Below, piece by piece: positions 1 to 64,000 of a DNA stretch of 64,000 bases. The translations under genes and the position numbers were made by a program. Within the stretch, counting starts at the first letter, position 1. Each line of letters starts with the position of its first letter. Below the pieces are notes generated by a model, which searched no databases, was not told the DNA's origin, and was given only the letters and a program-made list of their open reading frames with translations. Source of the stretch: Methylobacter sp. (GTDB lineage Bacteria > Pseudomonadota > Gammaproteobacteria > Methylococcales > Methylomonadaceae); contig JAURZV010000054.1 in the NCBI GenBank assembly GCA_030653175.1, positions 62,001 through 126,000 on the forward strand. The letters run 5' to 3'.

Positions 1-946
1 CCCGCTGAAGTTCATCCCGAAAACGCACATCAAATTCGATGCCGTCCATTTTGTGCCGTATATTTTCTGCATTAACACACTCGCCTGAATCCGCTATTTT
101 TCCCTTAACGCTAAATTGCCATAGCTGCACCGACTCGGGTACTGCGGCGATAATCCGCTCGCTGTAATCGTCATCCAAATTCACCGCCGCGAAAGCTAAA
201 CCCGGCGCTTTCAATAACGCCAGCTTGGCCTGCACATAAGCGTCCATCGTGCCGTGATAATCCAGATGATCGCGACTGATATTGGTAAATACCGCGCCTT
301 TAAATATCACGCCGTTGACCCGGCCTTGTTCCAAACCATGCGAGGAAACTTCCATCGCCACCGTGCGCTTTTTGTTCTTTGCTAATTCAGCCAGTATTTT
401 CTGAATTGCCAGCGCATCGGGCGTGGTATTCAGCGTCTTGCTGAGCTTGCCCCACTCTCCCCAGCCGAGTGTCCCTATAATCCCGCAGTCATCCAGCATC
501 TGACTCAAAAACTGGCTGCAAGACGTTTTGCCATTAGTGCCGGTAATGCCGATAACCGTCATAAACCGGGATGGATCGCCATAAAAACGCGCAGCCAGTT
601 CGCCCAACTTTAAGCCCAGATTTTCCACTGCGATCATCGGCACAAGAGTAGCTGTGTTGGGTTGCAAGGCCTCTACCAGCTGCCGACCATTCCCGGCCGG
701 ATCAAAAATTACCGCACAGGCTCCGTTATTAATAGCCTGTTCAACATGCACCAAGCCATGCTGCTTGGCTCCGGCCAAAGCAACAAATACATCTCCGCTA
801 ACTACTTCCCGACTATCCAAAGCCAAACCGGCGACCACCAAGGATGGTGAAAGCATATCCTCCTGATCCGGGAACGAGACCAGCCCGTTTAATAAATCTT
901 TCAGCCGCAGCACACCGCTACGCGGTTCCTTCAGTCCTGTCTTCAT
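1..946 (-). CDS. murE: MurE, UDP-N-acetylmuramyl-tripeptide synthetase (3' part outside window)
   Basis: Cytoplasmic Mur ligase that adds the third stem-peptide residue (meso-diaminopimelate in Gram-negatives) to UDP-MurNAc-L-Ala-D-Glu. I translated the minus strand from ATG 946-944. The P-loop reads GITGTNGKTS near residue 115-125, followed by NTTPD and the Mur ligase motif VSSHGLEQGRV, then the central-domain stretch FTNISRDHLDYHGTMDAY. About 315 codons are visible; the C-terminal ligase domain runs off the left edge. The start lies one base beyond the ftsI stop (948-950), so the genes are almost certainly co-transcribed and translationally coupled. Identification is secure; the substrate-specificity motif (DNPR in DAP-adding enzymes) is not in the window. 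Confidence 0.96.
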   Translation of the reverse strand, partial: MKTGLKEPRSGVLRLKDLLNGLVSFPDQEDMLSPSLVVAGLALDSREVVSGDVFVALAGAKQHGLVHVEQAINNGACAVIFDPAGNGRQLVEALQPNTATLVPMIAVENLGLKLGELAARFYGDPSRFMTVIGITGTNGKTSCSQFLSQMLDDCGIIGTLGWGEWGKLSKTLNTTPDALAIQKILAELAKNKKRTVAMEVSSHGLEQGRVNGVIFKGAVFTNISRDHLDYHGTMDAYVQAKLALLKAPGLAFAAVNLDDDYSERIIAAVPESVQLWQFSVKGKIADSGECVNAENIRHKMDGIEFDVRFRDELQR

Positions 947-947
947 G

Positions 948-2777
948 TTATGGACCTTTTCGTGTCAACAAGATGGGCATATTGTCCTGCTGATCAGGGG
1001 CAACCTCCAACATCCTCAAGGCTCCCGCCATTACTTTGGAAAACACCGGAGCTGAGACTATCCCGCCGTAGTATTGACCCGCAGAAGGTTCATCAACCAT
1101 GACTACGATAATCAATCGCGGATTTTTGGCTGGCGCCATGCCCGCAAAAACAGAAAAATACCTTTTCTCGACATATCCGCCCGCACCGGCTTTTTTTACC
1201 GTCCCGGTTTTACCGGCTGCGCTGTAGCCATCGACTCTACCCTCATAGGCGGTACCGTCTTTCATAAGCACAGTCTCCAGCATGGCTCTGACTCTCTTGG
1301 CCGTCTTGGCGGAAAACACCCGCTGCTGATCAACATCCTCATCCCGCCTTAACAAGCTAACCGAGTGCAAAATGCCGTCATCTGCCAATGCCGTATAAGC
1401 TCTTGCCAACTGGAGTGCAGAGGCGCTTACACCGTAGCCGAATGACAAAGTCGCCCTATCAAATTCGTGCCAGCTTTGGTAATCAAGCAAGCTTCCACTG
1501 GCTTCTCCGGGAAAGCCGGAGCCGGCAGCAACGCCAAAACCCAGCTTATTGTAAATTCCCCAAAAATATTCCGGCGGCATTCGCAATGCCATCTGACTTA
1601 CCGCAACATTGCTGGATTTTTTCAACACTCCTGTCAAATCCAGCGTTCCATAATTATGCACATCCTTAACCAGATGATTCCCGACCTGATAGAATCCGTG
1701 GGTTTCAAAAACCTCATTCGGCTTTATATACCCCCCGTCCAAGGCAGCCGCGACAACAAACGGCTTGACCGTCGATCCGGGTTCGAATACATCGGTTAAC
1801 GATCTATTCCTGTACAGACTTTCCTTTAAACTCTTTCTGCTATTCGGGTTAAATGACGGCTGATTCACTGCCGCCAGAATTTCCCCGCTCTTTGCATCCA
1901 ATACCACCAGTGCCGCTGATTTTGCTTTGTTAAGGTTAACGGCCAGCTGCAACTCCCGATATGCCAAATACTGGATGCGTTGATCAATGCTTAGCTCCAG
2001 ACTCTTGCCTGCAACCGGCTCCTTTATATTTTCTACATCTTCAATAATTCGACGCTGTCCATCCCTGATAACCCGCTTGCTGCCTGGAATTCCCTTTAAT
2101 GATTTTTCATATCCCGATTCAAGTCCCGCCTGACCGACATCATCAATATCGGTAAAACCGACCAAGTGCGCGGAAACCTCTCCTGCAGGATAAAAACGCT
2201 TGAATTCCCGCTCGAAATAAATGCCCGCAAGCTTCAATGCCTTGACCTGGTCAGCAACCACCGGACTAACCTGGCGAGCAATATAAGCAAACTGCCTATG
2301 CGCATCACCCTTACTCAGCTCACTGACCTTTCCCTTCGGCAAATTTAACAACTTTTCCATTTGCCTGATTTCGTTTTCTTTTGCCGGCTCAACCTCTTGC
2401 GGATTCATCCAAATGGACTCGACAGGCGTACTGATTGCCAACGGCGCACCATTTCTATCCTTTATCATGCCCCTGTATGCCGAAACAGGCACATCACTGA
2501 CATGGCGCATATCTCCCTGATCCTTAAGAAACTGTTTATTCAGCACCTGCAAATCGACAGCCCGACCAACCAGCACCGCCATACAAGCCATTATAAAAAC
2601 GACTACTATTTTCCTTCGACTGCCATGAATGGCGGGATTGTCACCATCGGTAGGGAACCGATGCGACCGCCCTGAAAAATTGCCGACCGCCAAGGATGGC
2701 GGAAGTGTCGCAACCGGTATGGAACCGACGCGACCGACCGGCTTATTTGCCCTATTTTTGCCTTGAAAATGTATCAT
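948..2777 (-). CDS. ftsI: FtsI (PBP3), septal peptidoglycan transpeptidase
   Basis: Inner-membrane class B penicillin-binding protein that cross-links septal peptidoglycan in the divisome. The 609 residues hold a cytoplasmic N-tail, one membrane segment at about 56-72, a pedestal domain, and a transpeptidase domain with all three catalytic motifs: STVK at 335-338, SSN at 388-390 and KTGT at 523-526. The ATG directly follows the ftsL TAA (no gap). The odd part is residues 12-53 before the membrane segment. They are encoded by a repeat-like stretch (2641-2741) related to repeats at the ends of ribF and pyrB, so this part of the cytoplasmic tail is probably repeat-derived. murE follows after one base. 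Confidence 0.97.
   Translation of the reverse strand: MIHFQGKNRANKPVGRVGSIPVATLPPSLAVGNFSGRSHRFPTDGDNPAIHGSRRKIVVVFIMACMAVLVGRAVDLQVLNKQFLKDQGDMRHVSDVPVSAYRGMIKDRNGAPLAISTPVESIWMNPQEVEPAKENEIRQMEKLLNLPKGKVSELSKGDAHRQFAYIARQVSPVVADQVKALKLAGIYFEREFKRFYPAGEVSAHLVGFTDIDDVGQAGLESGYEKSLKGIPGSKRVIRDGQRRIIEDVENIKEPVAGKSLELSIDQRIQYLAYRELQLAVNLNKAKSAALVVLDAKSGEILAAVNQPSFNPNSRKSLKESLYRNRSLTDVFEPGSTVKPFVVAAALDGGYIKPNEVFETHGFYQVGNHLVKDVHNYGTLDLTGVLKKSSNVAVSQMALRMPPEYFWGIYNKLGFGVAAGSGFPGEASGSLLDYQSWHEFDRATLSFGYGVSASALQLARAYTALADDGILHSVSLLRRDEDVDQQRVFSAKTAKRVRAMLETVLMKDGTAYEGRVDGYSAAGKTGTVKKAGAGGYVEKRYFSVFAGMAPAKNPRLIIVVMVDEPSAGQYYGGIVSAPVFSKVMAGALRMLEVAPDQQDNMPILLTRKGP
2641..2741. repeat. repeat elements in the 5' part of ftsI
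   Basis: Two imperfect copies of CGGTA(T/G)GGAACCGA(C/T)GCGACCG (2648-2669 and 2714-2738) flank a CCGCCAAGGATGGCGG palindrome (2686-2701). The GGTA(T/G)GGAACCG core recurs at 18851-18875 and 62364-62386. It is translated as part of the FtsI N-terminal tail. Confidence 0.7.
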
Positions 2778-3050
2778 TTACGGCTTTATATAAATAATTT
2801 TTTCCCGCAACGGCATAACCAGTTTCAATTGTTCCCGCGCCACTTGCTCTACCCGATTCTGTTCTGCCAAGGTTGTCAGTTCCAATTGCAGTTGCCCCCA
2901 TTCCACTTCATACTGATCCAGCGCTCTTTCCTGCTTTTGGATCTCAATAAAAATTAATCGCGACTGGTATTTACTGTAAATTACGGCCAGAGCGGATATC
3001 AACAGCACCAATATCAGTGCGCCCACCCCTAAATAACGACTTGCTGCCAC
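2778..3050 (-). CDS. ftsL: FtsL, cell division protein
   Basis: Small bitopic divisome protein that binds FtsB and FtsQ and activates FtsWI. It has 90 residues: a short N-terminus, one membrane helix at about 8-25 (LGVGALILVLLISALAVIY), then a periplasmic coiled coil rich in Glu, Gln and Leu. The start is GTG 3050-3048, directly abutting the rsmH stop (3051-3053), and the stop abuts ftsI's ATG. The primary sequence is poorly conserved, so the call rests on size, topology and its position between rsmH and ftsI. Confidence 0.93.
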   Translation of the reverse strand: MAASRYLGVGALILVLLISALAVIYSKYQSRLIFIEIQKQERALDQYEVEWGQLQLELTTLAEQNRVEQVAREQLKLVMPLREKIIYIKP

Positions 3051-4025
3051 TTACGACTGCATGGATGCAGGAGGTAGAGTAATGCATGGAGCAATTACCG
3101 AAACTCTCTCGGCTACGCGCATGACTGCGCTTCGTGCCCTCGGATTCCGGGCAATTTCCTGCTGCCCCGCTTTCAGCGCTTTACCCGTTTTCTTCAAGAT
3201 ACCTTTAGTGATATCGACTTCTTTAATTGGCAGCTTTCCCGGGTTATATTTGGCTCCGGACTCAGCCCTGATAAAGCGTTTAACAATTCGGTCTTCCAAT
3301 GAGTGGAAAGAAATAACCACCAAGCGCCCACCTGGCTTCAAAATCCTGGCGGACTGCTGCAAAACGGCCTTTAACTCATCCAACTCGCTATTGATTTCTA
3401 TACGGATTGCCTGAAAACTGCGGGTTGCCGGATGCTTGTGCTTCTCTTTAACCGGCACTACATCTTCAATTAACTTTGCCAACTCTCTGGTTGTTGCAAT
3501 TGGCGATACGACTCTTTTTTCAACAATCGCGTGAGCTATACGCCGTGCGAACCGCTCCTCACCATATTCAAATAAAACCTTAACCAGCTCTTTTTCATCA
3601 ACGCCGGTAAGCCACTGCTCTGCCGTAACACCTGAATTGCCATCCATCCGCATATCCAACGGCCCGTCACGCAAAAAGCTAAAGCCTCTTTCCGGATTAT
3701 CCAATTGAGGCGACGACACCCCCAAGTCCATCAATATACCGTCAATTTTTCCAGCCAAACCTTCACTTGCAATTATATTTTCCAGCTCGGAAAAATGTGT
3801 ATGCTCCAGCTTAAACCGTTTATCTTCCAGCATGGCCTGCGCATAATCGGAGTTAATCGCATCCAAATCCCGATCAAAAGCCAGCAATCGCCCCGATGGA
3901 CCCAGTAGATTTAAAATCCCCTGACTATGACCGCCCCGACCAAAAGTACAATCCAGATAAACGCCGTCTTCTTTAATAGCCAACTGCTGCAAAGCTTCTG
4001 CAAACATAACGGGCAAATGTTCCAC
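3051..4025 (-). CDS. rsmH: RsmH, 16S rRNA m4C1402 methyltransferase
   Basis: SAM-dependent N4-methylation of C1402 in 16S rRNA (324 aa). Visible motifs are DCTFGRGGHS (SAM loop), DLGVSSPQLD, ERGFSF and the C-terminal signature ISFHSLEDRIVK. The preferred start is GTG 4025-4023: GGGAGA (4033-4038) sits 7 nt upstream, whereas the in-frame TTG at 4031 would be only 1 nt away. Homologues normally end near the ARSA..R..ER motif. Here about 16 further residues (SVIAPCITLPPASMQS) are encoded by a dispersed repeat at 3054-3103, so the C-terminus was extended by a repeat insertion before the ftsL start. Confidence 0.97.
   Translation of the reverse strand: MEHLPVMFAEALQQLAIKEDGVYLDCTFGRGGHSQGILNLLGPSGRLLAFDRDLDAINSDYAQAMLEDKRFKLEHTHFSELENIIASEGLAGKIDGILMDLGVSSPQLDNPERGFSFLRDGPLDMRMDGNSGVTAEQWLTGVDEKELVKVLFEYGEERFARRIAHAIVEKRVVSPIATTRELAKLIEDVVPVKEKHKHPATRSFQAIRIEINSELDELKAVLQQSARILKPGGRLVVISFHSLEDRIVKRFIRAESGAKYNPGKLPIKEVDITKGILKKTGKALKAGQQEIARNPRARSAVMRVAERVSVIAPCITLPPASMQS
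3054..3103. repeat. GGAGGTAGAG-family repeat, copy 1 (3' end of rsmH)
   Basis: It reads CGACTGCATGGATGCAGGAG then GTAGAGTAATGCATGGAGCA then ATTACCGAA. It matches 9506-9550 almost base for base, including the outer CGACTGCATGGATGC. Related copies lie at 6311-6359 and 35111-35147. It encodes the RsmH C-terminal tail. Confidence 0.8.
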
Positions 4026-4041
4026 TAACAAATCTCCCGCA

Positions 4042-4509
4042 TTAAAAGGATAAGGAGCCTAAATCTTCCAACCCTTCATTATCGTCACCATCCAGCCATT
4101 CATTTTCCTTTGTTCCCCAGGCTTCTTCATTCCAAAGTTCAAATTTATTGAGCTGACCGACCAAGACAATTTTCTTGTCCACATTTGCAAATGTTCTCAA
4201 CTTTTCCGGCAGCAATAAACGACCCTGTCCATCCATTTCACATTCAGATGCATTACCGATAACAAACCGTCTTAACTTACCGGCCATTTTATTTAAGGTA
4301 GGTAATTTGCTGATTGTTTGTTCAAGCTTTTCCCACTCAGGCATCGGATAAAGCCACAAGCAACCATTCTCTCCAACACATCGTTCATTTACAGCGACCG
4401 TCACAACCATCTGGCACTCGCAACAATCCTGTAACTCTTCCCGGTAACGGGTAGGAATTGCAAGACGTCCTTTGCCGTCTAAATTGATTGAACTAATGCC
4501 TCGAAACAA
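4042..4509 (-). CDS. mraZ: MraZ, transcriptional regulator of the division/cell-wall cluster
   Basis: SpoVT-AbrB-type DNA-binding regulator at the head of the dcw cluster; in E. coli it represses its own promoter. The 155 residues contain the two tandem MraZ repeats: MFRGISSINLDGKGRLAIPTRY at the N-terminus and the second copy near residues 90-106 (CEMDGQGRLLLPEKLR). The first gene of the operon mraZ-rsmH-ftsL-ftsI-murE; rsmH starts 16 bases after its stop. A classical operator and promoter lie directly upstream (4536-4596), consistent with autoregulation. Confidence 0.97.
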   Translation of the reverse strand: MFRGISSINLDGKGRLAIPTRYREELQDCCECQMVVTVAVNERCVGENGCLWLYPMPEWEKLEQTISKLPTLNKMAGKLRRFVIGNASECEMDGQGRLLLPEKLRTFANVDKKIVLVGQLNKFELWNEEAWGTKENEWLDGDDNEGLEDLGSLSF

Positions 4510-4535
4510 GATTTACCCCAGATCCCCAAAAAAAA

Positions 4536-4570
4536 CCCTTTTTTTCCACTTTTCTCCACTTGTGTCCACT
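4536..4570 (-). promoter_or_regulatory. MraZ operator (10-bp-spaced repeats)
   Basis: On the minus strand AGTGG occurs three times at exact 10-bp spacing (plus-strand CCACT at 4546-4550, 4556-4560, 4566-4570), with a degenerate fourth AAGGG at 4536-4540. Known MraZ sites are G-rich direct repeats with 5-nt spacers upstream of mraZ. The most upstream repeat overlaps the -10 box, which fits autorepression. Confidence 0.8.
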
Positions 4571-4596
4571 ATAGATTTCAAATACACCCTAGTCAA
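4568..4596 (-). promoter_or_regulatory. sigma70 promoter of the mraZ-dcw operon
   Basis: Read on the minus strand: TTGACT (4596-4591), a 17-bp spacer, TATAGT (4573-4568). This is a near-consensus sigma70 promoter, 59 bases upstream of the mraZ ATG and overlapping the MraZ operator. Confidence 0.8.
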
Positions 4597-4876
4597 GGAT
4601 GATTTCATTTAGATTCTTTCTTTTTCGACAATGACTTACATCGCAATCCGGATAGAATATAACCACATAACATATGGCAAAATAATTCCCATTCTTTATC
4701 AAAAAGTTAATTAATCTTAGTGAGAAAGCACTTTAAGTATAAAGCTATCGAAAATTTCCAGCTTTTTTGATGAAAATGAGGACTGAATCAAAAATACTGC
4801 CGCAATAATTATCGGGCATTTTTTTTGCGCCTTTAGCGACGCCATGAATACCGAGCAGAAATACTCGGAAAAAGGA
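4597..4876. other. intergenic region between the mraZ promoter and rnpB
   Basis: AT-rich stretch with no convincing gene. Short open frames here have no recognisable product. It must hold the 3' flank of rnpB, but I see no clean GC stem plus U-run terminator. Confidence 0.5.
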
Positions 4877-5226
4877 GAAAGAGTCGGCCTATAAGCCGGG
4901 TTCTGTCGAGAACAGTCATTCATCTAGGCTGCAAGTCACCCTACAGCTCAAGCAATCTACCCAGGAACCGCGCGGGCCACGCGTCTGTCCCTCTATTTGA
5001 TCTTGCTCCGGGTGGGGTTTACCATGCCACTCCTGTTACCAGTCGCGCGGTGCGCTCTTACCGCACCTTTTCACCCTTACCGGTCAAAGACAGGCGGTAT
5101 ATTTTCTGCGGCACTTTCCGTAGGCTCACGCCTCCCAGGCGTTACCTGGCACCCTGCCCAATGGAGCCCGGACTTTCCTCCATCTTATCTTGCGATAAAA
5201 CAGCGACTGCTCAGCCAACTCTTTCA
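4877..5226 (-). ncRNA. rnpB: RNase P RNA (M1 RNA), bacterial class A
   Basis: Catalytic RNA of RNase P, which matures tRNA 5' ends. Read on the minus strand, it carries the universal segments: GGAGGAAAGTCCGGGCTCC (5182-5164) followed by GGGCAGGGTGCCAGGTAACG, then GGTAAGGGTGAAAAGGTGCG, GTAAGAGCGCACCGCGCG, AACCCCACCCGGAGCAAG and, near the 3' end, TAGATGAATGACTG and GACAGAACCCGGCTTATAGG. The ends are estimated from pairing of the terminal helix (GAGTTGGCTGA / GGCCGACTC); about 350 nt is usual for gammaproteobacteria. Confidence 0.96.
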
Positions 5227-5330
5227 GCGCGTAGTGTATCACACATCCGCATTAATGCGATATGGGATGGCTTTATTAACAAGCAAAAACCAGACCAGAA
5301 ATACACCACCAATCAACATTAACGGAAATA

Positions 5331-6191
5331 CTAAGCCTCTTTCGCCGTCTCCATATCTAATGCAGCTCGATACAACAGCTTCTTCCTGACTCCGGTAATT
5401 TCCACAGCCAGTGCAACTGCGGTCTTAATCGAGCATTCGCCCAGCAACACCCTCAATATCTTTTCCTGCTCAGGCGTAATGATTTGCTCTTTTTTGTCGA
5501 TGGCAGCGCCATCGACAATAACCACAAACTCACCTTTCCTCATATTGGCATCTTCTTCAACCAACTTAAGCGCCTCGCCCAAACTGGTTTTCACAATAGT
5601 TTCGTGCAACTTGGTCAACTCCCTGGCAATAACGATCTGCCGATCCATCGGCAATATCTCCGCCATATCCTTCAATGAAGCCAGAATCCGATGACTGGAT
5701 TCATAAAACACCCAGGTTATCGGACACATTAATCTTTCACTAAAAAACGCTTTTCGCGCCGACGAGGTTCTCGGCGAAAAGCCTTCAAATACAAACTGAG
5801 TAACCGGCAATCCCGCAGCAGACAATGCAGCAATCAACGCGCAAGCACCCGGCACAGGAACAACATCGACACCCGCATCCTTCACCATTTTCACCAGCGG
5901 CATACCCGGATCACTTAACAGCGGCGTTCCGGCATCGGAAACCAGCGCAATAGATAAACCCTCGCGCAGCTTTTCCAGCAGCCCTGCTGAGGCTTTGTCT
6001 TCATTATGTTGATGCAACGAAATCAGTTTATTGCTAATACCATAATGCTGTAACAACATTTTTACATGCCGGGTGTCTTCCGCAGCAATCAAATCAACCT
6101 GTTTTAATATTTCAACCGCTCTGAAACTAATATCCGCTAAATTACCTATCGGAGTAGCAACAACGTATAATTTGCCGCATTCACTTGACAT
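5331..6191 (-). CDS. rsmI: RsmI, 16S rRNA 2'-O-methyltransferase (C1402)
   Basis: Tetrapyrrole-methylase-fold enzyme that 2'-O-methylates C1402 of 16S rRNA, the same nucleotide RsmH methylates at N4. The 286 residues show LYVVATPIGNLADISFRA at the N-terminus, the AAEDTRHVKMLL motif, LVSDAGTPLLSDPG, and PGACALIAALSAAGLP. It is divergent from lpoA with only 31 bases between the starts, so the two promoters must overlap the opposing coding regions. The rsmI/lpoA arrangement is conserved in gammaproteobacteria. Confidence 0.97.
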   Translation of the reverse strand: MSSECGKLYVVATPIGNLADISFRAVEILKQVDLIAAEDTRHVKMLLQHYGISNKLISLHQHNEDKASAGLLEKLREGLSIALVSDAGTPLLSDPGMPLVKMVKDAGVDVVPVPGACALIAALSAAGLPVTQFVFEGFSPRTSSARKAFFSERLMCPITWVFYESSHRILASLKDMAEILPMDRQIVIARELTKLHETIVKTSLGEALKLVEEDANMRKGEFVVIVDGAAIDKKEQIITPEQEKILRVLLGECSIKTAVALAVEITGVRKKLLYRAALDMETAKEA

Positions 6192-6222
6192 TCGATACTC
6201 TCACTTGAAAATCCCTAAAAAG

Positions 6223-8169
6223 ATGCGACCAAAATATAAGCCGCCATTATTATGCGTCCTGCTTCCCGGTCTATTGCTTTGTTCCGGTTGCGTACCCACA
6301 GCCACCACGGGTGCAGGAGGTACGACCGAGGTAGAGCAACGCATGGAGCGGTTGCCGGGTAACGCTTTGCATAAACAAGAAGCACTGGTAACGCAACCTT
6401 TAATAAGGAACGACCAGCCGGGGCAAATGGTTGAATTATACCAGCATCCCTCAACTCCATCGTCTCTGGAACAAAATCAGCAGCGCTTACAGTCCGTCGA
6501 ATCCTTAATTCAGGCCGGAGACGGCAATTCCGCAAAACACGATGCTGATGCCATTAATCCTGCCGGGCTGTCACCCGAACAGCATGCTCAGTTGCGTCTT
6601 CTTTATGCCCAGATCCAGCTCAGCTTTGGCGAGGCTGAACAGGCCATTGAAAACTTGGCGCTGATTCAACCGCAACAGCTCAATCCGGACAATCAAATTA
6701 AATACTTTCAATCGCAAGCCTTTGCCTACTCATTAACAGGAAATCTGCTTGACAGCGCCAAATCCAGAATTGAACTACACCGGTTAATAACAGCGCCCGA
6801 TGAGCTCGAAAAAAATCAGGCCGCCATTCTTGAAGCATTACGCATGCTGCCTGACACCACTTTGCAGACCAACCAAACAGACGCCTTAGCCGGCTGGATG
6901 TCTTTGAGCAACATTTTAAAAAACATAAACCAGCCTGATTTTAATACTCAAATAAGCCAATGGCGCACAGCATTTCCGGCACATCCTGCCGACTTAAGCT
7001 TCTTGGATCAACCTCAAGACATGCTAAAAAATATGCCTTTTCAACCCCAATCAATTGCATTATTACTACCCGGCTCAGGGACTTTTGCCCAAGCCGGTAA
7101 AGCTATCCGTGCTGGATTTATGGCGGCCTACAACCATACGAACAATAATTCCAAGCCTACTATTCGTTTTTACGACAGCGAACAATCGACACCAGCAACT
7201 TTATATAGCCAGGCTGTCGCAGAAGGCGCCCAATTGGTCATCGGCCCACTAGCTAAAGAACACATCCAAAGTTTGGCCGATACCGTTACATTTAACATAC
7301 CCGTGCTGGCATTAAATCATATTCCCGGCCTGCAAAAAAATCAGCTCTACCAGTTTAGTCTTAGTCCGCTGGATGACGCCGACCAAATAACCCATAAAGC
7401 CTGGGCGGATGGCCATCAAAAAGTGCTGCTGCTCGTTCCTGAAAACGCCTCAGGTAAACGCATCGCCAATTATTTAACGGAAGATTGGCAAGACCGGGAC
7501 GGCACTATCCTCGAAACGCAGACCTATAACCCCAAAGAAACCGACTTTTCAGCACCGATTCAAAAACTGCTCAACCTGGATGAAAGCGAACAGCGTTACA
7601 ATAAAATCCTTACTCTAATACCCGGCGTAAAATATACGCCTCGAAGACGGCAGGATGCCGATGCCATTTTGTTAAGCGCCTATAGCGCAGAAGCGCGCTC
7701 CATCAACCCCCAGCTCCAATTTTATCAGGCGGGCGACATCCCCGTTTATGCAATGCCTACCGTTTACACCGGACAAGTCAACGCGTCGCTGGATGCCGAC
7801 CTAAATAAAATAACTTTTTGCGACACCCCTTGGTTATTCAACAAAGCCTATCAGGGAGAACTCGACATGGACGCACTAAAAGAAACCTGGAAGCAATTTC
7901 CCAACTCTTATTTGCGCCTGATTGCGATGGGCATTGACGCCTATAATCTGGCTACACGCTTGGATAATCTGGAAGCCGATCCCTATCCCGGCGCAACCGG
8001 AAACCTGTCGTTGACCACCGACCAGCGCATCAAGCGCAAACTGATATGCGCCAAATTCATGAACGGACAACCTGAAATAAGCGGCTCTTCCACTGAAAAC
8101 ACCGGCTCAACACCTGATAAAGGACAGATTGCCATGCATGAAAACCCGATCAACCATGCTGTTTACTAA
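6223..8169 (+). CDS. lpoA: LpoA, outer-membrane lipoprotein activator of PBP1a
   Basis: Outer-membrane lipoprotein that reaches through the periplasm to activate PBP1a. The start ATG 6223 gives a lipoprotein signal peptide, LLPGLLLCSGC with Cys near residue 23; upstream in-frame codons lie inside rsmI and would bury the signal. The mature protein has an N-terminal helical TPR-like domain (about 100-270) and a C-terminal periplasmic-binding-protein-like domain from SIALLLPGSGTFAQAGKAIR to the end (648 aa; E. coli 678). Just after the lipobox, residues TTGAGGTTEVEQRMERLPGN are encoded by a dispersed GGAGGTAGAG repeat (6311-6359). yraN overlaps its 3' end. Confidence 0.94.
   Translation: MRPKYKPPLLCVLLPGLLLCSGCVPTATTGAGGTTEVEQRMERLPGNALHKQEALVTQPLIRNDQPGQMVELYQHPSTPSSLEQNQQRLQSVESLIQAGDGNSAKHDADAINPAGLSPEQHAQLRLLYAQIQLSFGEAEQAIENLALIQPQQLNPDNQIKYFQSQAFAYSLTGNLLDSAKSRIELHRLITAPDELEKNQAAILEALRMLPDTTLQTNQTDALAGWMSLSNILKNINQPDFNTQISQWRTAFPAHPADLSFLDQPQDMLKNMPFQPQSIALLLPGSGTFAQAGKAIRAGFMAAYNHTNNNSKPTIRFYDSEQSTPATLYSQAVAEGAQLVIGPLAKEHIQSLADTVTFNIPVLALNHIPGLQKNQLYQFSLSPLDDADQITHKAWADGHQKVLLLVPENASGKRIANYLTEDWQDRDGTILETQTYNPKETDFSAPIQKLLNLDESEQRYNKILTLIPGVKYTPRRRQDADAILLSAYSAEARSINPQLQFYQAGDIPVYAMPTVYTGQVNASLDADLNKITFCDTPWLFNKAYQGELDMDALKETWKQFPNSYLRLIAMGIDAYNLATRLDNLEADPYPGATGNLSLTTDQRIKRKLICAKFMNGQPEISGSSTENTGSTPDKGQIAMHENPINHAVY
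6311..6359. repeat. GGAGGTAGAG-family repeat, copy 2 (inside lpoA)
   Basis: It reads GTGCAGGAGGTACGACCGAG then GTAGAGCAACGCATGGAGCG then GTTGCCGGG. Compared with the other copies it has a small internal expansion (GAGGTACGACCGAGGT). It keeps the lpoA frame open and lies in the linker right after the lipidated cysteine. Confidence 0.75.
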
Positions 8170-8521
8170 GCTAAAGACCAAAGCCGCGCATCTAATTCGC
8201 GGCGAAAGCGCCGAAGAACAAGCCCACAACTTCCTGATCAATAAAGGACTCAAACCGGTATGCCGGAATTTCCGCTGCAAACAAGGCGAACTCGATTTAA
8301 TAATGACCGACAAGCTGACGCTGGTTGTCATCGAAGTCCGGTTCCGTAAAACCGACAAATACGGCAGCGCCGTTGAGAGCATCACCCGCGCCAAACAATC
8401 CCGCATCATCGCGGCAACACACGTTTACCTTTCATCCCAAAAAACAGACCGCCCTATCCGCTTTGACGTGGTCGCCATTTCCGGCAACGGCAACATCGAC
8501 TGGATACAAAATGCGTTTTAA
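8156..8521 (+). CDS. yraN: YraN (UPF0102) endonuclease-fold protein
   Basis: Small PD-(D/E)XK-fold protein of the UPF0102 family, often annotated as a putative endonuclease; its cellular role is not settled. The 121 residues contain GESAEEQAHNFL, the nuclease core GELDLIM...VVIEVRFRK (E, D, ExR) and RFDVVAI...IDWIQNAF. The start ATG 8156 is chosen by homology; ATG 8138 and TTG 8129 are in frame and the TTG has a GGA 4-5 nt away. It overlaps lpoA by 14 bases and belongs to the conserved lpoA-yraN-diaA order. Confidence 0.92.
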   Translation: MLFTKLKTKAAHLIRGESAEEQAHNFLINKGLKPVCRNFRCKQGELDLIMTDKLTLVVIEVRFRKTDKYGSAVESITRAKQSRIIAATHVYLSSQKTDRPIRFDVVAISGNGNIDWIQNAF

Positions 8522-8652
8522 ATTGCTGCACCTATAATCGACACATTTGGCGTTCCGCGTTGCCGGAAATACAGACATGATCGCGCAAAACCTTCAACCC
8601 GTTGAGTTTAAAAAGTGTCGCAGACTCATGATAGCCTTTATAATTGTTCGCC

Positions 8653-9240
8653 ATGAGCCTACAAAATCGCATAATTAACCACTTCACTAACAGCATCCAA
8701 ACTCAGCAGGACACGTTGAACAGCCTCGGCGAACTGATCGAGTTTGCCTCGCAACGGCTGGTCGCAACTCTGCTTAACGATAAGAAAATAATCGCCTGCG
8801 GTAATGGCCGTTCGGCGGCCGTCGCCCAGTGCCTGTCATCGGCAATGCTTAATCAATACGAACGTGACCGGCCTTCGTTACCCGCCATTGCCTTAACCAC
8901 CGACACGACCACTATCACCGCCATTGCCAATGACTATCATTTTGATGATATCTTCGCCAAACAACTCAGGGCATTAGGGCAAAGCGGCGATATATTAGTC
9001 GCTTACACCGATGGCAACAATTCAACCAATATAGCCAAAGCCATTACCACGGCTCATGATAAAGACATCACTGTCATCGCCCTGACCGGTAATAATGGCG
9101 GCATGATTGCACCGCTGCTCAATGAGATCGATATAGAAATTCGCGTACCGTCAAACGCCAGCGTACACATTCAGGAAGTACACACATTAATTACTCATTG
9201 CCTGTGTGATTTAATCGACCATCAATTATTTGGCGGCTGA
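8653..9240 (+). CDS. diaA: DiaA, SIS-domain DnaA initiator-associating protein
   Basis: SIS-domain protein of 195 residues. In E. coli, DiaA is a tetramer that binds DnaA and promotes ordered initiation at oriC; the fold is shared with GmhA sedoheptulose-7-phosphate isomerase. Features are IACGNGRSAAVAQCLSSAM, ERPSLPAIALTTDTTTITAIANDYHFDDIF, SGDILVAYTDGNNSTNI and the C-terminal HIQEVHTLITHCLCDLID. Start ATG 8653 matches the E. coli length (196). Position after yraN and before dolP supports DiaA over GmhA. Confidence 0.9.
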   Translation: MSLQNRIINHFTNSIQTQQDTLNSLGELIEFASQRLVATLLNDKKIIACGNGRSAAVAQCLSSAMLNQYERDRPSLPAIALTTDTTTITAIANDYHFDDIFAKQLRALGQSGDILVAYTDGNNSTNIAKAITTAHDKDITVIALTGNNGGMIAPLLNEIDIEIRVPSNASVHIQEVHTLITHCLCDLIDHQLFGG

Positions 9241-9243
9241 TTC

Positions 9244-9608
9244 ATGAAAAAACTTTTATTACTGCTGCTGGTGCAGAGCTTTTTTATTACCGGCTGTTCG
9301 ACGGTTACGGCGGGCGGCGCGGAAATAACCGGCTTATCATTATTAAACGACCGGCGCACTCGCAATGCCATTTTGACTGACGAGGCAATTGAAAATCATG
9401 CCAACGCCAAATTGAATGCCTATTATGATTTGCGCGACAAATGCCACTTTAATATCACCGCTTACAACGGTGCAGTGCTGGTCACCGGAGAAACACCCAA
9501 AGACGACTGCATGGATGCAGGAGGTAGAGCAATGCAGGAGCAATTGCCGAAGAATTCCGCGACCGGATTATCGACATTGTTCGCGTCATTCCCAATTTAA
9601 AGCTGGTG
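9244..9608 (+). pseudogene. dolP: dolP (yraP) BON-domain lipoprotein, disrupted by two repeats
   Basis: DolP is an outer-membrane lipoprotein with two BON domains, about 190 residues. Here the signal peptide and lipobox (FFITGC, Cys near 18) and the first half of BON1 (ITAYNGAVLVTGETP) are intact. At 9506-9550 a GGAGGTAGAG repeat is inserted. After it the original BON sequence continues in another frame: from 9546 frame 3 reads AEEFRDRIIDIVRVIPNLKL. The annotated frame instead stops at 9600 after 118 residues. From 9606 a 64-bp tandem repeat begins and the second BON domain is absent. The remnant could still be exported as a short lipoprotein but cannot be a normal DolP. Confidence 0.88.
9506..9550. 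repeat. GGAGGTAGAG-family repeat, copy 3 (breaks dolP)
   Basis: It reads CGACTGCATGGATGCAGGAG then GTAGAGCAATGCAGGAGCAA then TTGCCGAA. The insertion changes the frame of the BON domain, and homologous codons resume out of frame immediately downstream. Confidence 0.82.
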
Positions 9609-9761
9609 CATGGCAGGGATCGCCATGCATGACAAATTTGCCTGGAGCAAATTTGCATTTACCCAAAGGGTGCATGGCAGGGATCGGCATGTATGACAAA
9701 TTTGCCTGGAGCAAATTTGCATTTACCCAAAGGGTGCATGGCAGGGATCGCCATGCATGAA
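9606..9761. repeat. 64-bp tandem repeat, two full units plus a 28-bp partial
   Basis: Units begin at 9606, 9670 and 9734, exactly 64 bp apart. Each unit combines two small palindromes, TGCATGGCAGGGATCGCCAT(GCA) and CAAATTTGCctggaGCAAATTTG, joined by CATTTACCCAAAGGG. The last partial unit ends in ATGCATGA, the start of the next gene. A single copy lies at 24702-24767. Confidence 0.9.
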
Positions 9762-11195
9762 TCCGACGTAAATCAAATCATTAGGTTTTTGAATACATTG
9801 ACTAATATTGCCCCCTTACCTGCCGGTTTCTTAAATCTGTTAGCTGAGATTTTTGTTACCCAAGACATTCTGACTGCGCCTGAAGACTGCTGGACGTACG
9901 GCTATGACAACAGCCGTCGTCATATGCTGCCTCAAGCCGTGGTTTTTCCGACCACGCATGAACAGGTCGTCAGCGTCGTTAATGCCTGTAACAGGTTCAA
10001 CGTTGCACTGACCGCCAGAGGACGAGGTACCGGCACCACCGGCGCGACCGTCCCGCTGAAAGGCGGACTGATTGTGTCGCTGGAACGCATGAACAAACTG
10101 GTCGAATTTTCTCCCGATAATCGCTACATCATTGTGGAACCGGGCATGACTAACCAGCAGGTGCAGGACATCGCCAAAGAAAGAGGCTTTTTCTGGCCGC
10201 CCGACCCGACCAGCGCAGCCTTCTGTAGCGTTGGCGGCAATCTGGCTTATAACTCCGCAGGCCCCAGAGCGGTAAAATACGGCACCCCCAGGGAAAATAC
10301 GCTGGGCTTGCGCGCTGTGACCGGCGCGGGCAAGGAAATCCGCGTTGGCGTTCATACCAGCAAAGGCGTGGTCGGTTATGACCTGACCCGGCTGATACTC
10401 GGCTCGGAAGGCACTCTGGCGATTATTACCCAGGCTACGTTAAAACTGACACCACTGCCGGAAGCGACCAAAACGCTCAGAGCCATATACAATTCCGTTT
10501 TTGATGCCGCCAAAGCCGTTTCCGCGATCATGTCGCAGCCGGTGATTCCCTGTGCGCTGGAGTTTATCGACGGCAATGCCATCAACATGATCCGGCAGTA
10601 TTCGGAAACCGATCTGCCCGAACATGCCGGAGCCATGTTAATGATCGAAGTCGATGGACAATTGGAAGGTTTGGACACGGCGGCCGAAAAAGTGGCTGCC
10701 GCCGCCAAAAACGATGGCCTTTTGGATATTAGACTGGCTCAGACCGAATCGGAAGTTAAAGCCCTCTGGCAAACCCGGAAAGCGCTGTCTCCGGCGTTGC
10801 GTAAAGTGGCTCCGAAAAAAATCAATGAAGATGTGGTAGTGCCGGTTACCGAAATGCCGGCGCTGATAGCCGGGCTGGGTGAGCTTTCAAAGAAATACGA
10901 CCTTGCCATTATTAATTTTGGTCATGCGGGCAACGGCAATATCCATGTTAATTTATTACTCGATCCTGATCAGCCCGAACAAGGCAAAAAAGCCCACGCT
11001 TGTCTGGACGAAATTTTTTCCTTGGTATTGGCGCTAAACGGTACCTTGTCCGGCGAACATGGTGTGGGTCTGGAAAAACGGGATTTTGTCGATCGGGAAC
11101 TGGATGCAAATTCTTTGGAATTGATGCGCGACATTAAGCGCCAATTCGACCCGAACGGCATACTCAATCCCGATAAAATGTTTCCGCTGGTTTAA
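9753..11195 (+). CDS. FAD-linked oxidase, GlcD / D-lactate dehydrogenase type
   Basis: Flavoprotein of 480 residues with an N-terminal FAD_binding_4 (PCMH) domain (TARGRGTGTTGATVPLKGG, PPDPTSAAFCSVGGNLAYNSAG, ILGSEGTLAIIT) and a C-terminal FAD-oxidase_C domain ending GEHGVGLEKRDF...FDPNGILNPDKMF. The family oxidises 2-hydroxyacids such as glycolate or D-lactate; the substrate cannot be read here and no GlcE/GlcF partner is adjacent. The start ATG 9753 lies in the last partial unit of the 64-bp repeat, and the repeat's CAGGGAT supplies a Shine-Dalgarno 7-8 nt upstream. In-frame ATGs at 9738 and 9693 are also repeat-encoded. Confidence 0.9.
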   Translation: MHESDVNQIIRFLNTLTNIAPLPAGFLNLLAEIFVTQDILTAPEDCWTYGYDNSRRHMLPQAVVFPTTHEQVVSVVNACNRFNVALTARGRGTGTTGATVPLKGGLIVSLERMNKLVEFSPDNRYIIVEPGMTNQQVQDIAKERGFFWPPDPTSAAFCSVGGNLAYNSAGPRAVKYGTPRENTLGLRAVTGAGKEIRVGVHTSKGVVGYDLTRLILGSEGTLAIITQATLKLTPLPEATKTLRAIYNSVFDAAKAVSAIMSQPVIPCALEFIDGNAINMIRQYSETDLPEHAGAMLMIEVDGQLEGLDTAAEKVAAAAKNDGLLDIRLAQTESEVKALWQTRKALSPALRKVAPKKINEDVVVPVTEMPALIAGLGELSKKYDLAIINFGHAGNGNIHVNLLLDPDQPEQGKKAHACLDEIFSLVLALNGTLSGEHGVGLEKRDFVDRELDANSLELMRDIKRQFDPNGILNPDKMFPLV

Positions 11196-11307
11196 ATAGA
11201 ACACGGATGACACGGATTTTGGCGGATAAACACTGATTAAAAAGCACATAACAAAGGCTTGTAAAAATCCGCGTAAATCTGTCCAATCTGCGTCATCCGT
11301 GTTCTAT
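11196..11307. repeat. long inverted repeat, ACACGGATGACACGG family, copy 1
   Basis: The left arm ATAGAACACGGATGACACGG(ATT) at 11196-11218 pairs with the right arm ending CGTCATCCGTGTTCTAT at 11291-11307, and inner parts also pair. It fills the space between convergent genes, where it may act as a bidirectional terminator-like hairpin. A second copy is at 15375-15487. Confidence 0.85.
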
Positions 11308-11311
11308 TCCC

Positions 11312-11797
11312 CTAACTACTGAATAACCCGCTGCTGCCGTCCATGTTGCCGGTCTGGCTGTACAGCAATGCCTGACCTTGATTAAGCGTTGCCGCTGCAA
11401 CCACTTTGCAGATGGCGATTTTATGATCACCAGCATCGGTATAATGACCGACCTGACAATCAAAATAAGCCAAACTTTCAGATAAAACAGGCGCGCCGGT
11501 TTTGGTTTGCTGCCATTGAAATCCTGTCATCTTGTCTGGAGCGGATCGGCCAAAATGCTCCGCAATTGCATATTGCCCCTGCCCCAGCACATTAACCGTA
11601 CAAACACCGCTTTCCTTCATCAATTGATAAGAATAATGCTCGGGATTAATACTGATCGCCAGCAACAAAGGATCGAAAGACACCTGCATCACCCAGGCCG
11701 CAGTAAAGGCATTTTGACGCTCGCCGACACCGACACCGATCACATAAACGCCGTGACTGATCTGTTTAACCAATGTTTCAGCATTTTCAATCATCAA
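11312..11797 (-). CDS. flavin reductase-like domain protein
   Basis: FMN-binding split-barrel protein of 161 residues in the flavin reductase-like family (HpaC/DIM6-NTAB type). Features are ISHGVYVIGVG, NAFTAAWVMQVSFDPLLLAISI, SGVCTVNVLG and the family's conserved FDCQVGHYTDAGDHKIAICKV. The likely role is NAD(P)H-dependent flavin reduction or flavin binding for a partner oxygenase; none is adjacent. Its start overlaps the nadC stop by 4 bases (ATGA), so it is translated with nadC. Confidence 0.85.
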   Translation of the reverse strand: MMIENAETLVKQISHGVYVIGVGVGERQNAFTAAWVMQVSFDPLLLAISINPEHYSYQLMKESGVCTVNVLGQGQYAIAEHFGRSAPDKMTGFQWQQTKTGAPVLSESLAYFDCQVGHYTDAGDHKIAICKVVAAATLNQGQALLYSQTGNMDGSSGLFSS

Positions 11798-12624
11798 TGC
11801 ACCAGTTTAATGCGCATGGACAAATCAACCGCCCTGACATGCTTGGTTAATGCGCCGATGGAAATATAATCGACGCCCGTCTCGGCAACTACCCTGATAT
11901 TGTCCAGATCGATATTGCCGGACGCCTCAAGCTCTATGGCTCCGGAATTTAATTTTACCGCCGCGACCATATCTTCAACGCTGAAATTGTCGAGCATGAT
12001 CCGGTCAGGCTTTGCCGCGACAGCCTCCAGAAATTCCTGCATGGATTCGACCTCCACTTCTACGGGAACCGAAGTCAATTTCCGCGCCGCCCGGATTGCC
12101 TGGGCTATCGAACCCGCCGTCATGATGTGGTTTTCCTTAATCAAAACCCCGTCATATAAGCCGATCCGATGGTTATAACAGCCGCCACAGGCTACCGCAT
12201 ATTTTTGCGCATTCCTCAGGCCCGGAATGGTTTTGCGGGTATCCAGTACTTTGCAGCCTGTGCCGGAAACCGCATCCGCATATTGCCTGGCAACCGTAGC
12301 TGTCGCAGACAAGGTTTGCAACAAATTCAGCGCGGTGCGTTCGCCGGTCAGTAAACCTCTCGCCAATCCGCTGAGCTTGCATAAAAGCGTATTTTTACCG
12401 ACCGATTCGCCTTCAGCTGCCAGCCAATTGATATTAACGCTCGCATCCAGATACTTAAATACCGCATCAAACCAAGCTTGACCGCAAAGCACCATGTCTT
12501 CCCGCGTAACAACTTCAGCCTCAGCTGTCATAGATTCAGGAATGATGGCTGCGGTTATATCGCCGGAACCGATGTCTTCTTCAAGGAAGGATTTTATTTC
12601 TACCATTTTCAATTGTTCTGTCAT
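11794..12624 (-). CDS. nadC: NadC, nicotinate-nucleotide pyrophosphorylase (carboxylating)
   Basis: Quinolinate phosphoribosyltransferase: quinolinate + PRPP gives nicotinate mononucleotide, de novo NAD synthesis in the cytosol. The 276 residues include EEDIGSGDITAAIIP, GERTALNLLQTLSATAT, DTRKTIPGLR (substrate site), YAVACGGCYNHRIGLYDGVLIKENH, VEVESMQE, IMLDNFS and the C-terminal ETGVDYISIGALTKHVRAVDLSMR. It overlaps the DUF1631 gene upstream and the flavin reductase gene downstream by ATGA, forming a three-gene operon. Confidence 0.97.
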   Translation of the reverse strand: MTEQLKMVEIKSFLEEDIGSGDITAAIIPESMTAEAEVVTREDMVLCGQAWFDAVFKYLDASVNINWLAAEGESVGKNTLLCKLSGLARGLLTGERTALNLLQTLSATATVARQYADAVSGTGCKVLDTRKTIPGLRNAQKYAVACGGCYNHRIGLYDGVLIKENHIMTAGSIAQAIRAARKLTSVPVEVEVESMQEFLEAVAAKPDRIMLDNFSVEDMVAAVKLNSGAIELEASGNIDLDNIRVVAETGVDYISIGALTKHVRAVDLSMRIKLVH

Positions 12625-14732
12625 AAGCTCGTTAATTCTGAAAGCACTCGTTCGGTAATCGTTTTTTCATCAATCTTAATAATGGTCGCCTGCCCTAGTC
12701 GCAACCTTTCCGCCAACTCGGCCGCCTGAATTTCAAATATTTTTACTCCATTTTTCCCGACAAACAGCATAGCTTCTGTCCCGGCATCCTTCCAAAGCAG
12801 CTTGCCCCACTGCTTTCCCAATTCCGAACTGAATGCAACCCAGCTTCCTTCGGCAAGATTTGCGACCTGCTCCGTGCTGTCATCCGCTATCGCCTCGACT
12901 TTTATTTTTTCGTCCTTATCAGGCACTGCACTAACAATATCGCCTACCGTCTTTTTTGCTTCCTTTTTATCCATCAAAATAATATGCCATACGGCAAGAT
13001 CTTTAAAAAAACGCGACTGTGCAGATTTATCGTATGAAATTTGCTTCAGGCCGTTCCTTAATTCCGCAATCAGCCCAGGCAACAATTTTAATATCTGCTT
13101 TCTTTCATTGTCACCTGCCGGAGGCATGACGCTTACAATCAACTCATCCATGGCTTGCACTGATTTCCCCCACTGATCCGGCTGTTCATCTTTGCCTGTA
13201 TAAGCGGCCAGCAAGACATCCGACCAAACATCACGTAGAAACTCGACTATCGCTGTCGGCAGCGTTTTGCCCATCGTGCTGTTTTCAATAGTTGTAAGGA
13301 CTATTTTTCTGCTCGACTCCAATGCTTGTTTATTTACCATGAACTGTCTGGCTTTATTTTCGATATTCTGATTGTGCTGTTTTTGCTTGTTCAAATAGTT
13401 CGAAAATTCACCCGCCTCTGCCATCCAGCCGGAAAGTTCAAATCCACTATCTTTGGTCATTTTTTTAACTGCGCTTGCAATACGCTCCTGAATTAACCGG
13501 TCGTCATGCTCATCCTCATTTAAAAATAGTCCGGCTGCAAACAAGTCATCGAGTAACTGCCTGACAGGATTACCTTCGCTTGTAAAAATACTGTATTGTC
13601 CCAAAGAGGCCGCTGCCAGCGGAATTTCCAACCGTAAAATAGCTGTTTTTACAGAATCTTCGAGCAATTCATCCCGCTCTATTTCGCTAAAAATTAAAGC
13701 CGCCAAATCCAATACATCTTCATCATGTTTGACCAAAATTTTGGCATCACCACTAAAACTCAGCTCCTTCAGTTTTTTAAGCACTCGCCATTTTAACGGC
13801 TGCTTTTTTTCTCCCGGATCTGAGTCATCGTTAACCAGCTGAAGAACTTGCAATGCATTTTTTATTTCAAAATGTTCGTAAATTGCGTTCCCGGTAACTG
13901 AAATTAAATCGTAAGCGGAAGGGAAATGAGCCAGCCGCCACAGCTCCAGCTTTTTCTGCAACAACCCAAACGCTACACTTAGCTGTTCAGCGCTTGTATA
14001 AGTTAGCTCAACCGTTTCCTTGATATCTTCCACTACGTACAACGGCGTCGGGCAGGCGGTTTCACACCGCTTGATTAGTTCGCGATAAATAAATCCCAAC
14101 TGACTAAAGACACTAGCTTCAAACGTTTTATACAGCGCAATCCGACCATCTGTATTTAGTTTCAGCGGCTTAACGACCTCAATCAAGGCACGAACCAATT
14201 TTTCCGGGAATATCGGATTTTGACTATCCGCAATAGCTTGTTTGCCCTGCTGGATTGTAAGGTACTTGTTCAGGCCGGCCAGTTCTTCATAAAATAATTG
14301 CTCACACTGACGAATAATCGCTGTAATCGCATAATTTTCTTTTACCGCCTCATCACTGACTAGCGAGACTTTAGAAAAATCTAATTGTTCTCTCTGATTA
14401 TTTGCAGTTTTCTGATAACTGTCGTCGAAAATTTCATTAACTTTGAACAAATAATTTTGCCCAATATCTTTCCGAACTGAACGAAGATATTCCAGCAATT
14501 TTATATATTGATCCTTACTCGTTTTTTCTCGATTTTTGCCTAACTGCAAACCAAATTCAAGATCGATGCGCATACAACAATCATCAACCGCCTGCTCAAA
14601 ATACTGAAAGAAAATCGGCTTAATTTTGCCTAATATCTCAGTCCTATTCACTTTATTCAAACCCGAATTTATTTGCTGCCGGTTGTCCATTGCGAAATAT
14701 CTGCCGTCATTTAAAAATAAATTAGTCATCAC
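12621..14732 (-). CDS. DUF1631 family protein
   Basis: Large cytoplasmic, mostly helical protein (703 aa) of the DUF1631 family, function unknown. Family features are the N-terminal IKPIFFQYFEQAVDDCCMRI region and the C-terminal domain from about residue 620, GSWVAFSSELGKQWGKLLW...AMLFVGKNGVKIFEI, which resembles the beta-rich ending typical of the family. No signal peptide or membrane segment. In pseudomonads a DUF1631 gene also sits between nadC and ampD, as here, so the neighbourhood is conserved. The 4-base overlap with nadC indicates coupled translation. Confidence 0.85.
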   Translation of the reverse strand: MMTNLFLNDGRYFAMDNRQQINSGLNKVNRTEILGKIKPIFFQYFEQAVDDCCMRIDLEFGLQLGKNREKTSKDQYIKLLEYLRSVRKDIGQNYLFKVNEIFDDSYQKTANNQREQLDFSKVSLVSDEAVKENYAITAIIRQCEQLFYEELAGLNKYLTIQQGKQAIADSQNPIFPEKLVRALIEVVKPLKLNTDGRIALYKTFEASVFSQLGFIYRELIKRCETACPTPLYVVEDIKETVELTYTSAEQLSVAFGLLQKKLELWRLAHFPSAYDLISVTGNAIYEHFEIKNALQVLQLVNDDSDPGEKKQPLKWRVLKKLKELSFSGDAKILVKHDEDVLDLAALIFSEIERDELLEDSVKTAILRLEIPLAAASLGQYSIFTSEGNPVRQLLDDLFAAGLFLNEDEHDDRLIQERIASAVKKMTKDSGFELSGWMAEAGEFSNYLNKQKQHNQNIENKARQFMVNKQALESSRKIVLTTIENSTMGKTLPTAIVEFLRDVWSDVLLAAYTGKDEQPDQWGKSVQAMDELIVSVMPPAGDNERKQILKLLPGLIAELRNGLKQISYDKSAQSRFFKDLAVWHIILMDKKEAKKTVGDIVSAVPDKDEKIKVEAIADDSTEQVANLAEGSWVAFSSELGKQWGKLLWKDAGTEAMLFVGKNGVKIFEIQAAELAERLRLGQATIIKIDEKTITERVLSELTSL

Positions 14733-14821
14733 CTAGTACCCCAGTAGTGTTTTGACTAATAATATGCGTATTTACCCTGAATACTGTGCTTTATTTCCGT
14801 TTTTTACTTCTTAACTAACCC

Positions 14822-15364
14822 ATGAAAATAAACCAGCACTGGTTAACCGGCATTACCCGAACTCCTTCACCCAACTTTGATGAAAGGCCTGACCCTGCGG
14901 ATATTTCATTACTGGTTATTCACTGCATCAGTCTTCCGCCCGGCGAATTTGATAATCATTATATAGACCGGCTGTTTTGCAATCAGCTTGATCCTGCTGA
15001 ACACCCCTATTTTAAAGAGATTTATCAACTTACCGTATCGGCACATTTACTGATTAAGCGCGATGGGATGTCTGTTCAATATGTACCGTTTGACAAACGC
15101 GCGTGGCACGCAGGGAAGTCGGTATATGAAGGGCGGGAACAGTGTAATGATTTTTCTATTGGTATAGAACTTGAAGGCACCGAATTGGTCGATTATACCG
15201 ACCGGCAATATGTGCAACTCGCTACGGTAATTCGCACTTTGCTTGGAACTTACCCTAAGCTATCGACGCAACGCATTATCGGGCATAGCGATATTGCGCC
15301 TGGACGAAAAACCGATCCGGGCGCATCGTTTGACTGGCAAAGGCTTTTAGGGCTATTGAAGTAA
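14822..15364 (+). CDS. ampD: AmpD, 1,6-anhydro-N-acetylmuramyl-L-alanine amidase
   Basis: Cytoplasmic zinc amidase of 180 residues that removes stem peptides from anhydromuropeptides during wall recycling. Zinc ligands are visible in SLLVIHCISLPP (His about 37) and RIIGHSDIAPGRKTDPG (His and Asp about 156 and 166), with the GIELEG motif between. No signal peptide, as expected for AmpD rather than AmiD. Divergent from the DUF1631-nadC operon with 89 bases between starts, which must hold both promoters. Confidence 0.96.
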   Translation: MKINQHWLTGITRTPSPNFDERPDPADISLLVIHCISLPPGEFDNHYIDRLFCNQLDPAEHPYFKEIYQLTVSAHLLIKRDGMSVQYVPFDKRAWHAGKSVYEGREQCNDFSIGIELEGTELVDYTDRQYVQLATVIRTLLGTYPKLSTQRIIGHSDIAPGRKTDPGASFDWQRLLGLLK

Positions 15365-15374
15365 CCGGAAAAAT

Positions 15375-15487
15375 GGAACGCAGATGACACGGATTAGGCG
15401 GATCCACGCTGATAAACACATGAGTAAGAACTTCGTTATCCCTTAAAATCCGTGTAAATCTGTCAAATCCGCGTCATCCGCGTTCTA
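15375..15487. repeat. long inverted repeat, ACACGGATGACACGG family, copy 2
   Basis: The left arm GGAACGCAGATGACACGGATT (15375-15395) pairs with the right arm AATCCGCGTCATCCGCGTTC. The right half (CCGTGTAAATCTGTCAAATC) matches 11267-11288 closely. It lies between the convergent ampD and lspA genes, the same context as copy 1. Confidence 0.85.
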
Positions 15488-15964
15488 TTATAAATCCGAC
15501 TCTTTCGAGTGCCCTAAACCGAATGATTCCACCAGCATTAAAATCACCCCCAAGGTAATAGCGGAGTCTGCGATATTAAAAGCGGGCCAGTGCCAGGTCT
15601 CGTAATAAACATCAAGAAAGTCGATCACATAGCCGTAAGCCAGCCGATCGATCAAATTGCCGACGGCACCGCCCAGAACTAAAGCCAAAGCCACCGCCAG
15701 CAAGGTCTCATGTTTTTTCAACCGGGCCAGCCAAACCGCTATCACTACACTGATCACCAACGCCAATCCGGCAAAAAACCAGCGCTGCCAACCGCCGGCT
15801 TCACTTAGAAAACTGAATGCCGCACCGGTATTATGCACATAGGTCAACTTAAAAAAAGGCATGATCTGAATGGATTCATAAAGTTGCATGGAGGCCGCTA
15901 TAGCTAGCTTGCTTCCTTGATCCAAAACCACCGCCAGCAACGACAGCCATAGCCATTTCAACAT
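15488..15964 (-). CDS. lspA: LspA, lipoprotein signal peptidase (signal peptidase II)
   Basis: Inner-membrane aspartic peptidase that cleaves diacylglyceryl-prolipoproteins before the lipidated cysteine. It has 158 residues and four membrane segments; both catalytic aspartates are seen in GNLIDRLAYGYVIDF and FNIADSAITLG, with the conserved NTGAAFSFL. Start ATG 15964 is chosen by homology; ATG 15979, overlapping the ileS stop, is an alternative. It directly follows ileS, the usual gammaproteobacterial order ribF-ileS-lspA. Clients in this window include LpoA, BamD and the Lpp-like protein. Confidence 0.95.
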   Translation of the reverse strand: MLKWLWLSLLAVVLDQGSKLAIAASMQLYESIQIMPFFKLTYVHNTGAAFSFLSEAGGWQRWFFAGLALVISVVIAVWLARLKKHETLLAVALALVLGGAVGNLIDRLAYGYVIDFLDVYYETWHWPAFNIADSAITLGVILMLVESFGLGHSKESDL

Positions 15965-15971
15965 AATAAAA

Positions 15972-18803
15972 TCACGCATAGTGCCTATGTTCGCCATCGC
16001 CTGCTACGTTTTCCACGCAACGGCCGCACAGTTCCGGGTGTTCCGTTGTTTTACCCACCTCAGGCCGTTGATGCCAGCAGCGCACGCATTTTTGATGTTC
16101 GGATACGACGACTTTTAATTTAATACCTTCAATTTCAGTCTGAATGGCCTCTTCAGGTGCATTTTGTTCAGCCATGACCGAGGCGTTGGAGGTAATGAAG
16201 ATGAAACGCAATTCATCCGACAACCGGCTTAACGCATCCAAAAACTCGGCATTGCAGTACAGTTGAATTTCTGCATTCAGCGAGGAACCGATTTCACCTT
16301 TGGCTCTGCTTTTTTCCAGTTCCTTACCGACAGCGGCTCGAACTGTCATTACTTTTTGCCAGAACTCGCGATTCAATGCCGAATCGTCATCCAGCTTGAC
16401 CAGTCCCTGATACCAGGTTTCCAAAAATACCGACTCGCTACGCTCACCCGGCAGGTATTGCCAGATTTCATCGGCGGTGTAACTGATGATCGGCGCCAGC
16501 CAGCGGGTCAGCGCCTCAAGCACATGGTACATCGCGGTTTGCGCCGAACGCCGCGCCAAACCGTCGGCTTTTGCGGTGTATTGACGATCCTTGATGATGT
16601 CCAGGTAAAACCCGCCCAAATCAATCACGCAAAAATGATGCACTTTCTGGTAGATATGCTGGAATTGATACGTTTCGTAAGCGGTTTTGACTTCTTCCTG
16701 CAACACGAACGCCCTGTCCACAACCCAGCGATCCAGCGCCAACAAATCCTTGCTGTCGACCAAATGTTGCGCAGGGTCGAAATCGTCCAGATTGGACAGC
16801 AAAAATCGCGCGGTATTTCTAAGACGCCTGTAGCCGTCCGATGTGCGTCTGAGAATTTCATCCGACACGCTCATTTCGCCGCGATAATCGGTCGCTGCAA
16901 CCCATAGGCGCAACACATCCGCGCCCAGATCTTTCATAACCGATTGCGGGGCAACCACATTACCCTTTGATTTGGACATTTTCTTGCCGTCGGCATCGAC
17001 GGTGAAGCCGTGCGTCAACACGGCCTTGTAAGGCGCAACCTCATTCATCGCAACCGAAGTCAGCAATGACGACTGGAACCATCCTCGATGTTGGTCGGAG
17101 CCTTCCAGGTACAAATCGGCCGGAAAGCTCAGCTGTTCGCGCTTTTCCAACACGCAGGCGTGGGTCACGCCGGAGTCGAACCAGACATCCAGGGTATCAG
17201 TCATTTTTTCGTAATACTCGGCTTCATCGCCCAACAACTCAGCCGCTTCCAGTTCGAACCAGGCTTCTATACCTTGCTGTTCGATGCGCTGAGCCACCTG
17301 CTCGATCAATTCAGCGGTGCGCGGATGCAAGTCGCCGGTTTCTTTATGGACAAAAAAGGTGATCGGTACGCCCCAGGTACGCTGACGGGAGATGCACCAA
17401 TCAGGCCTGCCATCCATCATGCTTTCGATCCGCGCCTGACCCCATTCGGGAATCCAGGCGACACGCTTGACTTCAGCTAGCGCCTGCTCACGCAGCTTGT
17501 TTTTATCCATCGAAATAAACCACTGCGGCGTGGCCCGGAAAATAATCGGGGTTTTATGCCGCCAACAATGCGGATAGCTGTGCAAAATCGCCTCGTGATG
17601 CACCAGCTTGCCTAGTTGTGCTAACACCTCTATAACATGGGCATTGGCGTTGAATACATGCTCACCGGCAAAGAGCTCCGTGCTCGGCAGGAATACGCCG
17701 TCGTTGCCGACCGGGTTATCGACCGGCAAGCCGTATTTCAAGCCGACCACATAATCGTCCTGACCGTGTCCGGGCGCTGTATGTACCGCGCCGGTACCGG
17801 CCTCGGTGGTGACGTGCTCGCCCAGGATGATCGGCACTTGCCGATCATAGAAAGGATGTTGCAATAACTGATGCTCCAACGCAGCGCCTTTGCAGTAAGC
17901 AATCACATGATAGTTTTCGATGTCATAACGCAACATCGCATCTTTAAGCAGGGCTTCTGCAACAACCAAACGCTCTTTGTTACCGTCTTTTTCGCATTGC
18001 ACCACGGCGTATTCAAGGTCGGGGTTTAATGCAACACCCTGATTTGCAGGCAACGTCCACGGCGTAGTTGTCCAGATAACGACCGATAATGCCCCGAATC
18101 CCTCATGCTCAGGCACATGATGGCACTGACTCAGAAATTCGGCTTCATCAACAACCAGGAATCGCACATCGACCGCAGGCGAATGCTTGTCTTCGTATTC
18201 GACTTCCGCTTCGGCCAATGCCGAACCGCAATCGGTACACCAATGCACAGGCTTTGCGCCTTTTGCTATGTGACCGTTTTGGCTGATTTTGCCCAACGAG
18301 CGCACAATGTCGGCTTCAAAAGCGAAATCCATAGTTAAGTACGGATGCTCCCAATCGCCTAAAATACCCAGCCGGATAAAGGCCTCTTTTTGTATGTTGA
18401 CCTGTTTTCCCGCATATTCGCGACAGGCTTTGCGAAAAACGGCAGGAGATACCTTAATGCCCGCTTTACCGATTTTCTTCTCTACCTGTAATTCAATCGG
18501 CAAACCGTGACAATCCCAGCCCGGCACATAAGGCGCATCGAAACCGCTTAACGATTTCGATTTAACGATGATGTCTTTTAACACCTTATTGACCGCATGG
18601 CCGATGTGGATTTCGCCATTGGCATAGGGAGGGCCGTCATGCAGGATAAACTTGGGGCTTCCGGCAAATTCCTGCCTGATTTTGTTATACAAGTCCGCTT
18701 CGTTCCATTTTTTCAGGCGTTCCGGCTCACGTTGGGCCAGATTGCCTTTCATCGGAAATGCAGTGTTGGGTAAATTCAGTGTTTTTTTATAATCCATCGT
18801 CAT
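15972..18803 (-). CDS. ileS: IleS, isoleucyl-tRNA synthetase
   Basis: Class I aminoacyl-tRNA synthetase charging tRNA-Ile, with an editing (CP1) domain. About 943 residues, standard for the bacterial type. Signature motifs are HIGH ([11 protein letters not shown] near 65), the editing-site [20 protein letters not shown] (KKMSKSKGN near 605), and a C-terminal zinc-binding domain CVRCWH...CGRC. The start is taken at ATG 18803 ([12 protein letters not shown]); ATG 18797 (MDYKKTLN) is equally plausible, and an upstream start would add residues without homologues. Confidence 0.97.
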
Positions 18804-18830
18804 AACAATTAAACTCGACAAAAATCTTTA

Positions 18831-18916
18831 TCACCAGGGATGGTGTGTATGCCGCTAGCCGGTATGGAACCGGCGCGGCGATCACCAGGGATGGTGTGTG
18901 CTGCAAGCGTGCCGGG
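18831..18916. repeat. CCAGGGATGGTGTGT element at ribF 3' end, copy 1
   Basis: TCACCAGGGATGGTGTGT, then AGCCGGTATGGAACCGGCGC, then GGCGATCACCAGGGATGGTG, ending GCCGGGAGC. The same arrangement occurs at 62334-62424. Two direct copies of CCAGGGATGGTGTGT flank a CCGGTATGGAACCGG palindrome. The inner end encodes the last residues of RibF. Confidence 0.85.
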
Positions 18917-19841
18917 AGCTAAGCACGGCTTTGGCCTCAGCCACATCTTTTACAATCTGGGCTTTAAGCTCATCCAATGACTGAAATCGCATTTCATCCC
19001 TGATCTTTTGCTTGAAATGCACTTCCACATAACGCCCGTAAATTTCTCTATCAAAATCGAATAAATGCGCTTCCAGAATAACCTTTGATCCACCATCAAC
19101 CGTGGGCCGGGTGCCTACATTCGCAACACCTTCAAATTCGCGCCCATCAATCCCGGTCATGGTGACAGCAAACACGCCGTTAACAGGGGTATTTTTTCTA
19201 AACATCAGTATATTGGCGGTGGGATAGCCGATGGTTCGCCCCCGTTTGTCGCCATGCGCCACACGTCCGCAAACAGAATAACAGCAACCGAGCAATTTTT
19301 CAGCCAGAGCCAAATCACCACCGCCCAACGCATCCCGGATCAGGGTGCTGCTGACTCGAAGCCCGGCTATTTGATAAGACCCGGTGTCTTCGACATCAAA
19401 ACCGAATTGCTTGCCCTTGTCCTTGAGCATCGCAAAATTTCCGCGCCTGGCCTTGCCAAAATGAAAATCATCCCCGACGACCAGATGCTTTATATTCAAT
19501 TTTTTTACTAAAACATCTTCAATAAACTGCTCGGCATCACAATCGGCAAAATATTGATTAAATCGCAATATCAATAAATCATCAACGGGCAATTTAGAAA
19601 ACCGGATTACTTTCTCCCGCAAACGCATCAACCGTGACGGCGCATTTTCTCCCAGAAAATACTCCAGCGGCTGCGGCTCAAAGGTCATGGCGACGACAGG
19701 CAAAGCTAATGCCTCACCTCGCTCAGCCAGCTTTTTTATCACCGCCCTATGCCCCAAATGCAGGCCGTCAAAATTTCCAATCGTAAGTACACAACCGTTT
19801 TTTAACGGTTCTAAATGAGATAATCCTCTAATTAGACGCAT
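18882..19841 (-). CDS. ribF: RibF, bifunctional riboflavin kinase / FAD synthetase
   Basis: Converts riboflavin to FMN and FMN to FAD. The 319 residues hold an N-terminal nucleotidyltransferase domain (LTIGNFDGLHLGHRAVI, VVGDDFHFGKARRGN, VSSTLIRDAL) and a C-terminal riboflavin kinase domain (HGDKRGRTIGYPTANI, GVANVGTRPTVDGG, LEAHLFDFDREIYG). Upstream of ileS-lspA in the conserved order. The final residues SSRHACSTHHPW are encoded by a dispersed repeat (18831-18916); homologues stop near the preceding EAKAVL segment, so the tail is repeat-derived. Confidence 0.96.
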   Translation of the reverse strand: MRLIRGLSHLEPLKNGCVLTIGNFDGLHLGHRAVIKKLAERGEALALPVVAMTFEPQPLEYFLGENAPSRLMRLREKVIRFSKLPVDDLLILRFNQYFADCDAEQFIEDVLVKKLNIKHLVVGDDFHFGKARRGNFAMLKDKGKQFGFDVEDTGSYQIAGLRVSSTLIRDALGGGDLALAEKLLGCCYSVCGRVAHGDKRGRTIGYPTANILMFRKNTPVNGVFAVTMTGIDGREFEGVANVGTRPTVDGGSKVILEAHLFDFDREIYGRYVEVHFKQKIRDEMRFQSLDELKAQIVKDVAEAKAVLSSRHACSTHHPW

Positions 19842-19925
19842 GAATGTGGTGAATTAAAAAAGGCTTTATTCTACCATGTGCAAGCATTACTTGGATTCAA
19901 ATCATAATAACCGAATTATGCACTC

Positions 19926-19964
19926 AAAAAAAAAGCCCGGTGGAATTCCACCGGGCTTTTTTTG
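19926..19964. terminator. intrinsic terminator (bidirectional in form)
   Basis: A 9-10 bp perfect stem AGCCCGGTGG / CCACCGGGCT (19934-19943, 19948-19957) with an AATT loop, flanked by A9 on the left and T7 on the right. It terminates the lipoprotein gene on the minus strand. Confidence 0.93.
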
Positions 19965-19981
19965 TTCAAATCAACGATGAT

Positions 19982-20260
19982 TTATTTCATCATTGATTTT
20001 TTGAACATGCTGTCCAGTTTGCTGTTTGTGTCTTGAGCATATTGAGCTGCACGGTTAGCAGCAGCTTCAGCAGAAGCAGCTTGTGAAGAAGCAGAATCAG
20101 CAGCGCTTTTTGCACTGGCTGCATCAGCAGATGCTTGTGCAACCGAAGTTTTCAAGCCATCAACTTGTGATTGTAAATTTTCGATATCTGAAGTGCTTGC
20201 ACAACCAACAACCAAGCTAGCAACCAGAGCAACCATTGATAATTTTATTACTTTTTTCAT
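19982..20260 (-). CDS. Lpp/OprI-like murein lipoprotein
   Basis: Small outer-membrane lipoprotein of 92 residues. The signal peptide ends in the lipobox LVVGC (Cys 20), followed by heptads (IENLQSQVDGLKTSVAQA) and an Ala/Ser-rich alanine-zipper coiled coil (about 43-78), then a C-terminal Lys. That layout resembles Lpp and OprI, trimeric lipoproteins that can be bound to peptidoglycan through the C-terminal lysine. SD AAGGA lies about 9 nt before the ATG, a strong terminator follows, and an L,D-transpeptidase gene lies just upstream. The function is inferred; covalent attachment is not shown. Confidence 0.85.
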   Translation of the reverse strand: MKKVIKLSMVALVASLVVGCASTSDIENLQSQVDGLKTSVAQASADAASAKSAADSASSQAASAEAAANRAAQYAQDTNSKLDSMFKKSMMK

Positions 20261-20345
20261 AATTATTTTTCCTTCTTAAAGTTATTACAACAAAAAAACG
20301 CTTACTAGCTTTAATTCTGCACTGTTTTTAAATTATTTTCCAGTT

Positions 20346-20888
20346 TTATTTTATTTTTACGACGGTTCCTTTGTCCAGCCATTGACTTAAATGGTCAATC
20401 TGGCCGTTAGTCAACGCAATGCATCCATGCGTCCAATTCATCGATTTATGAATTTTTTCATCCGCTCGCCCCAAGCCATGAATGCCGATTCGCCCACCTA
20501 AAGGCGTATTTTGCGGCGGCACTTGATGAAACCGATGAGCGGTTATAATGCTGTTATAAGCCACTTGATTAATAACCCCCTCTTCCAAGGCCTTTTGGGC
20601 ATCCTCCGAGGACGGATAAGTTAAACCGAAAAACTTTCGAAAAGAACTGCTCTCGCCAACCCAGCCTATCCTGTAACTCCCAAAAGGCGTAACGTTATCA
20701 CCCTGATGACTTTTAAACCCGGCACCTCCTCGACCAATAGCAATATCATTTATGGTCTCAAGCGTCTGCTTGCCTTTTTTTACCTCAATGGTAAGCGCTT
20801 TCGTGTCCACTAAAAGCCAGACATCATCATCCGCAATTACTGAAAAAGAAAATAAACTACAGCACAGCAATAAATAAATTCGCAACAT
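20346..20888 (-). CDS. exported L,D-transpeptidase (YkuD family)
   Basis: 180 residues with a Sec signal peptide (cleavage near FSVIADD) and a YkuD catalytic domain. The signature is H(G)x...SMNWTHGCIALTNGQ with Cys near 155 and HGLGRADEKIHKS before it. Such enzymes make 3-3 cross-links or attach lipoproteins to meso-DAP, in the periplasm. It sits 85 bases upstream of the Lpp-like gene in the same direction, which suggests (without proving) that the lipoprotein is its substrate. Confidence 0.9.
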   Translation of the reverse strand: MLRIYLLLCCSLFSFSVIADDDVWLLVDTKALTIEVKKGKQTLETINDIAIGRGGAGFKSHQGDNVTPFGSYRIGWVGESSSFRKFFGLTYPSSEDAQKALEEGVINQVAYNSIITAHRFHQVPPQNTPLGGRIGIHGLGRADEKIHKSMNWTHGCIALTNGQIDHLSQWLDKGTVVKIK

Positions 20889-20951
20889 AAATGCTCTACA
20901 CTAGATAAGAATTTTGGTGTACTTTAGTCACCAGGTTAATTGTCGAATTAA

Positions 20952-22595
<1,644 letters not shown>

Positions 22596-22644
22596 AAGCA
22601 GGCGAAAGGCTCAACGCAAAGGGCAAAAAAGCCCGGTAGCCAAA

Positions 22645-22674
22645 ATGTCGAGCAACGAAAAGACGTTGCTTGAC
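22645..22674. other. hairpin downstream of pgm
   Basis: GTCGAGCAACG (22647-22657) pairs with CGTTGCTTGAC around an AAAAGA loop. It has no U-run, so it could be a weak terminator or a degraded palindromic repeat. Confidence 0.4.
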
Positions 22675-22783
22675 CTACCCAGTGCCCACAAACTTTCAGT
22701 GCAGCTTTATGTGCTGATGTTTGGGTTTTGTATATTCACCGCTTTTGTTGATTCATTAAGTTCGAGTAAAAAGGAACCATTTT

Positions 22784-23217
22784 ATGAGTAAAAAAATTAT
22801 AACTGCGTTAGCTTGGGCATTTTCTGGTTGTGTTTTTCTATGGCTGTTCAGTTCAGTTTAGTTCAACTTAGAAATATGTCTTCACCTCCAACCTCCGGCG
22901 AACTCTTAAGTTCTTTCGTTCTGTTCTCCTTTATGTTGCTGGGAGGCAGCGCTTGTTACCATTTTTTCACTGTAATACTTTCAAGCCCTTATTCTTCGCA
23001 TAGCGATCATATTTGGTCACGCCTCATGAAAATAATGTTTGCCATGATGACCATTCTAATGAGTGCGCCTATAGTAATGATTGCCTGTCGAGAATACATG
23101 TCTATGAATCTAGCCTGGGAGATTGCCTATTTCTATTTATTACTCTCCATTGGCATATCTATTTGGTTAGGCAGAAAAATAGAACCATTATTCAGCCTCA
23201 TTCACTTAGACAATTAG
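22784..23217 (+). pseudogene. small multi-span membrane protein, reading frame split at a pentamer repeat
   Basis: ATG 22784 has a good SD (AAGGA, 8 nt upstream) and encodes MSKKIITALAWAFSGCVFLW then stops at 22861. Another frame (codons in step with 22813) continues the hydrophobic protein to 23217: LVQLRNMSSPPTSGELLSS, then three further membrane segments (about SFVLFSFMLLGGSACYHFF, IMFAMMTILMSAPIVMIA, IAYFYLLLSIGISIWLG). The switch falls in a 5-bp tandem repeat (22846-22865). Removing one unit would join both halves into a coherent 142-residue, four-helix protein. I do not recognise a family. It may be a pseudogene, a phase-off allele, or a sequencing slip. Confidence 0.6.
22846..22865. 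repeat. pentanucleotide tandem repeat (GTTCA)4, third unit GTTTA
   Basis: GTTCA GTTCA GTTTA GTTCA, at the exact point where the two frames of the membrane protein part. Loss of one 5-bp unit restores the frame. Confidence 0.8.
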
Positions 23218-23310
23218 CTCAACACGAACTCCGGCGCTAACACGCCCCCGCCGATTATTTAAGCAACCTAGATGCTCTATCTGTGTTTTTTAAAAAACAA
23301 AACGCTGCCA

Positions 23311-23359
23311 GATTGACTCGCCGTAGACAATCCACCGACTACGCAAAGCTGACATCGGC
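23311..23359. repeat. TCGCCGTAG...CAATCCACC element, copy 1
   Basis: GACTCGCCGTAGACAATCCA then CCGACTACGCAAAGCTGACA then TCGGC. A second copy (24005-24055) keeps a fuller palindrome (GGTGGATTcgccgtaggcAATCCACC). It directly precedes the DUF4160 gene. Confidence 0.75.
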
Positions 23360-23396
23360 CCGCCCCTACAAAGCTCCCAGAATGCAGGAATCGCAA

Positions 23397-23657
23397 ATGC
23401 CCTATGTGTCGATGTTCTTTGGTATTATAATCAGAATGTTCCATAACGAGCATAATCCGCCACATTTCCATGCTGAATATCAGGGGCAAAGGGGCTTGTT
23501 CGACTTCGACGGAAACATGCTGAAAGGCAACATGAAATCGAACACGGCCAAAAAACTTATCCAGGAATGGGCGCTACTCCATCGGGAGGAATTGCAAGCC
23601 AACTGGAACAAAGCCGTTCAAGGCGAACAGGTCGATAGAATTGCACCGTTAAATTAG
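23397..23657 (+). CDS. DUF4160 domain protein
   Basis: Small basic protein (86 aa) of the DUF4160 family, recognised by the IRMFHNEHNPPHFHAEYQGQ signature and the following D(F)DGN...KLIQEWALLHREELQANWNKA. Start ATG 23397 has AGGA 8 nt upstream; a longer frame to 23283 reads through a repeat and is unlikely. DUF4160 genes commonly pair with DUF2442 genes, as here (16 bases apart), and such pairs are suspected toxin-antitoxin or mobile-region modules. Biochemical function unknown. Confidence 0.85.
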   Translation: MPYVSMFFGIIIRMFHNEHNPPHFHAEYQGQRGLFDFDGNMLKGNMKSNTAKKLIQEWALLHREELQANWNKAVQGEQVDRIAPLN

Positions 23658-23672
23658 AGAAAGGTGAAAACG

Positions 23673-23915
23673 ATGGATTATATGCCCGTGGTTGTCCAGG
23701 CGACGTACTTGGTCGATTATAAAATCAGGATTATTTTTGACAATGGCGAAGAAAAAATAGCAGATTGCAAAAAATGGCTGAGAGGCGAGCTATTTGAGCC
23801 TCTCAAAGATTTGGGCTATTTTCAGCGATTCTTTGTCGACGGCTGGTCAATATCCTGGCCCAATGGGGCCGACATCGCCCCAGAAACCTTGTATGAAGAA
23901 AGCGACCCGACGTGA
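23673..23915 (+). CDS. DUF2442 domain protein
   Basis: 80 residues of the DUF2442 family: VVQATYLVDYKIRIIFDNGE, then KKWLRGELFEPLKD, FQRFFVDGWSISWPNGADIAPETLYE. ATG 23673 with AAAGG 9 nt upstream is preferred over the GTG at 23664. It forms a two-gene unit with the DUF4160 gene just upstream. A copy of its 3' end survives at 24886-24925. Confidence 0.85.
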   Translation: MDYMPVVVQATYLVDYKIRIIFDNGEEKIADCKKWLRGELFEPLKDLGYFQRFFVDGWSISWPNGADIAPETLYEESDPT

Positions 23916-23948
23916 GCCGCTCTGGAACTGTTTAGGCTCGAAAACCGT

Positions 23949-23999
23949 CTAAACCTCCATATTATGAGCAATGCCATGCAACGAACGGATCAGCAACAC
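23949..23999 (-). pseudogene. remnant of a ZIP transporter 3' end
   Basis: The minus strand reads VLLIRSLHGIAHNMEV-stop, against VLLICSLHGIAHSMEV-stop at the end of the intact ZIP gene (25000-25050). Only the last 16 codons survive. It lies 33 bases after the DUF2442 gene. Confidence 0.85.
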
Positions 24000-24004
24000 T
24001 GTAA

Positions 24005-24055
24005 GGTGGATTCGCCGTAGGCAATCCACCACGACTACGCAAGACTGACATCGGC
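24005..24055. repeat. TCGCCGTAG...CAATCCACC element, copy 2
   Basis: GGTGGATTCGCCGTAGGCAA then TCCACCACGACTACGCAAGA then CTGACATCGGC. It shares about 40 of 50 bases with 23311-23359. Confidence 0.8.
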
Positions 24056-24120
24056 GTTGTGCAATGATTGGCGGTTTGCTGCGCGAAACCGCCCTATGAG
24101 CTAACTTTCCAAGCGGTTTC

Positions 24121-24711
24121 TTATGGTTGATTGATTTGAATATTCTGCCTAAATTCGTTCATATCGGCGTTATCAACACGGTCATAAATTTCTTCAACCG
24201 CCAGCGTTAAGCCAATAGACTCAAAAGTAACCCTATCGCCAAGATAAAAATATTCCGGTTGCCAGTGCTTGCTTTTACGCAGCACTTGTACAGAAACAAA
24301 TTCTTGTTCTATCAAAACATACTCTTTTAAAGAGGGTAAATTAATGTATTGGATAAGTTTTGTTGTTGTATCTCGCATTCTGGTCGATTTAGATAACACT
24401 TCAACAATAATCACCGGAGATGTTGAGAAATAATCATCGCCGGACATTTTGCTACAGTCCACCAGAACATCGGGATAAACATAATCTTTCCCTAAACGTA
24501 CCTTAGTGTCTGCCATGAAAACGGCACAAGGAGTGCCTTTCAAATGATTGCTATATTCACGGGCAATATTCATTGAAATAAAATTATGGTTGTGCTTGGC
24601 GCCAGCCATGGCATAAACCTGACCGTCGATATACTCGCGTTTGACTTCAGAGGTTAATTCGCTTCGCAGATACTCCTCTTCGGTCATGAAAACGCTTTCA
24701 GATTCATGCAT
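24121..24711 (-). CDS. Uma2 family (DUF820) PD-(D/E)XK endonuclease-fold protein
   Basis: Restriction-endonuclease-fold protein of the Uma2 family, abundant in cyanobacteria and mobile regions; function unproven. 196 residues: MTEEEYLRSE...KREYIDGQVYAMAGA, HNFISMNIAREYSNHL, and the nuclease core YVYPDVLVDCSK...PVIIVEVLSKSTRMRD (PD...ExL, with Lys/Ser in place of the usual ExK). The start ATG 24711 and its CAGGGAT Shine-Dalgarno are supplied by a copy of the 64-bp repeat; ATG 24687 (MTEEEYL) is the likely original start. Flanked by duplicated fragments of neighbouring genes. Confidence 0.82.
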   Translation of the reverse strand: MHESESVFMTEEEYLRSELTSEVKREYIDGQVYAMAGAKHNHNFISMNIAREYSNHLKGTPCAVFMADTKVRLGKDYVYPDVLVDCSKMSGDDYFSTSPVIIVEVLSKSTRMRDTTTKLIQYINLPSLKEYVLIEQEFVSVQVLRKSKHWQPEYFYLGDRVTFESIGLTLAVEEIYDRVDNADMNEFRQNIQINQP

Positions 24712-24767
24712 GGCTATCCCTGCCATGCCCCCTTCGGGTAAATGCAAATCTGCTCCAGGCAGATTGG
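24702..24767. repeat. 64-bp repeat, single copy at the Uma2 start
   Basis: The minus strand reads TGCCTGGAGCAGATTTGCAT, then TTACCCGAAGGG, then GGCATGGCAGGGATAGCCAT then GCATGAATC. It is homologous to the units at 9606-9761 and, like them, ends in the ATGCATGAATC of the following gene. Confidence 0.88.
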
Positions 24768-24885
24768 TGATAATGTTGAGTCATCGCATTATTCTCCGGT
24801 TGATTAGTCATGCGTCATGACAGAATTCATGTTGGTTTCCTCGCATTTTCATTAAAAAATGTGTGAAAAACAAGACCCATAGGAA

Positions 24886-24925
24886 ATCGCCGGAAACCTT
24901 GTATAAAGAAAGCGAACCGGCATGA
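24886..24925 (+). pseudogene. remnant of the DUF2442 3' end
   Basis: ATCGCCGGAAACCTTGTATA then AAGAAAGCGAACCGGCATGA matches the last 14 codons of the intact DUF2442 gene (23873-23915) apart from small changes. The rest of 24768-24999 shows no gene. Confidence 0.8.
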
Positions 24926-24999
24926 TACCGTGCTGATAACTCGGGCAACAGTTTTATTGTTACCCGACATTTCCGCTTAACGCACTTTGCGCCTTTCGC

Positions 25000-25812
25000 C
25001 TAAACTTCCATGCTATGGGCGATTCCGTGCAACGAACAGATCAACAATACACCCATAGCAATCAACGCAATCTGCTGCAATGATGTTTTCATGTCGGTCT
25101 TTTTGTGCAATGACGGTATCAAATCGGCTACCGCGATATAAATAAAGCTTGAGGCCGCCAGCGCCAGAAAATACGGCAAGCTGTCATGCAAATCTTCCAG
25201 CCCGAAGTACGCCAGCACACCGCCCAAAACCGTGGTTAAACTGGCGAGCATATTGTAAAAAAGCGCTTTGCTTTTGGAATAGCCGCTGTGCAGCAAAATC
25301 GCAAAATCGCCCACTTCCTGAGGAATTTCGTGCGCGGCAACCGCCAAACTGGTGACCATACCCAACTGCACATCAGTCAAAAACGCTGCCGCGATTAAAA
25401 CCCCATCGACAAAATTGTGAATGCCGTCGCCAAGAATAATCAACGCGCCGGCCGACTTAGCCGTGCCATGGCTGTGGCTATGTCCATGGTCATCTTCATC
25501 GCCATGCGCTTCGCAATTGCCGGAATGGCAATGCCGCCAAATCAATAATTTTTCCAGCACAAAAAAACCGAGCACACCCGCTAAAATTGTTCCTGACAAC
25601 GATTGAAACTGTTCCGGCTTAACTTCCGCAAATGCCTCGGGAATCAATCCCCAAAAGGCAACCGCCAATAATGCGCCAATGGCAAAACTGATCCCGTGCG
25701 GCAACACCGCCGCCCTCCGATGATCCGGGAGCAGTAGAAAAACTGCGGCCGCCATGACGCTTAACACGCCGCCAACCGCCGTAAAGATGATAATTAATAT
25801 CAATAAACTCAC
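25000..25812 (-). CDS. ZIP family divalent metal transporter
   Basis: Inner-membrane importer of zinc or another divalent metal (270 aa, about eight membrane segments). A histidine-rich cytosolic loop (CHSGNCEAHGDEDDHGHSHSHG, about 93-115) precedes helix IV with GDGIHNFVDGVLIAAAF, and helix V has AVAAHEIPQEVGDFAIL; both are the metal-binding signatures of ZIP proteins, GufA/ZIPB type. The gene abuts pgeF (4 bases between), so they may be co-transcribed. A fragment of a second copy of its 3' end lies at 23949-23999. Confidence 0.92.
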   Translation of the reverse strand: MSLLILIIIFTAVGGVLSVMAAAVFLLLPDHRRAAVLPHGISFAIGALLAVAFWGLIPEAFAEVKPEQFQSLSGTILAGVLGFFVLEKLLIWRHCHSGNCEAHGDEDDHGHSHSHGTAKSAGALIILGDGIHNFVDGVLIAAAFLTDVQLGMVTSLAVAAHEIPQEVGDFAILLHSGYSKSKALFYNMLASLTTVLGGVLAYFGLEDLHDSLPYFLALAASSFIYIAVADLIPSLHKKTDMKTSLQQIALIAMGVLLICSLHGIAHSMEV

Positions 25813-25816
25813 TCTG

Positions 25817-26608
25817 TTATGCTCTCCATATTAGCGTAGCCATACGCCCTGTTTCTTTATCCCGACGATAAGAATAAAAACGTTCATGTTCGGTGACGGT
25901 GCAAAAACCGCCTCCGTAAACCTTATCTATACCCAGCATAGCCAGATCAATCCGGGCCAACTGATAAATATCCGCCAGCCACTTGTCGTTGCTTTGCTGT
26001 TTAAAAGCCGTTATGAATGCGGCCGATTTTTCCAGAAAAGCATTCCGCACTTCAGCGCCTACCTCAAAGCAGTCAGGTCCGATTGCAGGCCCCAGCCATA
26101 CCAGGAAATCCCCCCTAGCCCCCCTTTGTAAAAGGGGGGCTAGGGGGATTTGCAATGCAGCAAGGGTATTGCCGATCACCCCTGCCAGCAAGCCCCGCCA
26201 ACCCGCATGAATAGCGGCCACTTGGCTTCCGTCAGTCGCGCAAACCAGTAGCGGCAAACAGTCTGCCGTCATCACCGCACACACGACCCCGGACTCAGCC
26301 GTATAACCGGCATCGGCTTGTTGCAAATCCAAATCCCCCCTGCCCCCCTTTGCTAAAGGGGGGTGTGCTTGCACCGCCCGGTTGCTGTGTATTTGATCCA
26401 GCCAAACCGGCTCGCCAGGCAAGCCCAGCAATTCTTTAATAATCTGCCGGTTTTGCTTAACTTTATCAGCGTCATCGCCCACATGCATGGCCGGATTAAG
26501 ACTGGCGTAAGCGCCGCAACTGACCCCGCCGGTGCGCAACGTAGTCGCCGCGCGAATATTGGCCGGTGCAGGCCAGTCCGGGGTCAGCCAGTGTTTAATC
26601 CCGCTCAT
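25817..26608 (-). CDS. pgeF: PgeF (YfiH/laccase-domain), peptidoglycan editing factor
   Basis: Multicopper-oxidase-like 'laccase domain' protein; in E. coli it corrects misincorporated residues in peptidoglycan precursors. Conserved motifs are CAVMTADCLPLLV (Cys), IHAGWRGLLAGVI (His) and WLGPAIGPDCFEVG. At 263 residues it is longer than usual because two hairpin repeats are inserted in frame. One gives HPPLAKGGRGDLDL (26331-26363), the other PLAPLLQRGARGDFL (26105-26152). Both fall in loops between conserved motifs, so the fold may tolerate them. It overlaps rluD by 14 bases. Confidence 0.93.
   Translation of the reverse strand: MSGIKHWLTPDWPAPANIRAATTLRTGGVSCGAYASLNPAMHVGDDADKVKQNRQIIKELLGLPGEPVWLDQIHSNRAVQAHPPLAKGGRGDLDLQQADAGYTAESGVVCAVMTADCLPLLVCATDGSQVAAIHAGWRGLLAGVIGNTLAALQIPLAPLLQRGARGDFLVWLGPAIGPDCFEVGAEVRNAFLEKSAAFITAFKQQSNDKWLADIYQLARIDLAMLGIDKVYGGGFCTVTEHERFYSYRRDKETGRMATLIWRA
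26105..26152. repeat. G/C-run hairpin repeat inside pgeF, copy 1
   Basis: A near-perfect 22-bp inverted repeat: AAATCCCCCCTAGCCCCCCT(TT), a GTA loop, then AAAGGGGGGCTAGGGGGATT(T). This is a widespread palindromic element type; here it is read in frame. Confidence 0.9.
26331..26363. repeat. G/C-run hairpin repeat inside pgeF, copy 2 (partial)
   Basis: AAATCCCCCCTGCCCCCCTT then TGCTAAAGGGGGG. The right arm is truncated compared with copy 1. In frame with pgeF. Confidence 0.85.
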
Positions 26609-27539
26609 TTTCCGCCAACGCTTCCAGCAACCGGGTCATATCATCAGGCAAGGGTTGTTCCCACTCACAATATTCATCGGTAACGGGATGCTGCAAACCC
26701 AATTTTGCCGCATGCAAGGCCTGACGCTTGAAACTGCGTAATTCTTTTTCCAGTCGTTCACCGCAATCCGCCGGCATTTGAAAGCGTCCGCCATAGACCT
26801 GATCGCCCAGCAGCGGAAAACGAATATGCGCCATATGCACCCTGATCTGATGGGTACGGCCGGTTTCCAGCTTAACCTGAACCAAAGTATGGCGGGTAAA
26901 ACGCTGACCAACCCGATAATGGGTCACGGCATGCTTGCCATTCTCCCTGACCGCATAGCGCTTACGGTCGGTAGGATGCCTGCCGATAGGTTCGTCCACC
27001 GTACCGCCTGCCGTCATGCGGCCACGGGTAATCGCCAGATATTCACGGGTGATGTCCCGGTCCTGCAGCTGTTGTGTCAGACTGTTATGGGCTTGCAAAG
27101 TTTTTGCAATCATCAACAATCCGCTGGTTTCCTTATCAATCCTGTGCACAATGCCTGCTCTTGGCAAGGTTTCCAGACTGGAATCATGATTCAGTAAAGC
27201 GTTTAACAGCGTACCGTTCCAGTTTCCTATCGCCGGGTGCACAACCAAGCCTGCCGGTTTATTCACAATTAGCAGGCTTTCATCTTCAAAAATAATTTCC
27301 AGCGGAATTGGCTCCGGTTCGGCGGTTATTACTATTTCCGCCTCGGCATCCAACGCTATCGTTTCGCCCCCGACCAATTTGTCTCTGGGCTTGAGCGTCA
27401 GTCCGTTAACCTGCACTCGTCCTGATTTAACCCAGCTTTGCAGTTTACTACGCGAATAATCTGCAAACAGTTCCGCAAGCACCTGATCTAATCGCATGCC
27501 GGCCATTTCAAATGGCACTTCTTCCGTTAATCTTGTCAT
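26595..27539 (-). CDS. rluD: RluD, 23S rRNA pseudouridine synthase (1911/1915/1917)
   Basis: Makes three pseudouridines in helix 69 of 23S rRNA. The 314 residues have an N-terminal S4 domain (MRLDQVLAELFADYSRSKLQSWVKSG) and a catalytic domain with the active-site motif GIVHRIDKETSGLL (Asp near 140) and TGRTHQIRVHMAHI. rluD-pgeF is a conserved pair in gammaproteobacteria, here with a 14-base overlap. It is divergent from bamD, again the usual arrangement. Confidence 0.95.
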   Translation of the reverse strand: MTRLTEEVPFEMAGMRLDQVLAELFADYSRSKLQSWVKSGRVQVNGLTLKPRDKLVGGETIALDAEAEIVITAEPEPIPLEIIFEDESLLIVNKPAGLVVHPAIGNWNGTLLNALLNHDSSLETLPRAGIVHRIDKETSGLLMIAKTLQAHNSLTQQLQDRDITREYLAITRGRMTAGGTVDEPIGRHPTDRKRYAVRENGKHAVTHYRVGQRFTRHTLVQVKLETGRTHQIRVHMAHIRFPLLGDQVYGGRFQMPADCGERLEKELRSFKRQALHAAKLGLQHPVTDEYCEWEQPLPDDMTRLLEALAENERD

Positions 27540-27660
27540 AACAAGTTCTTCTGATTAACCCATTGTTAAGTTATACTCGCCGGATACCCAAGCCATCCCA
27601 AGTATCGCAGTTAAATTCCAGCGAGAAAAACCCCTTATATTACAGCGTGTCGTTAGCACT

Positions 27661-28500
27661 ATGCGATTAATTTTAATTAAATTTTTATTTATCTGTTGTT
27701 TAGGCCTGTCTCTTCAAGGCTGTGAGACGCTTAAAAGCCTTGCATCCGGCGATTCCGATACCGAAGACGAATATGCCGACTGGAATGCCGAAAAGTTTCG
27801 CACCCAGGCCAAAACGGCGCTGGATAGCGGCAGTTACGACAAAGCCATCAAGCTCTACGAAGCGCTTGAATCCCGTTATCCTTTTGGTGATGAATCCGCT
27901 CAAACACAGCTGGATGTTGCTTACGCGTACTACAAAAACGGTGATCCTGAAGCCGCAATCGCCGCCGCAGACCGCTTTATCAAAATCAATCCGCGCAGCT
28001 CCAGCGTCGATTATGCTTATTATTTAAAAGGTCTGGTTAATTACAATCGCGGCATAGGTTTTATTGATCGCTTCCTGCCTACCGATACTTCACAACGCGA
28101 CCCCGGAAACGCTCGTGATGCCTATGACAACTTTGCCGAACTGATCCGTAGATTCCCGAACAGCAAATATGTACCCGACGCCCAACTGCGCATGATTGCG
28201 CTTAAAAATAATCTGGCGATGTATGAAGTACACGTCGCCCGCTTTTACATGAAACGCAAAGCTTATGTTGCCGCCATCAACAGAGCGTCTACCGTCGTTG
28301 ATAAATACCAGCGTACTCCTGCGGTTCCTTATGCATTGCAAATCATGCAGGAGGCCTACGCTAAACTTGAACTGCCGGATCTTGCCAAAGATACCGCCCG
28401 AGTCTATGAGTTAAACTACCCGAATGGCCCACCGGTACCCGAACATAAAGATTCAACCTTTTCGCACAAGGTTTGGGATTTTATCGGCTTGGAAAAATAG
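27661..28500 (+). CDS. bamD: BamD, outer-membrane protein assembly lipoprotein
   Basis: Essential lipoprotein subunit of the BAM complex that inserts beta-barrels in the outer membrane. 279 residues, lipobox LSLQGC (Cys 21), then TPR repeats: KALDSGSYDKAIKLYEALESRYPFG, AYAYYKNGDPEAAIAAADRFIKINP, YDNFAELIRRFPNSKYVPDAQ, AYVAAINRASTVVDKYQRTPA. Length and the RDPGNARDAYDNF motif match the family. It is followed by a hairpin repeat and the convergent priA. Confidence 0.95.
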   Translation: MRLILIKFLFICCLGLSLQGCETLKSLASGDSDTEDEYADWNAEKFRTQAKTALDSGSYDKAIKLYEALESRYPFGDESAQTQLDVAYAYYKNGDPEAAIAAADRFIKINPRSSSVDYAYYLKGLVNYNRGIGFIDRFLPTDTSQRDPGNARDAYDNFAELIRRFPNSKYVPDAQLRMIALKNNLAMYEVHVARFYMKRKAYVAAINRASTVVDKYQRTPAVPYALQIMQEAYAKLELPDLAKDTARVYELNYPNGPPVPEHKDSTFSHKVWDFIGLEK

Positions 28501-28556
28501 CCAAAGCAAGCTTTGAACTCCGCATTTGGAGTCCAAAGCTTGCTTTGGCCGTTCAA
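28501..28556. repeat. CAAAGCAAGCTTTGAACTCC palindrome, copy 1
   Basis: CCAAAGCAAGCTTTGAACTC(C) ... (G)GAGTCCAAAGCTTGCTTTGG CCGTTC. It forms a long stem between the convergent bamD and priA and could terminate both. Copy 2 is at 60881-60941. Confidence 0.88.
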
Positions 28557-28586
28557 AATTAGACCTCGTCAAACAAGAATCCGACC

Positions 28587-30839
28587 TCAATACAAATCCA
28601 CCGGATCGACATCCAGCGACCAGCGAACTTTTTTTGCCTGCTTGAGTTTTTCAATTTTCGGCATCAGCACATTGAGCAACGCATGCAACTCCGGTCGCTT
28701 GCTGCTCTGAAACAGTAATTGGTAGCGGTAAAGTCCCGCTCGCCTGGCCATGGGAGCGGCAACCGGTCCCAAAATATGGGTATGTCCTTTACTATGCTCT
28801 TTCGCCAATTCAGCAACCGCATGCAGAAACAGCTTCGGCATCTGGGCATCCAGGGCCTGTACCCTTAATAACGCCTGATAACTGAACGGCGGCAATGACG
28901 CCTCTTTGCGCTCCGCCAACGCGGTTTTGGCAAAACTGTTGTAACCCTGTCTGATCAGCGTTGTTAATAAAGGATGTTCGGGCTGCCGGGTTTGCATGAT
29001 GACTCTACCGGGCTTTTCCGCACGTCCGGCGCGACCTGAAACCTGCACGATCATTTGTGCCAGCTTTTCCGGGGCATGAAAATCAATGCTGAACAGGCCG
29101 CTGTCCACATCCAGTATCGCCACCAGCGTCACATTGGGGAAATGATGGCCTTTCGCCAGCATTTGCGTACCCAAAATAATATCCACCAAACCCTGATTGA
29201 TTTGCTGTAAATAATCTTCCAATGAACCTTTGCGCTGAGTAGTATCCCGATCCAGGCGAACAATCACTTTATCGGCAAATAATTCCGCCAACACTTTTTC
29301 CACCCGTTCGGTACCCAGTCCCAGTGGCGTCAACTCCCCGGTTTTGCAGGCCGGACACTGCCTAATCAGGCGCTGTTCCTGTCCGCAATGATGACAACGC
29401 AATATTCCTTCATCATAATGAATCACCAGATTGGCGTCGCAGCGCCCGCAACGCGCGACCCAGCCGCAGCCATGACATATCAGGGTCGGTGCAAAGCCTC
29501 GCCGGTTTAAAAACAATAATACCTGTTCGTCTTTTGCCAGCGTTTTGCGCATCTCCGCAATAAGCGCTTCGGACAGACCCTCCTGCATCCTTTTGTTCCT
29601 GATGTCCAACAACTGCAAGACAGGTGCAGTTGCATTTCCCGCTCTTTCCGGCAGATGCAGCAAACGGTAACGCTTGTTATCGACGTTATGCAGACTTTCC
29701 AGCGCAGGCGTCGCGGAACCCAACAATACCGGGATATTTAACAGCTTGCCACGCACCACGGCGACATCGCGAGCGGAAAACCGAAAGCCCTCCTGCTGCT
29801 TGAACGAGGCGTCATGCTCTTCATCGAGAATGATCAAGCCGGGATTTTTTAACGGCGTAAACAGCGCGGATCGGGTACCCAGTAAAATGGAACATTCACC
29901 TCGCTGCATTTTAAGCCAGGCACAAGCTCGCTGCCGGTCGGTCAATTTGGAATGTGAAATGGCAATGCTTACGGTAAATCGTTGCCTGAACCGTTCCTCA
30001 AGCTGGGGTGTCAGGGTAATTTCCGGCAACAACACTAAAACCTGCTGGCCGCGTTCCAGCACAGAGCGAATAATTTGCATATACACTTCGGTTTTGCCGC
30101 TGCCGGTCACCCCCTCCAGTAAAAAAACGCCAAACTGCCCCAGACTGTCGCATACCGCAGTTATTGCCGCTTGCTGCTGCGGATTACATTGCAGGGCATT
30201 GTTCCTGATTATCGGGGCGTTGCTCCCTTCGGCTGCGCTCAGGGTAAAACTTGTCCCGAATTCCGATACCGCAAGCTGTAGCAATTGCCTGCCTACCAGC
30301 TGCTTTACCGAAGTACGCCAGTTTTCATTCCATGCGGACAGCTCCGCTTCGGACAAACTGCTTTGATGTGCCTGAAATTTTTCCAGTACGCTTTTTTGTT
30401 TGGGCGTCCGCTTTAACAGCTCGCTATCAATAGCTTTGCCTGAGTCAGTCAACGCATAGCGTTTTTCTGCTTGAATAACAGCTGATTTCCCTTGGCGTAG
30501 CGCCACCGGGAAAGCAGCGCTGAAAACTTCGCCCAACGGATGATGATAATAACGGCCGGCCCAGTGCAGCAGCGCCAGATCTTTTGTTGATAGTAGCGGT
30601 TTTTCGTCCAGTATCCGTTCGACGCGTTTTAATTTACCGATTTCTACATCGCTATGTTGAACGCACTCGACCAGAATGGCGATTTTTTTAGCTTTCCCGA
30701 AAGGCACTTCCAGGCGAATGCCCGGTTTGATATGGGTCAGTTCGAACTGTTCCGGGGCCAGATAATCAAATAATCGATAAACGGGAACCGCAATGGCAAC
30801 CCTGAAAATCAACTCATTCCCGCTTTGCAACTTGGCCAT
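28587..30839 (-). CDS. priA: PriA, primosomal replication restart helicase
   Basis: 3'-5' superfamily 2 helicase that restarts stalled forks and reloads DnaB (750 aa). Motifs are Walker A GVTGSGKTEVY, DEEH in ILDEEHDASFKQQ, GSATPALESL, the zinc-binding cysteines (ICHGCGWVARCGRCDANL, CHHCG, CPAC) and GTQMLAKGHHFPNV, VSGRAGRAEKPGRVI. In the N-terminal half the segment LSAAEGSNAP is encoded by a short palindromic repeat (30224-30244) without breaking the frame. DnaA-box-like sites lie upstream (30901-30935). Confidence 0.96.
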   Translation of the reverse strand: MAKLQSGNELIFRVAIAVPVYRLFDYLAPEQFELTHIKPGIRLEVPFGKAKKIAILVECVQHSDVEIGKLKRVERILDEKPLLSTKDLALLHWAGRYYHHPLGEVFSAAFPVALRQGKSAVIQAEKRYALTDSGKAIDSELLKRTPKQKSVLEKFQAHQSSLSEAELSAWNENWRTSVKQLVGRQLLQLAVSEFGTSFTLSAAEGSNAPIIRNNALQCNPQQQAAITAVCDSLGQFGVFLLEGVTGSGKTEVYMQIIRSVLERGQQVLVLLPEITLTPQLEERFRQRFTVSIAISHSKLTDRQRACAWLKMQRGECSILLGTRSALFTPLKNPGLIILDEEHDASFKQQEGFRFSARDVAVVRGKLLNIPVLLGSATPALESLHNVDNKRYRLLHLPERAGNATAPVLQLLDIRNKRMQEGLSEALIAEMRKTLAKDEQVLLFLNRRGFAPTLICHGCGWVARCGRCDANLVIHYDEGILRCHHCGQEQRLIRQCPACKTGELTPLGLGTERVEKVLAELFADKVIVRLDRDTTQRKGSLEDYLQQINQGLVDIILGTQMLAKGHHFPNVTLVAILDVDSGLFSIDFHAPEKLAQMIVQVSGRAGRAEKPGRVIMQTRQPEHPLLTTLIRQGYNSFAKTALAERKEASLPPFSYQALLRVQALDAQMPKLFLHAVAELAKEHSKGHTHILGPVAAPMARRAGLYRYQLLFQSSKRPELHALLNVLMPKIEKLKQAKKVRWSLDVDPVDLY
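30224..30244. repeat. short palindromic repeat inside priA
   Basis: TCCCTTCGGCTGCGCTCAGG(G) resembles one half of the common CTTCGAC...GCTCAGG interspersed repeat, also seen in hsdM (46181-46210, 46349-46383). It lies in the linker before the helicase domain. Confidence 0.5.
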
Positions 30840-31162
30840 AATGTCTGAATTATTTTTGATGTTTTAAGGCTAAGTCACTATACGATTTAGACTATTTGAG
30901 TTACCCACAGAATCTGTGGATAACTCTGTGGAAAAATAGTTTTTAACAACCCTTACTAGCGGTTTTTATTACAGTTTTGTTAATTTGAACACTTTTTACC
31001 CACTACCATGTTTTCCCTTATTTTTCAGCCGCTTATTATTTTTTATGCCGTAAATATTAGCTATTTTGCGGTTTACATTTTGATTTTACTTAACGCCGGC
31101 CCAATTTGGGGATTACTTCACAAATTTTAAATATACAGTCATCAGAAACAGGCGGTCTGTAT
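30840..31162. other. AT-rich intergenic region upstream of priA with DnaA-box-like sites
   Basis: No gene seen in 323 bases. The left part has the DnaA-box-like cluster (30901-30935); the rest is strongly AT-rich (runs such as TTTTTAACAAC, TATTATTTTTTATG). It must contain the priA promoter. Confidence 0.6.
30901..30935. promoter_or_regulatory. cluster of DnaA-box-like 9-mers
   Basis: TTACCCACA (30901-30909), the perfect box TTATCCACA on the minus strand (30915-30923), and TGTGGAAAA (30927-30935). The first two form a CCACAGAATCTGTGG palindrome. Whether DnaA binds is untested. Confidence 0.6.
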
Positions 31163-31969
31163 TTACTGGGGCTTGATGAATTTAATCGTCATCCGGTCAC
31201 TTTCGCCGATAGCCTGATATTTCTTTTTGTCTTTATCCTTAAGTTTTAAAGCGGGCGGCAACGTCCAGACGCCTTCGGGATAATCCTTGGTATCTTTACT
31301 ATTGGCATTGATTTCGGATTTATCCAAAAACTCAAAGCCCGCATTTCTTGCCAGCGCAATCACATAATCCTCGCTGACGTAGCCGGATACGGCCTTGGTA
31401 TCCTGCGGCTTTAACATTGAGTTTCTATGCTCCACGACGCCTAAAATCCCACCGGGCTTTAATGCCTTGTACATGGCATTAAATACCGCTGCGGCCTGAT
31501 CGTTTTTCATCCAATTATGCACATTGCGAAACGTTAAAACCCTGTCAGCCGAACCATCCGGGGCTATTTGCAAAAACTTTGGCGGCTGCAATACGCTTAA
31601 CTCAACTTTGCCGTAGACTTTCGGCTGAGTTTTTATCTTTTTAACAAATTCATGCAGGTTCTTTTTAAAATAAGGCTCGTCGGCATCGGCTGAAAAATGC
31701 GCGGCATACAGCTTGCCGCGATTTTTTAGATAAGGCGCAAGAATTTCCGTGTACCAGCCTTCGCCCGGCCAGACTTCGACGACTGTCATATTGTCCTTAA
31801 CGTCAAAAAATTCCAACGTTTGTTGCGGATGCCGGTATTTATCCCGATTCTTATGCTCGGCAGAACGCTGCTTTCCAGCAATTGCCTGATGTAACGAGTT
31901 TGGTTTTTCTGCAGCGTGCGACGATGAAAAACTGCTTGCCAGCAAAAGTGCCAATAAAATATTTTTCAT
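31163..31969 (-). CDS. exported class I SAM-dependent methyltransferase-like protein
   Basis: 268 residues with a clear Sec signal peptide (MKNILLALLLASSFSSSHAA) and a methyltransferase domain resembling COG4798 predicted methyltransferases. Features are LEFFDVKDNMTVVEVWPGEGWYTEILAPYL (SAM-loop position, EVWPGEGW), LTFRNVHNWM, and YKALKPGGILGVVEHR. The start ATG 31969 gives the signal peptide; a longer frame reaching 32245 runs through a repeat and into the neighbouring gene. A SAM enzyme in the periplasm would be unusual, so the substrate and even activity are open. Confidence 0.8.
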   Translation of the reverse strand: MKNILLALLLASSFSSSHAAEKPNSLHQAIAGKQRSAEHKNRDKYRHPQQTLEFFDVKDNMTVVEVWPGEGWYTEILAPYLKNRGKLYAAHFSADADEPYFKKNLHEFVKKIKTQPKVYGKVELSVLQPPKFLQIAPDGSADRVLTFRNVHNWMKNDQAAAVFNAMYKALKPGGILGVVEHRNSMLKPQDTKAVSGYVSEDYVIALARNAGFEFLDKSEINANSKDTKDYPEGVWTLPPALKLKDKDKKKYQAIGESDRMTIKFIKPQ

Positions 31970-32025
31970 ATTATTTATTCCAATGAGTATTTTTGTGGGG
32001 AGACTATTCGCGTCAATAACTGCAC

Positions 32026-32069
32026 TCCCTGTAGGTTCCGCGCGGGCAATCAAAGCCCGGCCTACCGCG
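32026..32069. repeat. palindromic repeat between GGDEF and methyltransferase genes
   Basis: TGTAGGTTCCGCGCGGGCAA then TCAAAGCCCGGCCTACCGCG. An imperfect GTAGG...CCTAC stem with an inner GCGGGC/GCCCG. It directly abuts the stop of the GGDEF gene and may act as a terminator. Confidence 0.6.
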
Positions 32070-34157
32070 CTAAAAATCAAACCAGCACGTTTGATTACGG
32101 CCTCGGTCTTTAGCTTCATACAAAGCCACATCTGCGCGATGCAGCACCGCTTCAGCATTAATATCCTCGGCCGATAACATAGCGGCGCCAATGCTGACGG
32201 TAATCTGCACCGGCCCTGCGTCATGATCGATAACGGTCGCTGCAACTTGCTCGCGCAAGCGTTCTGCCATTATCTGGGCATCGTTCTTGTCAGCCCCGGA
32301 CAATAAAATAGCAAACTCCTCGCCGCCCAGACGCGCAGGTATATCAATGGCACGCGAAGTATTACGCGCGATTTCGGCAAACGCCTTTAACACTATATCG
32401 CCAGTGGCATGGCCGTATGCGTCATTGATCCGTTTAAAAAAATCCAAATCCAGCATTAACAACACCGCCGAATAATGCGGTAAACGCGCCACTTTGGCTC
32501 TTTCCAGCTCCAGTTGATCCAAAAATACACGGCGGTTAAATAATCCGGTCAATGGATCGGTACTGGCAAGTCGTTGCAATTGCGCTTCCATCTCCTTGCG
32601 CTCGGTAATATCTTCTTTAATACCGATAAAATGAGTAATTTCTCCGGCGCTGTTTTTTACCGGCGCAATGCTAAGTTCCTCATGATATAAACTGCCGTTT
32701 TTGCGCTTATTAATCAGTTCGCCGCGCCAATGTTGACCGACCAGAAGATTGGCCCACATATCCTGATAAAAGGCTCCATTCTGTAAGCCTGATTTGACCA
32801 ACTCACTCGGCTTATTGCCCACTGCTTCTTCCGGGCTGTAACCGGTTAATCGACCGAAAGCGGAATTAGCCCATATAACAGTTGCATCTTTATCGGTAAT
32901 AACAATCCCATTTGCTGCTGCTTCCAATGCGGCTATCAGCAAATTGTTATGCGCCTCCATCTGCTTGCGCTCGCCGATATCGGTAGAAATACCGCACAAG
33001 CCGTAAATACTGCCGTCTTCGTGGCGTAGTGGTTGCTTAACGGAAAAATAGGTGTGGGTGATGGCGTTATCATTGTCGGTATTAATCTCCTCGGTCGCTA
33101 TACGCTCACCCAGCTCAATGACACGACGATCATTCTCGCGCAATTTTGCCGTCGTAGCCTCATCAAAAAAGGCATCGTCTAATTTACCGATGATGTCTTC
33201 CAGCGCTTTGCCAAACAGTTGCCGCACTGCCTGATTGACGTACTGGTATCGATAGTTGCAATCCTTGATATAAATAAAAGCTTCGACACTGTCGAGAATG
33301 GTGGCGAGTTTATTTTCACTTTCGCGCAACGCATCTTCGATCATTCTGCGCTCAGTAATATCGCGGACATAGGCACTAAAAAAATAGTTGTCCTTTTGTT
33401 CCAGAGTGCTGACAGTCAGCTCGATTGGAAATTCCGAAGCATCGGCACGCAAACCTGTAATCTCTAAACGCTTGCCGATAATATTTGATGCACCCGTCGT
33501 CGTAAATCGGGATACGCCTTGCCGATATCTTTCCCGATAAGCCGGCGGAACGATTAACTCTGCCATTTCGCGACCTAATGCCTGCTCGCTGGAGTAACCG
33601 AAAATATGTTCGGCTTGGGCATTCCAGCCTATTACATTACCATTATGATCCATGCTGATGATTCCATCCAGCGCTGAATCCAACAGTAACTGTGTACGTG
33701 CGATATTTTTCCGTAATACAACATTGGCAACACGTAGCGCTTCTTCCGCTGTCTTTCTTTGTTGTATCTCAGCTTGCAGTTGTGTGGCACTGGGTAAAGA
33801 CAAGGCGCGGGGAATAACCCATAGCATCAGCACGGCGGTGGCAACCGAAATAATCGCCGTAAAGGCTTTAAGCAAGCCGTCCAGCCAATATAAAGGGATC
33901 CAGACCGTGATAGCCGCCAGTAAATGCGTGGTGCCGCAGGCGACAATAAATCCGGCAAACATGGCAACCAACCATGGATAGGGCAAATCTTTACGCTGCC
34001 GGATAAAATAGACGAGCATCAGCGGAATGGAATAATAGGCGAGAGTCATCAGCAGATCCGAGATGACGTGCAGCCAAAGTAATACGGGACTCCATGACAG
34101 GCAATAGCCATGCGGAATAAGGTCTTTAATATCGAAAAGGTCAATCAGTGCTTGCAT
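32070..34157 (-). CDS. ethylene-receptor-like membrane PAS-GGDEF diguanylate cyclase
   Basis: Predicted membrane sensor making cyclic di-GMP (695 aa). Residues about 25-115 form three membrane helices that match the ethylene-binding domain of plant ETR1 and cyanobacterial homologues: SDLLMTLAYYSIPLMLVYFI with D34, Y41, I44, P45 at ETR1 spacing, and VACGTTHL with C74 and H78 (the Cu(I) ligands). Three PAS/PAC modules follow (about 150-275, 278-405, 410-525), then a GGDEF domain (DPLTGLFNRRVFLDQL, ARLGGEEFAILLSG). The active-site GGEEF is intact; no EAL domain. The ligand is inferred from the family. Confidence 0.9.
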   Translation of the reverse strand: MQALIDLFDIKDLIPHGYCLSWSPVLLWLHVISDLLMTLAYYSIPLMLVYFIRQRKDLPYPWLVAMFAGFIVACGTTHLLAAITVWIPLYWLDGLLKAFTAIISVATAVLMLWVIPRALSLPSATQLQAEIQQRKTAEEALRVANVVLRKNIARTQLLLDSALDGIISMDHNGNVIGWNAQAEHIFGYSSEQALGREMAELIVPPAYRERYRQGVSRFTTTGASNIIGKRLEITGLRADASEFPIELTVSTLEQKDNYFFSAYVRDITERRMIEDALRESENKLATILDSVEAFIYIKDCNYRYQYVNQAVRQLFGKALEDIIGKLDDAFFDEATTAKLRENDRRVIELGERIATEEINTDNDNAITHTYFSVKQPLRHEDGSIYGLCGISTDIGERKQMEAHNNLLIAALEAAANGIVITDKDATVIWANSAFGRLTGYSPEEAVGNKPSELVKSGLQNGAFYQDMWANLLVGQHWRGELINKRKNGSLYHEELSIAPVKNSAGEITHFIGIKEDITERKEMEAQLQRLASTDPLTGLFNRRVFLDQLELERAKVARLPHYSAVLLMLDLDFFKRINDAYGHATGDIVLKAFAEIARNTSRAIDIPARLGGEEFAILLSGADKNDAQIMAERLREQVAATVIDHDAGPVQITVSIGAAMLSAEDINAEAVLHRADVALYEAKDRGRNQTCWFDF

Positions 34158-34241
34158 TTATCAGGTACAGAATGAGGCGGATTATTCGGGATGGCTTACA
34201 TCCCGTGTGCTGTTAAAAACGGAATAGGTAGCGTCAATGCC

Positions 34242-34754
34242 CTACCGATCCCCCGCTTTATAATTCCAGATTTGCAGCAGACTTAAAGTTGCCAGCATTA
34301 AAAAAGCCAGCAATGTCCAAGCCGGCATACTGAAACCCAGCATTGTCCAATCCACCTTGGCGCAATCCCCGGTACCGCTGAGCATTAATTTGACCGTTTC
34401 GAACAACGGGAAGTTTTGCAACACATATTCCAGGCCGGGGCCGCATTCCGGTACCTTATCGGCCGGCAAGTGCTGTATCCAGACATGCCGGGTAGAAATC
34501 GCCGCGCCGCACAAAGCCGTTACCGCGCCTGCGATGGCATAAGCCGTCACACCTTTTTGCCCCGGATTGTGGATCGCCGCGATTAAGAAAACCAAGCCTG
34601 TCAGCAAAATCGCAATGCGCTGGGAAATGCACAACGGACAAGGATCCAGGCCTTGAACAAATTGGAAGTAAGCGCCCATCGACAACAAAAAAACACAACC
34701 GAGAAAGCCCAGAAAAAACCAGATTCTTGAATTAAACTTTAACAACTTCAACAT
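34242..34754 (-). CDS. dsbB: DsbB, disulfide bond formation protein
   Basis: Inner-membrane quinone reductase that reoxidises DsbA. 170 residues, four membrane segments, both periplasmic cysteine pairs present: CPLC (DPCPLCISQR near 39-42) and the second loop ECGPGLEYVL...GTGDCAKVDW. Start ATG 34754 is preferred over the in-frame TTG 34760. No DsbA gene is in the window. Confidence 0.94.
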   Translation of the reverse strand: MLKLLKFNSRIWFFLGFLGCVFLLSMGAYFQFVQGLDPCPLCISQRIAILLTGLVFLIAAIHNPGQKGVTAYAIAGAVTALCGAAISTRHVWIQHLPADKVPECGPGLEYVLQNFPLFETVKLMLSGTGDCAKVDWTMLGFSMPAWTLLAFLMLATLSLLQIWNYKAGDR

Positions 34755-34777
34755 GAGCAACCGCCTTTTTTAAACAT

Positions 34778-34876
34778 TTATTGACAAACCTTGTACATCC
34801 CATCCAGCATCAGCGAATTCGAACTGACCATGCCGAGAATCTTGCTATTTTCAATCACCGGCGCTAACCGGATTTG
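34778..34876 (-). pseudogene. remnant of a CBS-domain protein 3' end
   Basis: The minus strand reads IRLAPVIENSKILGMVSSNS then LMLDGMYKVCQ-stop. It matches the C-terminus of the intact CBS protein (VRAPVIENNKIIGVVSPNSL...LDGMYRACK at 35232-35330). The upstream part is cut off by repeat DNA. Confidence 0.85.
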
Positions 34877-35225
34877 CTGGTTCCCAAGCTCCAGCTTGGG
34901 AATTCAGGATGTAGGCCGGAATAAGGCCATCCAAGCGCGTAGCGCGAGGTGGCGTTTCCGGCGGGTTCGGGAGGTGTTTGCCGGAAACGCCGGTTCTCGC
35001 TGTCGCTCGAACCGGCTTATTCCGGCCTACTTCTGTCCCGCGAAGCTATGACTTGCATGGACAGGAAATGATCCAGTCATTTCTCTGCATTCCCCACATC
35101 CCTGTGGGTTATGCAGGAGGTAGAGCAACGCAGGAGCGGTTGCCGAGAGCTTCGCCTCCTCTGGGTTCCCAAGCTCCTGCTTGGGAACCAGCGCACCCTT
35201 AATCCTGAGCCTTTCGCCTTGAACC
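34877..35225. repeat. nested palindromic repeats between CBS gene and its remnant
   Basis: No gene is visible. Elements recognised: TGGTTCCCAAGCTCCAGCTT(GGG) at 34879-34901 with partner GGGTTCCCAAGCTCCTGCTT(GGGAACC) at 35163-35189; a long stem TGTAGGCCGGAATAAGGCC (34910-34928) with GGCTTATTCCGGCCTACTTC (35013-35032) enclosing GGCGTTTCCGGC...GCCGGAAACGCCGG; and a GGAGGTAGAG-family copy. They appear inserted into or next to one another. Confidence 0.75.
35111..35147. repeat. GGAGGTAGAG-family repeat, copy 4 (intergenic)
   Basis: ATGCAGGAGGTAGAGCAACG then CAGGAGCGGTTGCCGAG. It matches the copies at 3054, 6311 and 9506. Confidence 0.8.
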
Positions 35226-35231
35226 TTAACT

Positions 35232-35642
35232 TTATTTACAAGCCCTATACATCCCATCCAGCACCAGTGAGTTCGGACTGACCACGCCGATAATCTTGTT
35301 ATTTTCAATGACCGGCGCCCTGACCAGATTATAGTTGGCAAATAAACGCGAGCAATAGCGGATGTCCATATCGGGATGTACTGAAATCACAGGCTTACTC
35401 ATGATTTCATAGACGTTAACCCGATCCGGCGCACGGTCTTTCGCCAGCACATGGCGGGCAATGTCACCGGAATTAATCATGCCGTATTCGTCATCATCAT
35501 GGCGTTTATTAACGACCAGCACCGAGGTTTTAAGCGATTTCATTTTTCTTAAGGCATCGCCTACGGTAGCAACGCCGTCGATGGTGGCGAAGTCGGTTTT
35601 CATTACATCTTTGACGCGGATTATAATGCGTGGCTCAATCAT
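35232..35642 (-). CDS. CBS-domain pair regulatory protein
   Basis: 136 residues made of two CBS motifs: VKDVMKTDFATIDGVATVGDALRKMKSLKTSVLVV and VYEIMSKPVISVHPDMDIRYCSRLFANYNLVRAPVI. CBS pairs bind adenine nucleotides (ATP, AMP, S-adenosyl compounds or c-di-AMP) and gate transporters or enzymes. It is the last gene of the DUF1538 operon and overlaps the PII-like gene by 4 bases, so a role in controlling the transporter is likely. Confidence 0.9.
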   Translation of the reverse strand: MIEPRIIIRVKDVMKTDFATIDGVATVGDALRKMKSLKTSVLVVNKRHDDDEYGMINSGDIARHVLAKDRAPDRVNVYEIMSKPVISVHPDMDIRYCSRLFANYNLVRAPVIENNKIIGVVSPNSLVLDGMYRACK

Positions 35643-35989
35643 ATTTTGTCCTCAAGTTCATGGGTTAATTGTTCAACCTGATGCATGACGCCAACGGCAT
35701 CTTCAACATCAATCTGAATGGCAATGCCGGTACCGGGTTTGCTGTCGAATTGCGCAACTTTGGCGATGGTTTCCAGAATGTGGCGGCTAAGATGCTCTTC
35801 GACCAGCAACAACAGCACATCGCGCTGGGTTTCCAGGGTCAGACCGAAAAAGGTTTTCGATTGTTTCATGCCTTCGCCGCGCGCATTATTGACAACGGTT
35901 GCGCCTTTAGCGCCGTTTTTACGTGCGGTCTCAAGCACCAGATCAGTCTTGTCATCTTCGACAAATGCGATAATTAATTTGAAATGCAT
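35639..35989 (-). CDS. PII-like signalling protein
   Basis: 116 residues with a PII-like ferredoxin fold: MHFKLIIAFVEDDKTDLVLETARKNGAKGATVVNN, then a T-loop-like region (GEGMKQSKTFFGLTLETQRDVLLLLVE) and the family C-terminus KPGTGIAIQIDVEDAVGV. It lacks the uridylylated tyrosine context of GlnB/GlnK, so it belongs to the broader PII-like group that controls membrane transporters. It lies 8 bases after umpB and overlaps the CBS gene. Confidence 0.85.
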   Translation of the reverse strand: MHFKLIIAFVEDDKTDLVLETARKNGAKGATVVNNARGEGMKQSKTFFGLTLETQRDVLLLLVEEHLSRHILETIAKVAQFDSKPGTGIAIQIDVEDAVGVMHQVEQLTHELEDKI

Positions 35990-35997
35990 GGTGTTCC

Positions 35998-36777
35998 TCA
36001 GGGTTTGGATGAAAGACTGCCTTTGCTAAGCCATTGCGCGATTTGCGCGTAACCCAGGACAGCGATGATGGGAAATAGACTGGCAAAAGCGATCAAGCCG
36101 AAGCCATCCAATAGCGGGTTGCGACCGGGGACGGTGGAAGCCAGCCCCAGGCCCAATGCGGTAACCAGCGGCACAGTGACCGTTGACGTGGTTACCCCGC
36201 CCGAGTCATAAGCCAAACCGATGATCAGTTTGGGGGCAAACAGGGTTTGTATCAGCACAATGATATAGCCTGCGACAATGTAATAATAAAGCTCCGTTCC
36301 AGTCACAATCCGGTAAGCACCCAGTGCAATGCCGAAAGCGACACCGATGGAAACCGCGATACGCAGCCCCCAAGCGCGAATAGCGCCGCCGGAAATCTGT
36401 TCAGCTTTCCAGGCAACCGCAAGTAAAGACGGTTCGGCCAATGTAGTCGCAAAACCGATGCTGGCGGCAAACACATACACCCAATAATAGGCTTGCCACC
36501 TTATATGTTGTTCGTCGGGATCAATACCTAGAAACTCCGGCGTAGTCAGCTGGGCCGCCATCAGCTTCCCTAACGGAAACAGCGCCATTTCCAAGCCTTT
36601 CAGAAAAAATGCAATGCCGAGCAAAACATAGATAAACCCGATCAACATTTTTTTGGGATGCGCCAGGGGTTTGCGGATAACCAGCAACTGAAAGCCGATA
36701 ATAATAGCGGCAATAGGCAAAACATCCCGACAGGTAGCCAACAGAACCAGAGCAAATTGACTGATCCAGTCGATCAT
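35998..36777 (-). CDS. umpB: DUF1538 membrane protein, second subunit (UmpB-like)
   Basis: 259 residues, about seven membrane helices. The repeated family signature [27 protein letters not shown]...[16 protein letters not shown] occurs near residues 175-225, and the [12 protein letters not shown] motif near 105. DUF1538 pairs have been reported as a two-component Na+(K+)/H+ antiporter (UmpAB) in Halomonas; the symbol here is by homology and order. Its start overlaps the umpA stop by 4 bases (36774-36777), consistent with a heteromeric complex. Confidence 0.85.
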
Positions 36778-37502
36778 CTCAGAACCCCGTAGGCCATTAC
36801 GAATACCATCGGCGTTAATGATGCAAAAGCGATCAGCCCAAATCCGTCAACCATCGGATTGCGTCCTTTAATGGCTGTAGCCAAACCAACGCCCAGCGCA
36901 GTGACCAGCGGAACGGTAATGGTCGAGGTGGTGACACCGCCGGAATCGTAGGCGATGCCGATGATTTCAGGCGGCGCAAACGGCGTTATGGCAATCACTC
37001 CGCAATAACCGCCGATAATCAGGTAGTACAAAGGCCAACCCCGGATAATCCTCAACACACCGATCAAGATAGCAAACCCGACCGACAACGCGACAGTAAT
37101 GCGTAACCCTAGCGCATAACTGTCTTTAGCGTCATCGGTTTGCTCGATAATGCCTGCTTTAGCAGCAATGCTTGCGGCTTCCTGGGCAATGGCAATCAGC
37201 GCAGGTTCCGCCACCGTGGTGCCGAACCCAAGACAAAAGGCAAACGTCAGCAGCCAAAACAAACTGCCTTTGCGGGCAAACGCATAGGCCATCGCCTCGC
37301 CAATCGGAAACAGGCTTTGTTCAAGCCCCTGAACAAACAGGGTAAGACCGAGGATAACAAATAGAGTGCCGGCGATTAAACTGCCGACATCGGGAATAGG
37401 CTGGCGAATAATCAAAACCTGGAATACCAGAACAACCGCGAGAATAGGCGCCAAGTCCAGAAAACTGCCGAACAGCTGTTTAATAAAAGGGTTTTTAAAC
37501 AT
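36774..37502 (-). CDS. umpA: DUF1538 membrane protein, first subunit (UmpA-like)
   Basis: 242 residues with seven or so membrane segments and the same signatures as its partner: [16 protein letters not shown] near 97 and [20 protein letters not shown] near 190, then [19 protein letters not shown]. Clearly a paralogue of the downstream gene. First gene of the four-gene operon; the promoter must lie in 37503-37680. The antiporter role is by family, not shown here. Confidence 0.85.
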
Positions 37503-37680
37503 TCAAGTTCATTGTCAGGGTTCATTACAATAGTTACGATTATCGCCGTAAATCCGCCCGCGCAACAGGTATTTAATGATACATAGTGATAATGTCATGA
37601 CCAAGCAGCGTGTTGCTTCTACCTGATTTTTCATCGTCGCTGTAAATCGGCAGAAAAACACTGGGCATCTCCAAACAAGC
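37503..37680. other. intergenic, upstream of umpA
   Basis: No gene seen. It should carry the promoter of the umpA operon; I cannot assign -10/-35 boxes confidently. Confidence 0.4.
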
Positions 37681-37795
37681 CATTAAAACTTAAAAAGATT
37701 ATCACCACGAAGGACACGAAGTTTTATTTCTTCGTGTCCTTCGTGTCTTCGTGGTGAATAAAGGCTTTTAATTACCTGTTTGCTAGCATTCCGTG
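37681..37795. repeat. CACGAAG hairpin element, copy 1
   Basis: TTATCACCACGAAGGACACG(AAG) at 37699-37721 pairs with CTTCGTGTCC...CTTCGTGGTGAATAA at 37729-37761. Flanks (TTAAAAAGATT on the left; TTTTAATTACC...AGCATTCCGTGCG on the right) also match copy 2 at 54880-54995, so the element is about 115 bp. Confidence 0.85.
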
Positions 37796-37839
37796 CGTAG
37801 CCGATTTGATTCCTAATGCTGCCTGTGGGTAATGAGAAG

Positions 37840-37899
37840 TTACTTGGCACGTTGATAACGCCTTGATGCTTTCAGGAAAACAATCAGTTGTGTAAGCAT
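37840..37899 (-). pseudogene. 5' remnant of the TrkA-type channel gene
   Basis: The minus strand reads MLTQLIVFLKASRRYQRAK-stop, against MLTRLIVYFAYFLKTSQRYQRAK at the start of the intact channel gene (50502 downward). The ATG overlaps the hsdR stop. Only the first 19 codons remain, with a small internal deletion. Confidence 0.88.
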
Positions 37900-40800
37900 A
37901 TGGTCTCCTCAAATTCATCACACAGCTTATCAACCAAATCATCCATTTCCTTGAAAAAATAATCTCCCACACTCTGGCGGTTGAGTGCTTTGTAACGGCG
38001 ATATAGCTTGGCAAAATCGTCATAGATTTCCGCTTCAGATGCATGCGACTTCATCTTGACGATCAACCGCTCTCCCTCATTAGCGGTACGAACATAAGCA
38101 AAAAAATCTATAATCTTTGCAGCAAAATCCTGAATACTTTTACCAACCAAAGCCTCTTGCTCATTACGCGCAGCAATAATTTTTAGGACATCAAACTGAT
38201 AACCACCGCCATATTCAGCCCCTTCCGCTACTTTGAGCGGCTTCTTTTTCTTTTCCACCGGCTCGTAAGTGACGGCTTCAATAATGCCGATTTGATTGTC
38301 GAAATATACTTCAATCGGGTCTTTCACATCCTCACTGCGATGCATCATGTTGTAGAGTGTATTGAACTTGCGCCAGAACAATAAAAAGCCCGGCTCACTA
38401 TACTTGGCATCCAGCTCAATCACATATTCAATGCGATTGAGGATAGTGAAATACTGCGCCGCCTTGGCTTTTGTGTCTGCGGTAGGTTCCGGGTTAGTCT
38501 CAATGTATTCTTTCAAGCTACTTTCAAAATCCAGATAGCTTTCCGGGTCGTCACGCTGGGCTTGGTCTTTGTAGATACCTAAGAACACCGTAAAAAACGT
38601 AGCAAAGGTAACCGATTTTTTCAGCTCACTCAGCAGAATATCCAACACCTTCTTATCGCCAAACGGGTCAAAGTCGCTCACCACCACATCGGAGAAATGC
38701 TCAAACGCGTCTTTGATGTTTTGTACATTCACATTGTTGTAAGAGAAATCGACAATCTTGCAGTCGTTCTTATATTTAGCCGTGCGATTGACTCGGGAAA
38801 TGGTTTGAATGGCACTAATGCCTTTAATCTCTTTATCCAGAAACAAGGTATGCAATCTTTTCTCATCAAAGCCGGTTTGCAGCTTTGCCACCACAATCAT
38901 CAATCCATTATTAGTAGGCCGCGCAAAGTTTTCCAAAACCTTTTCTTCCGATAAGCCGCCATTCTTTCCTGCGGCGCTTTGCTCGTCCTGATTACTTGAA
39001 TACACCACATGAATCGGCGCTTCGGCATACTTGGCATATTTAGGTTGTTGCACCAGGGCGTTGAAGTGCTTGGCAACGGCATCTTTATAGGCAATCGCCG
39101 CTTTAATGGAATGCACCGCCAACATCGCCTTGCCCGTGCCGCGTATTTGGCGATACACGTCTTTCACCAACAAGTCCGCCACATACTTGGCGATGGCATC
39201 AATGCGCTCACTGTTTTCGTAGACCTGCTTTTTCTGTGCGTCCTTGTATTCTTTTTCGGTAAAGCCTTCCAGCGGATTGCTTGGCAAGTCGAACAACATC
39301 TTGGATGCCACCGGCACAATGTTTTTCAGCGGGTTCAGGATAAAACCATCCTCAATCGCCTCTTTCATGGTGTAGCTATCGAAAGGCCGCCAGAGTTTTT
39401 CGCTTTCGGCATAACCGCTGAATTCGCCGAATCGCGCCAGCGTATGGTCATCGGGGGTGGCGGTAAAACCGATAATCAGGTTCTTTTTCGTGCTGGCCGA
39501 GGCATACGCGGCATTATCGAACGGGCTTTGCAGTTCGTCGAAAATACTCACCATTTCTTCATGCTGGTCGCCGCTGTTGGAACGGTGAATTTCGTCAATC
39601 AGAAACACAATGCGCATAGTAGCGAGTTTTTGCAGTACATCAGCATCAAGCATCTCGCGCACCGAGCCGAATTTTTGCAAGTTCACAATCACCAAGCGGG
39701 TATCGGATGCCAGCGCCTGTTGAAAGGTTTTTTTATTGGTGGCTTCCACGTACATGCGATTATCGATATTCATGTTCAGCATCAACGAATCAATCTGGCT
39801 ACGCAACTGCAACCTGTCCACCACGATCATGATTTTGTCGTAAACGTATTCGCCGTCCCGGCGCAAGTCTTTCAGCTGCAATGCAGACCAGCCGATGATA
39901 TTGGATTTGCCGAACCCCGCCGCGTATTGCATCAGCAAGGAATACACGTTCTTGTTATTGGAATAGGCTTTGCGCTTTTCCAGCAGCTCTTTTTTCTTGG
40001 CTTCGCCTACGCCCGCCAACTGTTTTTCCAACAATTTTTCAAAATAATCGGGCTCTTGTTCGTGCGCCAAAAACTCATCAATCTTGGCCATGATTTTATC
40101 GGTGCCGAATTTCTGCTTGGGGCGTGGCGAAATTAAATGCCCCGTTTCATTTTTGACTTCTTTCACGCCCTTGTTTACGTACACATCGCGCTCGATAAAG
40201 TTGTAATACAAAATCTCTTTTTCGATAAAAAATTTGCCATACAGCGCGGCAAACAGCTCTTTCAATTTGTCTTTTTTCTCGGCGTCCGGCTTCAGCAGCG
40301 GATAAGGCTTAAACACGCCGTAAACTTTTTTCTCAATCTCTTCGCGGTCAAACTTACCTTCGCGGCAGGTAGCTAGCATCTCGTCAAAATAATCCGCAAT
40401 AGTGCGGATGACAAAGGTCTCGCCAATATCGGTAGTGGTGATGTGAATAGCTTTTTCAAAAATCTTCAGGAAGTCTTTGCGCTCAGCCTGTTTTTCGTAA
40501 TCGCTCAACATCGTATTGCTATCGATATGCCGGTGATAAACCTTTACCGCTTCGAAATAATCTTTAATCACCTTACCGCGGCCATTCTTGGTAGCGTTCT
40601 GGTTGGTGTAGTTGTTTTTTAATTCGCTGTAACCCAAATAAATGCCGTTCACAAACAACACAATATCCGGACGAAAAGAGAACACCTGCTTGTCTTGGTA
40701 GCTGTATTTATAGGGCAGCTCCTGCACCACGGAAAAAAAGTTCTCATCAAACAGCGCATTGTCGTGAATCACGCTGTCGCCGGTGTAAAACAGGTGCAGC

Positions 40801-41102
40801 TTGATACCCTGCAAGCTGATGGACTTATTGGCATTGATGAACAAGGCCATATTACGGCTGCTGGCGATACGCTCCTGGATCAGCTCCATCAACTCTTGCA
40901 GCAATAGCTTTTCGTCGCCCCGGTATTTTTTCAGCAGGGCTTCATAGGGCTTTTTGTTCAGCTCAGTGCCGGAAATAAACGCCTGCAAGTCTTCCTCAAT
41001 AATCAGCGCTTGAGTGACGGTATTGGCCTTGACTTCCTTGTAGCCCAAGCCCTCCCGAAAAAACGGGATTAAAAACTTATCTTGCAGATGGAGTTCATTC
41101 AT
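37884..41102 (-). CDS. hsdR: HsdR, type I restriction endonuclease subunit R
   Basis: Motor and nuclease subunit of the type I system (1072 aa). The N-terminal HSDR_N nuclease domain shows FRPDIVLFVNGIYLGYSELKNN (D...ExK, about 160-182). Helicase motifs follow: AGFGKSNI (motif I, about 405), VFLIDEIHRSNSGD (DExH), VIGFTATP-type GFTATPDD and the C-terminal domain with QTGFDEKRLHTLF...ISRVNRT. Start ATG 41102 is set by homology (MNELHLQDKF) and overlaps the pseudogene stop upstream. An intact modification and specificity set lies upstream, so the system looks complete. A 5' fragment copy is at 50496-50615. Confidence 0.94.
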   Translation of the reverse strand: MNELHLQDKFLIPFFREGLGYKEVKANTVTQALIIEEDLQAFISGTELNKKPYEALLKKYRGDEKLLLQELMELIQERIASSRNMALFINANKSISLQGIKLHLFYTGDSVIHDNALFDENFFSVVQELPYKYSYQDKQVFSFRPDIVLFVNGIYLGYSELKNNYTNQNATKNGRGKVIKDYFEAVKVYHRHIDSNTMLSDYEKQAERKDFLKIFEKAIHITTTDIGETFVIRTIADYFDEMLATCREGKFDREEIEKKVYGVFKPYPLLKPDAEKKDKLKELFAALYGKFFIEKEILYYNFIERDVYVNKGVKEVKNETGHLISPRPKQKFGTDKIMAKIDEFLAHEQEPDYFEKLLEKQLAGVGEAKKKELLEKRKAYSNNKNVYSLLMQYAAGFGKSNIIGWSALQLKDLRRDGEYVYDKIMIVVDRLQLRSQIDSLMLNMNIDNRMYVEATNKKTFQQALASDTRLVIVNLQKFGSVREMLDADVLQKLATMRIVFLIDEIHRSNSGDQHEEMVSIFDELQSPFDNAAYASASTKKNLIIGFTATPDDHTLARFGEFSGYAESEKLWRPFDSYTMKEAIEDGFILNPLKNIVPVASKMLFDLPSNPLEGFTEKEYKDAQKKQVYENSERIDAIAKYVADLLVKDVYRQIRGTGKAMLAVHSIKAAIAYKDAVAKHFNALVQQPKYAKYAEAPIHVVYSSNQDEQSAAGKNGGLSEEKVLENFARPTNNGLMIVVAKLQTGFDEKRLHTLFLDKEIKGISAIQTISRVNRTAKYKNDCKIVDFSYNNVNVQNIKDAFEHFSDVVVSDFDPFGDKKVLDILLSELKKSVTFATFFTVFLGIYKDQAQRDDPESYLDFESSLKEYIETNPEPTADTKAKAAQYFTILNRIEYVIELDAKYSEPGFLLFWRKFNTLYNMMHRSEDVKDPIEVYFDNQIGIIEAVTYEPVEKKKKPLKVAEGAEYGGGYQFDVLKIIAARNEQEALVGKSIQDFAAKIIDFFAYVRTANEGERLIVKMKSHASEAEIYDDFAKLYRRYKALNRQSVGDYFFKEMDDLVDKLCDEFEETICLHN

Positions 41103-41578
41103 TAGGCTTACTGGCCTCTGGCTTGACGGTAATGTAACGTTGATTGGGAATGGAAGGTTTGTCGGGAATGGTTGGCGCCAGTTTGCCGGAGGCAATAAGG
41201 GGCAGTAAAAAGGTATCGCGAAAATGCTCACGATGGCTTAAGCCGAGATACTGCATCATTTCTTTCGTTGAACGGGGAACTGCGCAAAACTGTAACAGCT
41301 CGTCAGCTTGATCGGTAACTTGTCCGGTAACTTGTTCGAAACCCTCCGCATGACAGCACCAGCCGAACAAAATTGGGGGTAAAACGGTAAACGCTACGGG
41401 GATAATGCTCAAGAATCCGCGGCACGCCTGAGCCCAGCTGCTCGACCATATCCAGGCCACGAAAAACCCGCATCAGCTCTTTATTTTGCGGAACCTAATA
41501 GCCCATAAAAAACTCTTCTTCATCTTCAAGCGTGTCGGTCAGTTCCCGTTTCAGTTCGATGCGGTTGGATTCTTGCAT
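41095..41578 (-). pseudogene. degraded copy of the AlbA_2 ATP-binding gene
   Basis: It starts as MQESNRIELKRELTDTLE, like the intact gene at 51930, then jumps by an internal deletion of about 840 bp to EEEFFMGY, followed by a TAG where the intact gene has TCG. The sequence continues (VPQNKELMRVFRGLDMVEQL, GSGVPRILEHYPRSVYRFTP) until a frameshift near 41345, then the C-terminus (ADELLQFCAVPRSTKEMMQY) reappears to the stop at 41095. So it carries a deletion, a nonsense mutation and a frameshift, and cannot make the full protein. Confidence 0.92.
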
Positions 41579-41596
41579 TACGCTACCTTGCGCTAG

Positions 41597-41670
41597 TTCC
41601 CAGGCTGGAACCTGAGAACTCAAGAGGCGAAGTTCCAGCGTCGCGAAACTGGAAACCTGAGCTTCCAAGA
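41597..41670. repeat. imperfect palindrome between the AlbA_2 pseudogene and the PIN gene
   Basis: GTTCCCAGGCTGGAACCTGA, GAGGCGAAGTTCCAGCGTCG, GAAACTGGAAACCTGAGC: several GTTCC/GGAAC arms nested. It resembles the TTCCCAAGCTC...GCTTGGGAA repeats near 34.9 kb. Confidence 0.5.
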
Positions 41671-41676
41671 CCGAAT

Positions 41677-42066
41677 TTAACAAACACGCTGAATATCAGT
41701 TTGCGAAAAATCATTACCTTTAAACAGTAACGGCAAATCCAAAAAATTTGCGGCGGCATAGCTGCAACAATCGCCAAAATTTAACTTGGCGGGATGTCTT
41801 CCCTTACCATAATTTTGCCAGGCAATACGCGCTAGTCTGGCTTGTTGGTTATCAAATGCTACGATATTGGCTGACAGTACGGTTAGCAATTCATCATATT
41901 TTTTAGCCCCTGGTTCGCCTTTTTTATGTTCGATGACCATAGCTGATTCAACAAGGCTAACCGCGCTGATATAGATTTTTTCTGCATCAGCCAGTAATTG
42001 TATGAACTGCTGTGCATCGTCTTCGCCCAACAAAATCGCAATTAATACCGAAGAATCAACAACCAT
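41677..42066 (-). CDS. PIN-domain toxin-like RNase (VapC family)
   Basis: 129 residues with the PIN-domain acidic residues: VVDSSVLIAILLGED (first Asp), SAVSLVESAMVIE (Glu), and LNFGDCCSYAAA (Asp). VapC toxins are Mg-dependent RNases. ATG 42066 shares its A with the TAA stop of the upstream gene (TAATG), the classical toxin-antitoxin coupling; the longer in-frame TTG or GTG starts are not needed. It lies inside the type I restriction locus, between hsdS and hsdR. Confidence 0.9.
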   Translation of the reverse strand: MVVDSSVLIAILLGEDDAQQFIQLLADAEKIYISAVSLVESAMVIEHKKGEPGAKKYDELLTVLSANIVAFDNQQARLARIAWQNYGKGRHPAKLNFGDCCSYAAANFLDLPLLFKGNDFSQTDIQRVC

Positions 42067-42329
42067 TATTCCGCATCCCATAAACCTATTTCGCTTTGCT
42101 GATAGCCTAGTATTTCATCGGCAGAACGTGGATCAATTGTGGGTAATTGAGCGCAGTCATCCGCAATTGACATTAGTTTTAAAAATTTTGCCGATTTTTG
42201 CGGCGGTTTTTTATTGCTAACAGCTGCAAACTGTTTGGCTTCTTGTTGCAAGCTTTCTTCAAGTTCTCGAATACGTTGTTTGATGATGGTTGGCGGTAAA
42301 GTTTCAGGGATATTAATGGTTACTTGCAT
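42066..42329 (-). CDS. antitoxin-like partner of the PIN toxin
   Basis: 87 residues: MQVTINIPETLPPTIIKQRI, then a charged helix (RELEESLQQEAKQFAAV) and a C-terminal tail rich in acidic residues (DPRSADEILGYQQSEIGLWD) of the type that wraps around VapC toxins. The N-terminus resembles small beta-strand DNA-binding antitoxins (DUF2281-like). Assigned as antitoxin by its size, order and TAATG overlap with the PIN gene. Confidence 0.8.
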   Translation of the reverse strand: MQVTINIPETLPPTIIKQRIRELEESLQQEAKQFAAVSNKKPPQKSAKFLKLMSIADDCAQLPTIDPRSADEILGYQQSEIGLWDAE

Positions 42330-42362
42330 AATGTTTCTCCAGCAATCCTGTTACAAATTAGC

Positions 42363-42515
42363 TTATTTTCGAGGTGATACTTGGATGCCATATTTCCGCC
42401 GTAATTGCTGAATTTTTTGGACAACTTGCGCTGTAGCAGGCTTGTAGCCTTCTATGGCCTGCGTTGTTTGAATAATTTTTTTAAGTTCGGTGTGGTTAAG
42501 CGAATGCTTGTTCAT
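42363..42515 (-). CDS. 50-residue hypothetical protein
   Basis: The minus strand reads MNKHSLNHTELKKIIQTTQA then IEGYKPATAQVVQKIQQLRR then KYGIQVSPRK-stop. A small basic helical protein between hsdS and the antitoxin gene, 2 bases after the hsdS stop and 33 before the antitoxin start. The coding frame is open with no overlap to neighbours. I do not recognise it; it may be a small regulator of the locus. Confidence 0.6.
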   Translation of the reverse strand: MNKHSLNHTELKKIIQTTQAIEGYKPATAQVVQKIQQLRRKYGIQVSPRK

Positions 42516-42517
42516 GG

Positions 42518-43801
42518 TTAAACAACCTCGTTAGTTATTTTAATTTTCCCTGTGCCTATATCGTTAATCAGGGTAAGGCGCAGCTCTTTGAGCTTATCGA
42601 TTTGGCTGTTGATGGCGGCAACAATGCGGTCGATGTGGGCGGTTTTTTCGTCGAGGTAAGTGGCGATGGATTGTTGCTCTGAAAAAGGGGGCACAGGAAG
42701 TAATAATCGCTTTATTCGATCTACTGCCAATCCTGGTTGAGCGGCGGATACGGAATATTGATTAAGGTTCATCACTTTGAGCATTTCTCCATACCACTTC
42801 ATGTTGATGATGCGTTTTAGATATACAACGACCGCGTGTTCAGAAGCCCAAAACTTTCCAGAGGCATAATTGATATTCCCACATAAAGCTCCTTGTCGCC
42901 CTATTAAAATGTAGTCGCCATTATTTGTGTATTTTGAAAAATAACCTCGCAAGCCATTACCGCCATAAACGGGATATAGCCCTTCCTCTTCAATTTGTTC
43001 CGACACAATCGAATTGCCACTTTGAAGCATGGATAAATCTTTAACCCTCTTAATCTCCCAATGCGCCGGCACTTTGCCTATCCACTCAACCCCGCTGTCT
43101 TTCATAGCCACGGTTTTATCCAGCCCGCGAGTGACGGTTTCGTTGATCAGGGATTGTTTGAGCTTTCCGTACTGCGCCACCTTTTGGCTGAGCAGGTCTA
43201 TTTTTCGGTCAATCTGCGCGGTTTTGGTGTCGAGGTAGGCGGCGATGGCTTGTTGTTCTAATAATGGAGGAACTGGTGTTAATGAATCAGCTATTGCCGA
43301 CTGACCAAGCCCAACACGAGTAATGCCTTTTGCTGATATGACAAAACGAAACCCATAGCTTTTAGACTGAAAAAGTCTGAATAAATAAGCCCCCAAAAGT
43401 ACCTTATTTTTTGTTCTAAATTGCGCTAAATGGTAGCCGCAAAGAACTCCATCAAGAGACTCAGTTGCTAAAGCCGGTATAGCGATGTCATCGCAGGTTT
43501 CAGAGTCTTTAGTTATCAGTACGTCATTTTTTTTAATGGTAAATCGCTTAATTTCAGATGCGTCAGCAGTTGCCGACATAAAATTTAGTGATACGTTAAT
43601 AAATTCATTTTTATAAACATCAACGTAATTGCAAAGTTGAACAGGCGTTTCGTCTTCATGCGATTTTTTATCCACATTGCTATTTTGAATGTCGGATAGC
43701 TCTTTCAAGCGACGTACATCCCAATGCGCTGGCACATCTCCCAGCCACTCAACCCCGCTGTCCTTATAAGCCTCATAGCGATTTATACTCTGCAACTTCA
43801 T
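42518..43801 (-). CDS. hsdS: HsdS, type I restriction-modification specificity subunit
   Basis: 427 residues with two target-recognition domains, each followed by a conserved helix. TRD1 (YKDSGVEWLGDVPAHWDVRRL...) ends with LTPVPPLLEQQAIAAYLDTKTAQIDRKIDLL. TRD2 (MKDSGVEWIGKVPAHWEIKRV...) ends with LPVPPFSEQQSIATYLDEKTAHIDRIVAAI. These give a bipartite DNA target. Start ATG 43801 overlaps the YhcG gene's stop (ATGA). Confidence 0.95.
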   Translation of the reverse strand: MKLQSINRYEAYKDSGVEWLGDVPAHWDVRRLKELSDIQNSNVDKKSHEDETPVQLCNYVDVYKNEFINVSLNFMSATADASEIKRFTIKKNDVLITKDSETCDDIAIPALATESLDGVLCGYHLAQFRTKNKVLLGAYLFRLFQSKSYGFRFVISAKGITRVGLGQSAIADSLTPVPPLLEQQAIAAYLDTKTAQIDRKIDLLSQKVAQYGKLKQSLINETVTRGLDKTVAMKDSGVEWIGKVPAHWEIKRVKDLSMLQSGNSIVSEQIEEEGLYPVYGGNGLRGYFSKYTNNGDYILIGRQGALCGNINYASGKFWASEHAVVVYLKRIINMKWYGEMLKVMNLNQYSVSAAQPGLAVDRIKRLLLPVPPFSEQQSIATYLDEKTAHIDRIVAAINSQIDKLKELRLTLINDIGTGKIKITNEVV

Positions 43802-44808
43802 GACTGCATTTCCTGCGCTTCTATGCTCAGGGTATAAAGCTCATGCAGCTTGGCTTGTATCAGCTTTTTATCGGGTAATTGGGTTTGATATTGGGTAATC
43901 AGCGTGGGGGACAGTGTCCGACTGAGCGCGTACTCCACCACTTCATCATCTTTATCACTGCACAGCAGTACGCCTATACTGGGGTTTTCGTGCGGTTTTT
44001 TTACGTCGCGGTCTAATGCTTCTAAATAAAAGTTAAGCTGTCCGATATGCTCAGGTTCAAATTTGCCAATTTTAAGCTCGAACGCCACTAATGCAGATAA
44101 GCCGCGATGAAAAAACAATAAATCAATATAAAAATCTTGGTTGCCCACTTGCAAACGATATTCTTCGCCGATAAATATAAAATCGCGCCCAAGCTCTAAA
44201 ATAAATTGTTTCATGTTTTGCACGAGCGCGGCTTGCAAGTGCGTTTCGCTGTGTGTTTGCGGTAGCCCCAAAAATTCTAAAACGTAGTTATCTTTAAAAG
44301 TGTTATCTATGCGGGGGTGCAATTCTCTCAGCACTGCTGAGAGTTTTTGATTACCGATGATAGTCCGCTCAAAAATGCAAGCGTCAATTTGCCTTTCAAG
44401 CTCGCGTGATGAATACTTGTCTTGGATGGTTAAGTGTAAGTAAAACGCGCGTGCTTCGGCGGTTTTACAGCGCGAAAAGATAATTGTATTGTGCGTCCAT
44501 GGCAATTCTCTCACCAGTGGTGAGAGTTTTTCATCACCTTGATACGTTTCATAAAGCTGCTTCATGCGCCATAAGTTTTTATCACTAAAACCCTTGGCGG
44601 TCGGGTCATTATGGGCAATAAACTGCGCCAACTCACTCACCACACTTTTGCCCCATGCTTGCTCGCCCACCTTTTGACTGATGATGCCGCCAATGTGCCA
44701 ATACAACTCAATAAGTGCGGTGTTGACTTGGGCGTAGGCTTTTTGCCGCGCTTGTTGGATATGCGTTAATACGCGGGCAAAATCTTGAGCATATGCAATT
44801 TTATTCAT
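43798..44808 (-). CDS. YhcG/DUF1016 PD-(D/E)XK nuclease-fold protein, copy 1
   Basis: 336 residues of the YhcG (PDDEXK nuclease, DUF1016) family. The N-terminal domain has YWHIGGIISQKV...GKSVVSELAQFI and LSPLVRELPWTHNTIIF; the C-terminal nuclease core is DFYIDLLFFHRGLSALVAFELKIGKFEPEHIGQ (D...ExK). Such proteins often sit in type I RM loci; their role there is not established. It overlaps hsdS and the second YhcG gene by 4 bases each, so the four genes form one translational unit. Confidence 0.9.
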   Translation of the reverse strand: MNKIAYAQDFARVLTHIQQARQKAYAQVNTALIELYWHIGGIISQKVGEQAWGKSVVSELAQFIAHNDPTAKGFSDKNLWRMKQLYETYQGDEKLSPLVRELPWTHNTIIFSRCKTAEARAFYLHLTIQDKYSSRELERQIDACIFERTIIGNQKLSAVLRELHPRIDNTFKDNYVLEFLGLPQTHSETHLQAALVQNMKQFILELGRDFIFIGEEYRLQVGNQDFYIDLLFFHRGLSALVAFELKIGKFEPEHIGQLNFYLEALDRDVKKPHENPSIGVLLCSDKDDEVVEYALSRTLSPTLITQYQTQLPDKKLIQAKLHELYTLSIEAQEMQS

Positions 44809-45839
44809 GGCTGGCTTCCCTGATCCGCTTGATTTAAGGCAAACGCAATGCGGTCATTTTCCAGCAACTGTTTTAACTCCGCTTCAGTAGGTAAATACAA
44901 GCGGTATTGGCTGGCGTACATCTGCTCACTGTCATTGAGTATGGAATACTTAACGACTGTTTCCTCTTTGTCGGCACATAAAATAATACCGATCGTCGGG
45001 TTATCGCTAAGCTGTTTTTGCAAGTCATCAAACATACGGATATACATATCCATTTGCCCTATATCCTGATGTTTGAGTTTGCTGGTTTTAAGATCGAACA
45101 AAACAAAACATTTCAAAATGTAGTTGTAAAACACCAAGTCGATATAAAAATGCGAGGTTTCGGTACTGATGCGAAATTGCCGCCCAACAAACGAAAAGCC
45201 TTTGCCCAGCTCTAATAAAAAATGCTGCAAATGGTTGATGAGCGCGCTTTCTAAGGTTTTTTCGTGAATACTGTAGGGTTCTGCGATATTCAAAAACTCA
45301 AAGACATAGGGGTCTTTGATGAAGTCATGTATAGTTTGGGTGTTGGACTGGGCAGCGACTGCGTTGGACGCTTGCTGTGAAGACAATAAACGCTCGTAAT
45401 AGAGCGAGTTCAGGTTTCGCTCCAAAGTGCGGGAACTCCAGTTTTGCTCAGCACATTGGGTGATGTAATACGCTCTGGCCTGTGGATTTTCTACTCGCAT
45501 GATGAGACGATAATGCGTCCAGCTCAATTCACTACGCAGTGCGTAGCGAATTCCAGTCCCTTGAAATACCAGATAAAACTGCCTAAAGTTTCTAAGATTG
45601 GCAACTGAAAACCCTTTGCCAAACTCAGCCACCAAAGCTCTGGAAAGCATGTTTATCATGCCTTCGCCATACTGCGCTCGGGTTGCACCATTTTGCTCTT
45701 CTTCGACAATCCGTTTGCCCATCAACCAATACGCTTCGACCATGGCGAAATTAACCGCAGTTGCAGCTTTTTGCCTGGCAACCGCGAGTATGGTTTTTAT
45801 TTCTTCAATCAATGCCGTTGATGCGTTTGTCATCGTCAT
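44805..45839 (-). CDS. YhcG/DUF1016 PD-(D/E)XK nuclease-fold protein, copy 2
   Basis: 344 residues, divergent paralogue of the neighbour: MVEAYWLMGKRIVEEEQNG, GFSVANLRNFRQFYLVF, LRSELSWTHYRLIMRV, and the core HFYIDLVFYNYILKCFVLFDLKTSKLKHQDIGQ. Here the nuclease motif is D...DLK instead of ELK. A perfect 15-bp palindrome, CTACGCAGTGCGTAG (45532-45546), lies in the RYALRSELSW codons. Overlaps hsdM's stop by 4 bases. Confidence 0.9.
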   Translation of the reverse strand: MTMTNASTALIEEIKTILAVARQKAATAVNFAMVEAYWLMGKRIVEEEQNGATRAQYGEGMINMLSRALVAEFGKGFSVANLRNFRQFYLVFQGTGIRYALRSELSWTHYRLIMRVENPQARAYYITQCAEQNWSSRTLERNLNSLYYERLLSSQQASNAVAAQSNTQTIHDFIKDPYVFEFLNIAEPYSIHEKTLESALINHLQHFLLELGKGFSFVGRQFRISTETSHFYIDLVFYNYILKCFVLFDLKTSKLKHQDIGQMDMYIRMFDDLQKQLSDNPTIGIILCADKEETVVKYSILNDSEQMYASQYRLYLPTEAELKQLLENDRIAFALNQADQGSQP

Positions 45840-47965
45840 AACACCAATCCCGCTTCCAATGCTTTCAACTGCTGATCAAGCGCGTCGATTTCGTCCAGAA
45901 TCTCGCCCACTTCGCGCAGCCTTTCCGGCTTGTAAAAAACCTTATTGAAGTTGATTTCCACGCCTACTACGTTTTCCAGATAGGCAAACGGCTTGCTGAT
46001 GTATTTCGCCATAAAGACTTCGATGGCCGCTCGATTGGCGGCTTCATCTTTATGAAAAGGAATAATCTCGTAATCCTTCTGGTAATCGGGCGTGAGGTCG
46101 ACGCTGATTTCAATGCGCTCTACTTGAGTTTTGCCGGCTTTTTTAAAGGCGGATTTGACCACGATTTTGCCGCAGCCTAACCCTTCGACAGGCTCAGGGC
46201 GAACGGCTTGTTGAGTTTCCTTAATCAGGGTTTCTTGTTCATTATCAAAATAATATCGCCCTAGTCTGGTGGTGACGACCAGCGGTTGTTCTTTGTAATC
46301 CAGGCTGGCGATAAAGGGTTTGATGTCTCGCTCAAAGTATTCGGCAAGAGAGGCAGGGCTTGTTTTGAGCGCAGTCGAAGGATTTGCGTATTCGCCTTTT
46401 TGTTCGCCAACGTGCATGCCCACCCAACTGTTATCAACGCTGGTTATGACAAATTCGGTTATTTCACGCTCGCCGTTAGTCAAGCTTAAAGGCGTGAGTT
46501 TTTCGCTGGTTTTACTTATCTGTAACTTCGCTGCAAAACTGTTGCCGTGTTCATCCACGTTGGTGAGCATGATGGCTTGTTTGTTGAAGTAGAAAAACTC
46601 TTTATCAAACACTTTGGCGTAATCGGTATCCTGGAATGCTGTGAGCGTGGCGACGATTTCCAGGCGGTTGGCTTCATCGACTTCTTTACGCTTGGAACCT
46701 TTGCTCTTTTTCAGCGGCTTGAATTTGTCGCCGGCGTTAATCAGCATCACTTTGTCTTTGTGGTGCGGCTGTTTGTTTTTATTCAGTACCCACAAATAGG
46801 TGTAAATGCCGGTATTAAAGAATTCATCGGTCGGCAGTTGAATCACCGCTTCGACAACGTCGCTGTCCAACATCCATTTGCGGATATTGCTTTCACTCGA
46901 TCCTGCATCGCCGCTAAACAGCGTCGAACCGTTGTGTACCACGACGCCCATGCCGACGCTGTCGAGCTTGGAGATGAGGTGCTGCATAAACAGCAGCTGC
47001 CCGTCCGAGATAGAGGGCATGAATTTAAAACGTCCGGTTTTGTCGTTGATGATGTCTTTATCGTAGCCTTTCCAGCTCACGCCATAGGGCGGATTGGCAA
47101 TGACTACATCAAATTCGTCGTTATAAAACTTGTCTTCCACCAGGGTGTTGCCGTGTTCGATTTTGGAATCGGGGCGAAAGCGGCTTTCAATCTTGGCCAG
47201 CGCGTAGAGCGCGTCGTTCCAGTCTTGACCGAAGGTTTGGGTCAGGCGTTTGAATTTTTGGTTAATACGGTCTTCCACCCCAAACAACAGGTTGCCACCG
47301 CCGCAGGTGCAGTCGTAAATTTTGAGCAGGGTGTCGGATTCTTCAATCTTGGAGGCAATGATTTCGGCAATCAGCGCGATCACATCGTCGGGCGTGTATT
47401 GCTCCCCCGCCGTTTCGGCAGAAATATCCGCCCATTTGCGTTTGATGTGCTCTTCCAGCGTGGTGATTTCGGAGTTGTTGAACGGTTTAAGGTCAATCTC
47501 CGCCCATAACTTGGTGTAGCCTAACAAGACTTTTTTGGCTTTGAGCTTGTTGATCACGCCTTTGATGTCGAGGAATTTCTCGCCGTCGGTCGCGTCCACG
47601 CCGAGCAGGTCTTTGGTCTCGCCATCGAAGCCCTTGATGTAGGCGTCAAAGTCTATATCAAACGATTTGTCGTTTTTGCAGATGTCGGTTAACGACTGGC
47701 CTTTTTCAAAAATGAAAATGTTATAGCCCTGACCTTGATCTTTAATCATATCGTAAAGATCGTCTTTGGCGATGTTGGCAAAGGCTTTTTCACCAATTTC
47801 GGCCTTGAGACTGTCAAACATTCTGACAAGGCGACTTTCAATCATTGCCAAGGCAAAAAACGGCATCATGAATGACGGCCATTCAGATTCTTTAATGCCG
47901 CAGCCGCGAAGTAGATCGGCAGTTGCCCAGATTTTTGATTCGTATTGGAGGATGTTGTTATTCAT
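45836..47965 (-). CDS. hsdM: HsdM, type I restriction-modification N6-adenine methyltransferase
   Basis: DNA methylase subunit (709 aa). Motifs: GEQYTPDDVIALI, the SAM motif YDCTCGGGNLLFG, and the catalytic NPPY in VVIANPPYGVSWKGYD; FNTGIYTYLWVLNKNK follows. In the C-terminal third two segments are encoded by interspersed repeats and read in frame: AVRPEPVEGL (46181-46210) and PSTALKTSPASL (46349-46383). First gene of the hsdM-yhcG-yhcG-hsdS unit. Confidence 0.95.
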   Translation of the reverse strand: MNNNILQYESKIWATADLLRGCGIKESEWPSFMMPFFALAMIESRLVRMFDSLKAEIGEKAFANIAKDDLYDMIKDQGQGYNIFIFEKGQSLTDICKNDKSFDIDFDAYIKGFDGETKDLLGVDATDGEKFLDIKGVINKLKAKKVLLGYTKLWAEIDLKPFNNSEITTLEEHIKRKWADISAETAGEQYTPDDVIALIAEIIASKIEESDTLLKIYDCTCGGGNLLFGVEDRINQKFKRLTQTFGQDWNDALYALAKIESRFRPDSKIEHGNTLVEDKFYNDEFDVVIANPPYGVSWKGYDKDIINDKTGRFKFMPSISDGQLLFMQHLISKLDSVGMGVVVHNGSTLFSGDAGSSESNIRKWMLDSDVVEAVIQLPTDEFFNTGIYTYLWVLNKNKQPHHKDKVMLINAGDKFKPLKKSKGSKRKEVDEANRLEIVATLTAFQDTDYAKVFDKEFFYFNKQAIMLTNVDEHGNSFAAKLQISKTSEKLTPLSLTNGEREITEFVITSVDNSWVGMHVGEQKGEYANPSTALKTSPASLAEYFERDIKPFIASLDYKEQPLVVTTRLGRYYFDNEQETLIKETQQAVRPEPVEGLGCGKIVVKSAFKKAGKTQVERIEISVDLTPDYQKDYEIIPFHKDEAANRAAIEVFMAKYISKPFAYLENVVGVEINFNKVFYKPERLREVGEILDEIDALDQQLKALEAGLVL
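46181..46210. repeat. CCCTTCGACAGGCTCAGGGC repeat in hsdM
   Basis: CCCTTCGACAGGCTCAGGGC then GAACGGC. This common interspersed palindrome is often seen translated as RPEPVEG; here it is in frame in hsdM. Confidence 0.8.
46349..46383. repeat. second CTTCGAC-type repeat in hsdM
   Basis: AGAGGCAGGGCTTGTTTTGA then GCGCAGTCGAAGG. It resembles the opposite arm of the same repeat family, 140 bases from the first copy. Confidence 0.6.
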
Positions 47966-48208
47966 TACTGTGTTTGTCTGTCCTTGGTTCTATTTTCCTA
48001 AAATTTTAATACTCAACCAACCGTACCATCTCCTTACTATCCGTTGGTGTAAGAAGCCAATAATTTTTTGGTGAAGTTATACAGATTATTGCACGACATG
48101 ACTACCGATCTTCATGCATGCGCCATAGCTGTAACATATAGATATGTGCCACGGTTCTTGAAAATGGCCACAAAAGCGACTGGTTAATTCGAATTAAATC
48201 CGCCAATC
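47966..48208. other. intergenic upstream of hsdM
   Basis: 243 bases, AT-rich, no gene recognised. It should hold the hsdM promoter and the 3' end of the TrkA gene. Confidence 0.4.
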
Positions 48209-48901
48209 TCAACATTGCTCGACCTCTTTTTTAAACGCTTTTATTTCCCTTGCAGGCCCCATCACCACCAGCACATCGCCCGCATTCAGGCAGTGCTCTT
48301 TCTCTCCGATTGCAAAATGCAATTGATCGCCTAATTCCCTATCGACAACGCCGATCAGAATCAGGTTATGCTTTTGATTCAGCTTTAAGTCGCTGGTTTT
48401 GGTGTTTTCCAGACAGGATCCTTTAGGGATTTCTATTTGCGCCATGTTTAAGTCATACCGACCGAAAACAGTATGATCCAGAATATTGGTAATATCCGGT
48501 TTGGTTAACATTTCGTGGGTTTTCCTGCCGCAAATTTCATAGGGATCGATGATTTTATTAGCGCCTGCGGCCAATAATTTTTCGGCTGATTCCGGGTCGT
48601 CCACGATAGCGACAATGGTAATATCTTTATCAATCGCCCGCGCCGAAATAGTTAAAAACACATTGTCGAAATCCCTGGGATAAAAACAAAAAAGGGTATC
48701 GACATCAGTGCCTATGCCTATCGATCTAAGCGCATCGTCATTGCGAAAATCAATGACTTTGGCGTCAAAGCCTTTTTCTGCAACCAGCGCGGCTTCGGCA
48801 TCGTCTTTCCCGATAAAAACAATGCTGCATTGCTCCTGATTCAATCGGCTCATCGCTTCCAAAGACATCACGCTGTAACCGAATACGGCAATGCGCTTCA
48901 T
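48209..48901 (-). CDS. TrkA-type NAD-binding and TrkA-C (RCK) regulatory protein
   Basis: 230 residues: a Rossmann TrkA-N domain (KRIAVFGYSVMSLEAMSRL, IFIGKDDAEAALVAEKGFDAKVIDF) and a TrkA-C domain near 150-230 (FGRYDLNMAQIEIPKGSC...GDVLVVMGPAREIKAFKKEV). These cytosolic RCK units gate potassium channels by binding nucleotides. It overlaps the channel gene's stop by 4 bases, so the two are made together. The nucleotide-binding glycine motif is GYSVMS rather than GxGxxG, so binding may be altered. Confidence 0.88.
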   Translation of the reverse strand: MKRIAVFGYSVMSLEAMSRLNQEQCSIVFIGKDDAEAALVAEKGFDAKVIDFRNDDALRSIGIGTDVDTLFCFYPRDFDNVFLTISARAIDKDITIVAIVDDPESAEKLLAAGANKIIDPYEICGRKTHEMLTKPDITNILDHTVFGRYDLNMAQIEIPKGSCLENTKTSDLKLNQKHNLILIGVVDRELGDQLHFAIGEKEHCLNAGDVLVVMGPAREIKAFKKEVEQC

Positions 48902-50502
48902 CGTTTTCTCCTGCTTTTTAACCGGCTTTTTTCAATCTGATCGCGAAAATAGTCGATAGCGTATTCCCTGCCCATAACGACCAGCAAGTCGCCCTCCCGT
49001 AATACAAAGTATGACTCCGGATTAAAATAAAAATGCTGATTTTTTATCGGATAACTGTTCTTATGTTTTTGATGCACCGGATTGGCGCTGATAATACCCA
49101 GCAACATTAGTTTCCTTTGTTCAAAGTCTATATCGGCGATACTCATCCCCTCGATGAATGAACCGGAATGCGCGCATAATGTTTCCATGATGATGTGGCT
49201 TTCCTCGCGGATGATGCCCAAAATCGCCTCAAAAGCCACCGGCTGGCCGATGTATTCGGCGACCACCATCCCGGCTATTTCAAACGGCTGAATAACATTG
49301 CTGGCGCCGGCCTGATAGAGTTTTTTTACGTTATCCTGATTGTTCGCACGGGAAATAATCCGGATATCCGGGTTTAAATGTCGGCTGGTCAGCGTGATAT
49401 AAACATTGATCACATCATCGCCGGTCGTACAAATAACCGCCGTTGCGCCGTTATTGATACCCGCATTCCGGATCACGCCGTTTTTGCTGGCATCCTCATG
49501 AATAACCAGATAACCCAGCCGCTTTGCTTTCAAGACGTTAGATTCTTTGGTATCAATGATAACAAAATGCTGCTTGTCTTTTTCAAGTTGCTTGGCGATA
49601 TGCTGCCCTACCCGGCCAAAACCGCAAATGATAATAAAGCTATTAAACCGGTTCAGTTCGGCATAGGTACTGCTCTCGCGCAATTCGTCCATTTCCTCAT
49701 TAAATGCCGCAACAATGATGGAAATAAGAAAAGACAAGACGCCCAGGCCAATCAGAATCAATGCCATCGCCACTATGCGTCCGCCGGTTGTCTGCGGTGT
49801 TATATCGCCATAACCGACGGTTGCAACAGTGACGATCGCCCAGTAAAAAGCATCGAACAAGTTTTTAACCTGGCCGCCATTAGCGGGTTTTTCAAATAAA
49901 TAAATGCCGGTAGTGGCTACAAATACCAGAAAGCCCAGAAAAATCCCCAACGTAACGAGTTCAAAACGCCTGCTGGCTAAGACGTTGGCAAATAGTTTGA
50001 TGCTATTAAAATAGCGGAACAGCTTGAACAGCCGAAAGATAAGGAAAACTCTTAATATCCTTAACGGCCTGTAACTGGGCAAAATAGCGAGTAAATCAAT
50101 CAATGCCAACGGGGTAAAAACATACTTTACTTTCTTGGCAAGGATGATTCCGGCAACCTTGCCAAGACGAAAAGGGACATTCAAATATTCGGCCTTTTCA
50201 TAATGCTCAAGAATGATTTTATGATTGTCGCTGTACAACCAGCCCCGCAACAGGTACTCAACGATAAACAGGCTGATTACGCAGTGCTCGAACAGTATCT
50301 CGCTTTCGCTCAATTTATTATCCACCTCGTAAATCAGCAGGAAAACACTGAGCATCACCAGGCAAATCATGAAAATATCAAAATATGATTTAAGCCTGCT
50401 GTTGGGATTCTCCAACAGATTATAGAAAAACAGCTTGGCGCGTTGATAACGCTGTGATGTTTTCAGGAAGTAAGCGAAATAAACAATCAGTCGTGTCAAC
50501 AT
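48898..50502 (-). CDS. six-helix potassium-type ion channel with TrkA-N/TrkA-C domains
   Basis: 534 residues. The membrane part has an S4-like arginine-rich helix (LRILRVFLIFRLFKLFRYF, about 148-165) and a pore with the potassium filter TVGYGD (228-233, in VATVGYGDITPQTTGGR). The cytosolic part has TrkA-N from about 292 (FIIICGFGRVGQHIAKQLE, full GxGxxG) and TrkA-C ending LREGDLLVVMGREYAIDYF. Kch/VIC-type K+ channel. A 5' fragment of a second copy lies at 37840-37899. Overlaps the downstream RCK gene. Confidence 0.92.
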   Translation of the reverse strand: MLTRLIVYFAYFLKTSQRYQRAKLFFYNLLENPNSRLKSYFDIFMICLVMLSVFLLIYEVDNKLSESEILFEHCVISLFIVEYLLRGWLYSDNHKIILEHYEKAEYLNVPFRLGKVAGIILAKKVKYVFTPLALIDLLAILPSYRPLRILRVFLIFRLFKLFRYFNSIKLFANVLASRRFELVTLGIFLGFLVFVATTGIYLFEKPANGGQVKNLFDAFYWAIVTVATVGYGDITPQTTGGRIVAMALILIGLGVLSFLISIIVAAFNEEMDELRESSTYAELNRFNSFIIICGFGRVGQHIAKQLEKDKQHFVIIDTKESNVLKAKRLGYLVIHEDASKNGVIRNAGINNGATAVICTTGDDVINVYITLTSRHLNPDIRIISRANNQDNVKKLYQAGASNVIQPFEIAGMVVAEYIGQPVAFEAILGIIREESHIIMETLCAHSGSFIEGMSIADIDFEQRKLMLLGIISANPVHQKHKNSYPIKNQHFYFNPESYFVLREGDLLVVMGREYAIDYFRDQIEKSRLKSRRKR

Positions 50503-50615
50503 ACTGCTGCCTGCAAGTCTTCTTTAATGATTAGCGCTTGGGTGGCGGGATTGGCTTCCTTGTAGCCCAAACCATCCCGAAAGAATGGCATATCTTGCCG
50601 ATGTAATTCATTCAT
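50496..50615 (-). pseudogene. 5' remnant of hsdR
   Basis: The minus strand reads MNELHRQDMPFFRDGLGYKE then ANPATQALIIKEDLQAAVC-stop, against MNELHLQDKFLIPFFREGLG then YKEVKANTVTQALIIEEDLQ in the intact hsdR. Two small in-frame deletions, then the frame stops inside the channel gene's start. It overlaps the AlbA_2 gene's 3' end exactly as intact hsdR overlaps the pseudogene copy. Confidence 0.9.
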
Positions 50616-51930
50616 GAGGCTTGCCGGTCTCTGGCTTGACAGTAATGTAACGTTGCTTGGGACTGGATGGTTTGTCGGGAATGGTTAAAGCCAGTTTGCC
50701 GTATGCAATCAGCGGCAGCAACAGCGTATCGCGAAAATACTCGCGATGACTCAAGCCGAGATGTTGCAGCATTTCCTTGGTTGAACGGGGAATTACGCAA
50801 AATTGTAAAAGCACTTCAGCTTGATCGGCAGCCTGTCCGGTAGTTTGATCGAAGCCCTCGGCAAAAGGCAACACCAACCGAATAAAATTGGGCGTGAAAT
50901 GATAAACAGCGCGAGGGTAATGCGCCAAAATACGCGGTACGCCTGAGCCAAGCTGTTCAACCATATCCAGATCACGAAAAACGCGCATCAGCTCTTTATT
51001 TTGCGGCACCGAATAACCCATAAAAAACTCTTCCTCATCAAATCCCGCAGGCAGGCCACCGGCTGAGGTAATCTCCAACCGATCCGCGAAAAGCTCAAAC
51101 TTGGGCGGCACCTCATTGCTGTAATTATTGTGGATGATCGCGTTGATGACCGCTTCGCGCAGAGCCACCGGATTAAGCAGCTTGAGTTCTTCGCGCTTGT
51201 TCGGCGTGATTCGCGCAAACGTTGTGTTTTCGACTTTAAGCTTTTCCAGCACCGCTTTGGTGGCCTTCACCAGCGAGCAATAGCCGTACTCTTCATTTTC
51301 GACCAGATTCACCCTATCGGTGCCTGCATACTTGGCAACCTTAATCGACAAGCCGTTAACATCGGAAAGCAAATAGGCCGCGTAGTTGTAAGCGCCGTCT
51401 TCGGTCAGCAGTTCCAGGTTATGCGCAAACTGCCCATTCAACTTTAAAGGTGTTTCGTTGTAATAAATTTTCAGCTGTTCAAAGCTCAGCGCTTGTTTGC
51501 GTGATTTGATGGTGCCGATGGAATTGCGAATCCTGCGCGCGAACAAATCCTCAATCATCCTGACCGGCATAGGCTCCGAAGCGCTGCCTATGCCGATATA
51601 ACAGCCTTTGGCCGACATGCCCATTTTGGATAAGTAATACGGTTTTTCAGAACCCCCGGCTACGGTAATTTTGATAATGTCTTTGCCCACGCGGGTTTCG
51701 GCGACTACATCAAACAAGCCCATCGTCGAAGGACTGATATTATTTTTAATGCGATCCTTGATTTTCAGCTGCAAGGCATCGGCATCGGTAACGCCTATTG
51801 TTTCCCGGGTTTTATCGTCAATGCCGATATAAATCACCCCACCATCGCGATAATTAAGAAAAGCAATCACCTCTTTTTCAAGCGTGTCGGTCAGTTCTCG
51901 TTTCAGTTCGATACGGTTGGATTCTTGCAT
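50608..51930 (-). CDS. AlbA_2 (Schlafen-like) domain ATP-binding protein
   Basis: 440 residues. The N-terminal AlbA_2 domain reads ESNRIELKRELTDTLEKEVIAFLNYRDGGVIYIGID; the central HATPase_c-like part has LREAVINAIIHNNYSNEVPPKFELFADRLEITSAGGLP, and the C-terminal winged-helix region ends QRYITVKPE. Such proteins are frequent in defence islands and near type I RM genes, often annotated as transcriptional regulators or DNA-binding ATPases; function unproven. A damaged paralogue lies at 41095-41578 next to hsdR. Confidence 0.9.
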   Translation of the reverse strand: MQESNRIELKRELTDTLEKEVIAFLNYRDGGVIYIGIDDKTRETIGVTDADALQLKIKDRIKNNISPSTMGLFDVVAETRVGKDIIKITVAGGSEKPYYLSKMGMSAKGCYIGIGSASEPMPVRMIEDLFARRIRNSIGTIKSRKQALSFEQLKIYYNETPLKLNGQFAHNLELLTEDGAYNYAAYLLSDVNGLSIKVAKYAGTDRVNLVENEEYGYCSLVKATKAVLEKLKVENTTFARITPNKREELKLLNPVALREAVINAIIHNNYSNEVPPKFELFADRLEITSAGGLPAGFDEEEFFMGYSVPQNKELMRVFRDLDMVEQLGSGVPRILAHYPRAVYHFTPNFIRLVLPFAEGFDQTTGQAADQAEVLLQFCVIPRSTKEMLQHLGLSHREYFRDTLLLPLIAYGKLALTIPDKPSSPKQRYITVKPETGKPHE

Positions 51931-52035
51931 TACACCACCTTAGAAGCGTGCATTAAATTAAGTTCGTCAGCTTTTAATTCACGCAGAATGTGTCAAAGAA
52001 CCTGAGACGCATCACTCGCGAAAGTTGCACTTCCT

Positions 52036-52566
52036 CTACTGCACTAATCCATGCTTTCTTGCGCCGTCTTCATTTAGAACAATGACCGAGGTCGGCGCTA
52101 GATTCCATATTTTAACTGTTGGCTTAAGTGCTTTTTGAAGCGCATCTTTCACAGGTATCAACCAATCTTCTTTGCTATTTTTGATAACCAAAATTAAAAG
52201 AAATTTCACGTTGGCGAGTTCAAATTGCCTGAAATGATCGGATAGCTCTAAATTGCTTGCAGGGTGTCTTTGTAAATAAATGGCTACAAATAATGCCAGA
52301 CTATTGGCAAGTTTTTCTTTAATTTCGTCAATGTAGTTATTACTGTTTTCTGGGCGTGGCGAAGTAGTTTTGGCTTCCACGATAAAAATTGTTACTTGAT
52401 TATCCTTCGTTTCAAGTAACAAAAACTCTGCTATCTGTATACCTTCACCCTTTTTTGTATTTTTGTGAATTTTTTGGAGTGTCTGGCTTTTTTCAATATA
52501 AAAACAATGCCCATCAGGATATGGACCAAATGTCATACCGGATTCGATAATCGGTTCTGTGGTCAT
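52036..52566 (-). CDS. PD-(D/E)XK-like nuclease candidate, partner of the upstream ATPase
   Basis: 176 residues, no family recognised with certainty. A nuclease-like core can be read: GIQIAEFLLLETKDNQVTIF then IVEAKTTSPRP, i.e. an upstream Glu, a strand with Asp/Glu, and ExK (EAK), followed by a helix with Lys (IDEIKEKLANSLALFVAIYL). The rest is alpha/beta (FELANVKFLLILVIKN). Start ATG 52566 overlaps the ATPase stop by 4 bases, so the two proteins are likely made in fixed ratio. Effector role is inferred from context, not shown. Confidence 0.65.
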   Translation of the reverse strand: MTTEPIIESGMTFGPYPDGHCFYIEKSQTLQKIHKNTKKGEGIQIAEFLLLETKDNQVTIFIVEAKTTSPRPENSNNYIDEIKEKLANSLALFVAIYLQRHPASNLELSDHFRQFELANVKFLLILVIKNSKEDWLIPVKDALQKALKPTVKIWNLAPTSVIVLNEDGARKHGLVQ

Positions 52567-53639
52567 TTGAATGCAAAATCCACTTCTTCTTCATAAAGCC
52601 GGATCGACTCATTAATAATTGGGTTATCGGGCATTTCATCCAGCAAATCAGATTGTTGCCAACTATCGCCTTCTTTGGAAAGCACGGGAATGGAAAACTT
52701 TTGTTCTTGTGCAACAAGGAATAGTTTTTTTATGACGAAGTAAGAATGGCTGACCAGAAAAAATTGAATACCGTGTTTGGCGAGTATGGCAATAATATCG
52801 AGCAGTTTGGAAATAGCCTCGGGATGTAAGGCGGATTCCGGCTCATCAATAAAAATAATCGAGTTTTCGCTTAAATAACCATTGCCTAGTAAAGTATCTA
52901 GTATGGCAACTTTTTTAACTCCCTCGGCAGTAACGCCTATAGAGAATCTTTGATTGCCTCTTTTAAAATTCCAGCGATTTTCGGTTTTATCGTACTCGAT
53001 TTCACCATCAATCATATCTTTCAACAGTTTGCGTGATTGCCTGAAATCTTTAGAATCACAACCCCGTGTTGGTAGTGGGGAAATGTAGTCACTATGATAT
53101 TGGCTCACATCGACTGCAAACATCCTTTTTTTCTGCGGTATTTGCAATGCTCTCGCTAAATCCAAATAAGTATCATCAAAACCAAACTGTTTACCTTGCT
53201 CCCTGGATTCCAAAATAATGTGATGCAATGACAATACTTCTTTAGCGGGCAAGAAAACGGAATTGCTGGTGCGGGGCAATACCCTATTTTCCAAGGCGCT
53301 AATGGCTTTAGTCGTATCCTTGCCAAAACTGTAGCTAAAGTTTTGCTGGTCGAGCATTAAACTAAAGGACAACGCAGTGTCGCTAGGCTTGGTTACCAAA
53401 TCACCAATTTTTTCCGGCTGAAAAGTCCAGTACAGCTTCTTGAACAGAATTTCGGCGGCGCTGTCCGGGTTATCACCGCGTTTGTAATCTTCCAGTGTCC
53501 GCACGGCACTGTACATGGCTTTTAACAAAAACGATTTGCCGCTACCGTTATTGCCAATAACCAAATTAATACTGCCTAAGCTTTGCCAGTCAAGCTGGTT
53601 GAGAGGGCCAAAATTTTTTATCTGGACGCTGTTAAGCAT
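52563..53639 (-). CDS. SMC/ABC-like AAA ATPase (AAA_15/AAA_21 type)
   Basis: 358 residues. Walker A GNNGSGKS at 29-36 in SINLVIGNNGSGKSFLLKAM, Walker B with the ABC-type glutamate in NSIIFIDEPESALHPEA near 265-281, and an H-loop HGIQFFLVSHSYFVIKKL near 295-312. A central helical insertion takes the place of the long coiled coil of SMC proteins. Such OLD/RecF-like ATPases pair with nucleases or effectors in anti-phage systems (Gabija, PARIS, AbiL, Septu). It overlaps the nuclease-like gene and follows the RHH gene by 23 bases. Confidence 0.9.
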   Translation of the reverse strand: MLNSVQIKNFGPLNQLDWQSLGSINLVIGNNGSGKSFLLKAMYSAVRTLEDYKRGDNPDSAAEILFKKLYWTFQPEKIGDLVTKPSDTALSFSLMLDQQNFSYSFGKDTTKAISALENRVLPRTSNSVFLPAKEVLSLHHIILESREQGKQFGFDDTYLDLARALQIPQKKRMFAVDVSQYHSDYISPLPTRGCDSKDFRQSRKLLKDMIDGEIEYDKTENRWNFKRGNQRFSIGVTAEGVKKVAILDTLLGNGYLSENSIIFIDEPESALHPEAISKLLDIIAILAKHGIQFFLVSHSYFVIKKLFLVAQEQKFSIPVLSKEGDSWQQSDLLDEMPDNPIINESIRLYEEEVDFAFK

Positions 53640-53662
53640 GTGTTAGTCTCTCAAGTGGAGAT

Positions 53663-53917
53663 TCAATTAAAAGTCGAGGGCTTGTCGGCATCGAGACTAT
53701 TGGCCCACGCTTGCACCGCTTGGTGGTCAATGACGTGCCCTGCATCAACATCTGCAAGTGCTTCCAGCGTCAGGCGTCTACGCTCTTCTTGTCCGAGCCA
53801 ATCCGTTAGTGCCTGTTTTACTATCCAACCACGTGAACGATCCAATCGAGCGGCTATTTGATCAACCTTGTCGGCAAGTTCCACTGGAACATGTGCTGTA
53901 ATCACTTTCGTGCTCAT
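53663..53917 (-). CDS. ribbon-helix-helix (CopG/ParD-like) DNA-binding protein
   Basis: 84 residues: the RHH motif TKVITAHVPVELADKVDQIAARLDRSRGWIVKQAL, then a C-terminal toxin-binding-like tail (EALADVDAGHVIDHQAVQAWANSLDAD) as in ParD/RelB antitoxins. No ParE/RelE toxin gene follows; instead the ATPase starts 23 bases later. It may be an orphan antitoxin or a repressor of the ATPase-nuclease genes. Confidence 0.85.
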   Translation of the reverse strand: MSTKVITAHVPVELADKVDQIAARLDRSRGWIVKQALTDWLGQEERRRLTLEALADVDAGHVIDHQAVQAWANSLDADKPSTFN

Positions 53918-53999
53918 TGTTCACTCCGTTAAAATCGAGTTTCATCATATAGAGTAAATTTGATTATTTCAATGTTGGGTGGCTTGTGTAGCTTACATC

Positions 54000-54033
54000 C
54001 ATGTAGCCAGGATCCCGGCATTCCTGCCGGGAT
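54000..54033. repeat. GGATCCCGGCATTCCTGCCGGGATGACG palindrome
   Basis: AGGATCCCGGCATTCCTGCC then GGGATGACG at 54006-54034, an inverted repeat of CCCGGCA/TGCCGGG around TTCC. It lies between the RHH and SDR genes. The rest of 53918-54128 shows no gene. Confidence 0.75.
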
Positions 54034-54128
54034 GACGATACCTCTGCTCTCTGAGTTATGAATTTCTAAAAGGCGCTAACCAAGTCCGTCCGCAATATAA
54101 ATGAATTCACGTTGAGTCTATTTTTCAA

Positions 54129-54845
54129 TCATGGCTTTTTAAACTTTACAACCTTGTTTAAAGGACTCAGATTGATTTCATCGATTACTATCTGCGCCCG
54201 TGAATTAAGCACATAGGACACCGCCTCGGCGACATCTTCCGGCTCTATAAAATTGCTTTGATCATCGCCCGGCTCAAAAGACAGAGGTTCAAAAAACGCG
54301 GTTTTGACCATACCGGGATTAATCAGGCAGACCCGCACATTGCTTTTGCCGCACTCTTCGCGCAAGGCTTGGGTAAAGCCCCGCACCGCAAACTTGGCGG
54401 CGCAGTATATCGCGCCTTTACGGCTGCCTTTTAATGCGGCTTCCGAGCCGATAAAAACCAAATCGCCGTGCTCTTTGCGTTTTAAAGCGGGCAGCAGCGC
54501 TTTAACCAAAAACGCCTGACTGGTAAAATTCAGGGTCATCAGGTCTTCGATTTGCGCATAGGAAAACTCTTCCACCGAACCGAACTGTCCACGCCCGGCA
54601 CAAAAAACCACCGCATCGATTTCGGGAAAGGCTTGCTCCAGTTCGCGGATTTTTTGCGGGATGTCGTTTAACCGGCTTAAATCCAGTTGCACGGGACTGA
54701 AGTTATCCATCTGCCGGATAAACTTGCCGCTATCGCGGGACGTGCCGATCACATGGTGTCCCTGTTGCAATAAATTCCTGGCAATGGCGCGGCCTATGCC
54801 GGAACTGGCTCCGGTCACCAGGACGGTGCGTTTAATAGGGTTCAT
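54129..54845 (-). CDS. short-chain dehydrogenase/reductase (SDR)
   Basis: 238 residues, classical SDR: TVLVTGASSGIGRAIARNL (TGxxxGxG), VVFCAGRGQFG (NAG-like CAG), the catalytic Ser in LVFIGSEAALKGS and YCAAK (Tyr/Lys of YxxxK), then INPGMVKTAFF. Substrate unknown; the R residue in GTSRDSG after the second strand suggests NADP(H). Monocistronic between repeats. Confidence 0.9.
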   Translation of the reverse strand: MNPIKRTVLVTGASSGIGRAIARNLLQQGHHVIGTSRDSGKFIRQMDNFSPVQLDLSRLNDIPQKIRELEQAFPEIDAVVFCAGRGQFGSVEEFSYAQIEDLMTLNFTSQAFLVKALLPALKRKEHGDLVFIGSEAALKGSRKGAIYCAAKFAVRGFTQALREECGKSNVRVCLINPGMVKTAFFEPLSFEPGDDQSNFIEPEDVAEAVSYVLNSRAQIVIDEINLSPLNKVVKFKKP

Positions 54846-54879
54846 AAGTAACTTCTCATTAATACACAGATAAATTCGG

Positions 54880-54995
54880 TTAAAAACTTAAAGAAATTAT
54901 CAACACGAAGACACGAAGAAAAAACTTCGTGTCTTCGTGTCTTCGTGGTGAATAAAAGATTTTTAATCGCCTATCTACCAGCATTCCGCGCGAAG
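54880..54995. repeat. CACGAAG hairpin element, copy 2
   Basis: TTATCAACACGAAGACACGA(AG) (54898-54919) pairs with CTTCGTGTCTTCGTG...TGGTGAAT. Flanks match copy 1 (37681-37795): TTAAAAACTTAAAGAAATTA on the left, TTTTTAATCGCC...AGCATTCCGCGCG on the right, reaching into the end of the next gene. Confidence 0.85.
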
Positions 54996-55985
54996 TTACG
55001 CGCATGGAAAAAATTTGTCGGCTGAAATGTAGTTTAAGAGTTGCTCGGTGCAGTAGTGCATCATCTCCTGCTCCAGTTCCTGTTTGTAGGAAACCATGCC
55101 TTGCTGACTGACCAAGGGCCCGGCGAAGAGTTTTTCTTCAGGATAAAGCTTATGCACTTTTTTAAAAAAATTCTCCGGCAGCCTGAACACGCCGAGGCTG
55201 ACCGAATGCAGCCGGTTTAAATCGATCCGGGAAAAAACCTGCTCGAATAATTGCCGGTACTGCTCTTGGTAGCCTGTCTGATAAATCAGCGGATCGAAGC
55301 GCAGCCCGATTTGCCAGCCCTGTTCCTGCAATTTGCACAGCGCATCCAGACGACGCTCAAGCGGCGGCGCTTTAGCTTCGACTTTTTCGGCTATTTCATC
55401 GGGAGACAGGCTGAACGCCACGATACAGCGGGGTAGCGGCTCCCGGTTTAACAGGCTTCTGACCTGGGTGCTTTTGGTTCTTAATTCCAGCCAGGCATTG
55501 GGTATCGTTTCAAAAAACGGCAAAAACTGTTCGGCAAAGCCGGTTACCGGCTCCAAAGCCAGACTGTCGCAATCGTAGCCGGAAAAAAAATGCAGGTTTT
55601 CGTCAGGCGATTCAGCGCACAGCTGGCGGATGTCTTGCTGAAAATCCTCGTAATTGATAAACAGCACATAGTTGGCCGACTGGTACATGCCCTGTAGAAA
55701 ACAGTAACGGCAGTCGTACAGGCAATTGAGCATGTGCGAAAAGTAATAATTTCTTGTCGCCCCGATACCGTAACCCAGCGGTGCAGGCAGCGCATAGTTT
55801 TTATATTTTTCCGCCAGTATCAAGGCGGGCTGCTGCTTTTGCAGACGAAAGTTTTGCGCTTTGGGGTTAAACACTTCGCCGTAACGACCGCAGGTTATTT
55901 TCCTGGCTTGCGGGAAGCGCGCCACTATATCCAATACACGCGGGTGTTGCAGGATGGCCTCTTCTATGTAAATGGTTTCGATCAT
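54996..55985 (-). CDS. spore photoproduct lyase-like radical SAM protein (SplB family)
   Basis: 329 residues. The radical-SAM cluster CLYDCRYC (C88, C92, C95) follows YGIGATRNYYFSHMLN; FFSGYDCDSLALEPVTGFAEQFLPFFE and LELRTKSTQVRSLL match the SplB-like group. In Bacillus SplB repairs spore thymine dimers with a CX3CX2C cluster. In this non-sporulating lineage the role is unknown; a DNA-repair or other radical reaction is possible. The last codons overlap a repeat element. Confidence 0.88.
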   Translation of the reverse strand: MIETIYIEEAILQHPRVLDIVARFPQARKITCGRYGEVFNPKAQNFRLQKQQPALILAEKYKNYALPAPLGYGIGATRNYYFSHMLNCLYDCRYCFLQGMYQSANYVLFINYEDFQQDIRQLCAESPDENLHFFSGYDCDSLALEPVTGFAEQFLPFFETIPNAWLELRTKSTQVRSLLNREPLPRCIVAFSLSPDEIAEKVEAKAPPLERRLDALCKLQEQGWQIGLRFDPLIYQTGYQEQYRQLFEQVFSRIDLNRLHSVSLGVFRLPENFFKKVHKLYPEEKLFAGPLVSQQGMVSYKQELEQEMMHYCTEQLLNYISADKFFPCA

Positions 55986-56005
55986 AAGCTCAGTTTAAAA
56001 AATCA

Positions 56006-56141
56006 TTTCGTCCACGAAAAACACGAAAAGCACGAAAATTTTCAAAGAAATACCAAACTGTAGCCCGTTACCCAAAGGGTGAATAGCTAAATCAACTAAA
56101 CGTACTGACTTGTTCGTGTCTTTCGTGCTTTTCGTGGACTA
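56006..56141. repeat. inverted repeat, CACGAAAAGCACGAA family
   Basis: TTTCGTCCACGAAAAACACG(AAAAGCACG) at 56006-56034 pairs with CGTGTCTTTCGTGCTTTTCG(TGGAC) at 56115-56139. It lies between divergent genes; the loop contains TTACCCAAAGGGTG, also part of the 64-bp unit at 9.6 kb. The rest of 55986-56269 holds the proC promoter region. Confidence 0.8.
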
Positions 56142-56269
56142 CGGTTTTTAGCTTTATCGTTTGAAGCGCGTAATGTAGCACAGCTTGTCAGATCAAAAGC
56201 CTTGTGATTTATTATGCAGACCTCATATAGGGTAAAATACTTTCAACTCAACAAACACATTAAGCAAGC

Positions 56270-57097
56270 ATGAAAACAAACAAGATAGGTTTTATCGGCG
56301 GCGGCAATATGGCGTCCAGCCTGATCAGCGGACTGATTGCCAGCGGCCATGCTCCGGAACAGATTTGGGTATCGGATATTAACCCGGATACGCTGACTGC
56401 TCTGAAAAAACAGCTAAACGTAAACACGTCGGCAAACAATGATGACATCATTAATGCGGTTGATGTCGTGGTCTTGGCGGTCAAGCCCCAGACACTGAGC
56501 ACTGTGGCGCAAAGCATCTCCACGCAGATTCAGCAAAAAAAATCGCTGGTGGTGTCGATCGCTGCCGGTATTAACCAAAACAGCTTGAGCCGCTGGCTGG
56601 GCGCTGATATCGCCATAGTGCGCTGTATGCCCAACACACCGGCGCTGGTATTGACCGGCGCTACCGCATTGCATGCCAATGACAAGGTGACAGACGAGCA
56701 ACGCGACCTGGCGGAAAATATTTTACGTTCGGTAGGCATTGCGCTGTGGGTTAACGATGAAGCCGAGCTGGACGCGGTTACCGCCGTTTCCGGCAGCGGT
56801 CCCGCCTATTATTTCCTGCTGATGGAAGCCATGGAAAAAGCCGCTTTGGAACTGGGCTTGAGCCAAGAGACCGCGCGTTTACTGGTGCAACAAACAGCAT
56901 TAGGCGCAGCCAAAATAGCGCTGGAATCAGCCGAATCGCCGGAACAGTTACGCAAGCGCGTCACCTCGCCCGGCGGCACCACGCAACGGGCTATAGAGAC
57001 TTTTGAGCAAGGCGGTTTTACCGAACTGGTTTCAAAAGCATTACACGCGGCACGTGACCGCTCTATTGAAATGTCTAAACAAATGGAGAATTCATAA
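56270..57097 (+). CDS. proC: ProC, pyrroline-5-carboxylate reductase
   Basis: Last step of proline synthesis, NAD(P)H-dependent. 275 residues: N-terminal Rossmann KIGFIGGGNMASSLISGLIA, MPNTPALVLTGATAL, the C-terminal DAVTAVSGSGPAYYFLLMEAM and SPGGTTQRAIETFEQGGF. Its stop TAATG gives the next gene its ATG (57097), so proC, yggT and yggU form one operon, the usual gammaproteobacterial order. Confidence 0.97.
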   Translation: MKTNKIGFIGGGNMASSLISGLIASGHAPEQIWVSDINPDTLTALKKQLNVNTSANNDDIINAVDVVVLAVKPQTLSTVAQSISTQIQQKKSLVVSIAAGINQNSLSRWLGADIAIVRCMPNTPALVLTGATALHANDKVTDEQRDLAENILRSVGIALWVNDEAELDAVTAVSGSGPAYYFLLMEAMEKAALELGLSQETARLLVQQTALGAAKIALESAESPEQLRKRVTSPGGTTQRAIETFEQGGFTELVSKALHAARDRSIEMSKQMENS

Positions 57098-57672
57098 TGG
57101 ATTCGAGCTACATGACCGACCCGGCTATTTTTGTAATCGATTCGCTGTTTTCGCTGTATATTCTGGCGGTACTGCTGCGTTTTTTATTGCAATGGTGCGG
57201 TGCCGATTTTTACAATCCTATCTCACAATTTCTGGTCAAAGCGACGCATCCGCCGTTAAAACTGCTGCGCCGCTTTGTACCGTCTATCGGAAAAATAGAT
57301 ACGTCCTCGCTGGTGCTGGTACTCAGTCTGCAAATGCTGGCCGATTTTTCAATATTGCTGCTGAAAGGTGTCGCTATCAATATCGGCGCATTGACCATTT
57401 TGTCACTGACCCAACTGGTTTCGTTGCTGATCAACATCTTCATCTATGCCGTATTTGCCAGAGCCATACTCAACTGGATCAATCCCGGCTCGTTTAATGC
57501 AGCATCGTCTATCTTGCACAGCCTGACCGAACCTGTACTTAACCTCTGCCGCAAATTCATTCCCGATATGGGCGGCATAGACTTATCGCCTTTGGCTGCA
57601 TTAATGCTTTTGCAACTGGCGAAAATGGTCCTCCTACCGCCGTTGCATCAATTAGCCAATCTGATCGGTTGA
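57097..57672 (+). CDS. yggT: YggT family inner-membrane protein
   Basis: 191 residues with two tandem YggT repeats, each with two membrane segments: FYNPISQFLVKATHPPLKLLRRFVP and FNAASSILHSLTEPVLNLCRKFIP. Linked in some bacteria to osmotic shock and envelope processes; mechanism unknown. It shares the A of its ATG with the proC stop. Confidence 0.92.
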   Translation: MDSSYMTDPAIFVIDSLFSLYILAVLLRFLLQWCGADFYNPISQFLVKATHPPLKLLRRFVPSIGKIDTSSLVLVLSLQMLADFSILLLKGVAINIGALTILSLTQLVSLLINIFIYAVFARAILNWINPGSFNAASSILHSLTEPVLNLCRKFIPDMGGIDLSPLAALMLLQLAKMVLLPPLHQLANLIG

Positions 57673-57980
57673 ACTGGTACCATTGGGAACATGGAGTTTT
57701 GACGCTGAATCTCCATGTTCAACCCAAAGCCGGCAAGGATGAATGGGCGGGACTGCATGGCGACCGGTTGAAGCTGAGAATCAAGGCCGCACCGATCGAC
57801 GGCAAAGCCAATCAGCACCTGATTGCATTTATAGCCGATGAGTTTGGAGTCAGCAAGTCGGCCTGCAAGCTCATTTCCGGCGAATCCGGACGGGAAAAAC
57901 GTATCGCCATTAGTTCACCAAAGAAGCTTCCCTCCCTGCCGGACTCCCTGCACTTTGATATTCCCCTGCGATTTACATGA
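57669..57980 (+). CDS. yggU: YggU (DUF167) family protein
   Basis: 103 residues: LTLNLHVQPKAGKDEWAGLH, LKLRIKAAPIDGKANQHLIAFIADEFGVSKSACKLISGESGREKRI, which is the DUF167 signature. Function unknown; conserved after proC-yggT. ATG overlaps the yggT stop by 4 bases. Confidence 0.92.
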   Translation: MNWYHWEHGVLTLNLHVQPKAGKDEWAGLHGDRLKLRIKAAPIDGKANQHLIAFIADEFGVSKSACKLISGESGREKRIAISSPKKLPSLPDSLHFDIPLRFT

Positions 57981-58096
57981 ATATGGGAAAGCTCAAGGCT
58001 AAAGGGCAGCCTGGTTTTTTCGCCTTTCGCCTGCTCTTCAGTATCTGCCATCTTTGCAATATAATTTATTTTTCTTGGAAAAATCACACATCAGCC

Positions 58097-59089
58097 ATGC
58101 AAACACGCACTTTTTCAGTCAGTTTTTTTCTAGTTTGTTTCCTATGTCTAAGCAGCCAGTCTGCGTTCGCCAAAAAAATGTACCGATGGGTAAATGAGAA
58201 TGGAGAAACCATTTTCTCCGACCAAGTGCCGCCGGAACAGTCTCAATTACGCCGGGAGTCGCTAAACAAAAAAGGCCGGGGTGTTGAAGTCACCGAAAAG
58301 GAAAAAACCAAAGAACAGCAGGCTATCGATAACCGGCTGAACGCCCTGAAAAAAGCCCAGGAAAAAATCATCGCCCAGCAAGCGGCCAACGACAAGGTGC
58401 TGCTCAGCACTTTTCGTAATGTGACGGACATGGAAGCGAGCCTTTACGCAACCTTACAGTCTCTGGATGCACAGCGGAATGTAGCTCAAGGCAATTTAAA
58501 ACGCGTAGAAGATCAACTGGGATCACAACAAAAGAAAGCCGCAGAACTCGAACGTAACGGCAAAAAAGTTCCAAAAAATTTGCTGGACGAAATCAAGCAA
58601 ACAGAAGAGCAGATACAAGTCGCTTATGCCGAAATAAACAAACAAATCGAAAAAAAGAATCGAACCAAAACCGAGTTTGAGGCCAACATTGAGCGCTTTA
58701 AATTCTTAACTCAGGACAATGCAAATCCATCGACAGCGACTGACAAAACAGCACAAACTAAAGTCGCCGATGAAATCGGCCTGTATGCCTGCGAAACCGA
58801 TGCGCTTTGCACCAAGGCTTGGGCAAGCGCACATGACTTTATCAAAGCCAACGCCACTACACCGATTGATACCGATACCGACAAATTGATTATGGGCCGC
58901 GCACCTGCAACCGACAGCGACCTGAGCTTGTCGGTTTCAAAAATAGAAGACGAAAACAAAAAGCAGCAGCTTTTTCTGGATATTCACTGCCGGGAATCAT
59001 CGCTGGGCGCTGAACTCTGCGCCAGCCAGAAAGTGCGTGATATACGGTCCGCGTTCAGGCCGTTTATTGAGGCTGCGGTGGGTAAGTAA
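58097..59089 (+). CDS. exported DUF4124 protein with coiled coil
   Basis: 330 residues with a Sec signal peptide (FSVSFFLVCFLCLSSQSAFA), a DUF4124 domain (KKMYRWVNENGETIFSDQVP), then a long charged coiled coil (about 70-200) and a C-terminal domain with four cysteines (CETDALC, CRESS...ELC). Start ATG 58097 gives the signal peptide. DUF4124 proteins are common in gammaproteobacterial periplasms; function unknown. Separate from the proC operon by 116 bases that include repeat-like DNA. Confidence 0.85.
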   Translation: MQTRTFSVSFFLVCFLCLSSQSAFAKKMYRWVNENGETIFSDQVPPEQSQLRRESLNKKGRGVEVTEKEKTKEQQAIDNRLNALKKAQEKIIAQQAANDKVLLSTFRNVTDMEASLYATLQSLDAQRNVAQGNLKRVEDQLGSQQKKAAELERNGKKVPKNLLDEIKQTEEQIQVAYAEINKQIEKKNRTKTEFEANIERFKFLTQDNANPSTATDKTAQTKVADEIGLYACETDALCTKAWASAHDFIKANATTPIDTDTDKLIMGRAPATDSDLSLSVSKIEDENKKQQLFLDIHCRESSLGAELCASQKVRDIRSAFRPFIEAAVGK

Positions 59090-59219
59090 CGAGGGGCGCA
59101 GGCTAGGGTTTCTTTACCTCGAAGCCATGTTGACAGAAAAATATCCCCTAAAGCACCCACTTCTGATGCCCCGCCTATTTGGCTTGACCTAGATAATTAA
59201 CGCATATACACTTATTATC

Positions 59220-59516
59220 GTGTCTACGAAATACACATGGTTGGAAATAAAGCGGGAAACCAATCTGGATAAGCACAAGCTTGATTTCATTGATGCGGAT
59301 TGGGTGCTTGAAAGCCCTTTCCGTATGGATGTTGACACCGAACGCAACGGCGAGCATCGCCAACAGTCCTTTGCCTATGTGTTTGATCTGCTGATGGTAT
59401 TGACTGTGGTTTATCTGCCTGGAGCAATTCCCCGCATCATCAGTTTCCGTCCCGCCAAACGCAGTGAAAGAGAGGTATACCATGACTGGCTTGAAAATGA
59501 CTACAATGACGATTGA
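59220..59516 (+). CDS. brnT: BrnT-type toxin (RelE-fold ribonuclease)
   Basis: 98 residues: LEIKRETNLDKHKLDF..ADWVLES, then the BrnT-like core DLLMVLTVVYLPGAIPRIISFRPAKRSER and the conserved YHDWLE at the end. BrnT is an RNase toxin neutralised by BrnA. Start is GTG 59220. The toxin stop overlaps the antitoxin gene by 35 bases. Confidence 0.88.
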   Translation: MSTKYTWLEIKRETNLDKHKLDFIDADWVLESPFRMDVDTERNGEHRQQSFAYVFDLLMVLTVVYLPGAIPRIISFRPAKRSEREVYHDWLENDYNDD

Positions 59517-59832
59517 CGAGATGCGCGCAGCCCGAGAGCGTGGCGAATCCAAAACCGACTTGGCGATATTGCGCCAACACAAACTGACCGGCATTGAACC
59601 GGAAGATGATGAAGATTCGCCTGACGCATCCATGCTCATGCGCGAAGCTATCGCCCAGCGCCGCGCCGGACGGCCTGCTGGCAGCGGTAATAAGGAACAA
59701 GTCGCGATTCGTTTCGATAAAGAAATCCTTGAAGCTTTCCGCGCCACAGGCCGTGGCTGGCAAACGCGCATGAACGAGGCGCTTAAGGAGTGGCTGAAAG
59801 AACACGCAAAGACTGGTGCTTGTCATGATTAA
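59482..59832 (+). CDS. brnA: BrnA-type antitoxin
   Basis: 116 residues with the C-terminal ribbon-helix-helix: KEQVAIRFDKEILEAFRATGRGWQTRMNEALKEWLKEH. The N-terminal part is longer than usual (MTGLKMTTMTIDEMRAARERGESKTD). Start ATG 59482 has GAGAGGTA upstream. BrnA binds and neutralises BrnT and represses the operon. Confidence 0.88.
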   Translation: MTGLKMTTMTIDEMRAARERGESKTDLAILRQHKLTGIEPEDDEDSPDASMLMREAIAQRRAGRPAGSGNKEQVAIRFDKEILEAFRATGRGWQTRMNEALKEWLKEHAKTGACHD

Positions 59833-59882
59833 ATGTCTTGTTCGGGTGTCGAACAATAATTTCCAGCTATAACCATTGATTA

Positions 59883-59955
59883 AGATGGGTTTCGGCTACC
59901 GCCTCTACCCATCCTACCTGCACTTTCTCTTCGCGCCTTCGTGGTGAAAATTTCT
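59883..59955. repeat. GATGGGTTTCGGCT repeat fragment
   Basis: GATGGGTTTCGGCTACCGCC then TCTACCCATCCTACC is an imperfect palindrome of a common interspersed type; next to it CTTCGTGGTGAAAATTTC resembles part of the CACGAAG element. The rest of 59833-59960 shows nothing. Confidence 0.6.
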
Positions 59956-59960
59956 TTCAC

Positions 59961-60866
<906 letters not shown>

Positions 60867-60880
60867 TTAAAAAATTCGTA

Positions 60881-60941
60881 CAAAGCAAGCTTTGAACTCC
60901 GGTATCTGTGACATTTAGAGTCCAAAGCTTGCTTTGGCCGT
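60881..60941. repeat. CAAAGCAAGCTTTGAACTCC palindrome, copy 2
   Basis: CAAAGCAAGCTTTGAACTCC(GG)...GAGTCCAAAGCTTGCTTTGG CCGTTC. Almost the same arms as 28501-28556, with a longer loop. Between pyrC' and argB, both minus strand. The remainder up to 61044 shows no gene. Confidence 0.88.
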
Positions 60942-61044
60942 TCTTCCGATCAGACATCACGAGTATGTGTGGGCAGTTACTCAGCGAAGAAAAGGAATGG
61001 CGCGGCTGAGTAGTTGCAAAAAAATCATCTGCAATGCTGACATT

Positions 61045-62319
61045 CTACAGACGGTGAATAATTTTACCCGCCTGCAAGGTATGGGTTACCCGCCCTTTCA
61101 AAGTTTGCCCCCAAAACGGCGTGTTGACGCCCTGACTTTTCCAGTTTTCCGAATTAACCTGCCAATCGAGTTCGGAGTCGAAAATACACACATCGGCTGA
61201 AAAACCCGGTGTTAACGCACCGCTTTCCAAACGCAGGACTCGCGCCGGATTTGCGCTTAAGCAGGCGATGCCCTGTTCCAGCGTTATCGCATGTTGCGTG
61301 ACCAGTTTGAGCATTAACGGCAACAGGGTTTCCAAGGATGACATCCCCGGTTCCGTCTCCGGGAACGCGCCGAGCTTGGCGTCCAGATCATGCGGCTGAT
61401 GGTCGGAACAGATACTGTTAAGGGTGCTGCCGGCCAGACCTTTTCTTAAATACTGCTTATCCGCTTCGGTACGTAATGGCGGTAATACATGATAGGCGCT
61501 GTCAAAAGGCATCATGTCATTTTCAGTCAGATGCAGCTGATGAATGGCAACATCGGCGCTGATCTTCAAGCCGTATTTTTTTGCCTGATGTATTTTAATA
61601 ACCGAACGCTTGCAGCTTAACTGGCCGAAATGCACGCGACAACCGGTCAGTTCGGCCAGTTCCAGGCATTGCGCCAGGGCTATGGTTTCGGCGGCTTCCG
61701 GCGTGCTGGGCAAGCCGTAGCGGGTGGCGACTGCGCCTTCATGAGCGCAACCGTTATTGCTCAGCCAAAAATCATTGGGTCGGAACATCATCAATAAATC
61801 ATGGCTGGCCGCATATTCCATGGCCCGTCTTAATATCAACAGGTTTTTCACCGGCTGATTGCCATTACCGACGGCAATGCAGCCAGCCTGTTTAAGCGAC
61901 AACATGGAACTGAGTTCCGTGCCTTCCAGTTTCTGGGTGAGTGCGCCGACCGCATAGATTTGCGGATAATCGGCTTTTTCCGCCAGCTCCTTGATCAATT
62001 CGACAACGGCAGGCGTATCGATGACCGGTACGGTATCCGGTTGCAGGCACAAGGTGGTGACTCCGGCTGCGGCTGCGGCAATCACTTCGCTTTTAAATGT
62101 CGCTTTGCGGCTGTGTCCCATATCCCGCAAGCGGGTGCTTAAGTCGATAAAGCCCGGGCATACGATTTGACGGCTGGCATCAATAACGGTATCAGGCCTG
62201 AAACCGGCCGGTTCGTCAGTCACTGAAACAATCTTGCCGCCTTCGATATAAACGGAACCGATGCGGTCTATGTTGTTTGCAGGGTCTATGATTCTGCCGT
62301 GGTCGATGTGTATCATCAT
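61045..62319 (-). CDS. PyrC', dihydroorotase-like protein (non-catalytic)
   Basis: 424 residues of the dihydroorotase fold, coupled to PyrB. Active dihydroorotases have a metal-binding HxH after the first strand; here it is [14 protein letters not shown], so both histidines are lost, and no catalytic lysine carbamate context is obvious. In Pseudomonas, PyrC' is inactive but needed to assemble with PyrB; this gene fits that role. It overlaps pyrB by 4 bases. Other histidines (SDHQPHD) remain. Confidence 0.92.
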
Positions 62320-63380
62320 GCCGCCGCTCCTTTATCGCCAGGGATGGTGTGTATGCCACAAGCCGGTAGGGAACCGGCGTGGCGATCGCCAGGGATGGTG
62401 TGTATGCCGCTAAACCTGCCGGGAGCAGGTGCGGCCTGCATGGCCATCGCCATGATAGCCATGCGCACTGCGATGCCGTTGCTGACTTGTTTGAGTATCA
62501 CGGACTGCGGGCCGTCTGCGACTTTGGAATCGATTTCCACGCCCCGGTTAATAGGGCCGGGATGCATGACGATGGCATCGGGTTTGGCGATTTTCAGTTT
62601 TTCTTCGGTGAGTCCGAAACATTTGAAATATTCACTTTCGCTGGGCAGTAACGCCGAACTCATGCGTTCTTTCTGCAAGCGCAACATCATCACCACATCA
62701 ATATCTTTAAGGCCTACCGTCAAATTATGCGAAACAGTCACGCCTAAACTTTCCACATGCGCAGGCAACAGGGTTTTGGGCGCAATCACCCTGACTTCGG
62801 CCGCGCCCAAGGTATTTAAGGCCTGAATCTCCGAGCGCGCCACTCTGGAATGCAATATATCGCCGATAATGGCCACTCTCAGGCTGGAAAAATCCGGCTT
62901 GAGCTGGCGTATGGTGAACATGTCCAGCATGGCCTGAGTCGGATGGGCGTGCTGTCCGTCGCCGGCATTGATAACGCTGATATGCGGTGCGGTCTGTTGG
63001 GCGATAAAGTGCGCCGCGCCGCTGATTGCATGGCGCACCACAAACATATCGACAAACATGGCTTCCAGATTGCGTATGGTGTCGAGCAGGCTTTCGCCTT
63101 TTGAGGTGGCCGAGGTGGCGATATTCATATTGATCACATCGGCGGACAGCCGCGTGGCCGCCAGTTCGAAGGTCGTGCGGGTGCGGGTGCTGTTCTCAAA
63201 AAACAGGTTGACGATGGTTTTGCCGCGCAACAGCGGAACTTTTTTAACCTGGTGCTCGGACATACCGGCGAACGACTCGGCGGTATCGAGAATTTCCGTC
63301 AATAAGCTCTTGCTCAGGCCTTCGATGGTCAGAAAGTGTTTAAGCTTGCCTTCCGCATTTAATTGCAGGTTATCAGTCAT
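62316..63380 (-). CDS. pyrB: PyrB, aspartate carbamoyltransferase
   Basis: Catalytic chain; carbamoyl phosphate + aspartate gives carbamoyl aspartate. 354 residues: [19 protein letters not shown] (STRTR), [54 protein letters not shown]. Homologues end near RMAIMAMAM; here about 30 residues ([20 protein letters not shown]...) encoded by the CCAGGGATGG repeat extend the C-terminus. No regulatory pyrI gene follows; PyrC' and PyrB are likely partners. Confidence 0.95.
62334..62424. repeat. CCAGGGATGGTGTGT element at pyrB 3' end, copy 2
   Basis: TCGCCAGGGATGGTGTGTAT, AAGCCGGTAGGGAACCGGCG, TGGCGATCGCCAGGGATGGT, GTGTATGCCGCTAAACCTGC, CGGGAGC. The same layout as 18831-18916 with few changes. It encodes the PyrB tail (GIHTIPGD twice). 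Confidence 0.9.
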
Positions 63381-63383
63381 TAC

Positions 63384-63890
63384 TTAGGCCACCGCGTCAA
63401 TGGTTTCCAGATGAACGGCCAAGGGTTCCGGCCCGGTCAGTTTGATCCGCTGATCGGCATTTAAGGTGATCCTCGCGCCGACGCAATCAGGGTTAAGCGG
63501 GATTTGTCTGCCGTCGCGCTCTATCAGTACCGCCAAAGCGATCTGGTTCGGTCTGCCGTAATCGAAAATTTCATTCATGGCCGCGCGTATCGTTCTGCCG
63601 GTATAAAAGACATCATCGATCAGGATAATGTCGCGGCCTTCAATGTGTGTCGGCAACTGGCTGGGCTTTACATTGGGATTGACGCCGATTTGCGAAAAGT
63701 CGTCCCGGTAAAATGAAATATCCAGTAGCCCCAAAGGTTCGCTGATATTTAAACGCCGGTGCATTTGCTCGGCAATCCATACGCCGCCGGTACGAATGCC
63801 TATCATCAACGGATTAATCAGCTGTCTCTCGTCGATAATGCGTTTTAACTCGGCTTCCAGGTTATTTAATAATTCGGGAATATCTAACAC
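63384..63890 (-). CDS. pyrR: PyrR, bifunctional pyrimidine regulator / uracil phosphoribosyltransferase
   Basis: 168 residues of the PRTase fold: IGIRTGGVWIAEQM, ISFYRDDFSQIGVNP, and the PRPP motif DIILIDDVFYTGRTIRAAMNEIFDYGRP. Start GTG 63890 directly follows the ruvX stop. In pseudomonads PyrR precedes pyrB-pyrC' in the same order. RNA binding as in Bacillus is not certain for gammaproteobacteria. Confidence 0.95.
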   Translation of the reverse strand: MLDIPELLNNLEAELKRIIDERQLINPLMIGIRTGGVWIAEQMHRRLNISEPLGLLDISFYRDDFSQIGVNPNVKPSQLPTHIEGRDIILIDDVFYTGRTIRAAMNEIFDYGRPNQIALAVLIERDGRQIPLNPDCVGARITLNADQRIKLTGPEPLAVHLETIDAVA

Positions 63891-64000
63891 TTAATGGTCC
63901 TTTCTGGTACGGTCATTTAGCCAGGTTTGCAAGATAAGCTGGGCGGCGAGTTGATCTTGCACTTCCCAGAGTTTACTTGCGCTGACGCTGACTTCATCAA
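63891..64000 (-). CDS. ruvX: RuvX (YqgF) C-terminus, partial
   Basis: The last 35 codons before TAA 63893-63891 read DEVSVSASKLWEVQDQLAAQ then LILQTWLNDRTRKDH. The QLAAQLILQ.WL ending fits the C-terminus of RuvX/YqgF-type putative Holliday-junction resolvase, and gene order (ruvX-pyrR-pyrB-pyrC') matches Pseudomonas. Catalytic motifs lie outside the window, so this rests on context. Confidence 0.72.
   Translation of the reverse strand, partial: DEVSVSASKLWEVQDQLAAQLILQTWLNDRTRKDH

Follow-up and report, generated by a model that had tools for sequence, protein, structure and literature searches.

The 64-bp units that occur at two places in the window (that is, the whole 64,000-nucleotide stretch of Methylobacter sp. 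DNA analysed here) are very probably copies of a non-autonomous mobile palindrome, built of three hairpins, which inserts after TGA, stacks in tandem and travels as an in-frame passenger in conserved genes. As read from the sequence, such copies lengthen the reading frames of conserved genes by at least 21 codons without breaking them. The original prediction saw in the same units a mobile source of Shine-Dalgarno (SD) sequences and start codons for two unrelated genes; the supply of start codons is at best incidental and confined to the beginnings of a few genes.

Units in the window and architecture of the element

Units had been expected at 9606, 9670 and 9734 with an exact 64-bp period. 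The period held (TRF: 9605-9760, period 64, 2.4 copies, 95% matches) and two full three-hairpin units are present on the plus strand, at 9633-9696 and at 9697-9760, the latter ending in CCATGCATGA, but what begins at 9606 is a partial unit (9606-9632, plus strand) that comprises the third hairpin only, ends in ATGCATGA and matches model positions 44-63 (13.7 bits, E 0.16). The further unit predicted near 24702-24767 was recovered at 24704-24767 on the minus strand by both the covariance model and the motif detector, and lies in what comparison with relatives suggests is the sixth codon of a Uma2 gene. The window's three full units scored 91.5 (9697-9760), 88.1 and 62.1 bits (9633-9696) with the covariance model. 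The terminal sequence said to be common to the array and the minus-strand unit is indeed shared as an exact 24-mer, GGCAGGGATNGCCATGCATGAATC, at 9740-9763 (+) and 24701-24724 (-), with three mismatches at 9612-9635 (0 expected by chance in 100 shuffles), and ATGCATGAATC reads Met-His-Glu-Ser in both reading frames, as claimed.

Eighteen units, taken from the window and from loci elsewhere in the same genome (L003 and L015 left out), were aligned and revealed three hairpins in a fixed order, i.e., CAAATCTG-CCTGGAG-CAGATTTG, then CCC-GAA-GGG, and lastly a stem of variable sequence enclosing AGG(G)A, with TGA as the end of the element. The third stem is highly variable in sequence while its pairing around AGG(G)A is kept. 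Overall, 95.2% of the cells concerned were paired (0/500 shuffles equally high) and nine of the 20 stem pairs had changed on both sides (1/500 shuffles as high), compared to 18-42% paired cells when the structure was shifted by 1-3 columns as a control. Pair types alone were no more numerous than in the shuffles (18 vs. a mean of 19.1; 471/500 as high). The stems thus covary, which, together with the genome copy count, confirms a palindromic, many-copy repeat. Inspection of the alignment found no inverted repeat linking the element's two ends, only the three separate hairpins, and positions 9500-9900 of the window gave no match to the curated Rfam models at E<=5. A motif detector that required the terminal TGA collected 158 copies, with lengths of 63 bp (136 copies), 64 bp (12), 69 bp (6), 62 bp (3) and 61 bp (1); the window's units, at 64 bp, therefore carry one extra base relative to the prevailing form.

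Copy number and distribution

Within the genome from which the window derives (4.0 Mb), blastn returned 18 places and the covariance model at least 51 at E<=1 and at least 46 at E<=0.001, these being lower bounds since 150 of the 1523 candidates were scored; the 46 copies correspond to 41 loci after merging neighbours within 150 bp. This abundance, coupled to presence and absence at orthologous sites (below), upholds the prediction that the repeat is mobile. From genus to order level, 60 of 101 genomes (this one included) give a match at E<=0.001, compared with none in the other 41, and a 32-base pattern searched over genome contigs gave at least 109 matching stretches, which, among the 80 with titles, belong to Methylococcales methanotrophs except for four titled 'Gammaproteobacteria bacterium'. 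That is, the element family is patchily distributed in Methylococcales.

At the class level, 54 of 274 genomes match, three of which are this genome and two others of its order, with the remaining 51 matching weakly (best 52.4 bits). Seven of the weak loci were assessed by eye and showed a hairpin-1-like arm pair in 7/7 cases, a CCCG-AGGG core in 6/7 and a CAGG core in 5/7, and the weak matches are probably diverged relatives of the element. Diverged three-hairpin repeats can be read at L334-L340 and other class-level matches in other gammaproteobacterial genomes, some of which (G222, G346) hold several equal-scoring copies.

Many further copies lie within a larger palindromic repeat, e.g., the ten read in G048 (L210-L219), with nested units also at L028, L032, L037, L042 and L047. 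This larger repeat begins with GGCA on the left and ends with TGAATCC or similar on the right, followed in G048 by TGCCGAGATGACGG; unit and larger repeat apparently spread as a composite.

Empty and occupied sites

The most direct evidence for insertion comes from two genes in which occupied and empty versions of the same site can be compared. For hrcA, 23 genomes matched and 22 loci were fetched, 17 of which were readable between fixed anchors (five lacked an anchor). The anchored stretch measured 90 bp in six loci, 153 bp in seven, 216 bp in two and 279 bp in one, corresponding to zero, one, two and three copies in 63-bp steps, and 117 bp in one locus with a shortened remnant. At the DNA level, CGCATGA followed directly by ACCAGGGC in an empty relative compares with CGCATGA, CAAATC...GGCATGA and then ATCAAGGC in this genome. 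Likewise, in rsmD the sequence GGCCTGA-ATCTGG becomes GGCCTGA, CCAATCC...TGTGTGA and then ATCTGG, with two copies (198 bp) at the forward site of this genome and G012 and zero (72 bp) in 20 other loci. These comparisons indicate that insertion in these two genes is exact, takes place after TGA, adds 63 bp per copy and removes nothing. TGA stands at both ends of the hrcA and rsmD insertions, which could represent a 3-bp duplication or the element plus its target; the left flank of copies is not always TGA, the counts being 57/158 for all collected copies and 24/34 for those in genes.

The copy differences were borne out in the protein alignments. Among the 21 HrcA rows (incomplete L240 left out), one carries three copies, two carry two, seven carry one, one has the remnant, one (L251) has the start of a copy before unread sequence, and nine have none. 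The RsmD alignment (19 rows; three of the 22 loci left out) contains, in addition, a second, downstream site with other inserts in L258 and L261.

Copies inside conserved genes

Copies are not mainly found at gene starts, which goes most of the way towards refuting the original prediction on its own terms. At 14 of the 51 places in this genome the copy is in frame inside an ORF that spans the site and remains open, at five it breaks the ORF that would result from joining its flanks, and at 32 there is no such ORF. By inspection, the five interrupting places are a broken dolP-like gene, an antisense ORF next to FtsQ, and the gene boundaries PrmC/JAB, LptM/LysA and MreC/MreD. Pfam identifies MreD and FtsQ; the other names are what we take these genes to be.

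Based on Pfam and NCBIfam, the host genes encode HrcA (three copies), RsmD (two copies forward, one inverted and a fourth, weak match at E 0.0136), ComF/GntX (two copies in opposite orientations; NCBIfam scores under its cut-offs), TilS, HrpA, an efflux protein of the outer membrane (OEP), UvrC, YhdP and BamC/NlpB; one host, C71, matched no family in either collection. The BamC/NlpB copy is in frame by its ORF and is absent from the 14/51 count as it is longer, diverged and cut at other bounds there. In UvrC, the insert is contained in the RNase H domain match, where residues 386-565 (180 residues) cover 159 profile positions; in TilS it separates the last two domain matches, and in RsmD it directly follows the DPPF motif (compared with E. 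coli structure 2fpo). The alignment of HrcA to its solved relative 1stz covers only the region upstream of the insert, and AlphaFold predictions for the insert-bearing HrcA and RsmD were too poor for use (mean pLDDT 42.4 and 41.2, respectively).

Further in-frame hosts were seen in relatives (L106, L111, L121, L115, L163 and L193), presumably including RnfC, aminopeptidase N and a spermidine-synthase-like protein. At L139 (about 6750-7010), roughly four tandem units lie at the N-terminal end of a gene that we take to encode a U32 peptidase, reading MSGTNLHLPEG... and then KQVELLSPAGTL.

How consistently the host frame is kept was quantified on 134 arrays with 400-nt flanks, obtained after tandem merging and duplicate removal. 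Joining the flanks gave an ORF of at least 200 codons for 28 arrays (several being the same site in related genomes, and L063 and L066 possibly non-coding ORFs) and no such ORF for 106; 27 of the 28 were in frame and open, the exception, L180, looking like a two-gene boundary. Length was divisible by three in 34/34 in-gene copies vs. 99/115 others, and the sense frame was open in 24/24 distinct in-gene sequences vs. 54/90 others (Fisher p = 4e-5). The in-gene copies examined measure 63 or 69 bp and hence add 21 or 23 codons while keeping the host frame. The in-gene class needs intact flanks, which makes host genes killed long ago invisible to this count. General selection for open frames across all copies was not supported, the 105 distinct units of the family as a whole being no better than their shuffles, and this lack of enrichment indicates that coding compatibility is filtered rather than built in.

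Gene starts near the units

For the GlcD-like FAD oxidase, the proposal that the unit supplies its SD and start codon finds no support in the relatives, in which the gene starts downstream at TTG. Twenty loci were compared, 18 of them anchored and 17 of these from relatives. In 11 of the 17, GlcD is preceded by the end of a presumably dolP/BON-like gene (...HQSDVNQIITVFEYID and a stop, or a close variant) with the protein tail HQSDVNQII or a close variant, and in six this tail is absent. Ten of the 11 tail-bearing relatives have no ATG in the GlcD frame between the preceding stop and LNTLTNIAPLP (L286 has one), so GlcD must start at TTG there. Judging from these relatives and Pfam, GlcD in the window would extend from such a TTG over 9789-11195 (+; LNTLTNIAPLP...), and 9244-9788 (+), with the tail HESDVNQII, is the remnant of the dolP/BON-like lipoprotein gene (no Pfam match for 9244-9600), which has been disrupted by a different repeat (near 9513-9535), by a deletion within the gene, by the units and by the loss of 1 nt just before the GlcD start. 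This genome is one base shorter than its relatives just before the TTG, and the deletion joins the tail (MHESDVNQII) to the GlcD frame, which makes the units look like the start of GlcD; the MHES in question belongs to the broken gene. G010 has a unit at the same place and its own internal deletion in the dolP-like gene. As for the SD, AGGGA was predicted 7-8 nt upstream of the start; counted on the sequence, it ends 5 nt short of the first ATG and 9 nt short of the second.

The other repeat, GGATGCAGGAGGTAGAGCAATGC, occurs in the window at 9513-9535 and 3063-3085 and has 121 matches in this genome with up to three mismatches (0 for a backwards control). Holding both GTAG and an AGGAGG...ATG string, it resembles a REP of the GTAG type and could pass for a start signal.

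The case of Uma2 is mixed. In the 12 of 30 loci that were anchored (this genome included), the closest relative, G010 (92% identical), reads ATGGCCCAACAACATCAATCTGAAAGC without a unit, compared with ATGACTCAACATTATCA, the 64-bp unit and then ATCTGAAAGC in the window. By comparison with L305 and L331, the native ATG (24784-24782, minus strand) lies upstream of the unit and is now out of frame; its frame (24704-24784, -) stops after 26 codons at the unit's terminal TGA, which overlaps ATGCATGA. The unit holds an in-frame ATGCATG, the first ATG of ATGCATGA being in frame with Uma2, and the Uma2-family gene (Pfam; relatives) is readable from there over 24121-24711 (-; MHESESVFMTEEEYL...). Therefore, the unit offers a possible start, as predicted, though not the native one: its ATGCATGA may act as a restart after the native start was put out of frame, stop-restart coupling is plausible, and a start at 24687 appears equally possible.

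A minority of copies lie at 5' ends of genes (TsaC/Sua5, TlpA-like, MreD, HypA and Uma2), where the terminal ATGA is, or adjoins, the start codon. In the TsaC and TlpA-like genes an in-frame ATGA stands on the left as well; since an ATGA start contains the TGA insertion site, such starts may be duplicated rather than delivered. The ATGCATGA end of the 64-bp subfamily coincides with the MHELSL start of HypA-like genes, two of which have a unit (L086, C21:40019) or a weak remnant (L081, C43:30024; E 0.007) directly before that start, the HypA family match coming from L086 alone.

Proposed mechanism and alternative explanations

Under the mechanism that we favor, the element would be carried to a TGA by a trans-acting enzyme, possibly a transposase of the HUH/Y1 type; out-of-frame insertions would be eliminated by selection, and those that persist in genes would be near-neutral passengers at tolerant positions. 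Tandem copies would arise as each right end recreates the TGA target, or by slippage, and where the ATGA start codon is itself the target, a start would be found at both ends of the insertion. In the window, two 64-bp units would have entered a decaying dolP-like gene adjoining GlcD, and a third would have frameshifted the native Uma2 start, leaving ATGCATGA as a restart that overlaps the resulting stop. A search for the mobilising enzyme found no Y1 transposase linked to a copy in this genome, the nearest of 13 Y1_Tnp genes (whose loci gave weak model matches, best 11.2 bits, E 0.44) being 3954 bp away, and no autonomous version, as all 28 matches to the hairpin-1 pattern (up to three mismatches) fell on known places or on the TilS trailing fragment.

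A mobile start cassette, carrying SD and ATG and rewiring gene starts, would explain why the unit's ATGCATG is in frame with Uma2 and the native start is not, and why copies sit at the 5' ends of TsaC/Sua5, TlpA-like, MreD and HypA genes. It does not fit the downstream start of GlcD in relatives, the in-frame left ATGA at TsaC and TlpA-like, or the prevalence of places within ORFs or with no ORF across them, and we regard it as unlikely. We are similarly doubtful that the unit is no passenger but is maintained by selection, either as a peptide module of benefit or as a functional RNA structure. Compensatory stem changes and the maintenance of frame in diverged HrcA genes are what such selection would produce, but the host genes are unrelated, the forward RsmD insert is absent from 20 of 22 loci, and L238, L242 and L245 carry HrcA inserts whose hairpins, peptide or length are eroded but whose frame is preserved. 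Finally, the genome is a draft in 109 contigs, which speaks for an assembly or binning artefact; yet an HrcA insert is also present in G020, a member of the same genus with a 2936421-base contig, and copies are also found in single-contig genomes, which leaves this explanation with hardly any probability.

Hence, we favor the mobile three-hairpin palindrome carried as an in-frame passenger. A broader version of it, which we advance only tentatively and consider somewhat less probable than its opposite, is that still-active mobile 21-codon hairpin modules lengthen proteins stepwise across Methylococcales and, in diverged form, in other Gammaproteobacteria. Entry would take place after an out-of-frame TGA, and a unit whose length is divisible by three and which ends in TGA could keep the frame readable, recreate the target and so allow stacking inside conserved genes.

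Relation to known elements and significance

Non-autonomous elements derived from IS200/IS605 have hairpins near both ends, a short fixed target and no long target duplication. The element described here shares these features, and differs in that no linked Y1 transposase was found in this genome.

The Rickettsia palindromic elements (RPEs), as presented in sections of PMC3767692, PMC2229807 and PMC10969869, are palindromes of 105-146 or about 150 bp that lie in frame within conserved genes of Rickettsia and Wolbachia, including an excinuclease gene, with the same site occupied in orthologues and the string ATGAC characteristic of RPE-4/6/7. Set beside these descriptions, our element is likewise palindromic, many-copy and in frame in conserved ORFs; however, it consists of 63/69-bp three-hairpin units in 0-3 tandem copies per site, and its host is Methylobacter (Methylococcales). 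Intragenic GTAG/CGTC REPs, according to portions of PMC3733652, are small palindromes found singly, as dimers or clustered within the ORFs of several bacteria; many of them lie in genes for replication and repair, and for those near the N-terminus a wrong start is suspected. Terms beginning 'methylo' are absent from the main text of PMC3733652. In contrast to these REPs, the units here have three different hairpins each, lack the GTAG tag at their ends (alignment and consensus A2 inspected) and flank no RAYT gene at the 13 Y1_Tnp loci of this genome; the CGTC tag is also missing, although the complement of tandem arrays often has TGTCAT, one base off, beside hairpin 3. In-frame gene fusions are reported, in part of PMC2229807, for the enterobacterial ERIC, Yersinia YPAL and Neisseria Correia MITEs, which are about 100-200 bp and mostly have terminal inverted repeats, unlike the present element. 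Since it has neither REP tag and is built differently, and since this genome has no transposase linked to it, the element is best filed as a variant of the known in-frame palindrome kind; that is, it is a family separate from RPEs (compared by description) and intragenic REPs, and similar to them in action. Literature searches returned no report of this repeat in methanotrophs in the titles and abstract beginnings among the matches listed, where the peptide strings DLHLPEG and LPEGCRAG also had 0 occurrences.

In practical terms, start-codon annotation near such repeats is unreliable. More broadly, Rickettsia, the best-known source of in-frame mobile palindromes, is difficult to work with, and a free-living methanotroph genus with zero-, one-, two- and three-copy alleles of the same gene makes the mover of such elements, the tolerance of proteins to them and their role in protein evolution testable.
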